From positions 124,001 to 188,000 of the forward strand of contig CP053449.1 in NCBI GenBank assembly GCA_013285465.1: a DNA stretch of 64,000 nt. Reading direction: 5' to 3'. Positions 1-64,000 of the stretch are shown piece by piece. The notes beneath the pieces are model-generated. The model was given only the letters and a program-made list of their open reading frames with translations. It did no database searches and was not told the origin of the DNA. A program made the position numbers and the translations under genes. The DNA comes from Pseudomonadota bacterium (GTDB taxonomy: Bacteria > Pseudomonadota > Alphaproteobacteria > Micavibrionales > CSBR16-224). Each line of letters starts with the position of its first letter. The stretch's first letter is position 1.

Positions 1-1
1 T

Positions 2-79
2 ACATATGCTGGGGTTATTTTGACAATACTGGGAATTGTTTTGGTCAACACACTTCAGCAAACAGCTCTGATGAAATAA
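2..79 (+). CDS. C-terminal end of a membrane protein (partial)
   Basis: From the left edge, frame 2 is open for 25 residues and ends in TAA at 77-79. The peptide is almost entirely hydrophobic (Ala, Val, Ile and Leu runs) and finishes with a short polar tail (LQQTALMK), like the last transmembrane helix of an integral membrane protein. The next gene starts 12 bases later behind a clear AGGAGG site, so it probably belongs to the same transcription unit. The fragment is too short to assign a family. A small drug/metabolite exporter is possible but cannot be shown. Confidence 0.45.
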   Translation, partial: TYAGVILTILGIVLVNTLQQTALMK

Positions 80-91
80 CAGGAGGAAATT

Positions 92-352
92 ATGAACCAC
101 CATCACAAACATTATCACAAGCCGGAAAATAAGAAAATTTGGTGGAAAACACCTTTCGGAATGGTGTGTATTTTCTTTTTTGCTATAGCTGGGTATCTCC
201 TATTTATGGAGCACCGCGCACACATTGGCGACAAGTGGATATGGCTGCTACTGTTGGCCTGCCCGTTAATGCACGTATTCCATCACGGCGGACATAGTGG
301 ACATGGCGGCCACGGAAGCCATGATCATTCAGATATCGAAGAGGAAAAATAA
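92..352 (+). CDS. DUF2933 family small His-rich membrane protein
   Basis: This 86-residue protein has a His-rich N-terminus (HHHKHYH), two hydrophobic segments (about residues 22-40 and 49-62) and a His/Gly-rich tail (HHGGHSGHGGHGSHDHSD). The layout matches DUF2933 proteins, which commonly sit beside copper-resistance genes; their biochemical role is unknown. The two His clusters on either side of the membrane helices suggest metal binding, which is inference. AGGAGG lies just upstream of the ATG. The next gene begins 3 bases after the stop, so the two are almost certainly co-transcribed with the copper ATPase further down. Confidence 0.75.
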   Translation: MNHHHKHYHKPENKKIWWKTPFGMVCIFFFAIAGYLLFMEHRAHIGDKWIWLLLLACPLMHVFHHGGHSGHGGHGSHDHSDIEEEK

Positions 353-355
353 ACA

Positions 356-1021
356 ATGGAACATGAAATGGGAAGTTCCTATGGACTATGGTCGTTGGTT
401 ATTTTGAATTCGGCAATATTTATCATTTTTGCTTTTAGTTTTTTCAAGCCACGAACCAAGAGAGATTGGCGAAGCTTCAGTGCTTTTTCCGCCTTTGTCG
501 TGGCATTGTTTGTGGAGATGTACGGCTTCCCTTTAACAATTTATCTTTTGTCCGGATGGCTTGCGAGCCGTTATCCGGGTGTGGATTTCCTAGCTCACGA
601 GAATGGGCACCTATGGCATACGATTTTTGGCTTTGATGGTGACGCTCATTCCGATCCGATGCATATTGCCAGCTTTGTATTTATTGGTGGCGGCTTCTGG
701 ATTTTATCGGCCGCTTGGAATGTGCTTTATAAAGCACAGCGCGTTGGAAAAATGGCGGTGACAGGGCTGTATGAAAAAGTACGACATCCGCAATATATCG
801 GTTTTATTGCCATTATGTTCGGCTTCCTGTTGCAATGGCCTACGATCCCAACCCTCATTCTTTTCCCGATCCTGACCTATATGTATATCCGTTTAGCTAA
901 GAAAGAAGAACAAGATTCAAGTGAACGTTTTGGCATAGCATGGGCAGATTATTCTGCCCGAGTTCCGGCGTTTATCCCTAAATTTTCATCATCTTCAACT
1001 GCTCAAAAAGGAGAAAAATAA
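356..1021 (+). CDS. Isoprenylcysteine carboxylmethyltransferase (ICMT/PEMT-like) membrane protein
   Basis: The protein has 221 residues and about five hydrophobic segments. The C-terminal half carries the ICMT/PEMT-type SAM-binding signature: GLYEKVRHPQYIG around residue 140, then a helix ending in the acidic KKEEQD and a tail with the DYSARVPAFIP pattern. Family members are membrane methyltransferases. Bacterial ones have unknown substrates, since bacteria do not prenylate proteins as eukaryotes do. It lies between the DUF2933 gene and a Cys-rich peptide in a metal cluster, an arrangement common in mobile copper islands. Its stop shares one base with the next ATG (TAATG). Confidence 0.75.
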   Translation: MEHEMGSSYGLWSLVILNSAIFIIFAFSFFKPRTKRDWRSFSAFSAFVVALFVEMYGFPLTIYLLSGWLASRYPGVDFLAHENGHLWHTIFGFDGDAHSDPMHIASFVFIGGGFWILSAAWNVLYKAQRVGKMAVTGLYEKVRHPQYIGFIAIMFGFLLQWPTIPTLILFPILTYMYIRLAKKEEQDSSERFGIAWADYSARVPAFIPKFSSSSTAQKGEK

Positions 1022-1194
1022 TGAACGATCATAAACACGATAAAAAATCCGGCGGGTGCTGCGGTAGTGATAAACATAACGATCATAGCAACCCAGAAAA
1101 AGACAAAGATGGCTGTTGTGGGGGAGATAAAGATAAAAAACCAGAAACAGATAAAGCAGAAGAAAAAGGCGGTTGCTGCGGTAGCAACAAATAA
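1021..1194 (+). CDS. 57-residue Cys-Cys/His peptide, putative metal binder
   Basis: A short frame starts at ATG 1021, overlapping the previous stop by one base, with AAGGAG upstream, and ends in TAA at 1192-1194. It encodes 57 residues, nearly all polar, with three Gly-flanked Cys pairs (GGCCGS, DGCCGG, GGCCGS) spaced about 19-25 residues apart in Lys/Asp/Glu-rich linkers, and four His in the first 22 residues. There is no signal peptide or membrane segment, so a cytosolic location is expected. Position in the copper operon, just before the P-type ATPase, plus paired cysteines suggest a metallothionein-like buffer or copper donor. I do not recognise a named family. Confidence 0.7.
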
Positions 1195-1208
1195 AGCGGA
1201 GAAATGAC

Positions 1209-3467
1209 ATGGCCTCACATGACCACGGCTCGACAAAAATGGCTGAAGATCATTCCCATTGTGCCCATCACGGTGACAATAAGCCTACCGATGACGCGCT
1301 CAAGCACGGTGGCAAATACGACAGGGTGCCGGAAGGGTTTGGTGGAACAGTTTATACCTGTCCCATGCACCCCGAAGTGCGTCAGCCTAAACCGGGGTCG
1401 TGTCCTATTTGTGGAATGGGCCTTGAAGCCGAAACGACTTCTGCTCGGGATGATGAGGAACCTAATCTGGAACTTGTGGATTTCGCTCGCCGTTTTTGGG
1501 TGGGGGCAGTTTTAACAATACCGCTCCTTATTTTATCAATGTCGCCTTTCGTTGGGTTTACTGCTATCCGTGAGTTTTTTGGGGAACGCATGACGCTCTG
1601 GATTGAATTTGCCTTGGGTACGCCCGTTATTGTCTGGTCGGGGTGGCCTTTTTTTGTGCGAGGCTTTCACTCTTTCCGCACTATGAAACTCAATATGTTT
1701 AGCCTGATTTCTATGGGTACGGGCGCAGCTTATATCTTCAGTATTTTTGCGGTTCTAATGCCTGATATTTTCCCTGATGGATTTCGTGATGCTGAAGGTC
1801 ATGTCGGGGTTTATTTTGAAGCTGCTGCTGTCATTATAACGCTTGTGTTGTTAGGCCAGATTATGGAGTTACGTGCTCGTGAGCGCACGGGGGCGGCGAT
1901 TAAGGCGTTACTGGATATGGCGGCTAAAACCGCCCGTGTGATCCGTGAAGACGGCACGGAAGAGGAAATTCCGCTTGAAGATGTGCTGGTTGGCGATAAG
2001 CTGCGTGTGCGCCCAGGTGATAAAGTGCCGGTGGATGGAAAAGTTCTTGAGGGCCGGTCTTCGGTTGATGAATCGATGATTTCCGGTGAACCGGTACCGG
2101 TTGAAAAAGTCTCCGGAGATACTGTGACCGGGGCCACGATCAATGGCACGGGCAGTTTGATTATTGAGGCGACACGGGTGGGCGCAGATACGACACTCTC
2201 ACAAATCGTTGAGATGGTCGCTAATGCACAAAGATCGCGCGCTCCGATCCAGAAATATGCCGATATGGTAGCCGGATATTTTGTGCCTGTGGTGATTCTT
2301 GTTGCTATTTTTGCCTTTATTGGCTGGGCTATCTGGGGTCCGGATCCGGCGCTGTCTTATGGTCTTGTTGCTGCCGTGGCGGTGTTGATTATCGCCTGTC
2401 CCTGCGCTCTTGGTCTGGCCACGCCGATGTCGATTATGACGGCGACAGGGCGCGGCGCACAGGCTGGTGTTTTGATTAAGAATGCCGAAGCTCTGGAGCG
2501 TTTTGAAAAGGTCGATATCTTGATTGTTGATAAGACGGGTACCCTCACTGAAGGAAAGCCTAAGCTGGTTGCGGTGCTGCCTGAAGAGGGGCATGATGAG
2601 GCCGAAGTTCTGCGTCTTGCGGCTTCACTTGAACGCGGATCAGAGCATCCGCTAGCTGAAGCTATCGTGAAAGGAGCAGAAGAGCGTGGCGTAGATATGG
2701 CGGATGCCACGGACTTTGAAGCTATCACAGGTAAAGGTGTTAAAGGCGTGGTTGATGGGCATGCAGTGGCACTCGGTAATTCTAAACTGATCGCTGATAT
2801 GGGGCTTGATAGCGGGGCACTGGTTGAGACTGCTAATGCACGGCGTGATGAGGGTGAAACGGTGATGTTTGTTGTTCTTGACAACGCTATTGCCGGGCTG
2901 GTCAGTGTGGCTGACCCCGTTAAGGAAACAACACCTGCGGCTTTGAAAGCGCTGCATGAGCTTGGTTTCCGGATTATCATGGCGACCGGTGATAATGAGC
3001 GCACGGCAAAGGCTGTGGCCGGACGGTTGGGGATTGATGAGATCCGCGCCGACGTTTTGCCGGAGGATAAAGCCCGGATTATCAAGGAACTTCAGGAGCA
3101 GGGTCTCAAAGTCGCGATGGCTGGGGATGGTGTCAATGATGCACCAGCCTTGGCGCAAGCCGATGTGGGCATTGCTATGGGTACTGGTGCGGATGTGGCG
3201 ATTGAAAGCGCAGGTTTTACCCTCATTAAAGGCAATCTTGACGGTATTGTCCGCGCCCGCCGCCTCGTGCGCGCTACCATGCGCAATATCCGTCAGAATC
3301 TGTTTTTTGCCTTGGTTTATAATGCCGCTGGTGTTCCGGTGGCGGCGGGGCTTTTGTTTCCGCTTTTTGGCATATTGATTAGTCCGATGTTTGCCGCCTT
3401 TGCTATGAGCGCATCATCGATTTCAGTTGTTTTGAATGCACTGCGCTTGCGGCGTGTAAAAATTTGA
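1209..3467 (+). CDS. copA: Copper-translocating P1B-type ATPase
   Basis: This 752-residue ATPase exports copper from the cytosol. After a His-rich N-terminus (residues 1-31) comes a heavy-metal-binding domain (YTCPMHPEV...CPICGMGLE, about 49-73) in place of the usual CxxC ferredoxin-like HMA domain. Eight transmembrane segments follow. The actuator loop carries SGEP, the metal-site helix has [11 protein letters not shown] (CPC), the phosphorylation motif is DKTGT, the nucleotide site includes SEHPLAEAI, and the hinge is [10 protein letters not shown]. The last helices hold YNAAG and MSASS, fitting Cu(I) P1B-1 enzymes. Length is normal. It sits 14 bases after the Cys-Cys peptide, so copper detoxification is the likely job of the operon. 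Confidence 0.95.
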
Positions 3468-3510
3468 AAGGGAACGAAAATTAAAATGGAACATCTCAGA
3501 GGAAGGAAAT

Positions 3511-3786
3511 ATGGATCAATTTTCTGGTGACATTGCAGCCATGCTAGAAATCGCACTGATCGGCGCCGGTCTGGTGGTTCTTTATTACGGGGGTAAAGAA
3601 GGCTCAAAGCTAATGAAGGCAGGTGCTTGTCTCATGCTGATCGGGGGCTTTTTGGGCCTTGCCTGTACTGGATATTGGTGGTTTAAATATCACAGCATAG
3701 GGGTTTTTGATAACCCGAGAGTTTCAACTGTCAATCTCGTGCACCATGATGGTGACACCAAGCATCATTTCTTTCCTAAAGAGTAA
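3511..3786 (+). CDS. Small two-helix membrane protein in copper/ion operon
   Basis: The 91-residue protein has two hydrophobic stretches (about residues 11-27 and 35-56) and a His-containing C-terminal tail (HHDGDTKHHFFPKE). I do not recognise the family. AGGAAGGAA lies ahead of the ATG at 3511, and its TAA overlaps the ATG of nhaA by one base, so translation is probably coupled to the antiporter. The tail histidines could bind metal as in the DUF2933 protein, but that is only inference from composition. Confidence 0.65.
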   Translation: MDQFSGDIAAMLEIALIGAGLVVLYYGGKEGSKLMKAGACLMLIGGFLGLACTGYWWFKYHSIGVFDNPRVSTVNLVHHDGDTKHHFFPKE

Positions 3787-4982
3787 TGAGAAATATGCAA
3801 AAGCGTACACGCCATTTTGCTGTCGCGGGTAAAATCGCTAGTGCCGATCAATGGGCTAGTCTTATGATGATTGGTGCGCTGGTTGTTGCTTTGTTCTGTG
3901 TTAATTCACCCCTGAAGCTAGCTTACGATATTTTTCACCACACGCCTGTTGCGATCAGTTTCGGAGATTTTGTTCTGCAAAAGCCGCTGGTGTTTTGGAT
4001 TAATGAAGGACTGATGGCACTTTTCTTTTTGGCCGTTACCCTTGAAATTAAGCGCGAGATTCTGGAAGGCCACTTCTCTGGCATGCGCCAAATACTCCTG
4101 CCCGCTTTTGCGGCTTTAGGTGGGATGGCAATTCCGGCGGCGTTTTATTTTTTGCTCAACCGAAATAGTCACGAGTGGATTCAAGGCTGGGCGATTCCAA
4201 CGGCTACCGATATTGCACTTAGTCTCGGCGTGCTGTCATTACTGGGCAAGCGTGTACCGATTGAGCTGAAGCTGTTTCTGGCCGCGCTGGCCATATTTGA
4301 TGATCTGGGCGGGATTCTGATTATTGCACTTTTCTATGGTAGTCACCTGACTGTGAGCGTTCTTCTTTTCTCACTACTTGGTATTGCTACTTTATTTGTA
4401 TTGAATCGCTTGGGTGTACCTCGTGCTTCGCTTTATGTCGTCATCGGCATCTTTTTATGGGCGACTTTTCAAGAATCCGGCATCCATCCGACTATGGCTG
4501 GTGTTGCAGTGGGGCTGGCTTTGCCTTTACGGCTTAAAAAGTCATGCACTCATATCCCTTTGCGCTTTGTTGAGGATGGTTTGCACCCGTGGGTAGCGTT
4601 TTTCGTTATACCGCTTTTTGCTTTTTTTAATGCTGGAATTATTATTAGCGATGTTACTCTGCATTATTTGGAATCATCGCTCTCACTCGGTATTATTGCC
4701 GGACTTGTTCTTGGAAAACCGCTTGGTATTTTTACCTTCGCGTGGCTTTCACATCTATTTGGTTTTGCCAGTTTGGCCCCTCACGTGAGTTGGCGGCATA
4801 TTTTTGGTGTGGCGTTACTTGGTGGGATAGGTTTTACCATGGCGTTGTTTTTAAACACACTGGCCTTTCCTGTTGGGGGTAATTCTGAGGTTGGCAGAAT
4901 AGCAATACTTTCTGGTTCTTTGATATCTGCCCTGGCCGGATATGTATGGTTATACTTCAGCTTGCCAAAATCTGAACATTAA
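3786..4982 (+). CDS. nhaA: Na+/H+ antiporter NhaA
   Basis: This 398-residue integral membrane protein matches NhaA in length and sequence. Recognisable parts are LMALFFLAVTLEIKRE, the ATDIALSLGVLSLLG segment carrying an Asp of the ion site, FDDLGGI with the adjacent Asp pair, and the C-terminal GGIGFTMALFLNTLAF. NhaA exchanges cytoplasmic Na+ for periplasmic H+ and is important at alkaline pH or high salt. The start overlaps the stop of the previous small gene. A second, unrelated Na+/H+ antiporter (NhaD type) lies at 32382-33806 in the core chromosome, so this one is an accessory copy on the island. Confidence 0.93.
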   Translation: MRNMQKRTRHFAVAGKIASADQWASLMMIGALVVALFCVNSPLKLAYDIFHHTPVAISFGDFVLQKPLVFWINEGLMALFFLAVTLEIKREILEGHFSGMRQILLPAFAALGGMAIPAAFYFLLNRNSHEWIQGWAIPTATDIALSLGVLSLLGKRVPIELKLFLAALAIFDDLGGILIIALFYGSHLTVSVLLFSLLGIATLFVLNRLGVPRASLYVVIGIFLWATFQESGIHPTMAGVAVGLALPLRLKKSCTHIPLRFVEDGLHPWVAFFVIPLFAFFNAGIIISDVTLHYLESSLSLGIIAGLVLGKPLGIFTFAWLSHLFGFASLAPHVSWRHIFGVALLGGIGFTMALFLNTLAFPVGGNSEVGRIAILSGSLISALAGYVWLYFSLPKSEH

Positions 4983-5005
4983 ACCATCCATCTAAGGAGA
5001 TTTAA

Positions 5006-6373
5006 ATGAAACTGACATTTTTAGGTGCAACTAGTACGGTGACCGGTTCGAAATATCTTCTAGAAGCTGGTGGTAAGAAGATTATGATAGATTGTGGCCT
5101 GTTTCAAGGCCATAAGGAGCTGCGCCTGCGTAATTGGCAAGGATTCCCGGTCAACCCACGCGACATTGATGCGTTGATCTTAACTCATGCCCACCTGGAT
5201 CACAGCGGCTATATTCCCAAACTGACAAATGCTGGGTTTGAAGGGCCGATATACTGTTCCGAGGCCACGTTTGATTTATGCAAAATTTTGTTGCCCGATA
5301 GTGGTCATATTCAGGAAGATGACGCTGAACGCGCTAACCGCTATGGTTATACCAAACATAAACCAGCTTTGCCGCTTTACACGGAGCAAGAAGCCCGTGA
5401 GACATTTGAATATTTCAAACCTGTTGATTTTGGTAAGCCGTACAAGATTACAGATGAGCTTGAATTTACTTTGCATCATGCCGGACATATTTTGGGGGCA
5501 TCTTTTATTAGGGTTAGCGACAAAGGCGGTACATCCATCCTATTTTCTGGCGATATAGGCCGTCTTGACGATCCTGTAATGAAAGCGCCGGAAAAAATAG
5601 AAGATGCTGACTATATTGTTGTGGAATCAACATATGGTGACAGACTGCACGGGAAAAGTGATCCTACAGAAGATATTGAACGTGTCGTTCAGGAGACCAT
5701 TCAGAGAGGTGGTACGGTTGTGATCCCTGCTTTTGCAGTTGGTCGAGCACAAGCTATGATGTTCTACATTCACAAACTAAAAATCACTGGTCGTATACCA
5801 CGTAATCTGTCAGTTTTTCTTGATAGTCCTATGGCAATCAATGTGTCTGATTTGCTTTGTAAACATATAAATGATCACCGAATGCCCCCTAATTTTTGTA
5901 TGGATGTTTGTGGAGTTGCAACATACACGCGCTCTGTAGAGCAATCCAAAGCTATTAACAGTAAAAATAACAATATGCCGAAGATTGTTATTTCAGCTAG
6001 CGGTATGGCGACTGGGGGGCGTGTTCTTCACCATCTAAAGAATTATATTGGTGATGAGCGCAATACCATCCTTTTGGCTGGATTTCAGGCCGGAGGAACG
6101 CGTGGTGCTAGACTGGCTCGTGGAGAAAAGGAAATCAAAATCCATGGTCAACTTTTTCCAGTGCGGGCACAGATCGAGAAGCTCGATAACATGTCGGCGC
6201 ATGCCGATTATGCTGAAATTTTGTCGTGGATGGGTGGTTTTAAAAGCCCACCACGTAAGGTATTTGTTGTCCACGGCGAAGCGACAGCGGCGCGAAGTAT
6301 GAGAGATAAAATCGAAGAAAAATTTGGCTGGAACACAGAGGTTCCCGAATACCTACAAACGGAGGAATTATGA
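5006..6373 (+). CDS. MBL-fold/beta-CASP RNA-processing hydrolase
   Basis: The 455-residue protein has the metallo-beta-lactamase core motif THAHLDHSGY (HxHxDH, about residues 57-66), a downstream metal His in HHAGHILGAS, FSGDIGR with the metal Asp, the beta-CASP motif VESTYGDR, SASGMATGGR, and the terminal SAHAD and VVHGE of the RMMBL domain. Such proteins (CPSF73/YsiB-like) are zinc-dependent endo- or exoribonucleases. AAGGAG precedes the ATG. The stop overlaps the next start (ATGA), tying it to the AMP phosphorylase gene. Together with the phosphorylase and PRPP synthetase it may form an RNA/nucleotide recycling cassette, which is inference. Confidence 0.9.
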   Translation: MKLTFLGATSTVTGSKYLLEAGGKKIMIDCGLFQGHKELRLRNWQGFPVNPRDIDALILTHAHLDHSGYIPKLTNAGFEGPIYCSEATFDLCKILLPDSGHIQEDDAERANRYGYTKHKPALPLYTEQEARETFEYFKPVDFGKPYKITDELEFTLHHAGHILGASFIRVSDKGGTSILFSGDIGRLDDPVMKAPEKIEDADYIVVESTYGDRLHGKSDPTEDIERVVQETIQRGGTVVIPAFAVGRAQAMMFYIHKLKITGRIPRNLSVFLDSPMAINVSDLLCKHINDHRMPPNFCMDVCGVATYTRSVEQSKAINSKNNNMPKIVISASGMATGGRVLHHLKNYIGDERNTILLAGFQAGGTRGARLARGEKEIKIHGQLFPVRAQIEKLDNMSAHADYAEILSWMGGFKSPPRKVFVVHGEATAARSMRDKIEEKFGWNTEVPEYLQTEEL

Positions 6374-7887
6374 CGGACAGACCTAAGTCTATATTGAAGC
6401 TGCGGCGCCTTGGTATAGATACCTATAAGGAGGCCGTGATATATATGCGTGAGGATTGCCATGTTTGTCGTGCTGAAGGCTTTGAAGTACAGGCGCGGGT
6501 TAAAGTAACTCTAAACGGGGAATATTTGATCGCGACGTTGAATATGGTGACATCCGATATTTTGCAGCATGGCGAGGTCAGCTTGTCCGAATATGCTCTA
6601 CAAAAGCTTGAAGCCCGGGATGGGGATGAAATCCATGTTTCTCATCCTTCTCCCGTTCATTCTCTCAGCCATGTACGCTCTAAAATCTATGGTAATGCAT
6701 TGGGATCGGATCATTTGCGGTTGATTGTCAATGACATAGTTGCCGGTCGATATTCAGACATTCATGTGTCTTCTTTTTTAACCGCTTGTGCAGGCGGGCG
6801 ACTTAATGGGATGGAGGTCGTTCATTTAACCCGCGCTATGGTTGATAGTGGTGAGAAGCTGGATTGGGGCGGGAAACTGGTGGTGGATAAGCATTGCGTC
6901 GGCGGCTTGCCAGGAAACCGTACAACACCGATTGTGGTAGCAATTGTTGCAGCGCACGGGCTGACCATGCCAAAGACCTCATCGCGTGCTATAACTTCTC
7001 CGGCAGGAACGGCGGATACGATGGAAGTGCTGACCAATGTTAATCTTGATGTGGTAGCTATGCGCAAAGTAGTGGAGTTGGAAAATGGCTGTGTGGTCTG
7101 GGGTGGTTCAGTGTCTTTAAGCCCTGCAGATGATATTCTCATTCGCGTAGAAAAAGCTTTGGATCTCGATAGTGAAGGGCAACTTGTTGCGTCTATTCTG
7201 TCAAAAAAAATTGCTGCCGGATCTTCGCACGTTTTAATCGATATACCGGTAGGACCTACAGCTAAGATACGTTCTATAGAGATGGCCGCAGAACTTTCCC
7301 GTTACCTGGAACAAACAGGAGCAGAAATGGGGATAGGCGTGCGTGTGCATACAAGCGATGGCAGTCAGCCGATCGGGCGTGGCATTGGTCCCGCTTTGGA
7401 AGCGCGAGATCTTATAGCTGTGTTGAAGGGGGAAAAAGATGCTCCGGATGATTTACGACAACGGGCACTAGACTTGGCTGGATATATTCTAGAATTTTCA
7501 CCGGACGTTGAAAATGGACAAGGTCGAGCACTGGCTATGGCTCTTCTGGAAAACGGCAAGGCATGGGAAAAGTTTCAGGCAATTTGTGAGGCTCAGGGGG
7601 GTATGAAGGATATCCCGACCGCTGGATATACGCAGGTGATTGAATCGAATAGAGCAGGGCAGGTCATGGCTATTGATAACCGCCGTATCGCCCGTGTGGC
7701 AAAATTGGCCGGAGCTCCTGCGGATAGGGAGGCCGGTGTAGATCTCCATAGCCCGGTGGGCACAAAGGTTGAAAAAGGCCAACCGCTTTTTACCGTGCAT
7801 TCTAATGCGCCGGGGGAGCTTGATTACGCGTTGAGTTATCTTGAAGAACAGAATGGGATCATAGACATTCAAGGAGAAACATCATGA
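6370..7887 (+). CDS. AMP phosphorylase / archaeal-type thymidine phosphorylase
   Basis: The 505-residue protein has an extra N-terminal domain of about 90 residues before the nucleoside phosphorylase fold, as in archaeal AMP phosphorylase rather than the roughly 440-residue bacterial DeoA. The phosphate/nucleoside signature KHCVGGLPGNRTTPI (about residues 175-189) and the following TSSRAITSPAGTADTMEV are intact. Archaeal members convert AMP plus phosphate to adenine and ribose 1,5-bisphosphate. Bacterial members of this subgroup are less well studied. It overlaps by four bases both the upstream nuclease gene and the downstream PRPP synthetase gene, a strong sign of coupled translation and shared function. 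Confidence 0.88.
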   Translation: MTDRPKSILKLRRLGIDTYKEAVIYMREDCHVCRAEGFEVQARVKVTLNGEYLIATLNMVTSDILQHGEVSLSEYALQKLEARDGDEIHVSHPSPVHSLSHVRSKIYGNALGSDHLRLIVNDIVAGRYSDIHVSSFLTACAGGRLNGMEVVHLTRAMVDSGEKLDWGGKLVVDKHCVGGLPGNRTTPIVVAIVAAHGLTMPKTSSRAITSPAGTADTMEVLTNVNLDVVAMRKVVELENGCVVWGGSVSLSPADDILIRVEKALDLDSEGQLVASILSKKIAAGSSHVLIDIPVGPTAKIRSIEMAAELSRYLEQTGAEMGIGVRVHTSDGSQPIGRGIGPALEARDLIAVLKGEKDAPDDLRQRALDLAGYILEFSPDVENGQGRALAMALLENGKAWEKFQAICEAQGGMKDIPTAGYTQVIESNRAGQVMAIDNRRIARVAKLAGAPADREAGVDLHSPVGTKVEKGQPLFTVHSNAPGELDYALSYLEEQNGIIDIQGETS

Positions 7888-8768
7888 GTCTCTTATTTGC
7901 TTATCCGAAGAATGAAGAGCACGCTGTAGCGCTAGTCAAGGAGACCGGATATGAGCTGGGAGCAGTAAAAATCCACCATTTTCCGGATGGTGAAACTTTA
8001 GTGCGGCTGGAAACCGATGTAAAAGATAAAGATGTGATTTTATTTTGCAGTCTTGATCATCCTGACAGTAAAGCTATGACGCTCATGTTTATTGCGCAAA
8101 CTGCCAAAGAGCTGGGTGCAAAATCAGTGGGACTGATTGCGCCGTATCTTGGCTATATGCGTCAGGACAAGCGCTTTAATGAAGGAGAAGCGATCACTTC
8201 CAATATCTTTGCAGCTTTTTTATCGCGACATTTTGATAGCTTGATCACTGTTGACCCGCATCTTCACCGTCACAAGACTATGAAAGAAATATATACTATT
8301 CCGGCACAGGTGATCCACGCTGCCGACGCCATCGCGGGTTGGATTAAGGGCAATGTAGAGAAACCCGTTCTAATTGGCCCGGATGAAGAGAGTGAGCAAT
8401 GGGTGTCGGACGTGGCGGCGCGTGCAGATGTACCTTACACAGTTCTGACTAAGACGCGGCGCGGGGATAAGGAGGTAGAAGTTTCTGTGCCGGATGTTGA
8501 TCAATACAAGGCTCATACGCCTGTGCTCGTAGATGATATTATCTCTACCGCACACACTATGATAGCAACAGTGATTCATTTAAAAAGAGCTGGAATGAAT
8601 CCGCCAGTTTGTATTGGCGTGCATGCTGTCTTCTCGGGAGGTGGGTATGAAGCTCTGCAGAAGGCTGGCACCGCAAAAATAGTGACTTGCAATACAATCC
8701 CGCATCCCAGTAATGCGATTGACCTAAGTAGTCTACTTGCCGTGCATCTTCAGAATAAGAAAGTGTAA
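7884..8768 (+). CDS. Ribose-phosphate diphosphokinase (PRPP synthetase) family
   Basis: The 294-residue protein belongs to the PRPP synthetase family. It has HHFPDGE near residue 32, YMRQDKRF, VDPHLHRHK, a TKTRRGDKEV lysine/arginine strand and the phosphoribosyl-binding loop LVDDIISTAHT. It is slightly shorter than housekeeping Prs (about 310 residues) and resembles accessory archaeal-like homologs. The classic reaction is ribose 5-phosphate plus ATP to PRPP plus AMP. Next to an AMP phosphorylase it might regenerate PRPP from ribose derived from nucleotides, which is inference. The start overlaps the phosphorylase stop by four bases. Confidence 0.88.
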   Translation: MSLLFAYPKNEEHAVALVKETGYELGAVKIHHFPDGETLVRLETDVKDKDVILFCSLDHPDSKAMTLMFIAQTAKELGAKSVGLIAPYLGYMRQDKRFNEGEAITSNIFAAFLSRHFDSLITVDPHLHRHKTMKEIYTIPAQVIHAADAIAGWIKGNVEKPVLIGPDEESEQWVSDVAARADVPYTVLTKTRRGDKEVEVSVPDVDQYKAHTPVLVDDIISTAHTMIATVIHLKRAGMNPPVCIGVHAVFSGGGYEALQKAGTAKIVTCNTIPHPSNAIDLSSLLAVHLQNKKV

Positions 8769-8771
8769 GGT

Positions 8772-9458
8772 ATGTGCATGTCAGAACCTGTCAGTTTTGT
8801 GGCTGGTGGCATACTATTGGCAGGGGGCGCTTATGCGGCATGGAAAGCCTATAAAATTAACATGCGCTATTTTCCCGTTTCCATGATGCCGGTGTTGGCA
8901 GGCATTCAGCAAATGATGGAAGGGCATGTCTGGATGGGATTGACAAATGGTGATCCGAATATGGTCTGGTGGGGAGCGATGGGATTTATCTTTTTCTCAT
9001 GGCTTATGTGGCCCACCTGGATTCCTTTTGCTATTTACTTTCTGGAGCCGCCTGGTAGTAAACGAAAAAGAACACTTCTGATGTTTTCTTTTGCGGGGCT
9101 AGCATTAGGGCTGACATTATATATCCCACATTTAGCTAATCCCGATTGGGTCAAGGTAGCCATTAATAATCATTCAATAGCTTATGAGGATACGATGTTC
9201 CTCGATTATTTTATCCCGCGTGAGCTGACTTACGCAATTTATATGTTTCTGATCGTCACGCCTCCATTGATTTCGAGATATCTGCATATGCGGCTATTTG
9301 GATTGACCTTGATCATCGTTATCGCTGTGGTTTGGCTTTTCCTTTCCTATGCTTATATTTCGTTTTTCTGCCTGTTGGCAGGTGTGGCAACTATGCACCT
9401 GATCTATATCATCGTTCATAATAAATGTTGTCGAGAATGCCCTGAGCTGTTTCTTTAA
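8772..9458 (+). CDS. DUF6629 family membrane protein
   Basis: The 228-residue protein has about seven hydrophobic segments. The N-terminal pattern (MCMSEPVSFVAGGILLAGG) and the later GIQQMMEGHVWMGL match DUF6629 proteins, which are uncharacterised multi-pass membrane proteins. The ATG lies 3 bases after the PRPP synthetase stop, so it is probably the last gene of the long island operon. No catalytic motif is visible. It ends with a Cys-rich tail (NKCCREC). Nothing in the sequence reveals a substrate, and grouping it with ion or copper stress rests only on context. Confidence 0.7.
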   Translation: MCMSEPVSFVAGGILLAGGAYAAWKAYKINMRYFPVSMMPVLAGIQQMMEGHVWMGLTNGDPNMVWWGAMGFIFFSWLMWPTWIPFAIYFLEPPGSKRKRTLLMFSFAGLALGLTLYIPHLANPDWVKVAINNHSIAYEDTMFLDYFIPRELTYAIYMFLIVTPPLISRYLHMRLFGLTLIIVIAVVWLFLSYAYISFFCLLAGVATMHLIYIIVHNKCCRECPELFL

Positions 9459-9825
9459 GCTTCTTTAATGAGGGTTGTAGAACCCTGGGGATGTCTGTTC
9501 TGGTACACAGATGGGGTCATTTGCTTTTTTTGCCGGTCGCTTAATGCTGGCAACATAATATTATAAATTGCTACCGATTCTTTTTATGGTGCTATTACAC
9601 TGGTAGTATTTTCAAGGCGTTACCCAATTAACATAATTATAAACTATTATTGTTTATTCTATTTCATTGTATTTTATTGTTAAATTGGTTTTTCGATATT
9701 CAAAATGCTGGTTTCCTAGGGTTTTTAGTGTGTTTTTGCGGTATAATAGAAAGATAAGGCTTTTAAAAGCTCAGCACGCTGCAGGAGGGAACTAAACTGC
9801 AAACTTGGAAGGATGTGCTGCCGGA
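9459..9825. other. AT-rich intergenic region with a possible promoter
   Basis: About 370 bases without a convincing gene. The middle is very AT-rich, with A/T runs around 9540-9720. A TATAAT hexamer at 9742-9747 is a candidate -10 box for the next small gene, but no good -35 box is visible at the right distance. An AGGAGGG sequence at 9783-9789 is followed only by a TTG at 9805 in an open frame. Confidence 0.4.
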
Positions 9826-10095
9826 ATGGACAAGCCGCAAGAGCCGGTTACATACAAGCGTAAATACGCCGACGGCGAAGAGGTTTCTTTTGTAGATCTG
9901 CGTGAGGCCTACCGGACAGCTGCGAGTCTGGTTGCGGATTTAGGCGACAACTATCTTCCCGTTTTTCAGCGTCTGGAGCAAGAGTTGCAAGAGCGGCAAC
10001 AGAAGGAAGCTGTGAAGGCTCGCGCTCTGGAAGTCGCGCGGAAGGAACGACAAAAGAATACCACTGGACTGCCTCCGCATCTCACAAAGTCATGA
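9826..10095 (+). CDS. Small charged hypothetical protein next to the island end
   Basis: An 89-residue frame runs from ATG 9826. A TTG at 9805 would add seven residues and lies nearer to an AGGAGGG site, so the start is uncertain. The N-terminal half reads like a small folded domain (YKRKYADGEEVSFVDLREAY). The second half is a Glu/Gln/Arg/Lys-rich helix, probably a coiled coil. No family is recognised. It is the last gene before the repeat-containing attachment zone, a place where mobile elements often keep excisionase or accessory DNA-binding genes. No helix-turn-helix can be claimed. Confidence 0.55.
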   Translation: MDKPQEPVTYKRKYADGEEVSFVDLREAYRTAASLVADLGDNYLPVFQRLEQELQERQQKEAVKARALEVARKERQKNTTGLPPHLTKS

Positions 10096-10158
10096 TAAGA
10101 TTCCGTACATAAAATCTGCGTTTTTTGCTTGCAAAACGTGGACGTATTCCGTATATTT

Positions 10159-10190
10159 CGGTATACGTAACGGTATACACAACGGTATAC
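10159..10190. repeat. Three 12-bp-spaced CGGTATAC repeats
   Basis: CGGTATAC occurs at 10159-10166, 10171-10178 and 10183-10190, exactly 12 bases apart, and each copy contains the palindrome GTATAC. A degenerate relative (CCGTATAT) lies just upstream at 10149. The array is about 80 bases before a tRNA 3'-end remnant. Regularly spaced short repeats beside an attachment site resemble arm-type sites for an integrase or excisionase; that role is inference. Confidence 0.6.
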
Positions 10191-10268
10191 TTTTATGTGG
10201 GGTCGATAAGGTGAAACGTTAGTGAATCAATGTTTATCAATAACTTAATGTGGTGTCTATTTAAGTAA

Positions 10269-10288
10269 GAGTCCTCTTCTGGGCACCA
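10269..10288 (+). other. tRNA 3'-end remnant, putative attachment site (attR/attL)
   Basis: The 20 bases ending in CCA at 10286-10288 fit tRNA positions 57-76: purine-A of the T-loop, pyrimidine 60, invariant C61, five T-stem bases, a seven-base acceptor strand (TCTGGGC), discriminator A, then CCA. Nothing upstream can fold into the rest of a tRNA. A strong terminator begins two bases later, as behind a real tRNA gene. This is the expected footprint of an element that integrated into a tRNA gene, with the element on the left. The tRNA identity is uncertain. Confidence 0.6.
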
Positions 10289-10289
10289 C

Positions 10290-10331
10290 AAACAAAGAAA
10301 AAAGCCCCGTTGGGGGCTTTTTTCTTTGTTT
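10290..10331. terminator. Strong hairpin terminator with 19-bp perfect stem
   Basis: Left arm 10290-10308 and right arm 10313-10331 are perfectly complementary around a GTTG loop. The GC core is four pairs, flanked by A-rich and T-rich arms, so it can stop transcription in both directions. It follows the tRNA 3'-end remnant and was probably the tRNA gene's own terminator. Confidence 0.85.
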
Positions 10332-10345
10332 GTCACTGGAAACTT

Positions 10346-10382
10346 CGCGCAAACAAGCAGCTTTAGCTGCGCCGGTTGCGCG
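10346..10382. other. Nested hairpin between two terminators, possible structured RNA
   Basis: CGCGCAA (10346-10352) pairs with TTGCGCG (10376-10382). Inside it GCAGC (10357-10361) pairs with GCTGC (10366-10370) over a TTTA loop. The outer flanks (TCAC and GTGG) can extend the structure. It lies exactly between two terminator hairpins. No promoter is obvious, so transcription is not shown. Confidence 0.35.
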
Positions 10383-10400
10383 TTAGTTGGAAGTGGAGAC

Positions 10401-10428
10401 AAAAAGACCCCTTGAATGGGGTCTTTTT
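10401..10428. terminator. Hairpin terminator
   Basis: AAAAAGACCCC (10401-10411) and GGGGTCTTTTT (10418-10428) form an 11-bp perfect stem over a TTGAAT loop and run into further T residues on the plus strand. It works in either direction by appearance. It is the second terminator within 140 bases. Confidence 0.8.
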
Positions 10429-10490
10429 TCTTTATTCTGCCGCCAACCACCTTAAAATGAAATCTGTTGTTTTGTTTTCTTGTGGGGGAA

Positions 10491-10520
10491 GGATTAAATG
10501 TATTGTGTCCCGCTTTTTCC
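10491..10520 (-). repeat. Copy A of a roughly 30-bp repeat, inverted
   Basis: Read on the minus strand this is GGAAAAAGCGGGACACAATA followed by CATTTAATCC, matching the plus-strand copies at 11108-11140 and 11180-11210 apart from one substitution and a short gap. It lies just upstream of the orphan gene at 10551, while the other copies lie just downstream of it, in the opposite orientation. Confidence 0.7.
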
Positions 10521-10550
10521 AATCCACTTCAACGATTAAGGAGTTTAAAA

Positions 10551-11060
10551 ATGGACGAACTCCAAATGATAGATATGCTCGTTAATCAGGATTGGCAAAC
10601 CGTTCGTGCTACAAATCTGTATGAATCTTTAGGAAAGCGCTTTCTTCTTCATATTACCTTTGAAACACAAAAAGGTAATATCACATTAGCTGGCGAAGCA
10701 CATTCAGATAAAGAAGGGTATGACAATAGTTTTTCATTGAGTATTCCTGGATTACGCCCCAAACCTGAATGGGGGATTTCGTCTTCATCAAAAGATGTGT
10801 CGTGGGAAATAATAAATTTTAGCCAACAATGGAAAAATACACCTTTCGAAACCCTTATGAAGGCGCCTCGGGATGTCACATTTAGACATGATCCATTGAT
10901 TTATATTCGTCAATACCCATGTAAAACATTTCTTGATCATTTTGTGTCGATGGAGTTATTCAAAAAAACTGACGATGGAAGGACTGTTAAATTCATTATC
11001 ACGTCCTCTGACGAAGAGCCTTGTTGTGTAGAAATTGAAGAGACAATCGAGGAGAAGTAA
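10551..11060 (+). CDS. Hypothetical protein bracketed by inverted repeats
   Basis: The 169-residue protein has no signal peptide or membrane segment. ATG 10551 has a good AAGGAG site 9 bases upstream, which favours it over the ATG at 10467, whose extension would cross the repeat. Predicted strands alternate with acidic turns (FLLHITFETQKGNITLAGEA), suggesting a beta-rich fold, and the C-terminus is strongly acidic. No family is recognised. The base composition is AT-rich compared with core genes, and the gene is flanked by inverted copies of a 30-bp repeat, so it may have arrived as a small cassette. Confidence 0.65.
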   Translation: MDELQMIDMLVNQDWQTVRATNLYESLGKRFLLHITFETQKGNITLAGEAHSDKEGYDNSFSLSIPGLRPKPEWGISSSSKDVSWEIINFSQQWKNTPFETLMKAPRDVTFRHDPLIYIRQYPCKTFLDHFVSMELFKKTDDGRTVKFIITSSDEEPCCVEIEETIEEK

Positions 11061-11652
11061 AGGGGTCAGATTAGATTGAAAATCCGGCCTTATTGGAAAA
11101 AAGTGTGGAAAAAAGTGGGACACGATACAATTAATTCCCTGACGGGAATCCCGAATGCAACCCCGCTTTGTGCCTGTGTGGAAAAAGCGGGACACGATAC
11201 AATTAATTCCCTCGCGAGAATCCCAAACTTTGTCACAAAGCGGTGGGTTTTTAATGCGTTACCATGCGGGTCAGGAGGATGAGAAGAAACAGGATCAGAA
11301 TAATGATTTGAAGCCTTGTTGCGATTTTATCCCATTTTTTTTGCTCTTTTATATTATCGTTCCTTTTATTCACGCGCCCTCCTTGAAAAACATAGATAAA
11401 CAGCCGCATAGCTTTGCGCTGCGGTACGGGTTTTTATCTATAAAAGGGGCGGCGGGCGGGAGCTGCTATAAGCCAGGATATTTTCAAGGACATCAAACAT
11501 ATTCCGCAGGCTAACACAGGTCATAGGCGGATGCAAAAAATCCGGCTTTCCGGTTTGCTTTTACCGCGCGGGCTTTGCCGGATTGACTCCGGCAAGGCTA
11601 CGCATTAGGCTCATAGCCTTACATATTGCAGAAAATAAAAGGAAGATTGCGG
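11061..11652. other. 592-base intergenic region with repeats and hairpins
   Basis: No convincing gene; the short open frames here are repeat-derived. Besides repeat copies B and C, TAGATAAA (11393-11400) pairs with TTTATCTA (11433-11440) around a CCGCA/TGCGG inner stem. GCTTTGCCGGA (11572-11582) pairs with TCCGGCAAGGC (11588-11598) with one wobble. AGGCT/AGCCT make a further small hairpin at 11607-11619, just before the next gene. The hairpins could be terminators or REP-like units; no T-tract makes any of them a clear terminator. Confidence 0.45.
11103..11227 (+). repeat. Copies B and C of the roughly 30-bp repeat
   Basis: Two direct copies share GTGTGGAAAAA, then GGGACACGATACAATTAA and TTCCCT, followed by a GAGAATCCC/GGGAATCCC tail (11103-11153 and 11176-11227). 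A GGGGTCAGATTAG motif precedes them at 11062. Such GGGGTCAGA and GGGACACGATA blocks resemble sequences often seen near REP-associated tyrosine transposase genes, but no transposase is present here. They are probably remnants of a mobile or REP-like element. Confidence 0.65.
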
Positions 11653-12219
11653 ATGCCATGGACGATTGAGGCAAAGGTGCAGCCTTTTGCGGGTTTTGCC
11701 GGTCATTTATATCTGGATATTTTTGACGATGCGGGAAAGCGCGTTGTGCAGATCAACGGTTTTTCCTTTTGCGACAAGACAAAGAAAATTACGCCGATCG
11801 GCACGCCGCAAGATAAATTAAAAGCCTATGTGACGAATAAGGTTGTTCTGGCTGAAACATCCGGGCTTGACCGTGACCATCAGCCCTATGACGGGCATGT
11901 TATTTTCTCCGGCACGAAGGAGGAGGTGCTGGAGGTGATCGACCGGCTGAAAGAACTGGCGGAGGAATTTAACGCCAAAGATTTTCTCTATCGCGTCTTT
12001 TCCTTTAACAGCAATACGGTTTTTTCGGCGATGGTGCATAAAATCTCCCAGATTGTGCCTGTCGATATGGAGGCCGTTGATAAAACAATCGCCCTTAAAA
12101 AGATTACGCCCGGCGTGAAGCGTAAGCTGATGCGCAATAAGACCAGCCTGACGGAGGTTTTTAATAAGGGTAAAAAATCCCGCGGCACAAAGCCGAAACC
12201 GCCGAAGCCGACACCTTAA
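11653..12219 (+). CDS. Hypothetical protein with basic Pro-rich tail
   Basis: The 188-residue protein starts at ATG 11653, chosen because GGAAG lies 7 bases upstream; an ATG at 11626 lacks such a site. The first 120 residues look like a mixed alpha/beta domain (KVQPFAGFAGHLYLDIFDDAG, then an acidic helix EEVLEVIDRLKELAEEF). The C-terminal 40 residues are Lys/Arg-rich and end in a Pro-Lys run, as in nucleic-acid-binding tails. No signal peptide is present. No family is recognised and no function is claimed. Confidence 0.65.
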   Translation: MPWTIEAKVQPFAGFAGHLYLDIFDDAGKRVVQINGFSFCDKTKKITPIGTPQDKLKAYVTNKVVLAETSGLDRDHQPYDGHVIFSGTKEEVLEVIDRLKELAEEFNAKDFLYRVFSFNSNTVFSAMVHKISQIVPVDMEAVDKTIALKKITPGVKRKLMRNKTSLTEVFNKGKKSRGTKPKPPKPTP

Positions 12220-12225
12220 AACAAG

Positions 12226-12981
12226 TCATATCCCGTAAGCGCGGCTGAGGAGGAAACCGACGGCATAGGCAAGTCCTGCCGCCGCGCCGCCTGTCAGCAG
12301 GGTTTCGATTCCTGCGCGGAGGCGCGGGCGCTGCATGGCTTGCCCTTTTAAGACGCCGATGGTGAAAAAAGCGCAAAGGGTAAGAACTGCACTGGCGGAG
12401 GCCGCTTGTACAAGCGGCAGCGCGGTTAGGAAAAACGGCAGCAGCGGTACCAGCCCGACCAGTAGAAACATAGCGAATGTGACAAAGGCGGCGGTGGCGG
12501 GTTTCGGCACGCTGACGGGCAGGCCGTGTTCCTCCACCAGCATGGTGTCGATCCAGCGGTTTTCATCCGCCGTGATGGTGGCGACGATTTTTTCCAGTAT
12601 ATCGCCTGTGAAGCCCTTGTTTTTGAAGATGCGGCGGATTTCCTCGCGTTCGCCTTCGGGGACGGTCGCGATATGATGGGCTTCCTCCCGCCGCGTTTTT
12701 TCGATGACTTCCTCGCGGCTTTTGGCGTTCTGGTAATTGCTGATGGCCATGCTGAAACCGTCGGCGACCAGATTGGCGCAGCCTAAAATGGCCACCACGA
12801 CAGGGTTAAACCCTGCGCCGACGCCGCCCGCGACAACGGCAAAAGTGGTGATGCAACCGTCAATGCCGCCCAGCACGGCATCGCCGACATAGCTGTGCTG
12901 CGGCGGGCTGCCGATGCGCTGTTTGACGGCGGCGGGGGTGTGGGAGGCCTCCAGATTTTCCTGTGTTTTGCCGTTGCTCAT
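12226..12981 (-). CDS. VIT1/CCC1 family metal transporter
   Basis: The 251-residue protein has the VIT1/CCC1 layout: an N-terminal helix pair with GDAVLGGIDGCITTFAVVAG (about residues 32-51), a second helix with NLVADGFSMAISNY, a charged cytosolic region (about 85-150) with the EE/EH clusters that form the metal-binding domain, and three C-terminal helices. Plant and yeast relatives move Fe2+ or Mn2+ into vacuoles; bacterial ones are thought to export these metals. It converges with the preceding orphan gene, the two stops being 6 bases apart. Confidence 0.88.
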   Translation of the reverse strand: MSNGKTQENLEASHTPAAVKQRIGSPPQHSYVGDAVLGGIDGCITTFAVVAGGVGAGFNPVVVAILGCANLVADGFSMAISNYQNAKSREEVIEKTRREEAHHIATVPEGEREEIRRIFKNKGFTGDILEKIVATITADENRWIDTMLVEEHGLPVSVPKPATAAFVTFAMFLLVGLVPLLPFFLTALPLVQAASASAVLTLCAFFTIGVLKGQAMQRPRLRAGIETLLTGGAAAGLAYAVGFLLSRAYGI

Positions 12982-13095
12982 TTTTCTGCCCGTATCTTTT
13001 TCAGGGATGGACGGCTATTTCTTGGAATTTCCGTCAATTTATATTATATATAATAGTCCGGCTTTACACGAAAGAAACAGGTTTAGACCCGCCAT

Positions 13096-14187
13096 ATGTT
13101 TGCCGCCCTTATCGGTTTTTTGTCTATTTCGATTATTTTCTCCTTCCTCTGCTCCCTTTGGGAGGCGGTGTTGCTGAGTATTTCGCCCTCCTATATGCAG
13201 ATCAAGCTGAATGAAGGCGGGAAAGTCGGCGCGATTTTGCAGAATTTCAAAAACAATATCGACCGCCCGCTGGCGGGGATTTTGACGCTGAACACGATTG
13301 CCCATACGGTCGGCGCGATCGGGGTGGGGCAGCAGGCAACGAAAATCTGGGCGGACAGCAATCCGATGATTACGGGTTTTGTTGTGCCGGCACTGATGAC
13401 GGCGGCGATTCTGATTTTCTCCGAAATTATCCCGAAAACCATCGGGGCGACGAATTGGAAGCTGTTTGCGCCCTTTACCGTGCGCTGTCTGGATATTGTT
13501 TTGAAAATTCTGGCGCCTGTGATCTGGCTTTGTCAGGGAATTACCAAGCTGTTTAATAAAGGCGAGAAAGAGAGCATCTTCTCCCGCACCGATTTTCTGG
13601 CGCTGGCGCAGATCGGCTCGGAAGAAGGGCATCTGGACGAAACGGAAACAAATTTCATCCATAATCTGCTGCATTTCCGCAAATATAAAGTGCGCGACGT
13701 GATGACGCCGCGCGTTGTCGTGGTTTCCGCCCCGCAAACAATGACGGCGCGGGAGTTTTACGATTTTCAGGAGGATCTGACCTTCAGCCGTATCCCCTTG
13801 CGTGAAAATGCGGAAACGGAAACCATCATCGGCTATGTGCTGAAAGATGATGTGCTGGAACATCTGATCGACAGCGAGGAAGATGCGCCTTTGGAAAAAT
13901 TCCGGCGCGATATTATTACCGTGCCGGAGGGCTATACGCTGTTCCAGATTTTCGGCGATTTTATCGAAAAGCGCGAACATATCGCGCTGGTGATTGATGA
14001 ATATGGCGGTGTCTCCGGCATTGTGACGATGGAGGATGTCGTCGAAACCCTGCTGGGCGCGGAAATTGTCGATGAAACCGACAAGGCCATTGATATGCAG
14101 GCGATGGCAAAACGGCAATGGAAAAAACGCAATCAGGATAGTGCGGGGCTTATTTCTGCGGAGGAGAAGCTTGCCGAGAAAAAATAG
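13096..14187 (+). CDS. CNNM/CorC-type DUF21-CBS membrane protein
   Basis: The 363-residue protein begins with a DUF21 membrane domain of about four helices (residues 1-165; SEIIPKTIGA is the family signature). It continues with a paired CBS domain: RDVMTPRVVVVSA (about 200-212) opens CBS1, and YGGVSGIVTMEDVVETLLGAEIVDE marks CBS2. It lacks the C-terminal CorC_HlyC domain usual in longer relatives and ends in a short charged tail. CNNM-family proteins are linked to Mg2+/Co2+ efflux or its control, with CBS domains sensing ATP-Mg. A palindromic hairpin follows the stop. Confidence 0.88.
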   Translation: MFAALIGFLSISIIFSFLCSLWEAVLLSISPSYMQIKLNEGGKVGAILQNFKNNIDRPLAGILTLNTIAHTVGAIGVGQQATKIWADSNPMITGFVVPALMTAAILIFSEIIPKTIGATNWKLFAPFTVRCLDIVLKILAPVIWLCQGITKLFNKGEKESIFSRTDFLALAQIGSEEGHLDETETNFIHNLLHFRKYKVRDVMTPRVVVVSAPQTMTAREFYDFQEDLTFSRIPLRENAETETIIGYVLKDDVLEHLIDSEEDAPLEKFRRDIITVPEGYTLFQIFGDFIEKREHIALVIDEYGGVSGIVTMEDVVETLLGAEIVDETDKAIDMQAMAKRQWKKRNQDSAGLISAEEKLAEKK

Positions 14188-14200
14188 TGTTTATTACGCT

Positions 14201-14224
14201 GGAGGCGACCGATCGGTCGCCTCC
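14201..14224. terminator. 24-base perfect palindrome downstream of the CBS protein gene
   Basis: GGAGGCGACCGATCGGTCGC followed by CTCC is a perfect 24-base palindrome 13 bases after the stop at 14187. It could fold into a very stable GC-rich hairpin between two convergent genes. There is no clear T-tract, so either termination or another structural role is possible. Confidence 0.6.
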
Positions 14225-14250
14225 TTGAAGTTTAAAATATATATTTTATT

Positions 14251-14964
14251 TTATGCGGCGTACCTACTAGGTCTAATTTTTCGATCTAAGTATTCAATGG
14301 AACGTTGTTGCATGTTAAAATTTATACTGTGTGGCGCTGTGTTCTCTTTAAATTTAAAGCCTAAGTGTATTGCTGCAAAGACTAGACTGCCCGAACATAC
14401 ATATTTAGGTTCTGATACTTCTCCGTCTGGGTAAGTAAAGCTAAGCTTTTCTGCTATATGCTTCAGCTTGTAGCTACCGTATTTTGTAGTAATTGTTTTT
14501 GTCTTCGGAATTTCACTAACTAAGTGGCAAGAGCGTAGAAATTCTTCAACAGCAAAATCCAATAACATGTCATTACGCTCTCCCATAAAACGCTGTGTGT
14601 ATTCTTGCAGGGTTTCTTCTGGATGGTTTTGCGTATGAATGCCGATTCCTGATCGAGTTAACATGGGATATCTGTCCATGATGCGCCGAATAGCGGCCTT
14701 ACTTGCGGCAAGGTAAAGTGGCTTTGCAGTAGGATGAAAGTCTTTGCCATTTAGGTAATTTCTAAAATCCTTCCAGCTTACAATAGTTTCGAAAGAAGAA
14801 TGTTGATTAGTTGCAGCACGCAATGCGGCATTTGTTTGAAAACCTAGTGCGCGTGCCAGTGCTTCTATACGATGGGATGATTTAATTGCGGGGAGGGTTT
14901 TCCTCAGATCAGCTTTCATCGATTCGATAGTGGCTGAGTCAACAAAGATAGGTAAAGTGAACAT
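14251..14964 (-). CDS. AT-rich orphan protein, hypothetical
   Basis: The 237-residue protein starts at the ATG at 14964 (MFTLPIF), which has AAAGGA upstream at normal spacing; an ATG at 14997 would add 11 residues but has no such site and would overlap an inverted repeat. A helical segment with SSHRIEALARALGFQTNAAL (about residues 28-47) resembles N-terminal motifs of uncharacterised plasmid and mobile-element proteins. No catalytic motif is recognised. Base composition is AT-richer than the flanking core genes, so the gene is probably acquired. Confidence 0.6.
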   Translation of the reverse strand: MFTLPIFVDSATIESMKADLRKTLPAIKSSHRIEALARALGFQTNAALRAATNQHSSFETIVSWKDFRNYLNGKDFHPTAKPLYLAASKAAIRRIMDRYPMLTRSGIGIHTQNHPEETLQEYTQRFMGERNDMLLDFAVEEFLRSCHLVSEIPKTKTITTKYGSYKLKHIAEKLSFTYPDGEVSEPKYVCSGSLVFAAIHLGFKFKENTAPHSINFNMQQRSIEYLDRKIRPSRYAA

Positions 14965-14983
14965 AGATATGTCCTTTCTATAA

Positions 14984-15014
14984 GAGTTATAGTCCATCGA
15001 TTACGCTATAACTC
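14984..15014. promoter_or_regulatory. Inverted repeat upstream of the orphan gene, possible operator
   Basis: GAGTTATAG (14984-14992) and CTATAACTC (15006-15014) are exact inverted 9-base arms separated by 13 bases. They lie 20-50 bases upstream of the chosen start at 14964. Arms of this size, centred about two helical turns apart, suit a dimeric repressor site, which is inference. Confidence 0.4.
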
Positions 15015-15166
15015 ATTGAAAGAGCATAACTATTGCAAGAGAAATAATTCAGGACGTTTGACACGATGGTAAGTCGGAGGTGTCCTACACCCAATAAAAC
15101 TTTATTATGGTGACAGAATATTTGTCAAGTTTGTATATTTCTATGGTGTGGGTAGTAGGAATAAAA

Positions 15167-15190
15167 AGAGGCGGCGCGAGGCCGCCTCTT
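15167..15190. terminator. Terminator of clpB
   Basis: AAGAGGCGGC and GCCGCCTCTT form a 10-bp stem around a short loop. Read on the minus strand it is followed by TTTTTAT, the expected place and direction for termination after clpB, whose stop is at 15212. Confidence 0.8.
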
Positions 15191-15211
15191 CTTGTTGGAG
15201 TTTTGTTTTGC

Positions 15212-17845
15212 TTACGCCGCGGCGGATTTTTTGGGGCGTTCGGGTTTTTCCGCGGCGTCAGGCTTTTTTGCGGTGCTGAAATCCAGCGTATCGCCTTTTA
15301 GCCTGACATTGACGGTTGTGCCGTCCAGCACCTCGCCTGCCAGGATCAGGCCGGCGAGTTTGTCCTGCACTTCCTTTTGAATGACACGGCGCAAGGGGCG
15401 CGCGCCATAGGCGGGGTCATAGCCCTGATCGGCCAGCCAGTTCACGGCTTTGTCATCAATATCCAGCACGATCTGGCGGTCCTTCAGCAGGTCCCGTACA
15501 TCTTTCAGCTGGATATGGACGATATCGGCCATATGTTTTCTCTCCAGCCTGTGGAAGAGCAGAACTTCGTCCAGACGGTTCAGGAATTCGGGGCGGAAGG
15601 CCGCGCGCACGGAGGTCATCACCTGACTGCGGACGCTTTCGGTTTCCTCGCCTTCTTTCAACCCGACCAGATATTCCGCGCCGAGATTCGAGGTCATAAT
15701 CAGCACGGTGTTGGAGAAATCGACCACGCGTCCCTGCCCGTCGGTCAGGCGGCCGTCATCCAGCACTTGCAGCAGGATGTTGAAGACATCGGGATGGGCT
15801 TTTTCCACCTCGTCAAACAGGACCACCTGATAGGGGCGGCGGCGGACGGATTCGGTTAAGGCACCGCCTTCCTCATAACCGACATAGCCCGGCGGCGCAC
15901 CAATCATGCGGGAGACGGAATGTTTCTCCATATATTCCGACATGTCCAGACGCAGCATGGCGCTGTTATCATTAAAGAGGAAGCCTGCCAGTGCCTTGGT
16001 CAGCTCCGTCTTCCCGACCCCTGTCGGGCCGAGGAACAGGAAGCTGCCGATCGGCAGATTGGTGCGTTTCAAGCCTGCACGGGCGCGGCGCACGGCGTTG
16101 GAGACGGCAATCACCGCTTCCTCCTGCCCGACGACGCGTTTGTTCAGGGCTTCTTCCATTTTCAGCAGTTTGTCTTTCTCGCCTTGCAGCATGCGGTCGA
16201 CGGGGATGCCCGTCCAGCGGCTGACGACGGCGGCGATATCGCTTTCGCGTACCTCCTCCTTAATCATCGCGCCTGCGGCTTCCGGCCCCTCGGCGGCGGC
16301 GAGTTTCTTTTCCAAAGACGGGATAATGTCATAGGACAGCTCCCCCGCGCGGGTGAAGTTGCCTTCGCGCTGGGCCCGCTCCAGTTCGATACGGGCATTA
16401 TCCAGCTCCTCCGTCAGTTTCTGGCCTGAGAGCAGCTTGTCTTTCTCCTCCTGCCATTGCGCCGTCATATAGGAGGATTCGGATTCGATTTCCTCAAGCT
16501 CTTTCTCCAGCTTTTCCAGACGGTCGCGGCTGGCATCGTCTTTTTCCTTTTTCAGGGCTTCACGCTCGATCTTCAGCTGCATGATGCGACGGTCCAGCTC
16601 GTCCAGTGCTTCGGGTTTGCTGTCGGCCTCCATGCGCAGGCGCGAGGCGGCCTCGTCCATCAAATCAATCGCCTTATCGGGCAGGAAACGGTCGGCAATA
16701 TAGCGGTTGGACAGATTTGCCGCCGCGACAAGCGCCGAGTCGGTAATGCGCACACCGTGATGCATTTCGTATTTTTCTTTCAAGCCGCGCAGGATGGAGA
16801 TCGTATCCTCCACCGTCGGTTCGGCAACGAAAACCTGCTGGAAACGGCGTTCCAGCGCGGCGTCTTTTTCGATATATTTGCGGTATTCGTCCAGCGTGGT
16901 CGCGCCGATCATATGCAGCTCGCCGCGTGCCAGTGCGGGTTTAAGCATATTGCCCGCATCCATTGCGCCTTCGGCTTTACCGGCACCGACCAGCGTGTGC
17001 AGCTCGTCCAGAAACAGCACGATTTCTCCTGCGGCGGCGCGGACATCTTCCAGCACCGCTTTCAGCCGTTCTTCAAAATCGCCGCGGAATTTCGCACCGG
17101 CGAGCAGCGCGCCGAGATCAAGCGCCAGCAGTTTCTTGTTGCGCAGGCTTTCCGGCACGTCACCATTGATGATGCGCAGCGCCAGCCCTTCGATAATGGC
17201 GGTTTTACCGACGCCCGGCTCCCCGATCAGGACGGGGTTGTTTTTGGTGCGGCGGGACAGAACCTGAATAACGCGGCGGATTTCCTCATCCCGCCCGATG
17301 ACGGGGTCAAGCCGTCCTTCCCGCGCATCGGCGGTCAGGTCGCGGGAATATTTTTCCAGTGCCTCGTATTTATCCTCCGCCGTTTCACTATCGGCGGTTT
17401 TGCCTTTGCGCATGTCATTGACGGCCTGATTGAGCCCGTTTGCGGTCATGCCCGCCTTTTCCAGCAATTCATGGGTTTCGGCGGATTTTTCCACACTCAT
17501 GGCTTGCAGGATACGTTCCAGCGTTGTGAATTTATCGCCCGCTTTTTCGGCGATCTGATGTGCCTTATCCAGCAGCCGTGCCAGCTCGGTTGACACATGC
17601 AGGCCGGTTGCGCCGCTGCCTTCAACCTCGGGAAAAGCGGCGATTTTGGCATCTACGGCGGATGACAGCGCATCGGCCCGTCCGCCCGCATTCGTAACCA
17701 GACGCGGGATAACGCCGCTATCGTCCAAGAGCAGCGCCTTGAGCATATGTGCGGGTTGCAGATATTGATGATGATGGCGAAGCGCAAGTGTTTGCGCGGA
17801 TTGCAGGGCGCGTTTTGCCCTGTCGGTCAAGCGTTCGAAGTCCAT
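15212..17845 (-). CDS. clpB: ATP-dependent chaperone ClpB
   Basis: The 877-residue protein is a full-length ClpB disaggregase. It has an N-terminal Clp repeat domain (1-150), AAA1 with Walker A GEPGVGKT (about residue 206) and Walker B FLDELH, a coiled-coil middle domain (about 400-525, with long Glu/Lys/Leu heptads), and AAA2 with GPTGVGKT (about 606) and [10 protein letters not shown]. The tail is Lys/Ala-rich. ClpB works with DnaK to resolubilise aggregated proteins in the cytoplasm. AAGGAGG precedes the ATG. A 7-bp inverted repeat lies in the leader. No clear heat-shock sigma-32 promoter could be identified by eye. Confidence 0.97.
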
Positions 17846-17890
17846 GATAGGCCCTCCTTATATATATGTTGCACCACAGAACCCTGCGAT

Positions 17891-17907
17891 ATGATATTTT
17901 ATATCAT
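17891..17907. promoter_or_regulatory. AT-rich inverted repeat upstream of clpB
   Basis: ATGATAT (17891-17897) and ATATCAT (17901-17907) flank TTT, 46-62 bases upstream of the clpB start. It may overlap the promoter or act as an operator. The evidence is only the symmetry and the position. Confidence 0.3.
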
Positions 17908-18025
17908 TAAGGCGTTCCGATTTGAAACCCGCTATGCGGCATCTCAATAACTTTATTGTAGCATAATTTTGCCGTTTTTTGCAAAAAATCGGGGAGAAAG
18001 CTTTTTAAACAGACACGGTTTTATG

Positions 18026-18055
18026 TTGACAGATAGAGGTAAATCACGATATAAA
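18026..18055 (+). promoter_or_regulatory. Sigma-70 promoter of the rpmH operon
   Basis: TTGACA at 18026-18031 is a perfect -35 hexamer. TATAAA at 18050-18055 lies 18 bases downstream as the -10 box (ATATAA with a 17-base spacer is the alternative). It lies about 75 bases upstream of rpmH, leaving a leader that contains an imperfect CCGGATTCC/GGAATCGG hairpin. Confidence 0.75.
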
Positions 18056-18130
18056 CCACCACCTATAGGGATTTTTTGCCGGATTCCGAGAGGGGAATCG
18101 GTAAACAAAAGAAGAAACGGAGTTTAAAAA

Positions 18131-18265
18131 ATGAAACGTACATTCCAACCTAGCCGCCTTGTTCGCGCACGTCGCCACGGTTTTCGTTCGCGCATGGCCA
18201 CTGTCGGCGGCCGCCGCGTATTGAGCAACCGTCGCAAAAAAGGACGTATTCGTCTTTCTGCGTAA
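18131..18265 (+). CDS. rpmH: 50S ribosomal protein L34
   Basis: A 44-residue, very basic protein beginning [18 protein letters not shown] and containing [14 protein letters not shown], the universal L34 pattern. It is a structural protein of the large ribosomal subunit. ACGGAG lies upstream of the ATG. It opens the conserved rpmH-rnpA-yidD-yidC-engB block and has its own strong promoter upstream. Confidence 0.97.
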
Positions 18266-18362
18266 GGCTTTGGGCTGCGGGGTCCGCCCCGCCCTTTAAA
18301 ACGCTTTTTTACTGATATTTTAGATATTTCTTTCCGCTCTTTTTCTATTCGCAGGGGGCAAT

Positions 18363-18725
18363 ATGTCACAGCCACAGGCCATGACGACATTGAAAAAACG
18401 TGCGGATTTTCTGCGCGCCGCCGCTGCCGGAGAAAAGAAAGTCACCCAGAATATTGTTGTGCAGATTTTCCGCCGCGCCGAAGAGGATGCCGGCGGTATT
18501 CGCGTTGGTTTTACCGCGACGAAAAAAACCGGCAATGCGGTGCGGCGTAACCGTATCAAGCGCCGTTTGCGCGCCTTGGCGCGGAATATTTTGCCGCAAG
18601 TCGCAGAGGGCGGTTTCGATGTCGTGCTGATCGGGCGCTGGCGGGCGGCGGAAAGCGCATTTTCAGAACTGGAACGCGATTTTCTCTATGCGCTGAAAAA
18701 ACTGGGTGTAAAGGCGGGCGCATGA
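18363..18725 (+). CDS. rnpA: Ribonuclease P protein component
   Basis: The 120-residue basic protein has the RNase P protein signature [14 protein letters not shown] (about residues 58-71), preceded by VGFTATKK. It binds the catalytic RNase P RNA and helps to cut tRNA 5' leaders. The start at 18363 has CAGGGGG just upstream; an internal Met at codon 7 is a possible alternative. The stop overlaps the start of yidD (ATGATG). Confidence 0.95.
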
Positions 18726-19009
18726 TGAAAATTTTCAAATATCCGCTGCTGCTGCTGATTAAATTTTACCAATTGATGATTTCGCCGTTGAAACAGCCTT
18801 GTTGCCGTTTTCATCCCACATGCTCGGCCTATGCCAGACAGGCTGTGCAGAAATACGGGGTTTTAAAGGGCGGATGGCTGTTTTTGATCCGCTTTATGAA
18901 ATGCCATCCCTGGGGACCGCACGGCTATGATCCCGTGCCGGATTTTTTTGACTGGCATCCGCGCCGAAAAAGCGGTAAAAAACTAAACGAACACAAGACA
19001 AAAACCTGA
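18722..19009 (+). CDS. yidD: Membrane protein insertion efficiency factor YidD
   Basis: The 95-residue protein carries the YidD signature: [21 protein letters not shown] with conserved cysteines, and [17 protein letters not shown]. YidD is a small membrane-associated protein with an amphipathic N-terminus that helps YidC-dependent insertion. It overlaps rnpA by four bases and lies 29 bases before yidC, the usual order. Confidence 0.95.
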
Positions 19010-19038
19010 AAGAACTTCAAAAAGAAAGTGCCTGATCG

Positions 19039-20982
19039 ATGCGTCGTCCCGATGATCCGAATAGTGTCCCGCCCAGTAATATAATTACGGCCGTTGTTTT
19101 TTCGCTGGTTATTCTGGCCGGATTCTATTTTCTTTTTGAAAAGCCGCGCATGGAAGCGGCACGGGCGAAATATGCTGCCGAGCAGGAGCTGAAAGCCGCA
19201 GCCGAGAAGAACGACCCCGCCTATATCGCGAAAAAAGCGGCGGAAGAAGCCGCGGCGGAGGCGGCGCGCATAAAAACGCGTGACGAGATTCTAAGTCAGG
19301 AAGCCGCACCGCGTCTGTCCTTTGAAACGGAACATCTGAAGGGCTCGATTTCTTTGAAAGGCGCGCGTCTGGATGATTTGATGCTGCTGGGGCATTACAA
19401 AACAGTCGCGAAAAAGCAACTGGTCAGTCTGTTTGCGCCGGAAGGTGTGGCGCATTCCTATTACGCGCAATTCGGCTGGGTGTCGCATGAACAGGCGGCA
19501 TTGCCCGATGAGAAAACAATCTGGCAGGTAGAGGAAAATACGGCGGTTGAGAATGATCCCGCCGTTGCACATCGTATCGTACTGTCATGGGATAATAATG
19601 AAGGGCTGCTGTTCCGCAAAACCATCACGCTGGACCATGACTATATGTTCCATGTGACGCAAAGCGTGACGAATTACGGCGCAGAAAAACAGGTGCTGTA
19701 CCCGTATGGCGCATTGAGCCGTGCGGGAAAACCTGTCGATTATATGGGTTTCTTCATTCTGCATGAAGGGCCGCTGGCCTGGCTTGATAATGATCTGGAC
19801 AGTCCGAATTACGACAGCGTTGAAATCGGTGAGGCAAAAACCTATGAAAACGCGAAGGGCTGGATCGGTTTTACCGATAAATACTGGTTTGCGGGGCTGA
19901 TTCCCGGCGATATGGAGAGTATGAATACCGTACGCTATGTGCGGCAGGGAACGGAGGCTGCGGAGGAATATCAGACCGATATCGTTGCACCGGAGATGAA
20001 TATCGCACCGGGTGCAACCGTTCGCCATGAGATGAGGCTTTATGCCGGCGCTAAAGAACAGGCCGTTCTGCGCAAATACGAAGCCGCGCACGGCATCAAA
20101 AATCTGGAACTGGCGATTGATTTCGGTATTTACTGGTTTTTGACCAAGCCGCTTTTCATGCTGCTGACATGGCTGGGCAATTCTTTCGGTATCGGAATCG
20201 GTATTCTGGTGCTGACGGTTATTCTGAAGCTTTTGACCTTTCCTTTGACCAGCCGCGCCTTTACCTCGATGACCAAAACCGCGATTTTGGCACCGCAGAT
20301 GAAAGAACTGAAAGAAAAATACGCCAATGACCGTGAAAAGCTGCAAACCGCCTTTTTGGAGCTGTATCAGAAGGAGGGGGTGAACCCGCTCTCCGGTTGC
20401 TGGCCGATGATGGTGCAAATTCCGATCTTTTTCTCGCTTTATAAAGTGATCCTGACCAATATTATGCTGCGGCATCAGCCGTTTTGGGGCTGGATTCAGG
20501 ATTTATCCGCGCCTGACCCGACATCCATCTTTAATCTTTTCGGGCTGCTTCCTTTTGAGCTGCCGCAAATACTGATGATCGGCGCATGGCCCTGCCTGAT
20601 GGGTCTGACCATGTTCTGGTTGAACCAGATGAGCCCGAAACCGACGGATCCGACGCAGAAATTGTTGAAAAGCTATTTCCCTTACCTGTTTACCATTATG
20701 CTGGCGCATTTTGCCTCCGGTCTTGTGATTTACTGGGCCTGGAGTAACGTACTGACCGTGATGCAGCAATATGTGATCCTGCGCCGTCTGAATGTGCCGA
20801 TTTCGCTGATCCGCGGTCGTCTGGATGACCCGCAGGAAGATGCGCAGAAAGAGTTGGCGCGCCGCCGTGCGGAAGAAGGTGACGGAGAAGAGGCAGAGGA
20901 AACGCCTGACCCCGCGCCGAAGAAAAAGGCAAAGAAACAGCAGGCCGGAAAAAAACCTGCCAAACCGAAAAAGAAAAGCTGA
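19039..20982 (+). CDS. yidC: Membrane protein insertase YidC
   Basis: The 647-residue protein has an N-terminal transmembrane anchor (about residues 15-33), a large periplasmic beta domain (about 60-345) as in Gram-negative YidC, then the conserved insertase core of five helices (LAIDFGIYWFLTKPLFMLL, LTSRAFTSMTKTAIL, PLSGCWPMMVQIPIFFSLY). The long C-terminal tail, from about residue 605, is Glu-rich then Lys/Pro-rich and probably contacts ribosomes. YidC inserts and folds inner-membrane proteins alone or with SecYEG. The next gene begins one base after its stop. Confidence 0.97.
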   Translation: MRRPDDPNSVPPSNIITAVVFSLVILAGFYFLFEKPRMEAARAKYAAEQELKAAAEKNDPAYIAKKAAEEAAAEAARIKTRDEILSQEAAPRLSFETEHLKGSISLKGARLDDLMLLGHYKTVAKKQLVSLFAPEGVAHSYYAQFGWVSHEQAALPDEKTIWQVEENTAVENDPAVAHRIVLSWDNNEGLLFRKTITLDHDYMFHVTQSVTNYGAEKQVLYPYGALSRAGKPVDYMGFFILHEGPLAWLDNDLDSPNYDSVEIGEAKTYENAKGWIGFTDKYWFAGLIPGDMESMNTVRYVRQGTEAAEEYQTDIVAPEMNIAPGATVRHEMRLYAGAKEQAVLRKYEAAHGIKNLELAIDFGIYWFLTKPLFMLLTWLGNSFGIGIGILVLTVILKLLTFPLTSRAFTSMTKTAILAPQMKELKEKYANDREKLQTAFLELYQKEGVNPLSGCWPMMVQIPIFFSLYKVILTNIMLRHQPFWGWIQDLSAPDPTSIFNLFGLLPFELPQILMIGAWPCLMGLTMFWLNQMSPKPTDPTQKLLKSYFPYLFTIMLAHFASGLVIYWAWSNVLTVMQQYVILRRLNVPISLIRGRLDDPQEDAQKELARRRAEEGDGEEAEETPDPAPKKKAKKQQAGKKPAKPKKKS

Positions 20983-20983
20983 T

Positions 20984-21634
20984 ATGTCCGAAGATGTGCA
21001 AAAACAAATCCGGCAGATGTTTTCAGGCGGATGCGTCTTCGTGACCGGTGCGGCCACAGTCGATGCCCTTCCTGATACCTCCGTACCGGAAGTGGCTTTT
21101 GTCGGGCGGTCAAATGTCGGAAAATCAAGCCTGTTGAATGCATTGACGGGGCAGGCGAGTCTGGCAAGGACATCACACACGCCCGGTCGTACGCAACAAC
21201 TGAATTTTTTTGCGGTTTCCGATGGCAGTATCCGTCTTGTGGATTTGCCGGGTTACGGCTATGCCAAGGCATCAAAAGGCGCGGTGAAGTCGTGGAATAA
21301 TCTGATTCGCGATTATCTGGAATATCGTCCCAATTTACGCCATGTCTATATTCTGATCGATTCACGTCACGGCTTGAAAGAGGGTGACAAGGAAGTGATG
21401 GATTTGTTGGATAAGATGGGTGTTGCCTATCAAATTATTCTGACGAAATCAGATAAAATTAAAAAAGAACAAATGGATAAAGTTGTTGCGGCAACGGAAG
21501 CGGTATTGAAGAAACATCCCGCGGCCTTCCCTGTGCCGCATAGCACAAGTTCCCACAAGAGATATGGTGTGGACGATATGCAGAGAGCGGTCTTTAAACT
21601 CGCGCATCCTGATATCATTGTCGATGATCAGTAA
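20984..21634 (+). CDS. engB: Ribosome biogenesis GTPase YsxC/EngB
   Basis: The 216-residue GTPase has G1 GRSNVGKSS, the switch with T-P-G-R-T-Q, G3 DLPGYGYA, G4 TKSDK and G5 STSS. EngB assists assembly of the large ribosomal subunit. The start at 20984 is chosen because it follows the yidC stop by one base and aligns with the normal N-terminus; a longer frame from 20825 would overlap yidC. This is its usual place after yidC in Alphaproteobacteria. Confidence 0.95.
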   Translation: MSEDVQKQIRQMFSGGCVFVTGAATVDALPDTSVPEVAFVGRSNVGKSSLLNALTGQASLARTSHTPGRTQQLNFFAVSDGSIRLVDLPGYGYAKASKGAVKSWNNLIRDYLEYRPNLRHVYILIDSRHGLKEGDKEVMDLLDKMGVAYQIILTKSDKIKKEQMDKVVAATEAVLKKHPAAFPVPHSTSSHKRYGVDDMQRAVFKLAHPDIIVDDQ

Positions 21635-21639
21635 ATAAT

Positions 21640-22554
21640 CTATACGCGGCGCTGCAAGACGTAATCCGCGACATGGTGCAGCATGTCGGCGCGGCCGTAA
21701 TCGAAAATCTTCAGATGTGATTTTGCCTGCTGGCACAGCATTTGTGCGCGTGACTGTGCGGCCTCGACGCCCATGGCGGAGACAAAGGTCGCTTTTCCGG
21801 CATCTTCGTCTTTTCCGGCATCCTTGCCCATTTCTTCCGGATTGCCGGTGATATCAAGCAGATCATCCGTCATCTGGAAGGCCATACCGAGATCATGCGC
21901 ATAGTTGCGCAAAGCCTGACGGTGGGCGGGGTTGGCTTTGCCGAGGATGGCGCCGGCCTCACAGCAGAAGGCAATCAGCTTCCCTGTTTTCAGGCGCTGC
22001 AAGCGGCTGATGGTACCGATATCGAATTCTTCCTGCTCGCCCAGAAGGTCAAGCATTTGTCCGCCGACCATGCCGTGGCCGCCTGCGGCGCCGGCCAGTT
22101 CGGATACCAGCTCGATACGGACGCGCGGGTCTTCATGGGTTTCCGGCGTGGCCAAGACTTCAAAAGCCAGTGTTAAGAGTGCATCGCCGGCCAGAATCGC
22201 GGTTGCCTCGTCATATTCCTTGTGAACGGAAGGCTTGCCGCGACGTGTGTCGGCATCATCCATTGCCGGAAGATCATCATGAATCAGGGAATAGCTGTGT
22301 AAAAGCTCGACCGCAACACCGACACGGCGGGCGCGGTATTCATCAACACCGAAGATTTTGGCCCCTTGCATAACAAGGAAAGGACGAAGGCGTTTTCCGC
22401 CGTTTAGCACGCCGTAGCGCATGGCATCCCATAAAGGTGCTTCTGCCCAGTCCCCTTTGGTCAGCATTTTTTCCAGCGTTTTATTGATTTTTTCGCGGCA
22501 TTCGTCCATCACCTGCTGTAGTTCGGGTGAGGCCTGTCTTGGGGAGGGTGCCAT
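21640..22554 (-). CDS. ispA: Polyprenyl synthetase, farnesyl diphosphate synthase type
   Basis: The 304-residue protein has both Asp-rich motifs of short-chain prenyltransferases: HDDLPAMDDADTRRGKP (about residues 93-109) and QMTDDLLDITG (about 230). GKRLRPFLV is the first conserved region. The DDxxxxD spacing of the first motif fits bacterial IspA, which condenses IPP with DMAPP and GPP to form farnesyl diphosphate for ubiquinone, undecaprenyl phosphate and related lipids. AAGGAG precedes the start. It converges with engB, the two stops being 5 bases apart. Confidence 0.92.
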   Translation of the reverse strand: MAPSPRQASPELQQVMDECREKINKTLEKMLTKGDWAEAPLWDAMRYGVLNGGKRLRPFLVMQGAKIFGVDEYRARRVGVAVELLHSYSLIHDDLPAMDDADTRRGKPSVHKEYDEATAILAGDALLTLAFEVLATPETHEDPRVRIELVSELAGAAGGHGMVGGQMLDLLGEQEEFDIGTISRLQRLKTGKLIAFCCEAGAILGKANPAHRQALRNYAHDLGMAFQMTDDLLDITGNPEEMGKDAGKDEDAGKATFVSAMGVEAAQSRAQMLCQQAKSHLKIFDYGRADMLHHVADYVLQRRV

Positions 22555-22645
22555 TTTCCTGTTTCTCCTTAAGAGGAATTAGAATTTCTATCCGCAACGA
22601 TATTAGGCGTAAAAGCTGTCAAGTTCAAGCGGATAAAAGCATCGA

Positions 22646-22665
22646 CGGCGTCTGAAAAGACGCCG
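22646..22665. terminator. Hairpin downstream of the flagellin gene
   Basis: CGGCGTC (22646-22652) pairs with GACGCCG (22659-22665) over a TGAAAA loop, about 50 bases beyond the flagellin stop. The T-tract on the minus strand is weak, so termination is likely but not certain. Confidence 0.5.
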
Positions 22666-22712
22666 CCGACATATTCGTATTCTTTGTTTTGTTGTTCTTG
22701 GATCTGTTCTTA

Positions 22713-23534
22713 TTAGAACAGACGCAGAACAGACTGCTGAGCCTGGGATGCCAGAGACAGCGAGGTGATACCCAGCTGCTGCGCCGTTTGCAGCGACAAC
22801 AGTTTTGCACCTTCCTCGTTATTATCGGCAAGGACAAGCTTGTCGGAACCTTCCTTCAGCGTATTGATGAGGTTTTCCGTGAAATCCTCGCGCGTCTGGA
22901 TAATGTTCAGATTGGTACCGAAAGACCGTGCCTGTGCGCGCACCAGCGTCAGGGCGGCGGAAATCTCGTCCAGTGCAGCCTGTGCGGCTGTTGCGTCAGA
23001 GAAGTCAGCTGCCGAGATGGCCAGATCACCGCCTGTGGTGAAGTCAACGCCGGACACCGTCAGGGTTGAGCTCGCATCCTCGTTAAAGGTCACCGTCAGG
23101 TCACCTGAATCGAGCAGATTGGTACCGCGATAGCCGGAATCGGCTGCCACAAAGTCCGTCTGTGCAATCAGCTCATCATAGCTGGCTTCCAGAGATGTTT
23201 GGTCAGTCGGCGCACCGCCTGAAGCATTTGCCTGATCCAGCGCTTCCTGTGCGACGGCTTGCAGTTGCTCCAAAAAGGATGTGATGGTCGTGATACCTTG
23301 ATCAGCCGCTTTCAGAACCTGTACACCCTGCCCGATACCGTCGAGCAGACGCTCCAGATCGCTTGCGCGGTTGGTCAGCGATTGCGATGCGAAGAATGCG
23401 TTGGCATCATCGAGCGCGCTGTTGACCTTTTTACCCGTGGCAAGACGGTTCTGGGTCAAGTCCAGAAGGCTTTGCGTACGTTGAAGGCTGAGGAGGTTTG
23501 TCCGCAGTGCTGCGGTAAGTGTTACTTCTGCCAT
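22713..23534 (-). CDS. Flagellin
   Basis: The 273-residue protein has both conserved flagellin ends: an N-terminal D0/D1 helix region (NLLSLQRTQSLLDLTQNRLATGKKVNSALDD) and a C-terminal helix region (LNIIQTREDFTENLINTL...LASQAQQSVLRLF). The middle is short, so the surface domains D2/D3 are nearly absent, as in many alphaproteobacterial flagellins. It is exported through the flagellar type III system and forms the filament. AGGGAGA precedes the ATG. No other flagellar gene is nearby, and no sigma-28 or sigma-54 promoter could be read with confidence. Confidence 0.93.
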   Translation of the reverse strand: MAEVTLTAALRTNLLSLQRTQSLLDLTQNRLATGKKVNSALDDANAFFASQSLTNRASDLERLLDGIGQGVQVLKAADQGITTITSFLEQLQAVAQEALDQANASGGAPTDQTSLEASYDELIAQTDFVAADSGYRGTNLLDSGDLTVTFNEDASSTLTVSGVDFTTGGDLAISAADFSDATAAQAALDEISAALTLVRAQARSFGTNLNIIQTREDFTENLINTLKEGSDKLVLADNNEEGAKLLSLQTAQQLGITSLSLASQAQQSVLRLF

Positions 23535-23707
23535 TGTAGTTCTCCCTTTTCTAGGTTTAACGTTTTACGTTTTTAGATTTGCGAAATACTTTCGCGTTTG
23601 GAACAAATTCTGCCCCATAGTTCCATCATGCCATAGAAATCGTTAATAAAAGGTTTATTGATTATGTTATTTATCATATTGGGCGGTATTGCTATGGCGA
23701 TAAAGGA

Positions 23708-24562
23708 CTATTTTTTTTGGAACAGCCTGAAAATACCTTGCTGTCTGAGGAAGGCGCCTATTTCCGTACCGGTTTGCGGGAAATCATAGAGATTGTTATG
23801 ATTGCCGCCTTCGATGGGGATAAATCTCTTTGGCTGCGCTGCGGCTTCAAACAGTTTTTCTCCCTCGGTAAACGGCACAACACCGTCTTCGGTGCCGTGC
23901 ACGATCAGGACGGGCATCGGTTTGATATTGCGGATTTTCGCAATATTATCGTAGCGGTCTTTCAGCAGCAGGCGCGCCGGAATAAAGGGGTAAATAGCAG
24001 AGGCGACGGCGGCTGTGCTGGAAAAAGGTGTTTCCAGAATTAAAGCTGCGGCATCATATTCGGTTGCCATTTGTACGGCAACGCCGCTGCCGAGGCTTTC
24101 GCCGTAAATAGCGATTTTTTCAGGCGGCAGGTTCTTTTCCTTTGTCAGAAAATCCATTGCGGCGCGTCCGTCGGTATAAAGCCCCTCTTCGGTCGGTGTG
24201 CCGTCATTACCGCCATAGCCGCGGTATTCGACCAGTAAAACACCGACACCGAAAAGGTGATAGATGGCGGCTTTGGCAACGCGGTGACCGATATGCCCCG
24301 CATTGCCGTGAAACAGCACAATTGTGCCGGTATCTTCCGTTTGTGCAGGCATGTAAAAGGCTTGCAGACGCAGACCGTCTTTTGTCATCAGGGAAATTCT
24401 CTCCAGCGTGTCAACGCCGAAAACGCGGGGCGGCGGCAGCGGATTGGTATCGGGCAGATACATCAATTTCCGCTGGAAAACAAACATACAGGCGACAACC
24501 ATCAACCAGGCCAGAAACAGACAGGCGGCGGTGGAAAGGGATATTTTTATCAGGGATGGCAT
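23708..24562 (-). CDS. BEM46/ABHD13-like alpha/beta hydrolase, copy 1
   Basis: The 284-residue protein has an N-terminal membrane anchor (about residues 7-28, then FQRKLMYLPD) and an alpha/beta hydrolase domain. The oxyanion region is LFHGNAGHIGHR, the nucleophile elbow YGESLGSG (Ser about 155), the acid IVHGTEDGVVP, and the catalytic His IEGGNHNNL. This is the BEM46/ABHD13 type of membrane-anchored serine hydrolase, with unknown bacterial substrate. The next gene upstream (24565) is a clear paralog two bases away, so the pair is a tandem duplication in one operon. Confidence 0.88.
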   Translation of the reverse strand: MPSLIKISLSTAACLFLAWLMVVACMFVFQRKLMYLPDTNPLPPPRVFGVDTLERISLMTKDGLRLQAFYMPAQTEDTGTIVLFHGNAGHIGHRVAKAAIYHLFGVGVLLVEYRGYGGNDGTPTEEGLYTDGRAAMDFLTKEKNLPPEKIAIYGESLGSGVAVQMATEYDAAALILETPFSSTAAVASAIYPFIPARLLLKDRYDNIAKIRNIKPMPVLIVHGTEDGVVPFTEGEKLFEAAAQPKRFIPIEGGNHNNLYDFPQTGTEIGAFLRQQGIFRLFQKK

Positions 24563-24564
24563 GG

Positions 24565-25380
24565 TTATTCCGTGACCTCTTCCGGCAGGTTATTATTTTG
24601 CAGGGCGGTGTTTTCTTCCGTAAACGCTGTTATGACGGCGGGGGTTTGTGTGAAATCCCATAAATTATTATGCCCGCCGCCATCAATACTTGCAAAGGCT
24701 TTTGGTTGCGGCGCGGCGTTATAAAGGCGCCCGCCTTCGGTCTGCGGCACAATATTGTCATCTGTGCCGTGAATAATCAGCAGAGGCATGTCCAGATGCC
24801 CGATTTTGTCGATATTGTCATACCTGTCTTTCAAAAGCAGATCGATCGGGATCATAAAATAGATGCTTTTGGCAACGGAGGCTGCGCCGGTAAAGGGTGC
24901 TTCCAGAATAAGACCTGCGGCTTTGAATTCCGTGGCCATCTGCACGGCGACACCTGTGCCGATGCTTTCACCGTAAATAAAGATTTTCTCCGGCGGGATA
25001 TGCAGTTCATCCTGCAGGAAGTGCATGGCCGCGCGTCCGTCTTTGTAAAAGCCTTGCTCCGTTGGTTTTCCGGGATTTCCGGCATAGCCGCGATAGCTGA
25101 GCATCAGCATGCCGGTTCCGGCGGCGCGTTGCAGCGTCTGGGCTTTGCCTGCGCGGTAGCCGAGATGTCCGGCATTGCCGTGGAAGAAAACCAGCACGGG
25201 CTTATTATCTTGCGGAGGAATATACCATGCCAAAAGCGCGAGATTGTCTTTTGTTGTTAAGGTGACGGCGCGGATACCGTCTATGGCATGTGCAGGAAGG
25301 GCGGGGGCGCTTGTGGCGGGGCTGTACATGATATGGCGCTGAAACAGATAAAGACAGGTGATAACGTAAAGCCATGCCAC
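24565..25380 (-). CDS. BEM46/ABHD13-like alpha/beta hydrolase, copy 2
   Basis: This is a paralog of the hydrolase at 23708, with FFHGNAGHLGYR, YGESIGTGVAVQMATEF (nucleophile Ser), IIHGTDDNIVP and GGGHNNLWD. The start is uncertain. The first usable codon in frame is GTG at 25380, but the frame stays open upstream and encodes a further APILKKLTRRNILTVALCIS that matches the anchor of copy 1. No ATG, GTG or TTG exists there. An ATT at 25434, behind GGCGGAGG and overlapping the ABC transporter stop, is a possible unusual start. The true protein is probably about 289 residues. Confidence 0.83.
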   Translation of the reverse strand: MAWLYVITCLYLFQRHIMYSPATSAPALPAHAIDGIRAVTLTTKDNLALLAWYIPPQDNKPVLVFFHGNAGHLGYRAGKAQTLQRAAGTGMLMLSYRGYAGNPGKPTEQGFYKDGRAAMHFLQDELHIPPEKIFIYGESIGTGVAVQMATEFKAAGLILEAPFTGAASVAKSIYFMIPIDLLLKDRYDNIDKIGHLDMPLLIIHGTDDNIVPQTEGGRLYNAAPQPKAFASIDGGGHNNLWDFTQTPAVITAFTEENTALQNNNLPEEVTE

Positions 25381-25426
25381 GGATATGCACAGGGCAACAG
25401 TCAGAATATTGCGACGGGTCAGTTTT

Positions 25427-27214
25427 TTAAGAATGGGTGCCTCCGCCGTAAAGGCGTTTATAGACGCCGTCTTTTTTCAACAATTCCTTATGTGTGCCGT
25501 GTTCAACGATTTTGCCGCGGTCAATCACGTAAATCAGATCGGCATTCTGTACGGTGGACAACCGGTGGGCGATCACAAGCGTTGTGCGTCCCTTTTGCAG
25601 TTTCTTTAAGGCTGACTGGACGGCGCGCTCCGATTCATTATCAAGGGCGGAGGTGGCTTCATCCAGCAGCAGCAGCGGTGCGCCGCGCAATACGGCGCGG
25701 GCGATGGCGATACGCTGCCGTTGCCCGCCGGAAAGCGTTGCCCCCTTCTCACCCAGAACCGTATCATAGCCGTTTTCCATCTCCAGAATGAACTCATGCG
25801 CCGTGGCGGCTTTGGCGGCGTCTTCAACCGCGTCATCATCGGCATCAAAGCGGCTGCAGCGGATATTGTCGCGGGCGGTGTCGTTAAAGACGGTGACGTC
25901 CTGACTGACCAGCGCGGCATGTCCGCGCAGACTGGCGAGGGTTACGTTACGGATATCCTCCCCATTCACCAGAATGCGCCCTTCATCGGCATCATAAAGG
26001 CGCAGCAGCAGATTGATGACGGTGCTTTTACCGGCGCCGGAAGGTCCGACCAGCGCAACGGTTTTGCCTGCGGGAACGGTAAAGCTGAGATGATCTAGCG
26101 CCGTTTCGGCCTCGCTTGATTTGTTATTGTCGGGATAGGCAAAACAGACATTTTCGAAAGTGATTTCGGGGGCTTTTTTCAGTTTCAATTCTTTGGCATC
26201 GAGGCGGTCGGCAATGCCCGGCTGCACATCCATCGCGTCAAAAACCCGCTGCGCGGCGGCAAGTCCTGTTTGCAGAACCGTATTCAAATTGGCAAGACGT
26301 TTCATCGGCTCATAAGCCAGAAGGAAGGCTGCGATAAAGGAAAACAGCTTGCCGGCGGTGGTTGCACCATCCATGACCTGATAACCGCCATAGATGATAA
26401 TGGTGACGATTGCCAGCCCTGCAACGGTTTCAGAGAGCGGTGTCGCGAGCGCCGAGGTGCGGATGACCTTCAGATAGAATTTGTAAAGGCGGGTAATATT
26501 GTTTTTGACGCGGGTATCTTCATGTTCTTCCAGCCCATAGGCGCGGATATGCCGGATTCCTTGAAAACTTTGCTGCAGAACGGCGGTAAGGTTACCGGAT
26601 TCCTCCTGCATCAGGGTCGCGGTTTTGCGCAGTTTTTTACCCAGCCGCATGACGCCGTAAGAGATCGGCGGGAAGATGAACAGGGAAATCAGAGTCAGTT
26701 TCCAGTCCTGATAAAACATCACGCAGACCAGTACGACGAGTGTGAAACTGCCCTTTGCCAGACCTGTGATGCTGTCGGCCATTGCCATACGCATCATCGT
26801 GGTGTCCGAGACCATACGGACAATCAAATGACCGCTGTCTTTTTGCTGGAAAGCGGCAATATCCATGCGGATCAGTTTTGAAAAGAGCTCTTTCTGCACA
26901 TCGGCAATCATGGCTTGCCCTGCTTTTCCCATCAGAACGGTATGACCGTATGTTGCTGCGCCGCGCAGGGTGAAGGCACTGAAAATCAGAATAGCAACCT
27001 GCCAGAGCTGTTTCAGATCCCCTTGTGAAAAGACGTCATCAATGACAGGCTCCATCAGTTTGGCGAGCAGTCCCGTCATGCCGGCGGAGAGCAGCATCAG
27101 CAAGGTGGCGGCGATAATGAGTCCCAGATGCGGGCGCACATAGCCGGAAATGATACGGCGCATGAGTTTATGCGTCGCCTGATGCTGCCCGGTTTCTGTT
27201 TTTGCTGCCGTCAA
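25427..27214 (-). CDS. MsbA-like ABC exporter (permease fused to ATPase)
   Basis: The 595-residue protein has a six-helix ABC type 1 membrane domain (about 25-310) and a nucleotide-binding domain with Walker A GPSGAGKST, Q-loop, signature LSGGQRQRIAIARA, Walker B LLLLDEATSALD and H-loop IAHRLST. It resembles MsbA, which flips lipid A core across the inner membrane, but related half-transporters export other lipids or peptides. The annotated start is a TTG at 27214 without a clear ribosome site; an ATG at 27163 would remove 17 residues. It probably forms an operon with the two hydrolases that follow. Confidence 0.87.
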   Translation of the reverse strand: MTAAKTETGQHQATHKLMRRIISGYVRPHLGLIIAATLLMLLSAGMTGLLAKLMEPVIDDVFSQGDLKQLWQVAILIFSAFTLRGAATYGHTVLMGKAGQAMIADVQKELFSKLIRMDIAAFQQKDSGHLIVRMVSDTTMMRMAMADSITGLAKGSFTLVVLVCVMFYQDWKLTLISLFIFPPISYGVMRLGKKLRKTATLMQEESGNLTAVLQQSFQGIRHIRAYGLEEHEDTRVKNNITRLYKFYLKVIRTSALATPLSETVAGLAIVTIIIYGGYQVMDGATTAGKLFSFIAAFLLAYEPMKRLANLNTVLQTGLAAAQRVFDAMDVQPGIADRLDAKELKLKKAPEITFENVCFAYPDNNKSSEAETALDHLSFTVPAGKTVALVGPSGAGKSTVINLLLRLYDADEGRILVNGEDIRNVTLASLRGHAALVSQDVTVFNDTARDNIRCSRFDADDDAVEDAAKAATAHEFILEMENGYDTVLGEKGATLSGGQRQRIAIARAVLRGAPLLLLDEATSALDNESERAVQSALKKLQKGRTTLVIAHRLSTVQNADLIYVIDRGKIVEHGTHKELLKKDGVYKRLYGGGTHS

Positions 27215-27324
27215 TGTTGTCTCAATTTTTCTTGTTTAATTCTTCTAGGCTTTGTCTCTTGAAACGGATATGATAATAAGAACTTGTATAGCCTTTTTGT
27301 TCAAAAAATACCACGTTTTAGGTC

Positions 27325-28353
27325 ATGATCGGCAAGAAAAATAACAATAACGGCGATGATACCCTACCCGGCGGCGAAGACGGAAAACCGGAAAATCACG
27401 ATCCGCAGAAGCCGCAGATGCTGCCGCCGCCGCAAATCGGTCTGGCGCTGGGCAGCGGCCTTGCCCGCGGCTTTGTGCATATCGGTGTTTTGCGCGGGTT
27501 AAAGCGGCACGGCATTACGCCGACGATTTTATCGGGAACCTCGATGGGGGCGCTGGTTGGCGGCGCTTATTTGGCGGGGCGGCTGGATGCGCTGGAAGAC
27601 TGGGCCTGTTCCCTGAACCGTTTGAAGGTTTTATCCTATCTTGATTTCCGTGTCCGCAGCGGCGGGCTGATCGGCGGTAAACGGCTTTTAAAGCTGATGA
27701 TGACGCATTTCGGCGAGGTCGAGGTCGAAGAACTGCCTTATCCTTTCGTATCGATTTGTACCGATTTGATGACAGGTCACGAGGTCTGGCTGCGGTCGGG
27801 ACGTTTGGTGGATGTGATCCGCGCATCTTTTTCCCTGCCGGGTGTGTTCCCGCCTGTTTTCATGAAAAACCGCTGGCTGATTGACGGTGCGTTGACCAAT
27901 CCCGTACCGGTTTCCGCCTGTCAGGCGCTGGGCGCGCGGATGACGATTGCCGTGAACCCGAATGGCGATATTATCGGTAAAGCATCAAAACCCGGTGCGG
28001 ATTTCCCGAAAGTTGCCGGTTTTGACCTGCTGGATGAAAGCGATGATAATCCCGAAGTGAAGGCGGCGAAAAGCTTTTCACTGACGCGCCGTATTTTCCG
28101 TCGCGAGGAAAAAGAACCGAGTATGTTTGGTGTCATGGTGTCTTCCATGAATATTGCGCAGGACAGGCTGGCGCGCTCACGCCTTGCCGGTGACCCGCCT
28201 GACGTTCTGATTACGCCGCGTGTCGGTCATATCGGATTAATGGAATTTGACCGCGCCGAAGAGCTGATTGATGAAGGGGAAGCCGCCGTTGAACGCGCCC
28301 TGCCTGACATCAAAGCCGCCTATACGGTTTTATGCACGCATTATAACGCCTAG
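27325..28353 (+). CDS. Patatin-like phospholipase
   Basis: The 342-residue protein has the patatin fold: oxyanion GSGLARGF (about residues 38-45), nucleophile elbow SGTSMGALVGG (Ser about 71) and the dyad Asp in IDGALTNPVPV. The first 30 residues are polar, Asn/Asp/Gly/Pro-rich and presumably disordered. There is no signal peptide, so it is probably cytoplasmic or membrane-associated like RssA/YchK proteins. Its reaction would be acyl ester hydrolysis of phospholipids. It diverges from the ABC exporter gene, and the gap of about 110 bases should hold both promoters. Confidence 0.9.
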   Translation: MIGKKNNNNGDDTLPGGEDGKPENHDPQKPQMLPPPQIGLALGSGLARGFVHIGVLRGLKRHGITPTILSGTSMGALVGGAYLAGRLDALEDWACSLNRLKVLSYLDFRVRSGGLIGGKRLLKLMMTHFGEVEVEELPYPFVSICTDLMTGHEVWLRSGRLVDVIRASFSLPGVFPPVFMKNRWLIDGALTNPVPVSACQALGARMTIAVNPNGDIIGKASKPGADFPKVAGFDLLDESDDNPEVKAAKSFSLTRRIFRREEKEPSMFGVMVSSMNIAQDRLARSRLAGDPPDVLITPRVGHIGLMEFDRAEELIDEGEAAVERALPDIKAAYTVLCTHYNA

Positions 28354-28369
28354 AATAGGCGGATTCCGG

Positions 28370-28843
28370 TCAGTAATGGCTCGGGTATTTTTTATCAAAC
28401 TCTTCCAGAGCGATCAGAGAGTCTTCATAATAGCCCGGTGCCCTGCGGGAACGTGAATAATCATATGTTGCAAAGGCACTGCTGCCATATGTTACCAGTG
28501 TTTTCCGCCGTTCGGGCGCATTTGCCAGCTTTGCTTTCCGCATTGCTTCGCGTTTTTCCCGGCGTCCGACCAGATCGAAGCTGCCGCTGCCGGATTTTTT
28601 CTTCATATCGGCGCCGCCGGGACTTGCCCCTGCCATTTTCTCAAGATTTGCCTGATCCGCATCGATCTGCGCCTTCATTTCCGCACGTTTTTGTGCGGCG
28701 GCGGCACGTTTTTGGTCAAGATCGACCATAGCAGGTGTCTGGATACCGCCGCTTTGTGCATGGGCGGGGGCGGATTGCAGCAGCAAAGCCGCACCGATGC
28801 CGATTACGGCGACAAAAGCACCGATTTTAAAAGATTGTCGCAT
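28370..28843 (-). CDS. Small exported Lys/Arg/Ala-rich protein
   Basis: The 157-residue protein begins with a Sec signal peptide (hydrophobic stretch about 8-24, cleavage likely after APAHA). The mature part is rich in Ala, Lys, Arg and Met, predicted helical around residues 40-70, and ends with a Tyr-containing segment (YGSSAFATYDYSRS). No family is recognised. AAGGAGGG precedes the ATG. It is the first of three consecutive minus-strand genes for small charged exported proteins. Confidence 0.65.
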   Translation of the reverse strand: MRQSFKIGAFVAVIGIGAALLLQSAPAHAQSGGIQTPAMVDLDQKRAAAAQKRAEMKAQIDADQANLEKMAGASPGGADMKKKSGSGSFDLVGRREKREAMRKAKLANAPERRKTLVTYGSSAFATYDYSRSRRAPGYYEDSLIALEEFDKKYPSHY

Positions 28844-28925
28844 TTATGAGCCCTCCTTTGGCAAAAACATACCTCTCCATTATAGACGGAAAAAGTAAAA
28901 AAAATCCGTATAGATTTTAAAAGAA

Positions 28926-28949
28926 AGACCGGAGAATTCTGTCCGGTCT
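28926..28949. terminator. Terminator between two exported-protein genes
   Basis: AGACCGGA (28926-28933) pairs with TCCGGTCT (28942-28949). The minus strand continues TTCTTTT and the plus strand GTTTTTATT, so it can stop transcription leaving the gene at 28957 and may act in both directions. Confidence 0.65.
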
Positions 28950-28956
28950 GTTTTTA

Positions 28957-29655
28957 TTACGGCGATTTCCTGTAAGAGGGCGCCTCACGCGGTTGCGGGC
29001 GGTTTTGACGTATCTCCTTCTTTTTCCGCCGGTTATCGCGGCGGAAAAGCTTATTGTCTTCGATCGTGTCTTTCTTGTAATTATGCAGATCCCTGCCCAT
29101 GCCGTCGCGGTGTTCCTTGCGGTCTTTGCGTTGTTCTTTTTTATGGTTGCGGTGCTGTTCCTGCATGTTCCGTTGGAAGGAGTCATGCTGGTCCTTTTTA
29201 TACTCCCTGTAATCAATTTTTCTTTCAGCGAGGGATTTCTGAAACGCTTCATGCATGCTACGGGCGGCGGCAGGATCGGTTTTTGCCGTTTCACGAATCT
29301 TTTCGTATTCCGCATCAATTTCTTGTTGCAGCGCGGCGCGGGTTTTTGCGTTTTCTTCCTTTATATCTTCGCGGAGAGATTGTCTTTCTTCCATCGCGCC
29401 CTCGCGGTAGGCTTCATTCTCTTCCTGTGTTTCCTGACGAAAAGAGTCATTTTCATCCCGCAGGCTTTCGCGGAATTCTTCGCGGTCTTCCAGATTGTCT
29501 TCGCGGTGGTCGATCCGTTTTTCTATCTGCTCCTTATGGAATTGCCGCGGCGTTTCCGGCGCGGCTTCGATGGCATAGGCGGGCGCGGATAGCGTGATTA
29601 AAAAAGCGCCGATGCCAAAAGCGGCCAGAATAGTGCTTGTTTTCAGATGTTGCAT
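28957..29655 (-). CDS. Exported Arg/Glu-rich coiled-coil protein
   Basis: The 232-residue protein starts at ATG 29655, chosen for AGGAG 5 bases upstream; the longer frame to 29703 has no such site. A signal peptide (about 1-26, ending APAYA) is followed by a continuous highly charged helix rich in Arg, Glu, Asp, Lys and Gln, with recurring DRE, EER and DNKLFRRD patterns, probably an extended coiled coil or disordered polyampholyte. The C-terminus is Arg/Pro-rich. No family is recognised. A periplasmic or surface location is inferred from the signal peptide. Confidence 0.65.
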   Translation of the reverse strand: MQHLKTSTILAAFGIGAFLITLSAPAYAIEAAPETPRQFHKEQIEKRIDHREDNLEDREEFRESLRDENDSFRQETQEENEAYREGAMEERQSLREDIKEENAKTRAALQQEIDAEYEKIRETAKTDPAAARSMHEAFQKSLAERKIDYREYKKDQHDSFQRNMQEQHRNHKKEQRKDRKEHRDGMGRDLHNYKKDTIEDNKLFRRDNRRKKKEIRQNRPQPREAPSYRKSP

Positions 29656-29736
29656 TGCGGTTCTCCTAAAACGGTCAAAATTCCCTCCGCCTATTATACG
29701 CAAAGACGTTAAAAAATCCTGCGCGAAATAAAAAAA

Positions 29737-29763
29737 GCGGAGCCGGAAATTCTCCGGCTCCGC
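29737..29763 (-). terminator. Rho-independent terminator of the 29782 gene
   Basis: GCGGAGCCGGA (29737-29747) and TCCGGCTCCGC (29753-29763) form an 11-bp GC-rich stem with a 5-base loop. On the minus strand it is followed by seven T residues, directly after the stop of the gene at 29782. Confidence 0.88.
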
Positions 29764-29781
29764 CTGCTTAAAAGAAACCGG

Positions 29782-30288
29782 TTATTCAGAGGGCGTATCC
29801 TGTATCTCCGGTTTCGGGGATTTCTTCATAACGTCTCTTTTTCCTTTTTTCATGCCCTCTTTCAGGGGCGGCAGACCGCATAATTCTCTCATTTTCGCGG
29901 CTTTGGCATGTTTGCCTTTATGGTCTTCTTTTTTTGCGGCGTGTTCGGCCTTCATTTTTTCGCGTTTGGCCTGCCATTCCTGTTTCATTTTCTCGGCGGC
30001 TTCGGGATTGGTGGCTTTCAGCTCTTCATAAGCGGCTTTGCGCTCTTGCATTTTCTTTTTGCGTTCCGCCATTTTTGCCTTTCTTTCTTCCATACGGGCG
30101 GAAAATTTGGCGCAGGCTTCTTCCTTGTTGAAATTCTTGCCCGGGCCGCGGCGGTCACCGGGAGAATTTACATCGGGCTGTACGGCCTCCGCAGCGGGGG
30201 CACTGTTTTCAGCATGGGCGGCGGCGGGCGTGAAACCCAGCATGACGGCAAGGCAGGCGGCGGCAAGATAGGGTTTGAAATGCGTCAT
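29782..30288 (-). CDS. Exported Lys/Glu/Ala-rich helical protein
   Basis: The 168-residue protein has a signal peptide (residues 1-26, ending AAAHA), a short acidic/Pro linker, then a helix of about 90 residues rich in Lys, Glu, Ala and Met (KMAERKKKMQERKAAYEELK). A Cys-containing short segment LCGLPPL follows, with a Lys-rich tail. The layout resembles periplasmic Spy/CpxP-like helical proteins, but their LTxxQ motif is absent. AAAGGAGA precedes the start and a strong terminator follows. It is the third of three consecutive charged exported proteins. Confidence 0.65.
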   Translation of the reverse strand: MTHFKPYLAAACLAVMLGFTPAAAHAENSAPAAEAVQPDVNSPGDRRGPGKNFNKEEACAKFSARMEERKAKMAERKKKMQERKAAYEELKATNPEAAEKMKQEWQAKREKMKAEHAAKKEDHKGKHAKAAKMRELCGLPPLKEGMKKGKRDVMKKSPKPEIQDTPSE

Positions 30289-30374
30289 TGATTGTCTCCT
30301 TTAAAAAACAGTTGGTATTCCGTGTCGTTACAGATGATACGCGGCGGAAAGAAGAAACCCTGCGCTTTTTTTGA

Positions 30375-31415
30375 TTAATCCTGATAAAAATGTGTGCGGC
30401 CGGACGGGTCGCTGATTTGATAGATGCCGTCACCTTCGGCGGAAAGATAGCAGGGTGTGAGCGGGATTTTGCCGTGACCGCCCGGAATATCCAGCATATA
30501 GACAGGCTGTGCCAGACCGGAGAGCCGTCCGCGCAATTCCCGCATAATCTGTTGCCCTTCGGCAAGCGGTAGCCGGAAATGTGCCGTACCCGGCGCTTTA
30601 TCAGGGTGGTGCAGATAATAGGGACGGACGCGCAGACTGACAAGGCGGCGGAACAGCGTTTCCAGTGTGGCGGCGTTATTATTCACGCCTTTAAGCAGCA
30701 CGGATTGGGATAGCAGCACACAGCCTGCCTTATGGAGTTTTTTGAAGGCGGTTTCAACCGCGGGCGATAATTCCTGTGCATGGTTGATATGTACGGCGAT
30801 ATAAACGGGCTTTTGCATTTTTTTTAGCAATGTGCAAAGCGCATCCGTGATACGGCCGGGATCGGCAACAGGGACGCGGCTGTGAATGCGGATGACGCCG
30901 ATATGGTCGATTTTGTCCAGTTCTGCCAGAATATGGCTAAGCCGGCGCGGGCTGAGGATCAGGGGGTCGCCGCCGCTGAGGATGACCTCCCAGATATTTT
31001 GATTGCCGCGGATGTAGTCCAGTGCGGCGTCAAGCTGTGCGGGTTCCAGCAGTCCCGCGCCTTTGCCGACTTTTTCACGGCGGAAGCAATAGCGGCAGTA
31101 AACGGCGCAGCGTGATACCGGCATCAGCAGAACACGGTCGGGATAGCGGTGGACAATACCGGGGACAGGGCTGTGGCTGTGATCACCGATCGGGTCGGTC
31201 AGCTCATCCGGTGTTTCGGACAGTTCCCGCGCATCAGGCAGATATTGCAGGGCGACCGGATCATCCGGGGCGGGTTTTGCGATTGTGTCGTAAACGGCAG
31301 GGGTAACGCGCACGGCATAGCGTGCGGCAACGCGGTTTAAATCCGCATCATCGCCGAACCCTGCCGGACGGTTTTCCAGTGCGGCCTGCGGTATTTGTTG
31401 TTTTTTAGCTGTCAT
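30375..31415 (-). CDS. Radical SAM lysine 2,3-aminomutase family (KamA/EpmB-like)
   Basis: The 346-residue protein has the radical SAM cluster motif CAVYCRYCFRREKVG (CxxxCxxC, about residues 131-145), ILSGGDPL for SAM binding, and the C-terminal PGGHGKIPL that includes family PLP/substrate residues. The length matches E. coli EpmB (which isomerises alpha-lysine to beta-lysine for EF-P modification) rather than the longer clostridial KamA. No EpmA-like ligase or EF-P gene is in the window, so the EF-P role is inferred from the subfamily. It diverges from the UspA gene. Confidence 0.87.
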   Translation of the reverse strand: MTAKKQQIPQAALENRPAGFGDDADLNRVAARYAVRVTPAVYDTIAKPAPDDPVALQYLPDARELSETPDELTDPIGDHSHSPVPGIVHRYPDRVLLMPVSRCAVYCRYCFRREKVGKGAGLLEPAQLDAALDYIRGNQNIWEVILSGGDPLILSPRRLSHILAELDKIDHIGVIRIHSRVPVADPGRITDALCTLLKKMQKPVYIAVHINHAQELSPAVETAFKKLHKAGCVLLSQSVLLKGVNNNAATLETLFRRLVSLRVRPYYLHHPDKAPGTAHFRLPLAEGQQIMRELRGRLSGLAQPVYMLDIPGGHGKIPLTPCYLSAEGDGIYQISDPSGRTHFYQD

Positions 31416-31454
31416 AATAACGGTTTATATCTGAAATAAGGCTGTTTGGCAATC

Positions 31455-31484
31455 TTGTACAAAGCGCAAAACACAGGTTATACT
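31455..31484 (+). promoter_or_regulatory. Probable promoter of the uspA-nhaD unit
   Basis: TTGTAC (31455-31460) and TATACT (31479-31484) are spaced 18 bases apart and resemble a sigma-70 promoter. It lies about 25 bases upstream of the UspA start at 31508. Confidence 0.55.
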
Positions 31485-31507
31485 CGTCAGCGGAACAGGG
31501 AAGACCC

Positions 31508-32368
31508 ATGACGCAAATCGATCAATTTGAAAGCATTTTCCGCGCGGCGGATAAAACACTTTACGCCTATCAGATGCCGGAGATCAGAAAAATTCTGGTG
31601 GTGACGGATCTGACGGTCAAGGCATCGGAGGCTTTTCTGGTGCAGCTGCAGGAGTTTTTATCCGTTCTGTCCGTGCCGAAAGAGCCGAAATGGGTGCCGG
31701 TCAGCGGCAAGGATTTTAAAAGCTCCGCCGATCTTCTGAAACTGGTAAAAAAACACAAACCCGATCTGATTTGTACCTATCGTAACCTGCAGAGCGCGGG
31801 ATGGAAATACCCGCATTCGCTGGGCGAGCATCTGGATGTGCTGGTACAGCTGGCGGATGTGCCGGTGATGATTCTGCCGCATCCGGAAGCCGGACGCGCT
31901 GACCGCCACGCCATGCAGAATACCAACCGTGTCATGGTGCTGACCGATCATTTATCCGACAGCCATGATCTGGTGAATATTGCCGTAAGGCTGACCCGTG
32001 AAAAGGGGCGTTTGTCACTGGTACACCTGGAGGATACGCAAGTTTTTGAGCGCTATATTGATGCGATTTCAAAAATTGCCACGATTGATACCGATGAAGC
32101 GCGGGAAAAAATCAAGGAAAGGCTGTTGAAAGAGCCGCGTGATTATATCGCCTCCTGCGCTGCGGTATTGGCAAGCCATGATGTGAAAATCAAAATCAGA
32201 TCCGTTGTCGGCTTTGGCCACCACATTACGGCCTTCAAGAAGAAAATCGATAAACAGAAACTGGACCTGATCGTTATGCGCGGCAAGGATAAAACACAGA
32301 TGGCGATGCACGGCATCGTTTATCCGTTGGCGGTTGAAATCAGGCAGATTCCGCTGCTGCTTATTTGA
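31508..32368 (+). CDS. Universal stress protein, tandem UspA domains
   Basis: The 286-residue protein consists of two Usp-type alpha/beta domains (about 25-135 and 145-286), as in E. coli UspE. The first begins RKILVVTDLTVKASEAFL, the second NRVMVLTDHLSDSHDLVN; the second ends with IVMRGKDKT. No clear GxxGx9GS ATP-binding motif is visible. Such proteins accumulate under stress, with mostly unknown mechanism. AGGGAAG lies ahead of the ATG. The NhaD gene begins 13 bases after the stop, so the two are probably co-transcribed. Confidence 0.82.
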   Translation: MTQIDQFESIFRAADKTLYAYQMPEIRKILVVTDLTVKASEAFLVQLQEFLSVLSVPKEPKWVPVSGKDFKSSADLLKLVKKHKPDLICTYRNLQSAGWKYPHSLGEHLDVLVQLADVPVMILPHPEAGRADRHAMQNTNRVMVLTDHLSDSHDLVNIAVRLTREKGRLSLVHLEDTQVFERYIDAISKIATIDTDEAREKIKERLLKEPRDYIASCAAVLASHDVKIKIRSVVGFGHHITAFKKKIDKQKLDLIVMRGKDKTQMAMHGIVYPLAVEIRQIPLLLI

Positions 32369-32381
32369 GGATAAGGACAAG

Positions 32382-33806
32382 ATGACACCGGACGAAACAT
32401 TGCCTTTACCTTTGCCCCCCGGCTTTGCACCGGAGATGGCTGCGGCGCATGATGTGCCGTCATGGGTGACGTATTTATTTGCGGGGTTACTGGTGGCAAT
32501 GATTGCCTCGCTGGCGCTGGAAGAAAAACTTCACGCCAAGAAATCCGTTATTGTCGGGGTTTTTGCGATTATCTCGCTGTTTCTCGGTTCTTATTTCGGT
32601 CTGATGCCTTTTGGTGAGTTGACGCTGGCGGACGGGCATAAACTGTCGATGCCGGTTTATATTCCGGCAGTGGATTGGAGCGTGATTGCCATCATTGTCG
32701 GTTCGGGGGTTTTTGTGGATGTTACCTCGCGCTCGGGCTTGTTCACATGGATTGCGATTAAACTGACGAAAGCCTCGCGCGGCGACCCTTTGCTATTGCT
32801 GTGCTTTTACGGTGGGATGACGGTGCTGTTTTCCGCCGTATTGAATAATGTGGCGGCGATGATTATCGTCGGTTCGCTGACGGCGGTTTCGCTAAACCGT
32901 TTGGGGCAGAACAGTAAATTGCTGGGTTTCCTGCTGGTGGAAGCTTTGCTGACGAATGTCGGCGGTTTGCTGACGCTGATCAGCTCCGTGCCGAATATTA
33001 TTGTCGGAAAAACGGCGGGTATCAGCTTTATGCAGTTTTTCATCTATGCCGCACCCTTTGTCGCGGTGACGACATTGGTGACGTTATTTCTTGGGGCGCG
33101 GATGTTTAAAATCAAGCGCCTGTCAGGAGATAAGCAAAAAGAAGAGGCACAGGCGCTGGTTGCCGGATTTGATGAAAATGACGGGATCGAAAGCCGCGGC
33201 TTTTTCATTTTCGGGGCGGTGGCGCTGACAGGTTTTATTATTACAATTGCCGCGGCCTCGGTTTTGCCTTTGATTAAAGATCTGGGAATGGGCTTTGTGG
33301 CGCTGGCTTTTGCGACATTAATGCTGCTGCGTTACAAAGCCGAGGCCGACCAGTTTTACAAGGCGGTGGATTGGGATTTGATCGGCTTCTTTATGGCACT
33401 GTTTGTCGTGATCAATGTCATGGAACATGCGCTGGTGCTGGATTTGATCGGTGGCGGCATTCAGTGGCTGATCGGCACGGAAGAAGGCGCGCGCAGTACG
33501 GGATCACTTTTGGTCGCGGCGGCATTTTTCAGCTCGGTCACCGATAATATTCCGCTGGCGGCAATGCTGGCGAAAATTCTGGGCGGTATGGGGACGGAAA
33601 CATCTTCCCCTTTATGGTGGAGTGTGATTTTCGGGGCAAATCTGGGCGGAAATCTGACGCCGATCGGCAGTGCGTCGACGCTGGTAGCGGTCACGATCAT
33701 GCATAAGCATAAATTGAAGCTGTCCTTTGCCGATTTTATAAAACTGGCGCTGCCTTTTGCCGTCGTGCAGATCGTTCTGGCGACGCTTTACGTCCTATTC
33801 ATGTAA
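32382..33806 (+). CDS. nhaD: NhaD-type Na+/H+ antiporter
   Basis: The 474-residue protein has about 12-13 hydrophobic segments and belongs to the ion transporter superfamily of NhaD. The start at 32382 is chosen because AAGGAC lies upstream and it avoids overlap with uspA; the open frame extends to 32334. Segments ISSVPNIIVGKTAGISF, VTDNIPLAAMLAKILGG and GANLGGNLTPIGSASTL match the conserved NhaD/ArsB pore motifs. It would exchange Na+ (or Li+) for H+ at alkaline pH. It is unrelated in sequence to the NhaA gene on the island. Confidence 0.88.
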   Translation: MTPDETLPLPLPPGFAPEMAAAHDVPSWVTYLFAGLLVAMIASLALEEKLHAKKSVIVGVFAIISLFLGSYFGLMPFGELTLADGHKLSMPVYIPAVDWSVIAIIVGSGVFVDVTSRSGLFTWIAIKLTKASRGDPLLLLCFYGGMTVLFSAVLNNVAAMIIVGSLTAVSLNRLGQNSKLLGFLLVEALLTNVGGLLTLISSVPNIIVGKTAGISFMQFFIYAAPFVAVTTLVTLFLGARMFKIKRLSGDKQKEEAQALVAGFDENDGIESRGFFIFGAVALTGFIITIAAASVLPLIKDLGMGFVALAFATLMLLRYKAEADQFYKAVDWDLIGFFMALFVVINVMEHALVLDLIGGGIQWLIGTEEGARSTGSLLVAAAFFSSVTDNIPLAAMLAKILGGMGTETSSPLWWSVIFGANLGGNLTPIGSASTLVAVTIMHKHKLKLSFADFIKLALPFAVVQIVLATLYVLFM

Positions 33807-33815
33807 GAAACGGGT

Positions 33816-34157
33816 TTATGCGCCGGGCGCCGGGTCTTTCGGACCGTGTTTTCCGGCGGCGGCTTTATCCGTGAGCGCCGTTTTCAAGGCCGGCAATGCG
33901 CCGTCTCCCGCAGGGAGGGAAAGCTCTATGCTGTTCGCATTTCCTTTGTACAGTACCAGCGTGACCGGATCGGATAATCCGGCGAGATCGGGTGTGAAAC
34001 GGATGGCGTCGCCTTCCCGGTCGGCATGGGCGATTGCCGGATGGTCGGTAAAATTTTCGGGGAAGGATTTATCGCCGCGCATGGCTGTCATCACTGCAAT
34101 GCCTGCACCCAGCGTATCGGCATCGATAGTCTCACTTGCGTAAACGGTGATTGTCAT
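33816..34157 (-). CDS. Hypothetical protein, 113 residues
   Basis: The small soluble protein begins MTITVYASETIDADTLGAG and has alternating short strands, with a Lys/Pro-rich tail. GGAAGGAAAA lies upstream of the ATG, supporting translation. No family is recognised and no signal peptide is present. It converges with nhaD, their stops being 9 bases apart, and is followed upstream by another small hypothetical gene on the same strand. Confidence 0.55.
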   Translation of the reverse strand: MTITVYASETIDADTLGAGIAVMTAMRGDKSFPENFTDHPAIAHADREGDAIRFTPDLAGLSDPVTLVLYKGNANSIELSLPAGDGALPALKTALTDKAAAGKHGPKDPAPGA

Positions 34158-34194
34158 GGCGTTTTCCTTCCGTTGATAAAATTCCGTCTTTCTT

Positions 34195-34599
34195 TTACGT
34201 CCGGGTTTGTAAAGTGAATGCGATATGGTGCATCAGCTTTTCCCCGTTTTCCGCATTGGTGACCAATGCAACGCGCTTAATTTTCGTCCAGCGCTCCATC
34301 TCTTTCGGCGGCAGCTTTACCTTCAGCTTTGCCATGGCACCGCCCATCTGGACGATATAGACAGTGCCTGTAGACGGATCGCCTTCAATCCAGGCCGGCA
34401 CATCGTCGAATGCGGCATTCACTGTTAAAACAACGCTTCCGGCATCGTCAAACAGGAACGCAATTTCCGCCTCCAAAAGCCCGTTAATGCCTTGCGGCGA
34501 CGGATGACCGGTATCGTGCATGATATCCGAATCAACGCTTTCATCGCTTTTGCGCCTAAATAACATATAACGCAATTTTGTTAAGAAAGTCTTTATCAT
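34195..34599 (-). CDS. Hypothetical protein, 134 residues
   Basis: A basic N-terminus (MIKTFLTKLRYMLFRRKSDE), which may contact a membrane, is followed by a predicted beta-rich domain (GLLEAEIAFLFDDAGSVVLT, VPAWIEGDPSTGTVYIVQMGG) and ends with FTLQTRT. No family is recognised. The ribosome site is weak (GCGAAG). It sits 37 bases upstream of the 113-residue gene and probably shares its transcript. Confidence 0.55.
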   Translation of the reverse strand: MIKTFLTKLRYMLFRRKSDESVDSDIMHDTGHPSPQGINGLLEAEIAFLFDDAGSVVLTVNAAFDDVPAWIEGDPSTGTVYIVQMGGAMAKLKVKLPPKEMERWTKIKRVALVTNAENGEKLMHHIAFTLQTRT

Positions 34600-34720
34600 A
34601 ATACGTAACTTCGCCTTTGCGGACCAAATCTATCCTTTTCATCTTAACCGCCCCTGTCATTAATTCAAGAAAGCATTGCTTTGCTTGACCCGTTGCCGGT
34701 TTTGGCGTATTTTTGACGGC

Positions 34721-35227
34721 ATGGATGAGAATGTGTTTATTTATCAACGTGATGATTACTCCTGCGGGCCGGCATGTCTTGCAACGGTCTCGCTTATTTT
34801 TGGTAAAGAAACCGATTATGAATTTTTCCGGCAGCTGCTGACCCCTAATCCTGAATCCGGTACCCGCAATTCGCAACTGGCGGCGGCGGCGGCGGCGCAT
34901 CTGGGTGCGGTTGCGCATGGGGAAGACATCTATCGCGGCGGTATCGCGATTGCCAATATCATCCACGAACCCAGTGAAGACGGCCATTATGTTGTGTTTC
35001 TGGATAAACGGGATGAAGAGATCGCCTATTATGACCCTTACGACCATGAAATCCATATCAGAAAGCAGGATGATATCCGCTGGGTGTCGGAATCCGGTCA
35101 TTTGGAGAAATGGTCCGTGAATTTTCCGCCGCTGGAGGGGGCTGATTTTGCGCTGTGGAAATCCCTGCAGGAAAAGGTTCACCGGCAACCGAAACTGATC
35201 CATAAACAGCCTGCCGCACAGTCTTGA
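34721..35227 (+). CDS. Peptidase C39-like protein
   Basis: The 168-residue protein starts at ATG 34721; the frame extends to 34676 but the family N-terminus fits 34721. YQRDDYSCGPACLATVSLIFG carries the C39 catalytic Cys (about residue 15) and helix. A His in EDGHYVVFLDKRDE (about 90) and an Asp in AYYDPYDHE (about 105) complete the expected Cys-His-Asp triad. C39 peptidases cut double-glycine leaders; stand-alone domains like this are mostly uncharacterised. No transporter domain is fused. The next gene starts 59 bases downstream. Confidence 0.72.
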   Translation: MDENVFIYQRDDYSCGPACLATVSLIFGKETDYEFFRQLLTPNPESGTRNSQLAAAAAAHLGAVAHGEDIYRGGIAIANIIHEPSEDGHYVVFLDKRDEEIAYYDPYDHEIHIRKQDDIRWVSESGHLEKWSVNFPPLEGADFALWKSLQEKVHRQPKLIHKQPAAQS

Positions 35228-35286
35228 CAAGGCCTCCGCCCTGTCGCACCATAAACAGTCTTAAATCTTTCGGAGATAAAGAAAAA

Positions 35287-35763
35287 ATGACGAGCGACCA
35301 CGAGCACTTTATGCGCGAGGCCATTGCGCTTTCTGCGCAGAATATGGAAGACAATACCGGCGGGCCTTTTGGCGCGGTTATTGTGAAAGACGGCAAGATC
35401 GTCGGGCGCGGGTCGAATAAAGTGACATCCTCAAATGATCCGACGGCACATGCCGAGGTGGTTGCCATCCGCGATGCCTGTAAAAATCTGGACGATTTTT
35501 CGCTGGCGGGATGTGAAATCTATACCAGTTGTGAACCCTGCCCGATGTGTTTATCGGCGATTTACTGGTCACGGCTGGATAAAATCTATTTCGCCAATAC
35601 CCAGCATGATGCGGCGGAAATTGATTTTGATGACCGCTTTTTATATGAACAGGTCGCCCTGCCCAAGGAAGAACGCAGCTTGCCATCCGTGCCGCTGTTG
35701 CGGGATGAGGCACTGAAAGTGTTTAAGGAATGGCAGCAAAAAACCGATAAAATCCCCTATTAA
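35287..35763 (+). CDS. guaD: Nucleoside/guanine deaminase (CDA superfamily)
   Basis: The 158-residue zinc deaminase has the catalytic motif TAHAEVVAIRDAC (HAE) and zinc cysteines in CEPCPMCLSAIYW. SSNDPTAHAE and the tail with DRFLYEQVALPKEERSLP resemble Bacillus guanine deaminase more than tRNA adenosine deaminase TadA, so guanine to xanthine is the likely reaction; the gene symbol is provisional. It is preceded by TTTCGGAGAT and a possible TTGACA at 35224. Its stop lies in the first of three tandem 11-bp repeats before trpD, so it may be the first gene of the trp transcript. Confidence 0.82.
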   Translation: MTSDHEHFMREAIALSAQNMEDNTGGPFGAVIVKDGKIVGRGSNKVTSSNDPTAHAEVVAIRDACKNLDDFSLAGCEIYTSCEPCPMCLSAIYWSRLDKIYFANTQHDAAEIDFDDRFLYEQVALPKEERSLPSVPLLRDEALKVFKEWQQKTDKIPY

Positions 35764-35787
35764 AGCCCTATTAAAGCCCTATTAAAG
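35755..35787. repeat. Three tandem 11-bp repeats
   Basis: CCCTATTAAAG occurs three times without a gap (35755-35765, 35766-35776, 35777-35787). The deaminase stop codon is inside the first copy and the trpD ATG is one base after the last. Every copy contains an in-frame or out-of-frame TAA, so changes in copy number would alter the spacing but not extend the deaminase. Confidence 0.85.
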
Positions 35788-35788
35788 A

Positions 35789-36757
35789 ATGAATATGAAT
35801 GCGCAAAAAGACTCCATCCACCGCCTTGTTCATGATGAATTATCTATGGACGGGCAGCTGGATTGTCTGCGCGGATTGACGCTGGACAATCTGACGCCGG
35901 AACTGGTGACGGAGGCCGTAAAGCTGTTCCGCGGGCAGATGATTGCCGTGCCGCTGCCGCATAAGGATGCGGTTGACCCTGTCGGGACGGGCGGTGATAA
36001 ATCCGGCAGTTTTAATATTTCGACCACGTCGGCCTTGGCGGCGGCAGCGGCGGGAACGGCGATTGCCAAACACGGCAATATTTCCATCTCGAGCAAATCG
36101 GGTGGGATTGATCTGCTGCAGGAACTGCATCTGACAATCCCCGGCACAGCGGCGCAGGCGGTGTCGGAATTTGAGCGCAATAATATCGTTTTCTTTTTTG
36201 CGCAGATATTCCATCCGGTTTTTAAAAACTTCACCGCGGCGCGGCGGGCGCTGGCGGCGGAAGGTGTGATTACGCTGTTTAATATTCTGGGGCCGTTATT
36301 GAATCCTGCCGAAACGCAGCGCACGGTAACAGGTGTGTTTCGCGCCGATCTTGTGCCGCTGGTGGCGGAGGTGAAACGCGCGACCGGCATTAAAAAGGCG
36401 CTGATCGTCCATGGCAACGGCATGGACGAACTGACATTAACGGGGGAGAATATCATCGCGGAAATCAATGGGGGTGATATTCGCTATTACACAAAAATGC
36501 CGGAGGATTTCGGTTTTAAATCCTGCACGGCGGAAGATATTCAGGGCGGCAGCCCACAGGAAAATGCGGTGATTACCCGCGCTATTTTCGACGGCAGTAT
36601 TACAGGTGCAAAAAAAGACATCGTGGCTTTGAATACAGCGGCAGCAATTTATGTCGGGGATGACGACATCACATTTGATACGGCGCTGGAAAAAGCGCGG
36701 GCGGTGATTGAAAACGGCGCGGCAACGGCATTGCTGGAAAGGCTGGCAACAGTATGA
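35789..36757 (+). CDS. trpD: Anthranilate phosphoribosyltransferase
   Basis: The 322-residue protein has the TrpD signatures: DPVGTGGDKSGSFNISTTSA (PRPP-binding glycine-rich loop, about residues 63-82), KHGNISISSKSG, NILGPLLNP and HGNGMDEL. It joins anthranilate to PRPP, the second step of tryptophan synthesis. Two nearby ATG codons (35789 and 35795) could serve as start; the ribosome site is poor because the upstream DNA is a tandem repeat. Its stop overlaps trpC by four bases. It opens the trpD-C-F-B-A block. Confidence 0.95.
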   Translation: MNMNAQKDSIHRLVHDELSMDGQLDCLRGLTLDNLTPELVTEAVKLFRGQMIAVPLPHKDAVDPVGTGGDKSGSFNISTTSALAAAAAGTAIAKHGNISISSKSGGIDLLQELHLTIPGTAAQAVSEFERNNIVFFFAQIFHPVFKNFTAARRALAAEGVITLFNILGPLLNPAETQRTVTGVFRADLVPLVAEVKRATGIKKALIVHGNGMDELTLTGENIIAEINGGDIRYYTKMPEDFGFKSCTAEDIQGGSPQENAVITRAIFDGSITGAKKDIVALNTAAAIYVGDDDITFDTALEKARAVIENGAATALLERLATV

Positions 36758-37515
36758 GCATATTGGACGAGATTGTTGCGCATAAGCGGGAAGAGATAAA
36801 GGCACTGGCGGATGTCTCAAACCCGGTGCATTGTACACGTGATTTTGCGCAGCTGTTTGAAAATGCACCCTGCCTGATTGCGGAGCTGAAGGCGGCCTCG
36901 CCATCCGAGGGGGTGATTGCCGAAAATTTTGAACCGGAAACGCAAGCCGCGAAATATGTCGCAGGCGGCGCGAACGCGATTTCCGTTTTGACGGATAAAA
37001 AATATTTCGGCGGCAGTTTTGAGGTGCTGCGTAAAACGCGGGCGCTGACGGATTTGCCGCTACTGTGCAAAGAATTCATTATTGATGAAAAGCAAATTCG
37101 CGTAGCGCGTGATTGCGGTGCGGATCTGGTCTTGCTGATTGTGAAGATTTTGCGTGATGAAGAATTACTGCGGTTGAAAAATGCGGTGGAAGATTTGGGT
37201 ATGGCGGCGCTGATTGAAATTCAGAATGAGGAAGAGTTAGAGCGCGCTTTGAAAACATCTCCCGATCTGCTGTTGATCAATAACCGCAATCTGACCAGCT
37301 TTGATGTTGATATGGGTACAACGGAAAATCTGCTGGCGGGCATTCCCGATCATGTGAAAGCGATTGCCGCCTCGGGCATTAAAACGCCGTCCGATCTTGA
37401 AAATTTTTCACCGCGTGTTGACGGTTTTCTGATTGGCACGACATTAATGCGGTCGGAAGATCCTGCCGCATTTCTGCGGAATTGCCGCGGAACATGGAAG
37501 ACACATGCAGCCTAA
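36754..37515 (+). CDS. trpC: Indole-3-glycerol phosphate synthase
   Basis: The 253-residue TIM-barrel protein has LIAELKAASPSEG (catalytic Lys), LCKEFIIDEKQI, LINNRNL and ASGIKTPSDL, the standard TrpC pattern. It closes the indole ring from CdRP with loss of CO2. It overlaps trpD by four bases and trpF by 11 bases, so expression is coupled. It is a single-domain enzyme, with TrpF encoded separately. Confidence 0.95.
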   Translation: MSILDEIVAHKREEIKALADVSNPVHCTRDFAQLFENAPCLIAELKAASPSEGVIAENFEPETQAAKYVAGGANAISVLTDKKYFGGSFEVLRKTRALTDLPLLCKEFIIDEKQIRVARDCGADLVLLIVKILRDEELLRLKNAVEDLGMAALIEIQNEEELERALKTSPDLLLINNRNLTSFDVDMGTTENLLAGIPDHVKAIAASGIKTPSDLENFSPRVDGFLIGTTLMRSEDPAAFLRNCRGTWKTHAA

Positions 37516-38110
37516 AGTAAAGATATGCGGTATTACGAATTTGGGTGATGCGCTTTTGGCGGAAAGTCTGGGGGCGGATTTTATCGGATTTGTCTTTGCG
37601 GAGAAATCGCCGCGCCGCGTCAGTGAAACAACGGCCAGGGAAATTTCCGCTGCGCTGACAAGGGCGCGCGCTGTTGGTGTGTTTGTCGAACACAGCCGCG
37701 ATGAAACCGAACGGATAGCGGAGGAGTGCGGCTTATGGGGTGTGCAGCATTATACTTATTTCCCCGAAGGGTTCTGGGGGCCGCATTATATTTACGCACT
37801 GCGGCTGGGCGCGCCGGATGCGCCACAAGATTTTTCTTCCCTGAATTGTGATTATATGCTAATTGATTCCTATGATGAAAAACAACATGGCGGCACAGGC
37901 AAAGTATTCGATTGGACGGAACTTCCGTCCGGCATTAACCGTGCGCGCGTTTTTCTGGCCGGCGGCCTAGGACCTCATAACATCTGCGCGGCCGCACGCG
38001 AAAACACATTCTCTCTTGATCTTTCCAGTAGCGTAGAAGCCCGCCCCGGGAAAAAAGACCCGGCAAAGCTCAAAAAACTTTTTACCAATTTAAAACATTG
38101 TGAAGGATAA
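37505..38110 (+). CDS. trpF: Phosphoribosylanthranilate isomerase
   Basis: The 201-residue barrel enzyme has [20 protein letters not shown] (catalytic Cys and start of the barrel), [11 protein letters not shown] and [10 protein letters not shown] (phosphate binding). It converts PRA to CdRP by Amadori rearrangement. The HTR-type catalytic Asp region is present as LIDSYDE. It overlaps trpC and lies 5 bases before trpB. Confidence 0.93.
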
Positions 38111-38115
38111 CGACA

Positions 38116-39327
38116 ATGACAGTTTCCTTACGGAACCTGCCCGATGAAAAGGGTTATTTCGGAGATTTCGGCGGGCGCTTTGTACCCGATACGCTGATGC
38201 AGCCGCTGCTGGATTTGCAGGCGGCTTATCTGGAGATAAAAGATACGGCGGAATTCAAAGATGATTTGGCGGATTTGCTCAATCATTTTGTCGGCAGGCC
38301 GACACCGCTGTATTTCTGTGCGCGTTTGACGGCGGAATGCGGCGGCGCGAAAATCTATCTGAAACGCGAAGATCTGACCCATACCGGCGCACATAAAATT
38401 AATAATGCCGTCGGGCAGATTTTGCTGGCCAAACATATGGGTAAAACCCGCATCATTGCCGAAACCGGCGCAGGGCAACACGGTGTGGCGACGGCAGCTG
38501 TTGCGGCCAAGATGGGCATGGGCTGCGTTGTCTATATGGGGGCGGAGGATATCAAGCGGCAGGAGCCGAATGTGTTCCGTATGCGTCTGCTGGGCGCGGA
38601 AGTGCGCGGTGTGGAAAGCGGTTCGGCAACTTTGAAAGATGCCGTATCCGAAGCGATGCGCGACTGGGTCAGCAATGTTGCCGATAGTTATTATCTGCTG
38701 GGATCGGCTTTGGGGCCGCATCCTTATCCGATGATTGTGCGCGATTTTCACAAAGTCATCGGGCAGGAAGCGCGGGCGCAAATTCTGGAAACGGAAGGCC
38801 GGTTGCCGGATGAAATCTGCGCCTGTCTTGGCGGCGGCTCAAACGCGATCGGGGCTTTTCACGAGTTTCTGGATGATAAAGAGGTTGCACTGACGGCGGT
38901 CGAAGCCGGCGGCACGGCGATTGAAACAGGTCATCACGCGGCGCGTTTTTCCGGCGGGCATGCGGGAATTTTCCAAGGTATGAAAAGCTATGTTTTGCAG
39001 GATAAAAGCGGACAGATTTCTCTGACGGAGTCCATTTCCGCAGGATTGGATTATGCCGGTGTCGGCCCCGAACATGCCAATCTGATGGAAGAAGGGCGCG
39101 TGCAGTATTTATATGTGCATGATAAAGAAGCGCTGGCGGCTTTCCGGAAATTGAGCCGGATGGAGGGTATTCTGCCTGCGCTGGAATCATCGCATGCGCT
39201 GGCTTACGGGCTGCGCCGTGCAAAGGAAATGACACAAGAGCAAATCATTATCGTTAATCTTTCCGGGCGCGGCGATAAAGATATGGGGATTGTGATGGAA
39301 GCATTGGCAGAGGAGTTGTCGTTATGA
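38116..39327 (+). CDS. trpB: Tryptophan synthase beta subunit
   Basis: The 403-residue protein has the PLP Lys in [13 protein letters not shown] (about residue 93), [25 protein letters not shown] for phosphate binding, and [10 protein letters not shown] near the end (here [11 protein letters not shown]). It condenses indole and serine to tryptophan as part of the alpha2beta2 complex. AAGGATAACGACA precedes the ATG. It overlaps trpA by four bases, consistent with stoichiometric synthesis. Confidence 0.96.
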
Positions 39328-40106
39328 GCAGAATCGCAAGCACATTTGCCAAAGGCAAAGCCTTTATTCCCTATATTACGGCGGGCGATCCCGATATGGC
39401 GACGACGCTGTCGGTTTTGAAAACACTGGCACGCAGCGGCGCGGATATGATCGAGCTGGGGATTCCTTTTACCGACCCTGTTGCCGATGGTCCGACGATT
39501 CAAAAAGCGTCCGAACGTGCTTTAAAACATCCGTTCCGCATGGAAAGCATTTTCGGGCTGGTGAAGGAATTCCGTTCGGCGGGATTTGAAACACCGGTTG
39601 TATTGATGAGCTACGCCAATCCTGTTTTTGTCTACGGCTATGAGGCCTTTGCCAAAGAGGCGGTGGCAAGCGGTATTGATGCGGCTTTGCTGACGGATAT
39701 TCCGCCGGAGGAAGCGGAAGACTATGTTGCTGCGGCAAAAAAATACGGGCTGGGAACGGTCTTTCTGTGTTCGCCGACGACATCACCGGAACGGCTGAAA
39801 CTGGTCGATGATGCCTCCACCGCCTATGTCTATTATGTGGCGCGTGCGGGGGTGACGGGCGCGCGCGATGATCTGCCCCGTGATGTACAGGAAGCATTGG
39901 CGGATTTGAAGAAAAATCTGAAGAAACCGCTTTGTGTCGGCTTCGGTATTTCGACGCCGCAGCAGGCGGAGGTGATGGCAAAATATGCGGATGGGGTTAT
40001 TGTCGGCTCCGCCCTTGTCGGTTTGTTTGAGCGATGGCGCGGGACGGAACTTCTCTCGCATATCGCAAAACTGACGCAGGATTTAAAAGGAGCCATTCAT
40101 GCTTAA
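39324..40106 (+). CDS. trpA: Tryptophan synthase alpha subunit
   Basis: The 260-residue barrel has [28 protein letters not shown] (catalytic Glu and Asp region), [13 protein letters not shown] and [10 protein letters not shown]. It splits indole-3-glycerol phosphate into indole and glyceraldehyde 3-phosphate and passes indole to TrpB. It overlaps trpB by four bases. Its stop overlaps the start of the downstream anthranilate-synthase gene by eight bases. Confidence 0.95.
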
Positions 40107-41997
40107 TATAGAATTTGTAAAAACAATTGATGATACAAAACCCTTCGCCCTGATTGAGAAAGAAGGACGGCTGAATTTTTATCAGGGGAGGGTCAGCCGT
40201 CTGGACAATATTCGTGATATTCATAAGCTTGCACGGCGTGAAAATAATGATGTTGTTTTTGTGCTGCCTTATGCCGCCATTCGTGAACGCGGTTTCGAGG
40301 CTAAGGGAGATGAACCTGTTTTGGGGTTGTCGGCAAAAACACAGCTGGGTTTCGCAACGGAAGAGATTTTGCCGCATCTGCCGCAGGAAGGATTTGATCT
40401 GGACGGCAGTGTTGAACCGCTGCTGAATGACGATGATTACGCAGCACTGGTGGCGGCGTTTCAGCAGAATGAAATTGAAGGCGGGCATGTGTCACAGACG
40501 ACAATCTCGCGTAAATTTGCGGGGCGGATTAAGAACCTGTCACTGCAATCGCTGCTGGGAACATTCCGCCGGATTATTTTGCAGCGCGGCCATTATATGG
40601 CGGTGCTGTTTTACAATCCGGCTGCGGAGGAAAATGACGCGCAGATTATTCTGGCGGCAACACCGGAGCGGCATCTGGAAGTGACGGGTACGCGGACGAT
40701 TATGACGCCGATTGCCGGAACCTTGCGCAAGGAGGACCGCGAAACTTTTCCCGAAAGATTGAAACAGTTTATTCACGATAAAAAAGAAATTAACGAGCTG
40801 TTTCAGGTGCTGGATGAGGAAATGAAAATCATGGGTCTGATCTGTCCGGAAGGCGGGGCGGTGAACGGCCCGTTTCTGCGTGAGGTCGGTGCGGTTGTGC
40901 ATACCGAATATAATCTGATCGGCAAACGGACTTTGCATTCGATTGACGCTTTGCGTGAAACGCTACATGCACCGACGGTGGTCGGCTCTCCCATGGAATC
41001 GGCGGCGCGGGTGATAGCAAAATACGAACCTGATTCCCGCCGTTATTACGCGGGGGAAATCGGCGTTTATAAAAGGCCGCGTACCGAAGAACCGGATGGT
41101 GATATTGATGCCGCCATTTTGATCCGTATGGCGGAAATCGGCAAAGACGGAAATTTTGTCGTGCAATCCGGCGGCGGGCTTGTCCGTGATTCCGACCCCG
41201 CAAATGAGGCGCGGGAATCGACGGCAAAGGCGATGGGAATTCTGCGTTATTTCACCAGCGAGAGCGATGCCGTTCCTTATTTGACACAGGAATTACAGGA
41301 CGGCATCCGTGCGGATTTTGAAGCACGCAATGACCAGCTGTCGCAATTCTGGATGCAGAAACAAAACCATTATGCGCCGCAGCTGGGAACGGCGCTGGAA
41401 GGTAAATCCGTCACGATTATTAATAACGAGGATAATTTTGCGCATATGATCGCGCATTTAATTCGCAGTTTTGACGCAGACGTCACCGTCACGGATACCT
41501 TTGCCTATAACCCCGCACAGGATAAAGCGGATGTGACATTGATCGGCCCCGGTCCCGGTAATCCGAACAGCCGTGATCAACCGCGTATGGCAAAGCTGCA
41601 TGATATTACGGCGGCTTTGCGCAAATCGGGCAGGCCGCTTTTGGGTGTGTGTCTGGGGCATCAGGTCTTGGCACTGCATGAAGGCCTGACGGTGGCGCAG
41701 CAGACCAGCTCGACACAAGGTATGCCGATTGCTGTGACGGTTGACGGTCAAGATTGCCGTCTGGGATTTTACAATTCCTTTTCGCCCGTGATGGATGAGG
41801 CGGCTGAAAAATGCCGCGGTATTGCGTTTGATTGTGATGATAAGAGCCGCATTATTGCGATGCGCGGTGCGGGGTTTTCCGGCTTTCAATTCCATCCGGA
41901 ATCGGTGATGTCAATCGAAGGGGTGGAGCTGCTTTATAAAGCGCTGGCGCATTTGACGGACACGGCGCAGCGGGAAAAAGTCGCGCGGGTGCTTTAA
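40099..41997 (+). CDS. Fused anthranilate synthase, PhzE-like TrpE-TrpG
   Basis: The 632-residue protein fuses a chorismate-using TrpE-like domain (1-425) to a class I glutamine amidotransferase (about 440-632; nucleophile Cys in GVCLGHQVLA, His/Glu in FQFHPES). The order and length (about 630) match PhzE of phenazine synthesis better than the roughly 720-residue rhizobial TrpEG. HTEYNLIGKRTLHSI, APTVVGSPMESAARVIAKYE and LGFYNSFSPV are PhzE-like. The LLES feedback motif of TrpE is not seen at the N-terminus. Context in the trp operon implies it supplies anthranilate, though PhzE enzymes stop at aminodeoxyisochorismate. No phzD, F or G is present here. Confidence 0.85.
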   Translation: MLNIEFVKTIDDTKPFALIEKEGRLNFYQGRVSRLDNIRDIHKLARRENNDVVFVLPYAAIRERGFEAKGDEPVLGLSAKTQLGFATEEILPHLPQEGFDLDGSVEPLLNDDDYAALVAAFQQNEIEGGHVSQTTISRKFAGRIKNLSLQSLLGTFRRIILQRGHYMAVLFYNPAAEENDAQIILAATPERHLEVTGTRTIMTPIAGTLRKEDRETFPERLKQFIHDKKEINELFQVLDEEMKIMGLICPEGGAVNGPFLREVGAVVHTEYNLIGKRTLHSIDALRETLHAPTVVGSPMESAARVIAKYEPDSRRYYAGEIGVYKRPRTEEPDGDIDAAILIRMAEIGKDGNFVVQSGGGLVRDSDPANEARESTAKAMGILRYFTSESDAVPYLTQELQDGIRADFEARNDQLSQFWMQKQNHYAPQLGTALEGKSVTIINNEDNFAHMIAHLIRSFDADVTVTDTFAYNPAQDKADVTLIGPGPGNPNSRDQPRMAKLHDITAALRKSGRPLLGVCLGHQVLALHEGLTVAQQTSSTQGMPIAVTVDGQDCRLGFYNSFSPVMDEAAEKCRGIAFDCDDKSRIIAMRGAGFSGFQFHPESVMSIEGVELLYKALAHLTDTAQREKVARVL

Positions 41998-42854
41998 GGC
42001 GATAAGAGCAGAATGTTTTTATAGATATCGCTGGCCTCATGCGGGTCAAGTTTGATTAAGCCGGCGAAAAGCGTTGTCGAGACAAAACACATTTCGGCAT
42101 TCGTCATATAGGGGTTTTGCATGGCCTGTTTGATTTTATCTTCCTGCCCGCTGTCGCGATAGATTGCCTCAAGCCGGCGTTCAAGGCGGCGGGTCGTGTA
42201 AAAGGACGGATCATTCGGTGCCTGCAGGGCGCTTTCGATGATGCCAAGTGTCGTATAGGTTTCATTGATAACGGCATCATCGCCGATAACGACCGAAACG
42301 CTGCGCAGCCTTGCGGTTTTTCCGGTAATGTAATCGGCGCAGGTGTCATATTGCGCGGAGCGCATAAGCCCGTCGAGGACGGAGGATTTCGACCGCAGCA
42401 GGCTGTGAATGGCCTCGGGTGATGCTTTCATCATATAATGCCCGAAATGCGGCATAATTTCATCCAGCAGAATGACGGTGACGGCTTCGACGGCGTCGTC
42501 CTGTGGCAGTTCCAGCTCCATCACAGCGGCAATCCGCGCGGTGATGCGGTCTTTCAGATCAGGATGATGCTCATACAGGATTTTTAAAACCGGGTGCTGT
42601 GTTCCCAGACTGTCCAGAACGGCGATATAGGGCGGTGCTTTCAGAAGCATAAAAATACCGAACAGGCAGGGGATTAAAACGGCAAACCGTGCCGGCGGCC
42701 AGCCTGCGGCTGCGGTCTCCCCTTTTCGCAGTCCCGGAAAAAGACGTGTCAGCACCATCCAGACGGCAGTGCTGATGAGAAAACCGAGCACGGCAATAAT
42801 CAGGCTTTTCACCGGAGAATTCCACAGGATAAATTCCGTCCACTGCTCTTGCAT
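41994..42854 (-). CDS. Membrane-anchored hypothetical protein
   Basis: The 286-residue protein has two membrane segments (about 14-36 and 50-66) and a mostly helical cytosolic or periplasmic remainder of about 210 residues. The first 45 residues (FILWNSPVKSLIIAVLGF, then LFPGLRKGE) closely resemble the N-terminus of the 107-residue protein immediately upstream, so the two share a membrane module. The C-terminal region has no recognised motif. The start overlaps the upstream stop (TGATG). The 3' end overlaps the convergent anthranilate synthase gene by four bases. Confidence 0.65.
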   Translation of the reverse strand: MQEQWTEFILWNSPVKSLIIAVLGFLISTAVWMVLTRLFPGLRKGETAAAGWPPARFAVLIPCLFGIFMLLKAPPYIAVLDSLGTQHPVLKILYEHHPDLKDRITARIAAVMELELPQDDAVEAVTVILLDEIMPHFGHYMMKASPEAIHSLLRSKSSVLDGLMRSAQYDTCADYITGKTARLRSVSVVIGDDAVINETYTTLGIIESALQAPNDPSFYTTRRLERRLEAIYRDSGQEDKIKQAMQNPYMTNAEMCFVSTTLFAGLIKLDPHEASDIYKNILLLSP

Positions 42855-43177
42855 CAGAAAGTCTCTTCCCCGTTTTGGGGTGCGGGTATGGTTGTTTTTT
42901 CAATATCGATTTCCGCCGTGTTTTCCGCGGGGGGATTATCCTCCGTCTGCGGTGTGGCCAGCGGCAGATAGACGGCGGTGAAGACGGCACAGACAATCAG
43001 CACGCGGGACAGCGGCATATAAAGCGGTTCGCCGTCTTTGTTTTTTGTCCTTAAAGCGGGAAACATTTTTGCGGCTATCAGCCATGTGATCTGCGCGGCA
43101 AATACGGCGAGCACAACAAGAAGAATATCTTTTGTGCGGCTGTCCCAGAGTATGAAATCCGTCAGATATCCGGCCAT
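42854..43177 (-). CDS. Small membrane protein related to the next gene
   Basis: The 107-residue protein begins MAGYLTDFILWDSRTKDILL, has two transmembrane segments (about 16-38 and 54-72), a linker with MFPALRTKNKDGEPL, and an acidic Pro-rich tail. The N-terminal half aligns with that of the 286-residue neighbour: F-I-L-W-D/N-S, hydrophobic helix, then F-P-x-L-R. No family is recognised. The stop is fused to the next start as TGATG, so the two are translationally coupled. Confidence 0.62.
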   Translation of the reverse strand: MAGYLTDFILWDSRTKDILLVVLAVFAAQITWLIAAKMFPALRTKNKDGEPLYMPLSRVLIVCAVFTAVYLPLATPQTEDNPPAENTAEIDIEKTTIPAPQNGEETF

Positions 43178-43180
43178 TTT

Positions 43181-44794
43181 TTACCTTTTAAAGCGCTGCA
43201 GTAATTTGCGTGCGGCACCTGTTTGCGGTGCCACCCGAAAAGGGTCATAGGATTTTTTATCCAGAAATTTATCAATATTTTTCGGCGGGGCGGCGGGGAC
43301 CAGCTTTTCTTTCACAGCCGTTTTGATAACGGATTTTGCGATGGCGCGCGACATCTCGCCCGCCTTTGCCATACGCGGATAAAGCGACCCTGCCGCAAGA
43401 TCGTCTTTGCTGACATTGGCGGCCAGCGTTCTGGCGGCGGCCAGTAGCATGGAATCGGTAATTTTTGATGTTTTGGACACCATTGCCCCCAGACCGATAC
43501 CGGGGAAAACAAAAGCGTTATTGGCCTGTCCGGGGATGAGTGTCTTGCCGTCATAGGCGACGGATTTGAACGGGCTGCCGCTGGCGAAGAGCGCCTTTCC
43601 TTTACTCCATTTATAAGCATCCTCCGCGGTGCATTCGGCATTTGCCGTCGGATTGGAGAGCGCGAAAATGACCGGGCGCTCATTCAGCGCCGTCATTTTC
43701 CCGACGGCTTCTTTGGGGAATGCGCCTGCTTTTCCGGTTGCACCGATCAGCACATGCGGCTTTACCGTATCAATGGAAGACAGAAAATCCGCAGGCGCGG
43801 CATCAACGGCATAGGGTTTTTTATGCGCTTCCAGCTTGTCGCGGCTTGTTGTGACCAAACCTTTACTGTCCACAAAGCTGAGGCGTGTGCGTGCTTCTTT
43901 TTCAGACAAGCCTTCTTCCTGCAGGGCCTTGACGATCAAATCGCCGATACCCGTTGCGGCAGAGCCTGCGCCAAGGAACATGATGCGCATATCCTTGAAA
44001 TCCGTTCCCGTTTCGCGGGCGGCGGCATAGAGCCCTGCCAGCACAACTGCGCCTGTGCCCTGAATATCATCATTGAAACAGGGGAGCTGATCCTGATAAC
44101 GCGTCAGCAGGCGGTAGGCGTTATCGGTGGCAAAATCTTCGAATTGCAATACGGTTTTCGGATATAGTTCTTTCACCGCATCAATAAATTCATCCATCAA
44201 TTCCAGATATTCCGCGCCGCGCAATCTTTCAGAGCGGTGACCAAGGTAAAGGGGGTCGGCAAGCAGAGCCTTGTTATTGGTGCCGACATCGAACATGACC
44301 GGCAGGCTCTGTCGCGGTTCAATACCGCCCAGCGCGCTGTAAAGCGATAATTTGCCATGCGGGATTTCCGCACCGTTTGCGCCCAGATCACCGAGGCCGA
44401 GGATGCGCTCCCCATCCGTGACGACAATGGCGCGGATATCTTTTTCCGGCAGTGCGGCGAGTTTCTCTTTGATTTTGCCCTTATCCGCAGGGGTGATGTG
44501 CAGCCCGCTGACTTTGCTGAAAATATGTCCGGCTTTTTGGCAGGCTTCGCCGACGGTCGGGGTATAGACCAGCGGCATGACCTCCTCCATATTGTTGTGG
44601 AAAGTCTGGAAAAACAAATCCGTGTCGCGCTGTTTCAGATTGGCGAGGTAAAGATATTTTTCGATAGCGCTGTTTTTCTGTGCGAGAGCGTCCATCACCG
44701 CATCTGTGCGGGCGGTGTTGTTATTTGCGCTCTTCTTCTCCGGGGAAAAGAATTTTTTGACGGGTGCCGCAAGAGTATTAAACAGCTTTTTCAT
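43181..44794 (-). CDS. NAD-dependent malic enzyme
   Basis: The 537-residue protein has the malic enzyme core: YLYLANLKQRDTDLFFQTF and VYTPTVGEACQ near the N-terminus, VVTDGERILGLGDLGANG, KNTVLQFEDFATDNAY-type metal-binding region (here LQFEDFATDNAY), NDDIQGTGAVVLAG, FLGAGSAATGIGDL and FALSNPTANAECT. It oxidatively decarboxylates malate to pyruvate. It is a single-subunit eukaryote-like form without a phosphotransacetylase domain. The start at 44794 is preferred over 44824, since the latter lacks a ribosome site. Confidence 0.92.
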   Translation of the reverse strand: MKKLFNTLAAPVKKFFSPEKKSANNNTARTDAVMDALAQKNSAIEKYLYLANLKQRDTDLFFQTFHNNMEEVMPLVYTPTVGEACQKAGHIFSKVSGLHITPADKGKIKEKLAALPEKDIRAIVVTDGERILGLGDLGANGAEIPHGKLSLYSALGGIEPRQSLPVMFDVGTNNKALLADPLYLGHRSERLRGAEYLELMDEFIDAVKELYPKTVLQFEDFATDNAYRLLTRYQDQLPCFNDDIQGTGAVVLAGLYAAARETGTDFKDMRIMFLGAGSAATGIGDLIVKALQEEGLSEKEARTRLSFVDSKGLVTTSRDKLEAHKKPYAVDAAPADFLSSIDTVKPHVLIGATGKAGAFPKEAVGKMTALNERPVIFALSNPTANAECTAEDAYKWSKGKALFASGSPFKSVAYDGKTLIPGQANNAFVFPGIGLGAMVSKTSKITDSMLLAAARTLAANVSKDDLAAGSLYPRMAKAGEMSRAIAKSVIKTAVKEKLVPAAPPKNIDKFLDKKSYDPFRVAPQTGAARKLLQRFKR

Positions 44795-44865
44795 GGACCG
44801 GCTTTCTTTATAATAAAGACGCATTTATTGTGACATGAAACAAGGGAAGAGAAAAGGGGCGGAAA

Positions 44866-45570
44866 ATGGCTGTGACAATTTATCCTTTCGAAGGGCTGGG
44901 GCAGTTTAAGAATGACTGGCTGCATGCGCGCTATCACTTCAGTTTCTCGGAATATCACAATCCGGCGCGGATGGGGTTCGGCACATTGCGCGTCATTAAT
45001 GATGATATTATTCAGCCGCAGAGCGGTTTCGGCATGCATCCGCACCGTGATATGGAGATTATTACCTATGTTCGCACAGGCGCGATCAGCCATGAGGATA
45101 ATCTGGGCAATAAAGGCCGCACCGCGGCGGGCGATGTGCAGGTGATGAGTGCGGGCAAAGGTATTCTGCATGCCGAGCAGAATGCGGAAGATGAGGAAAC
45201 CAATCTGTTCCAGATATGGATTACGCCGCGTGAAAACCGTGTGCAGCCGCGCTGGGATATGCGGCAATTTCCGAAAACGCCTGTAACGGAGGCGCTGCAT
45301 TTGCTGGTCTCGGGACGTAAAGAGGATGATGCGCAAGGCGCGCTCTACATCCATCAGGATGCGTTTCTCTATGGCGGGCGGCTGGCGGCAGGGGCGGAGA
45401 TTGTGCATAAGCTGCACAATCAGGCCTATCTGCTGGTGTCGGAAGGCGAGATTTCACTGGACGGGCAGGTGCTCAAAAAAGGTGACGGTGCGGAAATTAC
45501 AGCGCAGGAAGCGGTCAAAATCAGTGCCGTCAGCGATGCGGAAGTCGTTGTGATTGACGTTCCGGCGTAA
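44866..45570 (+). CDS. Pirin family bicupin
   Basis: The 234-residue protein is a YhhW-type pirin. The N-terminal cupin carries the metal ligands in FGMHPHRDMEIITYV and GKGILHAEQNA, and the second cupin begins after residue 130. Bacterial pirins of this length often have quercetin 2,3-dioxygenase activity or act as redox-sensing regulators; which applies here cannot be told. It diverges from the malic enzyme gene, leaving about 70 bases for both promoters. AAAGGGG lies upstream of the ATG. Confidence 0.88.
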   Translation: MAVTIYPFEGLGQFKNDWLHARYHFSFSEYHNPARMGFGTLRVINDDIIQPQSGFGMHPHRDMEIITYVRTGAISHEDNLGNKGRTAAGDVQVMSAGKGILHAEQNAEDEETNLFQIWITPRENRVQPRWDMRQFPKTPVTEALHLLVSGRKEDDAQGALYIHQDAFLYGGRLAAGAEIVHKLHNQAYLLVSEGEISLDGQVLKKGDGAEITAQEAVKISAVSDAEVVVIDVPA

Positions 45571-45627
45571 ATAAACGGAAAATAACGAAAAAACCGTATT
45601 GTTATAACAAATGTTAAAACTTTTTCC

Positions 45628-45657
45628 TTGACTTTCCCCTGTTAAATTTGCCATAAT
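45628..45657 (+). promoter_or_regulatory. Probable sigma-70 promoter of the lipoprotein gene
   Basis: TTGACT (45628-45633) and CATAAT (45652-45657) are spaced 18 bases apart, about 45 bases upstream of the lipoprotein start at 45701. Confidence 0.6.
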
Positions 45658-45700
45658 AAAAACACAGAGAAATACCAGAAAACAGGGGAGTACGGCTTTT

Positions 45701-46225
45701 ATGAAACAGTTTGTTAAAACGGGTCTGGTCGGAATTTTTGCAGTGGGTGCGCTGGTCGGATGCGACAAGGCGAATTTTGAAAGCCGTCATGATTATCTGG
45801 AGCGCCGCGCCGCCGAAAAACAGCAGGAATTATTCGAGAAAATGCCTGCCTTGCAGGTTGCGGCGGTGACAACCCCCGAAGATTTCAAGGATTTGAAAAA
45901 AGGCGTCTATGCCACGCGCTTTGTTGAAGAGGGCGATACGTTGCACTATCTCGTCAATGTCGTGCAGACCACCCATGCGCATAAGAATGTGATTGTCACC
46001 GGCGGCGAGGGTGATGAGAAAAGCCTGTCGGAAAGATTTAGCACATTATCGGCAAAAGACCTGACCCCGATCGATCTGCCTGCGGAATTGTGGGAGCTGT
46101 CAAAAGGCCAGTACGAAATCACGGCGGAAGTCGCGGGTGATTTACAACGCTGCACCGCCAATGTTTCGCAAACGACACATGGGCATAAAAATGTCGTGCT
46201 GTCGCAGTGTCGTCCGGTGCGGTAA
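45701..46225 (+). CDS. Putative lipoprotein
   Basis: The 174-residue protein has a lipoprotein signal peptide: MKQFVKT, a hydrophobic stretch, and a lipobox-like ALVGC with the Cys at about residue 21. The mature part contains two related segments: DTLHYLVNVVQTTHAHKNVIVTGG and LQRCTANVSQTTHGHKNVVLSQC. Both contain Q-T-T-H-x-H-K-N-V, so the protein looks like an internal duplication. A conserved H-x-H could bind metal, which is inference. CAGGGGAG precedes the ATG, and a good promoter lies upstream. No family name is recognised. Confidence 0.7.
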   Translation: MKQFVKTGLVGIFAVGALVGCDKANFESRHDYLERRAAEKQQELFEKMPALQVAAVTTPEDFKDLKKGVYATRFVEEGDTLHYLVNVVQTTHAHKNVIVTGGEGDEKSLSERFSTLSAKDLTPIDLPAELWELSKGQYEITAEVAGDLQRCTANVSQTTHGHKNVVLSQCRPVR

Positions 46226-46272
46226 GGCAAATTCTTCTATCCTTTATGCGCAAAACTGGCTTTAATTAGACC

Positions 46273-47379
46273 ATGCGTAGGATTTTTATTCTTTTTGTTG
46301 TTGTGTTTCTTGTGTCTCCTTTTGCAGAAGGCGCGGTTCTTGCGCAGCCCGCGCCTTGGCAGGGATCACTTTATGAAGGTGATGGAGGTGCGGGAACTGC
46401 TTTACAGACCAGTATCGTTGAAGAATTGACAACGCCTATTCAGAACCGTCTTTTAAAAAAAAGCTGGAGAGATGCTTCTGCGGAGGAATTGGCAGATGCG
46501 TTTGTTGAGGCTGTGCTTGGTTACGAGTTAACATTCGATGTTTTAAGAAAGATCGAACGAGCAAAGGGGGATGTTTACAAACGTACGGAAATTGTTTTCG
46601 ACCCTGAGAATCCAGAATATGTCAGAACTCTGCGAAATGGGGGCTATCATGTTACAGAAAAAGGCCTTTACAAGTATCGTGGAAATGAACCGATCTCCAT
46701 GGAAATAAGGCACTTCGCTTCGAAACTTGTGCGTGAGAGAAAGAACGGATTACCATTGCCTTTGGAGAAGGATGACCCTGTCTATCAGGGTTGGTTACGT
46801 GAAGCGGAGTCCCCTTTTGAAGAAATGAGAAAGAAAATTCAGGATGTAACAGGCATCTCTGTGTATGGGGAATTTACGTTAAACGAGTATATAAAAGATA
46901 TAACTGTGAATGTGCGGGATGAGATCGATGAAGATACACTCAGAATTGCCTTTAAATTTAATCATGAAGGTTGGACTGACGGAAACAGAACTGCTGATCG
47001 TTATCGGGAAAAGGTGCGAATGCCACTCCATTTGCGCAAGGTAGTTGGAGTATCGTACCACGAACGAGATCGAAAGAGAAAGAATGCGCATTACCCAATG
47101 AATGTAAAAGTCTATGTCGGGGCAGATAGCTTAGAACATATATATGTAGAGTGTGGTGAGCGTTATACAGCTCTGAACGCCAAGCAAGAATTAGCGCAAC
47201 TGGGCTGTCTTATTAAAGCTGTTGGTTTGGTCAACTTGAACTTTTCAGGCGGTGCTGATTATGCTCTGTGGATGCTGCGCGTTCTCTATGATGATCGTAT
47301 CACACAGGGCATGATGGAAGAAAAATTGCGCCAAGTGCTGCCTGATATATTGCGGGACAAAATGAAGGAATTACAGTAA
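46273..47379 (+). CDS. Exported DUF2927-like protein
   Basis: The 368-residue protein has a signal peptide (about residues 1-24, ending AVLAQ). The C-terminal segment [16 protein letters not shown], followed by [18 protein letters not shown], resembles the DUF2927 pattern in which a conserved Cys is followed by a short helix and the LLRMLYDPRLxPGM motif, common in Alphaproteobacteria. The function of DUF2927 is unknown. Base composition is clearly AT-richer than the neighbours, suggesting recent acquisition. The 3' end overlaps the convergent Sir2 gene by nine bases. No ribosome site is obvious. Confidence 0.6.
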
Positions 47380-48066
47380 TTCGTTGACCCAGTTGGTGAC
47401 GGTTTCGGTGGCGGGACCGTAAAAGCCTTCATCGAAAGCGGAATGGGTGAGGGAGCGTTCGAGGTTGAGCTCGACGGTTTTTGCGCCGTGCAGGGCGGCG
47501 GCTTCGACAAATCCGGCGGCGGGGTAGACATGGCCTGATGTGCCGATGGCGGCGAAAAGATCACAGCCGGAGAGATGATGATAAATCTCGTCCATGTAAA
47601 GCGGCATTTCACCGAACCAGACGATATGCGGGCGCAGCCCTCCCGCAATGCCGCAGGCGGAACAGTGTGTCGCGGCATCAAAATCATCACGCAGTTCCGA
47701 AATTTCACCGCAGGACAGGCAGCGCGCTTTCAGTAATTCGCCATGCATATGCAGCAGGTTTTGACTGCCTGTGCGGTCATGCAAATCATCAATATTCTGC
47801 GTCACGACGACAACTTCGCCGTCATAGTTTTTTTCCAGCGCGGCCAGCGCGTGATGTGCGGCATTCGGCGCGATCTCGGGGGAGAGAAGCTGCTGTCTGC
47901 GCTGATTGTAAAAACGGTAAACCAGTGCGGGGTCGCGGCGGAATCCTTCGGGGGAGGCGACATCCTCAACGCGGTGATCCTCCCACAAACCGTCCGACGC
48001 GCGAAAGGTGCGGATGCCCGATTCCGCTGAAATACCTGCCCCTGTTAAAATGACGATTTTTTTCAT
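47371..48066 (-). CDS. cobB: Sir2 family NAD-dependent protein deacylase
   Basis: The 231-residue protein starts at ATG 48066 with the Rossmann [14 protein letters not shown]. The catalytic His lies in [16 protein letters not shown]-binding in [12 protein letters not shown], and the zinc Cys pairs are CLSCGE and CSACG. The acyl-pocket motif FYNQRR (Y-x-x-R) is typical of class III sirtuins such as E. coli CobB, which remove acetyl and succinyl groups from lysine. A longer frame to 48141 is unnecessary. It diverges from the GNAT acetyltransferase gene. Confidence 0.92.
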
Positions 48067-48134
48067 TTCCTCTTTTCCTGCACGGATTTTTCTTTCTATC
48101 ATAACGGGGGAAGAGGAAGAAAAGGAAGGCAAAT

Positions 48135-48641
48135 ATGGCACAGACGCGTGCAGTAAAAATGGCGGGAGATGTACTGGAACAGGCGGCGGAGATTTACCGC
48201 ATCTGTTTCAACGCCCCCGATAAGGGTGAAAACTGGACGCAGGAAACGGCGAGAGATTATTATCGCGGTTTGCGGGATAAGGACGGATTATTCTGGGTGA
48301 TTGAAAAAGACGGTGTGATCGCAGGCGTCTGCGGCGGCTGCCCGCTGGAGCGGAGTGATATTGCGGCGGATCTGGATGATATGGAGGAGAATTGTTTTTA
48401 TTATGCCGTGGCCTCTCTGTCCCCCGCTTTTCAGGGGATGGGGCTGGGGTCACAGCTTTTTGCGGATTGGCTGCGATTGATGAAGGAGACGGATTATCAG
48501 GCCGTGGTCGGGCGTTGCCGCGCCGACAACCATGCCATGCTGCGTATTTTCTTGAAAAACGGTTTTCAGGAAATCAAACGCTATCGCGCCGAAATGGGCG
48601 GCGTTGTTTGTGACCGTGTGTTGCTGCGTAAACAGCTTTAA
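48135..48641 (+). CDS. GNAT family N-acetyltransferase
   Basis: The 168-residue protein has the GNAT acetyl-CoA site in [19 protein letters not shown] (Q-x-x-G-x-G/A pattern, about residues 93-111), a beta strand with [15 protein letters not shown] before it, and [19 protein letters not shown] near the end. The substrate is unknown. AAGGAAGG precedes the ATG. Position beside a Sir2 deacylase, divergently arranged, could reflect acetylation/deacetylation balance, but that is only suggestive. Confidence 0.82.
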
Positions 48642-49681
48642 CGGCGCAAGCCGCCTGACGGTTTTTTGCGGTTGTTATCATTGCCCGCACCGTTTGACGG
48701 TTTCGCGTCTTGGTCATGCGCCTGTTTATATTCATCCTTAAAGCGCGTGACCAGTTCCGAAACCGAGGGGATATCGTCAATATTCTCGACACCGTGCCCT
48801 GCCGACCAGACGGTTTTCCATGCTTTTGCATCTTCCTCCAGCGGTTTCAGCTTGCCTTTGCCTGACGGGCCTTTTTTCAGCTCCTCCAGATCAAATCCGG
48901 CTTTTTCCAGACTTTGGCGCATGAAATTGGCGGGAACGCCGCTGACCGCATCGGTATAGATGATGTCATCTGCCACCGCATCAATAATCATTTGTTTGTA
49001 ATCTGCCGGGGCGGCGGATTCCGTTGTATTGATAAAACGCGTACCCATATAGGCGAAATCCGCGCCTTTTTTCTCGGCATTATAAACATCTTCGCCAGTG
49101 GTCATGCCGCCTGCTAGGACGATAATACCGTCAAAAACCTTGCGGATGTCTTCCACCAGCGTTTGTGCGTCCTGCGTTCCGGCATGGCCGCCCGCGCCTT
49201 CGGCAACGGCGATAATACCGTCAACGCCTGCATCGGCGGCTTTTTTCGCGTGATAGGCATTGGTGACATCATGCAGTACAATGCCGCCATAGGCATGGAC
49301 TTTTTCCACCAGTTCCGGCACCGCACCCAGCGAGGTGATGATGACCGGCACTTTGTGTTTGATGCAAAGTTCCAGATCTTCCTGCAGGCGCTTATTGCTT
49401 TCATGCACGATCAGATTAACGGCATAGGGGCCGATTTTTTTGCCCGGATTATCTGTCGCCAGTTTTTCAACACCGTCATTCATCTGCACCAGCCATTTTT
49501 CAAAATCATCCGAGGTCAGGCAGTTCAATGCGGGGAAACTTCCGGTAATGCCTTCTTCGCAACAGGCCAGCGCCAGATCGGGATTGGAGACCAGAAACAT
49601 CGGCGCGGCGATCAGCGGCAGATCGAGCTTTTCTTTCAGCGCGGTTTTGGCGTCTGTTTTTTTACTTGGCTTTTTGGTCAT
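48638..49681 (-). CDS. Nitronate monooxygenase (NPD family)
   Basis: The 347-residue FMN-dependent enzyme has PLIAAPMFLVSNPDLALACCEEG at the N-terminus, IITSLGAVPELV, a catalytic/FMN GAGGHAG (about residue 170), VLAGGMTTGEDV and ADFAYMGTRFI for phosphate binding. It oxidises alkyl nitronates such as propionate 3-nitronate. The C-terminal tail is Lys/Asn/Arg-rich. It ends four bases inside the convergent GNAT gene and overlaps the upstream small membrane gene by 20 bases. Confidence 0.9.
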   Translation of the reverse strand: MTKKPSKKTDAKTALKEKLDLPLIAAPMFLVSNPDLALACCEEGITGSFPALNCLTSDDFEKWLVQMNDGVEKLATDNPGKKIGPYAVNLIVHESNKRLQEDLELCIKHKVPVIITSLGAVPELVEKVHAYGGIVLHDVTNAYHAKKAADAGVDGIIAVAEGAGGHAGTQDAQTLVEDIRKVFDGIIVLAGGMTTGEDVYNAEKKGADFAYMGTRFINTTESAAPADYKQMIIDAVADDIIYTDAVSGVPANFMRQSLEKAGFDLEELKKGPSGKGKLKPLEEDAKAWKTVWSAGHGVENIDDIPSVSELVTRFKDEYKQAHDQDAKPSNGAGNDNNRKKPSGGLRR

Positions 49682-49922
49682 TTTTTTTCTCCAATGTTGC
49701 GAGCTCGTCTTCCATACGGGCGCAGTTTAATTGACGGGACAGGCGCAGCTCTTTCAAAGACGGGCCGGTATAAAGCATAAAAGCGGTCAGAACAGGCAGC
49801 GCCATCAGTGCCAGCGCCAGCAACGCATGCTGGGCGTTATGCCCGTTAACCAGAATAAAAATGCTGCTGCCGAACTGGATCAGCGCGGCAAGATATGTCA
49901 CAAAGCGGAAAAACCGGCACAT
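49662..49922 (-). CDS. Small two-helix membrane protein
   Basis: The 86-residue protein has two hydrophobic segments (about 10-26 and 32-53) and a charged tail (RQLNCARMEDELATLEKKND). No family is recognised. Its end overlaps the start of the nitronate monooxygenase gene by 20 bases, so the two are probably co-transcribed. It diverges from the DUF4139 gene. Confidence 0.6.
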   Translation of the reverse strand: MCRFFRFVTYLAALIQFGSSIFILVNGHNAQHALLALALMALPVLTAFMLYTGPSLKELRLSRQLNCARMEDELATLEKKNDQKAK

Positions 49923-49987
49923 CGTCGTTAACCTTTCCCATACTTTTTTGTTTGATAATGTTGCAAGACTTTAACATGCGGAGGGGC

Positions 49988-51790
49988 ATGGACGAAATGA
50001 AAAAACTGTTTTTCCTTATTTTGGCGATTTGTCTGGTGATGCCTGCGGCGGCGGATGCGGCGGCGGAAACCGTCACAGCTGACAGTAAAATCACGGCGGT
50101 GACGGTTTATGCCAACCGTGCGGCGGTAACGCGTACGGCCCGTGTGAAAATCGGCAAAGGTGCGCAGGAAGTGGTGTTTGGCGGGCTTCCGGCGCAGATT
50201 GATACCGATTCCCTGCGTGTGGAGGGACGCTCCCGCGCGACGGTGACGATTGGCGCTTTGATGCATAAACAAGTGATCTCGCAGGAGCTGACATCGGAGC
50301 GGGAGCGGGAACTGAATGAGAAGCTGCAGCTTTTGCGTGACCAAATCGCATCGGAAAATATCGGTTTGGAAGCCCTGCAGGAAAGGCAGAATCTTGTCGG
50401 CAGAATCGGTGATAACACGCCGCTGCAGCGCGATGAGGAATTTCAGCCTGTGGAATTTCATCCCGAGGAATGGGCAAAAGCGGCACAGGCCGTACAGCAG
50501 GATATGTCGGAAACGCTGCGTATGAAACAGCAGCATGATATGAAGATCAGGAAACTAAATGAGGCGGTTGCGCAAATTACGGAAGAGCTGCGGTCGCAGC
50601 GCACGGGGCAGCGCAGCTCCTATCAGGTGACGGTGCCGCTAGACTCATCCGCTGCCGCTGATATGACGATTGAATTGACCTATCAGGTACAGAATGCGTC
50701 ATGGCATCCGATTTATGATGCACGGCTGGAAACGGCGGAAAAAGGCCGTTTGGAACTGGTGCAATATGGTGCGGTGAAACAGCTGTCGGGTGAGGATTGG
50801 AATGATGTGGCACTGACCTTGTCAACGGCGCAGCCGCAGCGCGGCACATCACCGCCTGCATTTTCGCCGATGTGGTTGATGAAGAGAAATTATGACGATA
50901 TGACCTCGGAAGAGTACAGAAGAGCCGTGGAAGATACCAATGTCAAACGTGCAGAGATTGCAAAACGGATCGGCGGTGCAGCACTGCCGACACCGATCGG
51001 GCAGGTTCAGGGTCAGCTGGATGTTAGCCGTGATGAAGAAGAGCAAAATATCGGTACTGACCCGCTACAGGAATGGCGGCGGACAGCGAAAGCAAGCCGC
51101 GCGAAAAAGCCCGGGCAAAAACAGGCGCGTTTTGTTGCCGCGAATATCGAAACCGGCGGTTTTATCAGCGAATATAAGGTGGCCGGTCCGGCGACGATTT
51201 TAAGCGATAATACCGAGAGTAAATTACTGGTCGGATCATTCGAGACGGAAAGCAAGCTTGAGGTGCATGTCCAGCCGGCGCAAACAACGGAAGCCTTTCT
51301 GGTGGCGCATAGCAAGCTGAAAGGGGAAACGCCTATTCTGCCCGGCCCTGTCAGCCTGTTCCGCGATGGCGCTTATATCGGCAAAAGCCGTTTTCCGCTG
51401 CTGCGTCCCGAGGAGGAACATAATCTGTCCTTCGGGATTGATGACCAGATTTCCGTCAAACGCAACAAGCTGAAAGACAAGCGCAAGGAAGACGGGCTGA
51501 TTATCAAGGAGTCGATTATCGAGCGGAATTTCGTCAGTGATATTCAGAATTTGCGTAAAACGCCTGTCGATATCCGTCTGCGCGAAGTCATTCCCGTCAG
51601 TAAATCAGGCGATGTGAAAATCGAAATCCTGAAAGATAAAACATCCGCCGGTTATAAAACGGATGTGGAAAATATCGCCGGATTGACGGAATGGGTCTTT
51701 ACGCTGAAACCTGAACAAAAACAGGAGATGCGTCTTGGCTGGAAAGTGACCTGGCCGAAAGATCAAAATCTGTCGGGTCTGCCGCAATAG
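49988..51790 (+). CDS. DUF4139/DUF4140 exported protein, paralog 1
   Basis: The 600-residue protein has a signal peptide (hydrophobic about 5-20, ending ADAAA), an N-terminal DUF4140 domain starting SKITAVTVYANRAAVTRTA, a coiled coil (about residues 95-190), and a beta-rich C-terminal DUF4139 domain (TYQVQNASWHPIYDARLET, LSGEDWNDVALTLSTAQPQ). Such proteins (the MuiA-type family) are widespread and of unknown function. ATG 49988 is chosen, with GGAGGGG just upstream; an ATG at 49997 would shorten the product by three residues. The next gene is a paralog 29 bases on. Confidence 0.85.
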   Translation: MDEMKKLFFLILAICLVMPAAADAAAETVTADSKITAVTVYANRAAVTRTARVKIGKGAQEVVFGGLPAQIDTDSLRVEGRSRATVTIGALMHKQVISQELTSERERELNEKLQLLRDQIASENIGLEALQERQNLVGRIGDNTPLQRDEEFQPVEFHPEEWAKAAQAVQQDMSETLRMKQQHDMKIRKLNEAVAQITEELRSQRTGQRSSYQVTVPLDSSAAADMTIELTYQVQNASWHPIYDARLETAEKGRLELVQYGAVKQLSGEDWNDVALTLSTAQPQRGTSPPAFSPMWLMKRNYDDMTSEEYRRAVEDTNVKRAEIAKRIGGAALPTPIGQVQGQLDVSRDEEEQNIGTDPLQEWRRTAKASRAKKPGQKQARFVAANIETGGFISEYKVAGPATILSDNTESKLLVGSFETESKLEVHVQPAQTTEAFLVAHSKLKGETPILPGPVSLFRDGAYIGKSRFPLLRPEEEHNLSFGIDDQISVKRNKLKDKRKEDGLIIKESIIERNFVSDIQNLRKTPVDIRLREVIPVSKSGDVKIEILKDKTSAGYKTDVENIAGLTEWVFTLKPEQKQEMRLGWKVTWPKDQNLSGLPQ

Positions 51791-51819
51791 CATAATGGAA
51801 AGAACGGAGTTTTAAAAAG

Positions 51820-53544
51820 ATGCGGGTAAACATGAAACAGATATCTTTTTTTATGCTGGCGCTGCTGCTGATTTTTCCGGCTTTGGCACAGGCGGAGGAA
51901 TTTACGGCGGAAAGTAAAATCAGCGGCGTGACCGTTTATACAAACCGCGCCGCCGTGACGCGGCATGCAAAGATAAAACTGCCGCAAGGGGCGCATACGG
52001 TGGTATTTCGCGGCTTGCCTGACAGAATTGCCACGGATTCCCTGCGTGTGGAAGGCAGTGCCAAGGCGGATGTGGTGATCGGTGCCTTGGCGCATAAACG
52101 GGTGATTACGCAGGAGCTGACCTCGGAAAAAGAGCGGGTGCTGAGCGATAATCTGCAAAAACTCGCTGACCAGATCGGTTTTGAAAAAGCGGAAATCAAT
52201 GCCCTGAAAAACCGTCTGCAGCTGATGGACACGATCAAAACCCATGCCTTGCAGCAAATTAATGAAGAGATCAAAAGCTTTACCCTGCAGCCGCTGCAAT
52301 GGATCAGCGCGGCGAAAAAAATGCAGGAAGAAACCGCCGCCGTTAAACAGGCGCAGCAGCAGCATGATATCAATATCCGTGATTTGAACGAGGCGGTGCA
52401 GAAAGTAAAACGGGAATTATCGTCTTTGCGGACGGGATCGCGCAGCAGTTATGAGGTGACGGTGCCGCTGGAGGCGATGGCGGCAACGGAGCTGGAGCTG
52501 GATTTGACCTATCAGACCGGCAATGCCTCATGGCAGCCGATTTACGATGCGCGTCTTGATACGGATAGCGGTGATCTGGTGCTGGTGCAGTACGGCGCGG
52601 TGCGCCAGCTTTCCGGTGAAGACTGGAGTGATGTGGCTTTGACCTTGTCCACAGCGCAGCCGCATCGTAGTGCCGCCTTGCCGCCACTGAATCCGGTATG
52701 GGTGAATAGTTATAAGTCATCTGTGGATTACAGTGTGTTACGCGCTAACGCAACGGCACAGGGGACTGTTGGCGCTGTTACTGATCCCTTGCAGGAATGG
52801 CGGCGCACAGCGGAGGCGCGGCGGTTTGAAATAGAGTTTAGCGATGACCATGACCCAACGGCAACGGCACCGCAGAAACAGGCACAATTTGCCGCGGCGC
52901 AAGTGGATACCGGCGGTTTTGTCGCCGAATATCGTGTGCCGAATACGGTGACGGTTCTGAGTGATAATGAAGAAACAAAGCTGATGGTCGGCAGTTTTGA
53001 TGTTGAAAACAAGCTGGAAATCCATATCCAGCCGCAGCATCTGGCGGAGGCGTTTCTGGTGGCGCATGGCAAGCTGAAAAGCGAAGCGCCTGTTTTGCCC
53101 GGGCAGGTGAATCTGTTCCGTGACGGTGCTTATGTCGGGAAAACGCGGATTCCGCTGCTGCGCCCCGAGGAAGAGCATAATCTGTTCTTTGGTGTTGATG
53201 ACAGCCTGTCCGTCAAGCGCAATACGTTGAAAGACGAACGCAAGGATGACGGATTGATTGTGAAGGAGGCTTCATTGGAGCGCCATTACATTACGGAGAT
53301 CAAAAATCTGCGCAAAACCCCTGTTGATATCCGTGTGCGTGAAACCGTGCCGGTCAGCAAGGATGACGAGATTGAAATCGCCATCCTGCGCGATAAAACC
53401 ACGCAGGGTTATGAGACGGATATTGACAAGATTAGCGGTCTGACGGGATGGTCATTCACGCTTGCGCCCGAAGAGCAGAAAGATATCCGCCTTGGCTGGA
53501 AAGTGACCTGGCCGCAAGAGGACAGAATTACCGGCCTGCCATAG
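51820..53544 (+). CDS. DUF4139/DUF4140 exported protein, paralog 2
   Basis: The 574-residue protein has a signal peptide ending in ALAQA, then SKISGVTVYTNRAAVTRHA (DUF4140), a coiled coil, and LTYQTGNASWQPIYDARLDT with LSGEDWSDVALTLSTAQPH (DUF4139). It aligns with the previous gene throughout and ends the same way (W-K-V-T-W-P, then a short tail), so the pair is a tandem duplication. The middle region before residue 330 is shorter and diverged. Two in-frame Met (51820 and 51832) are possible starts. It converges with the protease gene, the stops being eight bases apart. Confidence 0.85.
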   Translation: MRVNMKQISFFMLALLLIFPALAQAEEFTAESKISGVTVYTNRAAVTRHAKIKLPQGAHTVVFRGLPDRIATDSLRVEGSAKADVVIGALAHKRVITQELTSEKERVLSDNLQKLADQIGFEKAEINALKNRLQLMDTIKTHALQQINEEIKSFTLQPLQWISAAKKMQEETAAVKQAQQQHDINIRDLNEAVQKVKRELSSLRTGSRSSYEVTVPLEAMAATELELDLTYQTGNASWQPIYDARLDTDSGDLVLVQYGAVRQLSGEDWSDVALTLSTAQPHRSAALPPLNPVWVNSYKSSVDYSVLRANATAQGTVGAVTDPLQEWRRTAEARRFEIEFSDDHDPTATAPQKQAQFAAAQVDTGGFVAEYRVPNTVTVLSDNEETKLMVGSFDVENKLEIHIQPQHLAEAFLVAHGKLKSEAPVLPGQVNLFRDGAYVGKTRIPLLRPEEEHNLFFGVDDSLSVKRNTLKDERKDDGLIVKEASLERHYITEIKNLRKTPVDIRVRETVPVSKDDEIEIAILRDKTTQGYETDIDKISGLTGWSFTLAPEEQKDIRLGWKVTWPQEDRITGLP

Positions 53545-53551
53545 ACGCTGT

Positions 53552-54361
53552 TTACGCGCGCCAGACTTTACTGGCATTCATGGCGCTGACGGTGCGGTAT
53601 TCCCATGTATGATAATCGTCTTTTTGTACAAAGCCTGCAGCTGTGCGGTTATCCAGCACGTAATTGCCGTCATCGGCATTGACGACCAGTACGGCATGGC
53701 CTGCGGTTTTATCCCATTTCATCGTCACGGCGGTAAAGCGCATATCATCATCCGGTACGCCGAGATAATAAAGCGAGACATATTTCATGATGGCGAAATC
53801 ATCACAGTCACCAAAGCCGTTTTTGAGCGATTCCGCAGGTGTGGCGAAATAATCCTTTTTGCCGTAGATATTTTCGTCGCTGTCATAGATCAGGAAATTA
53901 TCCACGCGGCGGTCAACTTCGCAGAGCTGTTCAAACAGCGGTTTGTCTTTCAGATCATCCAGAGATTTTGCCCAGTTGACAACCAGATCGCGGTTTTCGC
54001 CGGGGCGCTGCATCTGGCGGTTATGGCGGTCGATGACGCGTTTCCAGTCGCGGGATGTCCATGCACTGCGCGTTTCTTTCATATCGCGGTTGAAAATATT
54101 GGACAGTGAGGCTTTTTCGGTTTTTTCGGATGTGCCGCGTAAATAATCGCGTCCGCTTTCAAGACTTGTCCATGCCGATGTGCTGCGTTCATTGACCGTG
54201 ACATGTTCCGCCGCTTTGGAATCCGGCGGCAAATGAAGATCGGCGGCGGCATAGGAGATGCCTTGTGCGGCGACGGATAACCCGACAGCGGCGATGGCAA
54301 GGTTGAAATATTTGCGGAGGTTTTTCTTCGGTTTTTGTGAGGACGGGTTTTTAGGTTGCAA
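53552..54361 (-). CDS. BTLCP family transglutaminase-like cysteine protease
   Basis: The 269-residue protein has a signal anchor (about residues 20-35), a charged linker, and a transglutaminase-like domain with catalytic Cys in NGFGDCDDFAIMKYVSLYYLG, His in TAGHAVLVVNADDGNY and Asp in YVLDNRTAA. Bacterial transglutaminase-like cysteine proteinases are common in Alpha- and Gammaproteobacteria; those studied (such as LapG) cut surface adhesins. No LapD-type partner or adhesin is in the window, so the substrate is unknown. Confidence 0.85.
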   Translation of the reverse strand: MQPKNPSSQKPKKNLRKYFNLAIAAVGLSVAAQGISYAAADLHLPPDSKAAEHVTVNERSTSAWTSLESGRDYLRGTSEKTEKASLSNIFNRDMKETRSAWTSRDWKRVIDRHNRQMQRPGENRDLVVNWAKSLDDLKDKPLFEQLCEVDRRVDNFLIYDSDENIYGKKDYFATPAESLKNGFGDCDDFAIMKYVSLYYLGVPDDDMRFTAVTMKWDKTAGHAVLVVNADDGNYVLDNRTAAGFVQKDDYHTWEYRTVSAMNASKVWRA

Positions 54362-54593
54362 GGCGACACTCCTGAAAATTGGACAACAGGCACACCTTGT
54401 AAAATAAAACCGCTTTAAAAATGGTAGGACGGGGAAATATAAAAGTAAACAGGGATAATGCCCGTGAAAACAAAAACTTGCCTTTGGCGGGATTCATATT
54501 ATAGTAAGTCCCGTAAATTCGCGGTTTACCGCTGGAGTTTGCAAGGGTGTGCACGATTCTTATAGACATTAAACAATGGAGGCCGGAGCCTTT

Positions 54594-56075
54594 ATGCACG
54601 CCGATCATTCCGATATCAAAATGCCGAAAACAGCTGATGAGGCTTTGTGGAATGCCGATCTGGCGGTAACGCCTGATTCCGCGCGCCATTGGGACTGGAA
54701 GGCGATTGCCGCATTATGGGTCGGGATGGTGGTTTGCGTACCGACTTATATGCTGGCGGGCAGTCTGGTTTCCGAAGGGATGGCCTGGTGGCAGGCGGTT
54801 GTGACGGTATTGCTGGGCAATTGCATCGTGCTGGTGCCGATGATGCTGCTGGGTCATGCGGGAACAAAACACGGTATTCCCTTTCCGGTATTGCTGCGCT
54901 CTTCCTTCGGCACATTCGGTGCGAAAATTCCCGCCGTTGCGCGGGGACTTGTTGCCTGCGGCTGGTTCGGCATCAATACATGGGTCGGCGGTTCGGCCAT
55001 TTACATCATCATCAATAATCTGACCGGCGGCGTGCTGGAAACCGCAAATCCGCTACCGCTTCTGGATATTAATATCTGGCAGACGCTGTGCTTTTTGGGA
55101 TTCTGGGGGCTGCATATCTGGTTTATCCGTCACGGCACGGAATCCATCCGCTGGCTGGAAACGCTGGCGGCGCCGTTTTTGCTGTTTATGGGGCTGGCAC
55201 TTTTGGGCTGGGCCTATTTTACCGCAGGCGGTTTCGGGGAAATGTTATCGACGCCGAGCGCTTTTGTGGCAGGCGGTGCGAAGGAAGGGCAGTTTTGGAT
55301 GGTGTTCTTCCCCAGCCTGACGGCGATGGTCGGGTTCTGGGCAACCATGGCATTGAATATTCCTGATTTCACCCGTTTTTCAAAAACACAGAAAGACCAG
55401 TTTATCGGTCAGGCGCTGGGGCTGCCTTTGCCGATGGCGCTGTTTGCCTTTATCGGTGTTGCCGTGACCTCGGCAACTGTGACGATTTTCGGCGAGGCGA
55501 TCTGGGACCCTGTACAGCTGGCCGGAAAAATGGGCGGCACGGCAACCGTGCTGGCATTATGCGGTTTGGTGATTGCGACGCTGACAACCAATCTGGCGGC
55601 GAATGTGGTTGCGCCGGCTTACGGTTTTTCCAGTGTGGCACCGAAAAAGATTTCTTTTAAAACCGGCGGCTATATCACCGCCGGTATCGGGATTGCGATT
55701 TTCCCGTGGAAGCTGATGGAAACCGCGGGTGATTATCTTTTTGTCTGGCTGGTCGGTTATTCGGCGCTGCTGGGACCGATCGCCGGTATTATGCTGGCGG
55801 ATTATTATTTCATCCGTAAGACGGATTTGGAAATTGATGATTTGTATAAGCGCGACGGTATTTACAGCCGCGGCGGAAAAGGCTGGAATGCCGCAGGAAT
55901 GATTGCGTTGGTCTTTGGTGCGCTGCCGTCACTGCCCGGTTTTGCAAAAGCGGCAGGGTTTATCGCGGATGTGCCGGAGATTTTTTCGACGATTTATTCT
56001 TATGCATGGTTTGTCGGGCTGCTGCTGGGCGGTGCGGTTTATCTGATGCTGCGGAAAATTTGTAAAACGAATTGA
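54594..56075 (+). CDS. NCS1 nucleobase:cation symporter
   Basis: The 493-residue permease has about 12 transmembrane segments in the NCS1/CodB pattern: HWDWKAIAALWVGMVVCVPTYML, FPVLLRSSFGTFG, GWFGINTWVGG and NIPDFTRFSKTQKDQ. NCS1 members import cytosine, uracil, hydantoin, allantoin or related compounds with Na+ or H+. ATG 54594 has GGAGCC upstream; 54576 would add six residues. Its linkage to an omega-aminotransferase and a semialdehyde dehydrogenase suggests uptake of uracil, thymine or a hydantoin whose breakdown gives beta-alanine or beta-aminoisobutyrate. Confidence 0.88.
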   Translation: MHADHSDIKMPKTADEALWNADLAVTPDSARHWDWKAIAALWVGMVVCVPTYMLAGSLVSEGMAWWQAVVTVLLGNCIVLVPMMLLGHAGTKHGIPFPVLLRSSFGTFGAKIPAVARGLVACGWFGINTWVGGSAIYIIINNLTGGVLETANPLPLLDINIWQTLCFLGFWGLHIWFIRHGTESIRWLETLAAPFLLFMGLALLGWAYFTAGGFGEMLSTPSAFVAGGAKEGQFWMVFFPSLTAMVGFWATMALNIPDFTRFSKTQKDQFIGQALGLPLPMALFAFIGVAVTSATVTIFGEAIWDPVQLAGKMGGTATVLALCGLVIATLTTNLAANVVAPAYGFSSVAPKKISFKTGGYITAGIGIAIFPWKLMETAGDYLFVWLVGYSALLGPIAGIMLADYYFIRKTDLEIDDLYKRDGIYSRGGKGWNAAGMIALVFGALPSLPGFAKAAGFIADVPEIFSTIYSYAWFVGLLLGGAVYLMLRKICKTN

Positions 56076-56109
56076 ATTGATCTTTTTTTTGAGAAGGAAA
56101 GGAAAAGCC

Positions 56110-57468
56110 ATGTCACTTGCTACGACACCGAATACGCCGACGGAGGAAGCGCGCCGCAACAAAACGGGGCTGGAGGAGTTCTGGATGCCGTTTTCGGCGA
56201 ACCGCCAGTTTAAGTCAAAGCCGCGCATGTTCGTCTCCGGTGATAAAATGCATTATATGACCGATGACGGGCGCAAGGTGATGGACGGCACGGCAGGGCT
56301 GTGGTGCTGTAATATCGGCCATTCCCATCCGAAAGTGGTGAAAGCCGTGCAGGAACAGGTGCAGGAGCTGGATTACGCCCCCGCCTTCCAGATGGGGCAT
56401 CCGAAAGCTTTTGAACTGGCGACGCGTCTGGCGGAAATGATGCCGGGCAGTCTTGACCATGTTTTCTTTACCAATTCCGGATCGGAATCGGTTGATACGG
56501 CGCTGAAAATTGCGCTGGCCTATCACAATGTGCGCGGCGAGGCCGGACGCACCCGTCTGGTCGGGCGCGAGCGCGGCTATCACGGTGTCGGATTCGGCGG
56601 TATTTCCGTCGGCGGGATCGTCAATAACCGGAAGTTTTTCGGTACGCTGCTGACAGGTGTTGACCATTTGCCGCATACGCATGATTTGAAAAAGAACGCC
56701 TTTACCAAAGGCCAGCCGGAACATGGTGCGGAACTTGCCGATGATCTGGAACGGATTGTTGCGCTGCATGGCGGGGAAACGATTGCCGCCGTGATTGTCG
56801 AGCCGATTGCCGGTTCGACAGGTGTGCTGATACCGCCGAAAGGTTATCTGGAACGTCTGCGCGAGATTTGCACCAAACACGGTATCCTGTTGATTTTTGA
56901 CGAGGTTATCACCGGTTTTGGCCGTGTCGGTAATGCCGCCACCGCGGCGGAATATTACGGTGTGCAGCCTGATATTATCACCATGGCAAAAGGCCTGACC
57001 GCCGGCACGATTCCGATGGGGGCGGTTGCTGTTGACAGTAAAATCTATGACGCTTTTATGAAGGGGCCGGAAAACGCGATCGAGCTGTTCCACGGCTATA
57101 CCTATTCGGGGCATCCGATTGCGGCTGCCGCAGGTCTGGCGGTTCTGGATGTTTATAAAGAGGAAAAACTCTTCGCCCGTACGGAAGAATTGGCGCCGTA
57201 TTGGGAAGAGCGCATCCATGCTTTGAAAGAGCTGCCGCATGTGATTGATATCCGCAATACCGGCTTGATCGGTGCGATTGAGCTGCAGGGAATTGACGGC
57301 AAGCCGACGGCGCGCGCTTTTGAAGCCTTCCTGCAATGTTTTGAAAAAGGTCTGCTGATCCGCACGACGGGTGACACGATTGCCCTGTCGCCGCCGCTGA
57401 CGATTTCCAAAGAGCAGATTGATGAAATTTTCGACACGCTGTCCGGCGTGATCAAGAATTTGAAATAG
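56110..57468 (+). CDS. Class III omega-amino acid:pyruvate aminotransferase
   Basis: The 452-residue PLP enzyme has [38 protein letters not shown], a Trp/Tyr-rich [13 protein letters not shown]-type segment (here [12 protein letters not shown]), [24 protein letters not shown] and the PLP Lys in [15 protein letters not shown]. This is the omega-amino acid:pyruvate aminotransferase type, which moves the amino group of beta-alanine to pyruvate to give malonate semialdehyde. ATG 56110 is chosen because GGAAAGGA precedes it. It lies between the permease and the dehydrogenase in one operon. Confidence 0.9.
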
Positions 57469-57497
57469 AAATTTTTTATAAGATGGAGGAAGAAAAC

Positions 57498-58994
57498 ATG
57501 CTTGCACAATTGAAACATTATACGGGTGGCCATGCCGCCCCCGGCAGCAGCGACCGCTTTGGCGATGTCTTTAACCCGGCAACGGGCGAAGTGATTGCGC
57601 AGGTGCCTTTCGCCTCCGCCGCTGAAATTGATGCGACGGTGCAGATTGCCAAAAAAGCGTTTGAAAGCTGGTCGCAGGTGCCGCCGCAACGCCGCGCCCG
57701 CGTCATGTTCCGCTTTCTGGAATTGCTGCATCAAAATGCCGAAGAGCTGGGCCGTATTGTCAGCCGTGAACACGGTAAAGTGAAAACCGATGCCGAAGGT
57801 GAAGTGCAGCGTGGTATCGAAATTGTTGAATTTGCCACAGGTATTCCCAGTTTTCTGAAAGGGGAATATTCCGACAGCGTTGGCACGGGCGTAGACAGTT
57901 ATTCTATGCGCCAGCCTTTAGGTGTGGTGGCGGGCATTACGCCGTTCAATTTTCCGGCGATGGTGCCGATGTGGATGTTCCCGATTGCGATTGCCTGCGG
58001 TAACACCTTTATTTTGAAACCGTCGGAGCGTGATCCCTCCGCCGCCATGTTTATGGCGGAGCTGCTGGAGCAGGCCGGACTGCCCGAAGGCGTGTTCAAT
58101 ATCATCCATGGCGATAAGGAAGCGGTGGATGCCATTTTGCACAATGAGGATATCAAAGCCATCAGCTTTGTCGGTTCGACCCCGATTGCCGAATATATCT
58201 ATACAACCGGTACGAAAAACGGCAAACGCGTGCAGGCTTTGGGTGGTGCGAAAAACCATATGATTATCATGCCTGACGCCGATATGGATCAGGCAACTGA
58301 TGCATTGATGGGCGCGGCTTACGGTTCTGCCGGAGAGCGCTGCATGGCGATTTCCGTTGCGGTTGCCGTCGGTGATGATGTTGCCGATACGCTGGTGGAA
58401 AAACTGACCCCGCGCATTGAAGCGTTGAAGGTCGGCCCTGCGGAAACGGATGCCGATATGGGGCCGTTGATTACGGCGGTTCACCGTGACAAGGTTTTGT
58501 CTTATATCGATAGCGGTGTTGCAGAAGGCGCGAAGCTGGTTGTGGACGGGCGCGGATTGAAAGTGCCGGGTTGCGATGGCGGCTTCTTCCTTGGCGGCTG
58601 TCTGTTTGACCATGTTAAGCCGGAGATGAAAATCTATAAGGAGGAAATCTTCGGGCCGGTGCTGTCACTGGTGCGTGCAAAAACTTATGCCGAGGCCGTG
58701 AAACTGATTAATGATCATGAATACGGCAACGGCACGGCGATCTTTACCCGCGACGGCGGCACGGCACGTGCCTTTGCCCGCGATATCGAGGTTGGTATGG
58801 TCGGCATCAATGTGCCGATTCCCGTTCCGGTGGCGATGCACAGTTTCGGCGGCTGGAAACGCTCACTGTTCGGTGACCAGCATATGCACGGGATGGAAGG
58901 CGTCCGCTTTTTCACGCGCCTGAAAACCATGTCCGCCCGCTGGCCTGACGGTCCGGCGCAGGGTGCGGATTTCCATTTCCCGCAAAATAAATAG
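57498..58994 (+). CDS. mmsA: CoA-acylating methylmalonate-semialdehyde dehydrogenase
   Basis: The 498-residue aldehyde dehydrogenase has the MMSDH patterns [62 protein letters not shown] and the catalytic Cys in [21 protein letters not shown] oxidises methylmalonate or malonate semialdehyde with CoA and NAD+, giving propionyl-CoA or acetyl-CoA with loss of CO2. With the aminotransferase it completes beta-alanine catabolism. The ribosome site is GGAGGA at 57485. A perfect terminator follows at 59017. Confidence 0.93.
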
Positions 58995-59016
58995 CATTTG
59001 CTGAAAACGGATAAAG

Positions 59017-59044
59017 AAAGAGGGCTGATCAATCAGCCCTCTTT
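59017..59044 (+). terminator. Rho-independent terminator of the mmsA operon
   Basis: AAAGAGGGCTGAT (59017-59029) and ATCAGCCCTCTTT (59032-59044) form a 13-bp perfect stem closed by a 2-base loop (in practice the loop opens to 4-6 bases) followed by a T-rich tract. It may also serve the convergent gene at 59072. Confidence 0.9.
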
Positions 59045-59071
59045 TTATTTATAAGAAAACTTCTTGCGGCG

Positions 59072-62000
59072 TTACTGGATCAGAATCGGTTCCTGACTAT
59101 GTGACAGCTGTGCGGGGATATGGTCGATTTTGACGGCTGCGCCGGAAAGCGACTGTAGCGCCGGAACAAGACCTGCGGTCAGTGTTTGCAGATCGCGGCT
59201 GTAAACGGGTTGTGCGACATGAACGATGGCCGAGAAGCTGTGCTGCGGTACGGCATAGAAAACAAACACGGCCTCGTAATTATTGCCCTGAACGGGGCAA
59301 AGCGTGTGAACGCTTTGAATACTGTCGCTGACGGTTTTATCGGACAAGACGCGCAATTTGTTTTCACAATCCTGATTATAGCGCGAGACATAACGCGCCG
59401 CGAGATCACGGAGATTGGCGTTTTTATATTGCGGCCATGCCTGTTGTTCAAACAAGCCGTTGGCAACACCTGCGCTCCATTTCAGCATATAGCCGTCTTC
59501 GCTGAGTTGCGGGTTCTCCGGTGCGATACCGGATTTTTTCAACAGGGCCGATAGCGGCTGTTCCGCCGTGGCGGTACTGCCATAGGACGGCAGCGGGGCG
59601 GCTTTTTGCTGTACCGGTGCGGGGGCTGCCAAAACCTGTGTTTGCACAGTCTGTTTTGTCTGCATCGGCATATGTGCCGATGGTGCGGTCAGATCGTGAT
59701 ATTGCGGCTGCGGTTGTTGCTGCTGCTGTATGACGGGGTGTTCCGCATAAATAGTCGTTTGCTGTTGTTGCTGCATCTGCATCATTTCCGCAGCGACCTG
59801 TGCGGCTTCATTTGCGCGTTTTTCGCGCTCGGCCAGAACGCTGGACGGGGTCGGAACATCCAAAGCGGTGGCCGGACGTTCGCCGCGGTGGACGGCCATA
59901 ATACCGTCAAGGAAATTGCGATACGCATCGGGAGCGGGCTCTGCTGCTACGGGAGCTGCTTGTGCCTGCATATTACCGGATGCCGCGGCATAAGGCATAT
60001 GCGTGCTGACAGCAGGTTCCATCGCCGTGACGGTGTTTTCAGGCGTATTATCCGCAGGTGCCTGCGGCTCGTAATCGGGAATATACTGCCCGCCCTGCTG
60101 TGCCTGCATACGTGCCGTTTCTGTCGTGACGGGAGCGGGCAGGGAATTGGCCCAGTTGTTTTGTGATTGGTGCGGCGTTTGTGTCGGTTTTGCACCGGGG
60201 TTGTAGCTGCGCTCCAATGCGGCGAGATCTTCCGCAGAGATTTCTTTCACGACCAAAGACGGTTTTGCGTTACCGCCGGCCTGCGGTTCGATATGGGTCA
60301 TGGCGGCAGAGGCGATATCGTTATCTCTTCCGGTATAGCGTTTATTGACGTGTTCGATCTTTTCCCGTGCGGCGCGTGCAGCTGCCAGCTCGGCGGCATA
60401 TTTTGTTTCCTGCGCGGCAACGCGTGCGGCGGTGTCCTGCGCAATTTTTTGTTTTTCCTGTTCGGCGGCAGCCAGACGCTGTTGAACGGCGGCGTTTTCG
60501 CGGATCAGTTTTTGACGTTCCGCCTCATGTTGGGTACGCAGGGCGGCGAGTTCTTTTTCCAGACGTGCTTTTTCCGCCAACACGCCCTGATCGGCTTGTT
60601 TTGCTGCAAGCGCGGCTTTTTGCTGTGCCTGTTGCAGACCGGCAAGGCGTTCCTGCATTTGCAGATTTTCGCGCATCAGCTTCATACGTTCGTCTTCATG
60701 CTGTTTTTGCAAGGCTGCGATGCGCTGTTCCGCGGCGGTGAGTTCCTCTGCCGTTTTGGCCGCATTGCGGGCGCGGGCGGCTTCTTCCTGCTGCGCCTGC
60801 TGCAGACTGGCAAGACGAGCCTGCATTTTTTCATTTTCTTCCAGCAGTTTTTGCTGCTCGGCATCATGCTGTTGTTTTAAAGAGGCCATACGTGCCGCGG
60901 CGGCTTGCATTTCAGCCTGTTTCGCAGCGGCGGCTTTTGTTGCGGCTTCGCGTTCCATCTCTGTACGTAGTTTGGCAATTTCCTGCTGTTTTTCCGTTTC
61001 CAGTTTGGAGAGATAATCCTGCAACTTTTTATTATTCGCGCTCAGCAGTTGGCGTTCCGCCTCATGCTGTTTTTGCAGTTCGGCCAGTTTGGATTCGGCG
61101 GCGCGGCGTTCCGCATCCGTTGCCGTTTTTTCCTTGGCAAGGGCGGCGGCGGTTTCTTGCGCTTGTTGCAAGGCCGCCATTTTTTCCTGCATGCGGCTGT
61201 TTTCCGCGATCAGCTGTGCACGTTCGGCGGCGTGACGCTTTTCCATCTCGCGGATATGCGCTTCGGCCTGTTGTTTTTCTTCCGCTGTGACGGCTTTGCT
61301 GCGGGCTTGTTCGGCTTCCGCTTTTTGTGCTGTCTGCAGATTGGCGATTTGCTCCTGCATGCGGCTGTTATCGGCGATCAGCTGCGCGCGTTCGGCGGCG
61401 TGGCGTTTTTCAATCGCGATGATTTTCCGCTCGGCTTTTAAACGCTCATCCTCGGCGGCGCGGCTGCCTGTGGTGATCTGTACCGGCGTTTTGACGGATT
61501 TCTGATTTTGCAATTCGGTGATGCGGTTTTGCATCTCCTTGTTTTCTTTGACCAGTTTGGACATTTCCGTCTGATAACGTTTTTCCAGCGAATCCATTTT
61601 TTGGTAAGCATCCGTCAGCTCTTTGGTCGTTGTGGCCCCATTCGCGCCTGCGACCTGCTGCTGCAGTTTTTGAATGCGCAACCGCTCTTTTTCCAGCCAT
61701 TCCCGCTGCTGGACAAGGCCGCGTGCCTGACGTTCCAGATCTTCCTGTTTTTTCATCAGTTCAAAATCGACCTGTGCGATATTCAGGTTTTTGAAACCGT
61801 GTCTGTCCTGCGCATCCTTGTAAAGGGTAGCGTTTTCGATTTGTTTGCGCTGCAGGGAGAGGGAGTGTTTCAGCTCCTCCAGTTCCTTTTCCTTTTTGAT
61901 CAGCTGTGCGCGCAGTTCGGACACATCGGACGCATCGGCCAGCGCTTCCTGTTGCCGGGAGGAAACCGGAGCGGCTTTCAGCGGTGCAACATTCTGTACA

Positions 62001-62110
62001 GGGATGTTGTTATCTGCGGCAAAAACGGGCGTGCCGGCAAGGGAGATCACGGCTGTTCCGACCATCAGCGATAACAGGCTGCCGAAAACACGGTTTTTGG
62101 AAACGGACAT
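59072..62110 (-). CDS. Large exported coiled-coil protein with C-terminal domain
   Basis: The 1,012-residue protein has a signal peptide (about 1-32, ending PVFAA). A long coiled coil covers about residues 60-590 and contains at least six related modules of about 56 residues, each with a core like KRHAAERAQLIAENSRMQE. A disordered Pro/Gln/Ala-rich region (about 610-860, with Gln runs) follows. The C-terminal 150 residues form a predicted folded domain, with two Cys in NQDCENKL and HTLCPVQG that could make a disulfide. No family is recognised. A periplasmic structural role is plausible but unproven. CAGGAG precedes the ATG. Confidence 0.75.
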   Translation of the reverse strand: MSVSKNRVFGSLLSLMVGTAVISLAGTPVFAADNNIPVQNVAPLKAAPVSSRQQEALADASDVSELRAQLIKKEKELEELKHSLSLQRKQIENATLYKDAQDRHGFKNLNIAQVDFELMKKQEDLERQARGLVQQREWLEKERLRIQKLQQQVAGANGATTTKELTDAYQKMDSLEKRYQTEMSKLVKENKEMQNRITELQNQKSVKTPVQITTGSRAAEDERLKAERKIIAIEKRHAAERAQLIADNSRMQEQIANLQTAQKAEAEQARSKAVTAEEKQQAEAHIREMEKRHAAERAQLIAENSRMQEKMAALQQAQETAAALAKEKTATDAERRAAESKLAELQKQHEAERQLLSANNKKLQDYLSKLETEKQQEIAKLRTEMEREAATKAAAAKQAEMQAAAARMASLKQQHDAEQQKLLEENEKMQARLASLQQAQQEEAARARNAAKTAEELTAAEQRIAALQKQHEDERMKLMRENLQMQERLAGLQQAQQKAALAAKQADQGVLAEKARLEKELAALRTQHEAERQKLIRENAAVQQRLAAAEQEKQKIAQDTAARVAAQETKYAAELAAARAAREKIEHVNKRYTGRDNDIASAAMTHIEPQAGGNAKPSLVVKEISAEDLAALERSYNPGAKPTQTPHQSQNNWANSLPAPVTTETARMQAQQGGQYIPDYEPQAPADNTPENTVTAMEPAVSTHMPYAAASGNMQAQAAPVAAEPAPDAYRNFLDGIMAVHRGERPATALDVPTPSSVLAEREKRANEAAQVAAEMMQMQQQQQTTIYAEHPVIQQQQQPQPQYHDLTAPSAHMPMQTKQTVQTQVLAAPAPVQQKAAPLPSYGSTATAEQPLSALLKKSGIAPENPQLSEDGYMLKWSAGVANGLFEQQAWPQYKNANLRDLAARYVSRYNQDCENKLRVLSDKTVSDSIQSVHTLCPVQGNNYEAVFVFYAVPQHSFSAIVHVAQPVYSRDLQTLTAGLVPALQSLSGAAVKIDHIPAQLSHSQEPILIQ

Positions 62111-62205
62111 TGGTTTTTTCTCCTGAATAAAAAATCAAAATAATGTTAATTTCATGCATTTCATGTATAGCGCGGCGGGAGGGAATTTACCAGCTTAAAT
62201 TAGGC

Positions 62206-64000
62206 TCAAAGCGTGTTCAGATAAGCCTTTATGCGGGTAAATTCGTCTTTGACGCGGCGGATATCCTCTGCGGGGACGGTATCGCCGTTCTGCAGGCAGG
62301 TTTCGATCTTTGCGGCGACCTGCCCCAGTGCCGTGCAGCAGGCGGAATGCGCCGCGCCTTTTAAACTATGTGCATCTTCTTCGAGTTTCTCTAAGTCTTT
62401 GTTTTTATGGGATTTCTCAAGGCTATCGATGAGGGGCTCCGTCATCTCGACGAAAAAGCCGAGCATTTCCATGATGGCGGCCTCATCAAAACCGCCGAGC
62501 AGTTCTTTTGCCGCTTCCGCATCAATGGGGGTGCTGTCATCAATGCTTTTTGCATTATTTTGTGCCTGTGCGGGAACGTCCTCCGCCTGTTCGCTGAGCA
62601 GACCCCAGCGGATCAGCAGCCGCCGCATCTGTCCCAGAGAAATCGGTTTCAGAAGACATTCATCAAAACCGCGCGACAGGTAAACCTGTCTGCGTGACAG
62701 CTGGACATCGGCTGTCAGGGCGATAATGGGCAGGCGCTCATCAAGTGTGGTGCGGTTTTCATCCTCTTCGATGGCGCGCAGTCTTGCCACCAGCGTATAG
62801 CCGTCCATTTCCGGCATATGCAGATCGGTCAGCAATAATCCGTAATCCCGTTCCGCCAGTTTGTTCATGGCCTCGATGCCGTTTTCGGCAAAATCCGCCT
62901 GAATGCCAAGATGGACGAATTGCCTTTCCAGCACATCGCGGACGGAAGGGTTATCTTCGGCGATCAGAATGCGGTGCGGTCTTTGTGAAATATATTGGGC
63001 GGCATTGCGGGCGGCGGCGCGGACGGCCTCCCCCAGCCCCAGACGGCTGGCCGGTTTGCCGAGATAGGTGGCGCCCAGCGCCCGCGCCGAATGCTGCAGC
63101 CCCGCATCATCACGCGCGGTATAGATGACGATGCCTGTAAAGGGGCGGATTTCCGCGGCATATTTTGCAAGATCGACGCCCAGCCCGTCAGGCAGTCCCT
63201 GATCGATAATGGCAACGTCAAAACTGCGCTGTTCCAGCAGTTTTAAGCCGGCCTCATAAGTGCCGCAATTTTCAACTTTCGCGCCCATAGATGTCAGACA
63301 GGCGACGATTTCCCGTGCCGCCGCCGGATGATCTTCAACGGATAAAACGGCAAGACCGGCAAGATCGGGCAGGGACGCGAAATTTTCGGAACTGACAGGT
63401 GCGGCGGGAATTTCAAACCAGAAAACACTGCCCTGACCGGGGGTGCTGTCAACACCGATAATGCCGCCCATCAGCTCAACCAGCTTGCGGCAGATTGACA
63501 GCCCCAGCCCCGTGCCGCCGTATTTTCGTGTGGTGGAGCTGTCGGCCTGTGTGAAAGGCTGAAACAGTTTTTCCGCGACATCCTGTGACATGCCCGGGCC
63601 GGTGTCACGGATTTCAAAGCGCAGCCCGACCATATGTTGTTCCGGCGCGGGAAGTTCCTGCGTTTGGCAATTGACGGTTAAACTCACGCTGCCGCGGGTG
63701 GTGAATTTGATGGCATTTCCGACCAGATTCAGCAAGACCTGTCTGAGCCGTTTCGGATCACCGGCGACGACGGCGGGAACGTCTTCGGCGATGTCCGCCG
63801 TCAGGCTGACACGGTCACCATGCAGCTTGACCTCCATACATTCCAGAATGCCGTATGCCAGCGTTCTTAAGGGAATTTCCAGCGGCTCAAGCACCAGTTT
63901 TCCGGCATTGATTTTGGCAAGATCGAGGATGTCATCCAGAATTTCCAGCAGACCTGTGGCGGCGTCTTTTGCCGTATGTGCCATTTTTTCGGTTTCATTG
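62206..64000 (-). CDS. Hybrid sensor histidine kinase, partial
   Basis: The reading frame continues past the right edge, so the N-terminal sensor and most of the phosphoacceptor helix are missing; the Met at 63984 is internal. In order the visible part has the end of HisKA ([19 protein letters not shown]), a HATPase domain with [16 protein letters not shown] and [19 protein letters not shown], a first receiver ([16 protein letters not shown]), a second receiver ([23 protein letters not shown], then LKPIS) and a C-terminal Hpt domain with the phosphorylatable His in HSLKGAAHS. It would run a multi-step phosphorelay. The input signal cannot be inferred. Confidence 0.93.

Follow-up and report, generated by a model that had tools for sequence, protein, structure and literature searches.

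An orphan tRNA 3' end marks the far border of a metal-resistance island inserted in a leucine tRNA gene

Results

Identification of the island border

The window, i.e. the whole stretch of 64,000 bp that was analyzed (C1:124001-188000 of genome G000, a single contig of 2,673,443 bp, or 2.67 Mb), contains at positions 10269-10288 an orphan tRNA 3' end. We confirm that the element to its left is a metal-resistance island inserted in a leucine tRNA gene, and that this stub is its far end. The stub is almost certainly the attR of a 42.6-kb island, a putative integrative and mobilizable element (IME), integrated in tRNA-Leu(CAG) by a tyrosine integrase. The first-pass annotation had read it as the far end of a tRNA-integrated element. 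This reading is supported by the presence of an intact tRNA, an integrase, arm-type repeats at both ends and, on the right, the native trailer of the tRNA.

10269-10288, forward strand: attR core, the orphan 3' end (positions 57-76) of tRNA-Leu(CAG); exact 20-bp match, two sites in the genome
1-10268, no strand: rightmost 10.3 kb of the island, which measures 42,595 bp and otherwise lies left of the window; assigned from genome coordinates and gene content

As originally annotated, the forward-strand sequence GAGTCCTCTTCTGGGCACCA at 10269-10288 corresponds to tRNA positions 57-76, including C61 and the terminal CCA. It has a single site in the window even when up to 3 mismatches are tolerated (0 sites expected in shuffles). 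The claim that no tRNA body precedes it also holds, because ARAGORN identifies zero tRNAs in the entire window. In the whole genome, searched with up to 2 mismatches, the sequence occurs twice (C1:91674-91693 and C1:134269-134288), both times exactly and in the same orientation. An intact tRNA-Leu(CAG) (C1:91607-91693), located 42,595 bp to the left of the stub, ends in the left copy. Identity between the two sites is confined to the 20 bases and is lost at either end. A tyrosine integrase gene starts 170 bp past tRNA-Leu(CAG), so that both the intact tRNA and the integrase are present on the side where the first-pass annotation had suggested looking for them. Genomes contain isolated tRNA fragments, and the 20 bases might be such a chance or retro-copied piece, unrelated to any element. 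This is exceedingly improbable, because an intact tRNA beside an integrase, at a distance of 42.6 kb, ends in exactly the same bases, arm repeats occur at both ends and the native trailer is on the right.

The island spans C1:91694-134288 (42,595 bp) and has a GC content of 46.6%, compared with 52.0% in the left flank and 52.8% in window positions 15212-64000. The proposed contrast in composition between the two sides therefore holds, although 10289-15211, immediately right of the stub, is also low (47.0%).

Gene content of the island

The island integrase (C1:91864-93180) has PF20172 (DUF6538, E=5.6e-14) and PF00589 (Phage_integrase, E=1.3e-6) domains. Four of its residues (R295, R386, H409 and Y416) are invariant across six homologues and are read as putative catalytic residues; structure prediction gave a poor model. 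The integrase is followed by an HTH/M78 antitoxin-like protein and a HigB-like toxin (HigBA). Also following it are ArdC, Fic and a SocA-like antitoxin, the partner of which is weakly SocB-like. There is a MobA/VirD2-type relaxase (PF03432, E=3e-12), homologues of which occur on plasmids, some of them mobilizable, and a MobC protein (PF05713, E=6.8e-6). The next block encodes a MerT-like protein and two outer-membrane/fusion/RND sets with pumps that match CusA/CzcA. It also encodes a sigma factor, a cation-efflux protein and a regulator of the MerR family, for which the metal is uncertain. The cargo genes within the window are as follows.

1209-3467, forward strand: heavy-metal (CopA-type) P-type ATPase (Pfam E1-E2_ATPase/HMBD, TIGR01511)
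3786-4982, forward strand: Na+/H+ antiporter, NhaA (PF06965)
5006-6373, forward strand: metallo-beta-lactamase/beta-CASP RNase-like protein (PF10996, PF07521, PF00753)
6370-7887, forward strand: thymidine/AMP phosphorylase family protein (NF003338, TIGR02645)
7884-8768, forward strand: ribose-phosphate pyrophosphokinase-like (PRPP-synthetase-like) protein (PF13793, PF00156)
8772-9458, forward strand: DUF6629 protein (PF20334)

Judging from these families, the cargo consists of heavy-metal efflux functions, with copper as the probable metal, plus ion and nucleotide functions.

No type IV secretion, mating-pair-formation or phage structural families were detected among the scanned island proteins, a set that leaves out several small ORFs. 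Because MobC and a MobA/VirD2-type relaxase are present and a type IV secretion system is not, the island is most likely an IME. On the basis of its genes, and under the definition given in PMC5704250, we consider it a putative integrative and mobilizable element, which may be mobilized and transferred, and may still be capable of excision. Other tRNA-integrated elements with tyrosine integrases include integrative and conjugative elements (ICEs) and prophages (PMC5704250), and this island does have a relaxase. Nevertheless, that this island is an ICE or a prophage is very unlikely in view of the families missing from the scanned proteins, and of a search of viral contigs that found no relative of the integrase.

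Arm-type repeats and the integrase family

Two further features lie close to the right border.

10160-10190, forward strand: three GGTATAC sites repeating every 12 bp, candidate arm-type sites for the integrase at the right end; 0 mismatches
9826-10095, forward strand: conserved right-end ORF of 89 aa; related ORFs occupy right ends of G002 and G003

A counterpart of the GGTATAC triplet is present at the left end (C1:91796-91826), with 1 mismatch over the 21 specified bases, as against 0 for the right triplet (C1:134160). When 104 kb were scanned, the only strong triplets were those at the two island ends, all others being shifted or reverse-strand reads of these two. The triplets are likely arm sites of the integrase, to which its N-terminal domain might bind. 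The left triplet is just upstream of the integrase start and might therefore have a double role as an operator.

Five more full-length integrases, 66-84% identical and from the same taxonomic family, are each found just downstream of a tRNA: tRNA-Phe in both G002 and G003, tRNA-Leu-CAA in G006, tRNA-Tyr in this genome and tRNA-Asn in G003. In a search of 55 genomes, the right-end ORF was found only in G000, G002, G003 and G006, the very genomes that have close integrases; G019 has distant, stop-containing integrases only. Because all four genomes belong to one taxonomic family, this co-occurrence is suggestive, not independent. We predicted that stubs of the tRNAs adjoining the integrases would terminate the right ends, and this was the case for 2/2 right ends in G003, on two contigs. 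There, an exact 24-bp stub of tRNA-Phe comes after the right-end ORF and GGTATAC repeats, and an exact 19-bp stub of tRNA-Asn comes after the right-end ORF and GGTGTAC repeats, a variant that is also found at the left end of the G003 tRNA-Asn integrase. Near the right-end ORFs of G002 contig C158 and G006 contig C153, neither stub nor repeats were found within the stretch examined.

The right-end ORF has no Pfam or NCBIfam match. Its relatives are ~80-90 aa long, share the motif YKRKY...GDxYLPxFxRL (L087-L091) and are predicted to be mostly helical. We considered whether it is a directionality factor, which is unsupported: the protein is predicted, with modest confidence, to form one long helix and has no convincing PDB match. 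Viral contigs produced three short partial matches to this ORF, and a plasmid collection produced only distant relatives of the integrase, with about 30% identity. The integrase beside tRNA-Tyr in this genome, its second DUF6538 integrase (C1:1741734-1743047), has degenerate TAGTATAC arm-like repeats. Neither a second 20-bp core copy nor a second right-end ORF was found for it in this genome, and the locus is possibly the remnant of another island. A literature search returned no mention of DUF6538 and no paper combining Micavibrionales with genomic islands.

The insertion site in related genomes

None of the relatives examined has an unoccupied, readable tRNA-Leu(CAG) that shares this flank, because both same-genus drafts (G001 and G002) break or carry related ends there. 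The G001 contig ends exactly at the CCA of tRNA-Leu(CAG), and in relatives farther away tRNA-Leu(CAG) is intact, but its flanks are unrelated to those here. Contig C14 of G001, which starts with ...GGCACCA and has a terminator of the same style, was evaluated as an empty site but rejected because its acceptor, TTCCGGCACCA, belongs to another tRNA. A same-genus DNA search with the right flank (10289-14200) yielded only terminators, hairpins and short dispersed repeats.

In G002, contig C105 aligns over ~720 bp with the right end found in the window; the alignment runs up to the CCA, beyond which the two genomes differ. Within this single contig (15682-15912), a right end, a 24-bp core and a left-end-like sequence are joined. 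After the core come 83 bp that are identical to the sequence after the intact tRNA-Leu of contig C21, giving an exact overlap of 107 bp in all between C105 and C21. Further downstream, C105 has one clear and one degraded arm site and no integrase. This junction could represent tandem islands, the joined site of an excised circle, or a mixture of strains. Since it combines a right end, the core and a left-end-like sequence, stacking may occur at tRNA-Leu(CAG). The same junction, devoid of integrase, and the accessory character of the DNA up to 15.2 kb would fit a history of accretion, with at least two islands stacked at one tRNA, or a decayed island that acquired its mobilization block and copper cargo separately. 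For the island described here we regard accretion as unlikely, because this genome has only two core copies and two arm triplets, exactly at the ends, and no internal junction is visible.

The DNA to the right of the stub

A tRNA-style terminator had been proposed downstream of the stub. It is present as a hairpin that starts directly after CCA, and it is the first of three elements.

10289-10332, forward strand: native tRNA-Leu(CAG) terminator, a 44-nt near-perfect hairpin directly after CCA; identified by sequence, with the same layout after intact tRNAs in G000, G001 and G002
10333-10399, forward strand: covarying ~67-nt hairpin unit of the tRNA-trailing family, TCACTG...AAGTG; identified by model R1/R2 matches, contexts and pair counts
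10405-10429, forward strand: second terminator-like hairpin; identified by sequence

Four units of the trailing hairpin have a common fold, with compensatory changes in 9/18 pairs, and single-sequence folding gives z-scores of -2.7 to -5.3. A covariance model identified 18 hairpin places in 55 relatives, and a search of 142 genomes of the order found the same six genomes. In the 18 distinct hairpin sequences, 96.8% of cells pair (26-47% in slid versions) and both-side changes affect 55 cells (13.7 in shuffles), although these pair counts lean toward structure because the alignment was fitted to the covariance model. At 11 of the 18 places an intact tRNA precedes the hairpin, with its CCA 44-46 nt away. 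One place comes after a tRNA end that a contig edge truncates, two come after the acceptor end of a tmRNA (in one case judged by similarity only), one is a second tandem copy, and two are without CCA. The last is the copy in the window, 44 nt after the CCA of the stub; the other five copies in this genome are all 45-46 nt after an intact tRNA. The tRNAs concerned are Leu-GAG, Leu-TAG, Met, Val, Arg, Ala and Phe (L104, L106-L121), and at each of them the trailing hairpin (~60-73 nt) comes after a near-perfect terminator-like hairpin. The DNA right of the stub is thus normal tRNA downstream DNA, which provides independent support for a tRNA split by insertion.

In the permuted tmRNA of G001 (L121 1248-1708), the covarying hairpin is found between the acceptor and coding pieces. 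Rfam matches at the terminator were dismissed as miRNA and leader hairpin look-alikes below gathering scores. No Rfam family matches the trailing hairpin, and a literature search found no description of it; this hairpin family appears to be undescribed.

Right of the tRNA trailer, 10440-15211 is accessory-like, with lower GC. It includes a CNNM/CorC-like gene, for which neither the genus nor the family has a close relative, and a 319-bp segment (14200-14518) that is 93% identical to a G002 contig end. Inverted copies of a GTATTGTGTCCCGCTTTTTCC-like repeat (10496-10522 and 11180-11208) surround an ORF at 10467-11060, and short GTATTGTGTCCCGCTTTTTCC-like matches are scattered across G000 and G002 in the manner of a dispersed palindromic repeat.

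Discussion

We propose that the integrase (DUF6538 N terminus, phage-integrase C terminus) recombined two sites, the tRNA gene's 3' end (attB) and a matching ~20-24 bp core carried by a circular element (attP); its N-terminal domain would contact the three GGTATAC repeats at each end. Because the element supplies a tRNA 3' end itself, tRNA-Leu(CAG) stays complete at the left junction (attL). The original 3' end was displaced, still joined to its native terminator and trailer, and thereby formed attR. With its MobC and relaxase, the island could then transfer via the conjugation machinery of a helper.

The island belongs to a familiar class of elements, to which it adds a clear new example; its family and the trailing hairpin are less ordinary. 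Our analysis establishes where exactly a metal-resistance island begins and ends in an alphaproteobacterial lineage that has been little studied. It also delineates a small family of islands in which closely related integrases have moved from one tRNA target to another. Because integrases this similar are found at different tRNAs, target specificity can be tested by comparing close relatives. In addition, following up the native trailer beside the stub revealed a hairpin family with strong covariation, associated with tRNA and tmRNA 3' ends. We think it probable, with some reserve, that two novelties are combined here. One is an undescribed family of ~60-73-nt hairpins positioned 44-46 nt after the CCA of several tRNAs and of the tmRNA acceptor piece within this family of bacteria, which may be a new structured RNA released from trailers or a hairpin recognized by a mobility enzyme that targets tRNA 3' ends. 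The other is a newly recognized island family, in which one integrase scaffold is used at at least five tRNA genes.

IMEs, including those integrated in the 3' ends of tRNA genes, have been defined in a review (PMC5704250). Like these, the island has a single tyrosine integrase at one end, an intact target tRNA, a core repeat inside the 8-60 bp range, its own relaxase and MobC with no type IV secretion genes found, and adaptive cargo. It differs in that no directionality factor is recognized, and that its integrase has a DUF6538 N terminus and, in the plasmid collection, only distant relatives that are about 30% identical. With tRNA-integrated heavy-metal islands it shares CusA/CzcA RND efflux, a copper-type P-ATPase, a MerR-type regulator and tRNA-derived direct repeats, whereas its host belongs to an alphaproteobacterial order whose representatives are MAGs (one of the relatives bears the name Micavibrio sp.), and the AMP phosphorylase-like, PRPP-synthetase-like and beta-CASP genes are extra. 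Finally, the integrase has the Pfam DUF6538 and Phage_integrase domains of other PF20172 tyrosine recombinases, but the subfamily to which it belongs (66-84% identical) is distinguished by its occurrence at five tRNA species and by GGTATAC-type tandem end repeats.

Follow-up and report, generated by a model that had tools for sequence, protein, structure and literature searches.

Outward-facing repeat arms around an AT-rich orphan gene and other accessory genes in an alphaproteobacterial genome

Introduction

REPINs and TIR repeats are usually viewed as selfish or regulatory repeats that sit at the ends of genes. Passenger genes can also lie between transposon ends without a transposase, as in MICs and TIME-COMPs, the ends of which we take to be of the DDE kind, unlike the ends described here, which are presumably of the IS200-like tyrosine kind.

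The closest described relatives of the repeats reported here are the terminal inverted repeats of TIRYT elements. These repeats share the published consensus GGGGWSAS (PMC3733652; PMC6006769); the former paper also describes TIRs that occur as dimers and small families, and REPs that sit near the 3' ends of ORFs (PMC3733652). The ends termed TIRYT or TIRtron probably correspond to TnpA_REP subclass 2.1 (PMC6006769). REPINs are characterized as inverted doublets with a spacer that are capable of forming hairpins, and it has been proposed that they depend on a RAYT, which would move them in trans (PMC3116915). The REPs of a rayt gene are reported to be about tenfold scarcer in strains that lack the gene (PMC2817692). 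A literature search that covered titles and abstract openings, with most subscription journals outside its scope, found no description of TIRYT or REPIN units on both sides of genes, and the arm strings had no match in the literature searched.

Here we compare with these systems a locus in a 64-kb stretch of DNA, the whole of which is called the window below. It belongs to a genome (G000) that consists of a single contig of 2.67 Mb and is 98.4% complete. We give even chances to the reading that genus-limited, non-autonomous REPIN-like units form collars around accessory genes and that the copy in the window is a reduced member of this group.

Results

Repeat arms around an orphan gene in the window

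An earlier note on this DNA had described inverted copies of a repeat on either side of an AT-rich orphan gene, and our analysis confirmed this arrangement, with copy A on the minus strand and copies B and C on the plus strand around the ORF at 10551-11060. The features of the locus, in window coordinates, are as follows.

10493..10521, minus strand: copy A, the left arm, with TGGAAAAAGCGGGACACAATACATTTAAT on the minus strand; a single arm without the promoter-like spacer of other copies
10498..10539, plus strand: putative short leader ORF beginning within copy A, MYCVPLFPIHFND followed by a stop codon, as read from translation only
10540..10543, plus strand: GGAG, a Shine-Dalgarno-like site 7 nt before the ATG at 10551
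10551..11060, plus strand: bracketed orphan ORF of 169 aa, GC 37.6%, between copies A and B
11061..11069, plus strand: AGGGGTCAG, immediately 3' of the stop codon of the orphan ORF
11095..11105, plus strand: partial tandem copy of the outer edge of the arm, GGAAAAAAGTG, upstream of copy B
11110..11155, plus strand: copy B, the right arm, with an ATTCCC-TGAC-GGGAAT hairpin; forms a repeat pair with copy C
11182..11227, plus strand: copy C, a second right arm and direct repeat of B, starting 72 nt downstream of it

One inverted pair (10493-10521 and 11179-11207; 29 nt, 93% complementary, 657 nt apart) and one direct pair (11110-11155 and 11182-11227; 46 nt, 89% identical) were found. An 18-mer core, allowing up to three mismatches, occurs three times in the 64-kb window as against a shuffle mean of 0.04, and TTGACACNNNNGGCGCNNNGNT, allowing up to two, has no occurrence there. 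The leader ORF at 10498-10539 has a stop codon that ends 11 nt upstream of the orphan ATG. On the other side of the gene, GGGGTCAG (11062-11069) fits GGGGWSAS, and partial arm copies resembling that at 11095-11105 were also met at four further loci (L006, L007, L043 and L045). The hairpin of copy B did not rise above shuffles (z -0.50), and a 42-nt stretch of this copy recurs at 98% identity in L007.

The GC content of the orphan ORF compares with 51.4% for the window as a whole. Because one of the 125 tiles of 510 bp, elsewhere in the window (9181-9690), is equally low in GC, the ORF is AT-rich yet not unique in its AT-richness. It had no matches in Pfam, NCBIfam, PADLOC, plasmids, phages or IMG/VR peptide patterns; the best PHROGs match had an E value of 0.16, and PDB sequences gave E ≥ 0.33. 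Within the databases searched, the orphan status of this predicted gene holds. A single-sequence AlphaFold model of its product had a mean pLDDT of 37.1 and was useless. A search of phages with the stretch from the window hit three records over 26-32 nt (E 0.2-0.8), and we judged these hits to be due to chance. The copy in the window belongs to the most reduced ones of the set described below and by itself proves little.

Further copies in the same genome and in a relative

Exact GGGACACRATAC half-repeats number seven in G000, where they lie at four places, with none for the reversed control. Of two further genomes of the same genus, G004 holds 14 and G003 none. At three of the four places in G000 (the window, L006 and L039) the arms face outwards and bracket one accessory ORF, and two G004 loci (L040 and L044) bracket three ORFs, which answers in the affirmative the question, left by the earlier note, of whether other copies bracket single genes. 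The repeat is neither unique to the window nor a mere set of operon-end REPs without a link to genes.

L006 (G000, C1:353 kb) holds another ORF of 169 aa (3630-4139), which is preceded by a left arm with one mismatch and followed by a right arm containing nested partial copies; this ORF had no significant family match in PHROGs, Pfam, PADLOC or NCBIfam, and no plasmid match. In L039 (G000, C1:1,244 kb), left arms precede an ORF of 434 aa (5220-6524); the right arm behind it is decayed, has two mismatches and encloses the stop codon of the ORF itself. A lone arm is found in L007, also in G000, where it follows the stop codon of a relaxase gene; the surrounding stretch bears an integrase. In G004, L040 (3340-4846) has the order unit, Sel1-repeat ORF, unit, SCO4402-like ORF, arm, and L044 consists of a unit, an ORF of the same SCO4402-like family with a 55-codon fused leader ahead of it, and another unit. 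Several other copies in G004 are situated close to the end of a contig (C21, C44, C65, C183 and C194), which leaves their far sides unseen.

Anatomy and distribution of the units

The units of which both arms are seen fall into two classes, class II of 112-133 bp and class I of 162-169 bp. Class II arms read GGGGACACAATACTTAATT or close to it, and those of L039, L040 (3444), L041, L042 and L044 contain GGGGACAC, which fits GGGGWSAS; class I arms read GCGGGACACGATACAATTAATT / AAAAAGCGGGACACAATACATTTTT. The arms in the window, which are of class I, read CGGGACAC or TGGGACAC, with CGGG or TGGG for GGGG and two extra bases. In both classes the spacer is GGATTGACAC-n4-GGCGC or similar, and a GGAG-like site precedes the right arm. 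An alignment suggests that class I may be class II with a decayed right arm and one further arm.

Full units with inverted arms and a spacer are present in L039, L040, L041, L044 and L046. The window has single arms only, two of them (B and C) in direct orientation, and no promoter-like spacer. When two units were folded as single strands their arms paired, with z values of -2.06 and -2.15 (equalled by five and three of 200 shuffles, respectively); the lone arms of the window do not stand out (z -0.50, +1.08 and -0.03). A spacer-like TTGACAC...GGCGC block also lies upstream of other genes (L160 at 1038; L193 at about 1330-1352), and its presence there is the reason why we consider that the spacer may be a type of host promoter.

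Inverted arms around a promoter-like spacer would also be expected of an invertible promoter switch, in which a recombinase flips a promoter between inverted repeats. We regard this explanation as very improbable, because the two arms consistently differ (GATACAATTAATT versus AATACATTTTT), the spacer has one and the same orientation relative to the arms in the four class I copies that possess it, and the arms in the window enclose a gene and not a promoter.

The units had a narrow distribution in our searches. The longer core was found in two of the seven genomes of the family, own genome included, namely G000 and G004, and the class I core (18-mer, at most one mismatch) in the same two among 142 genomes of the order. 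The exact 20-mer occurred in six stretches of the genome contig collection; four of these come from the MAG CSBr16_224, which is apparently the same assembly as G004, and the other two (L016 and L019) look like chance matches. A sequence model of the units gave matches at E < 1e-3 in G000 (1) and G004 (12), nine of these 13 being the model's own rows and the one in G004 C146 covering the promoter-like block only. The same model had no match at this level in any of 19 other genomes, the best among them (E 0.009) being to an arm only. Plasmid searches with the L044 ORF and with a class II unit found nothing, nor did an IMG/VR search for the exact class II end.

Similarity of the class II arms to transposase-associated repeats

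The class II end (22-mer, at most two mismatches) was detected in 14 of 385 genomes of the class, with none for the reversed control and none in G000. Among the matches listed, these ends mostly form tight palindromic pairs, and at the loci seen such pairs were intergenic, with no single ORF bracketed by them. Y1_Tnp was present in nine of the 14 motif-bearing genomes and had no match in the other five. The nine gave 20 Y1 matches, two of which are overlapping pieces of one locus. A 19-mer motif (at most three mismatches) matched 18 times in the 20 Y1 loci (60 kb) versus 0.02 times in first-order shuffles. It flanks the Y1 match on both sides at four loci (L078, L083, L085 and L086) and on a single side at L091; L080 has one weak match, and 14 of the 20 loci are without the motif. 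The Y1 domain was confirmed in two full ORFs. The same or related ends flank a Y1 transposase in other Alphaproteobacteria in their class II form, and because the window arms are of class I, their tie to Y1 ends runs only via class II.

Set beside the TIRYT or TIRtron elements, the arms resemble terminal repeats in that GGGGACAC of class II fits the consensus and related arms flank Y1 genes elsewhere. They differ in that G000 has no Y1 match, class I arms, including those of the window, lack the first G, and the units here have a promoter-like spacer and accessory genes between them. The full units are, like REPINs, inverted doublets with a spacer and capable of forming hairpins. However, REPINs are described as numerous, extragenic and accompanied by a resident RAYT, whereas here there are 7 half-sites in G000, 14 in G004 and 0 in G003, which is short of the high copy number of REPINs and REPs, no RAYT was found, and start and stop codons are shared with the units around accessory genes. 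The GTAG or CGTC tag that marks one end of the palindrome in REPs is absent from the three window arms, each read on its own strand. The low copy number fits the depletion of REPs reported for rayt-less strains (PMC2817692).

The arrangement is also like that of MICs and TIME-COMPs, since at three of the four G000 places a passenger lies between transposon-like ends and no cognate transposase was found.

Overlap of the units with reading frames

Leaders, read from a start codon inside the left unit (the arms of L192 being decayed), are fused to or overlap the next same-strand ORF in seven of nine units; this count is somewhat generous because a class I leader can be read from either of two start codons. 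In-frame fusions to the ORF occur in L006, L041 and L192, and the leader overlaps the start of the ORF in L040 (for both ORFs), L044 and L046. It is unlinked to the ORF in L039, and the window leader is the one that ends shortly before its ORF. No start coupling was seen in five other units that were read (L042, the class I unit of L044, L045, L161 and L191). Seven ORFs have a right side that can be seen. Five of them (L039, the two of L040, L044 and L045) terminate within or at an arm or unit, and the ORFs of L006 and the window stop short of the right arm. These seven ORFs have a GC content of 35-42%, and that of L192 is 48%.

Only two of the passengers belong to a clear family, the Sel1-repeat ORF and the ORF of L039. 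The latter matched PF09509 (E 2.6e-34) and the PADLOC model PD-Lambda-3_B (E 4.3e-16), and its predicted product is Abi/HEPN-like (Ymh/HEPN-like) and is matched by phage-defence models. The two SCO4402-like ORFs scored 27 and 46 bits, under the curated cut-off of 50 of that family, and are weakly SCO4402-like; DUF7945 exceeded its cut-off for the L044 ORF only. The fused leader of L044 may be a toxin tail. Together, the SCO4402-like pair and this putative toxin tail would fit a possible theme of immunity genes.

A serious rival is that the bracketing is incidental: ordinary TIR or REP repeats would have inserted next to the ends of genes, chiefly where AT-rich DNA had been acquired recently, and two such insertions would mimic a cassette. 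We consider this possible, if on the doubtful side. The reported location of REPs near the 3' ends of ORFs (PMC3733652) and the intergenic palindromic pairs that make up most of the related repeats among the loci listed from the class would both agree with it, as would the lone arm beside the relaxase gene, a unit in L042 that appears to cut a gene short, and two units that lie antisense to a gene (the class I unit of L044 and that of L191). However, the copies are few in 2.67 Mb and yet most of their places bracket a single ORF, start and stop codons are repeatedly fused to or overlap the arms, and L040 holds two consecutive cassettes.

AT-rich accessory genes in a row, with dyad-symmetric sites between them, also call to mind the gene cassettes of integrons. 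Such an origin appears extremely improbable here, as the sites are inverted on both sides of a gene instead of occurring as one site per gene in one direction, and the L007 integrase, the one that was scanned, gave weak matches only to Xer-type models.

Transposase and empty sites

A search with PF01797 (Y1) gave no match at E ≤ 10 in G000, G003 or G004, whereas 10 of 14 control genomes were matched. A REP-associated transposase, which the earlier note had named as a thing to look for, was therefore not detected in the genome itself or in two others of its genus. No clean empty site was obtained from the window flanks, the dapB-ogt interval or the L040 flanks; in G004 the dapB-ogt interval is without the arms and the L006 cassette but has another ORF, and in G000 the flanks of L040 are separated from each other. 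In DNA searches of the own genome and six others of the family, neither the window passenger nor that of L006 had a second copy.

These results bear on the idea, put forward in the earlier note, of a MITE-like cassette moved in trans. The bracketing and the Y1-like class II arms found elsewhere speak for the cassette, but no clean empty site was obtained and, as no Y1 was found, movement in trans has no mover in sight. In its explicit form the outer arms and the gene would move as one, by means of a Y1 or other transposase that is encoded on a plasmid, is present in other strains or belongs to an undetected family. We judge this to be quite unlikely. Outward-facing arms around single genes and Y1 genes between related arms in other genomes would be expected under such a scheme, and cassettes without a transposase, such as MICs and TIME-COMPs, have been reported. 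Against it stand, besides the missing transposase, empty sites and second copies, L083 and L085, in which the Y1 gene lies inside GGGGACAC...GTGTCCCC, an orientation opposite to that of the cassettes here.

Discussion

To return to the reading in which REPIN-like units form collars around accessory genes, we propose the following scheme. The arms would have their origin in terminal inverted repeats that belong to IS200-like tyrosine transposases of the TIRYT/RAYT kind, and a full member would consist of an arm, a spacer resembling a promoter and Shine-Dalgarno site, and a second arm, the whole folding on itself as a single strand. Units of this type would flank single accessory genes on both sides. 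The left unit would contribute a promoter and a ribosome site, and its start codon would be fused with the gene or coupled to it; the right unit would often provide the stop. A gene between two units could be exchanged between loci by recombination between the units, or may formerly have been exchanged with the help of a Y1 transposase supplied in trans; that cassettes have moved is our inference. The window would then represent a reduced example, with a single left arm ahead of the gene and two right arms behind it. Taken together, the loci provide an actual example of repeats that may supply a bracketed gene with its promoter, start and stop.

A more far-reaching proposal is that of a gene-collar system, in which low-copy inverted units, derived from an IS200-like tyrosine element and bearing a promoter and start codon, would swap single genes of a defence- or immunity-like nature among loci of the chromosome. 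Each captured gene would be joined to the start codon of one unit and end in the arm of the next. We think this proposal unlikely. If true, it would work like a cassette array without a transposase, in place of an integron. 

If the units also act as expression collars around accessory genes that can be exchanged, they would give a small, transposase-poor route for collecting orphan and defence-like genes, and this would be a reason for where some orphan genes sit.

Other features of the window and related loci

Near the L160 block mentioned above, at 1023-1795, the promoter-like sequence lies without arms upstream of two small ORFs, which look like a RelE-type toxin and an antitoxin. In L040 (4804-4939) and L045 (388-524), a 138-bp stretch that is 75% identical between the two lies 3' of the right arm; L040 has a GGAGG-like site in this stretch, the start reads VPRDFY in both loci, and in L040 the end of the VPRDFY frame seems, on visual inspection, to overlap with the start of the gene that follows. 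A decayed arm in L161 (about 1460-1500), near a G004 contig end, adjoins what looks by eye to be the counterpart of the window gene at 14251-14997 on the minus strand, beside which the window has no arm.

Upstream of the orphan locus, the segment 9570-10288 of the window contains a small ORF and a stretch that ends in the tRNA-3'-end-like TTCTGGGCACCA, and is 85% identical to a segment of G004:C105. ARAGORN found no tRNA in the window. The G004 homologue has a different context, beside other small ORFs, one of which is presumably toxin-tail-like, and the window segment is possibly the edge of an island. An Rfam search gave no match on the repeats and four matches below the gathering score on a palindrome at 10277-10354. 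A perfect 21-bp inverted repeat (ACAAACAAAGAAAAAAGCCCC) at 10288-10333 is terminator-like and has similar copies in G003 and G004. Finally, 50528-53171 and 60505-61435 of the window contain diverged direct repeats, about 65-82% identical, which are perhaps paralogous or internally repeated genes.
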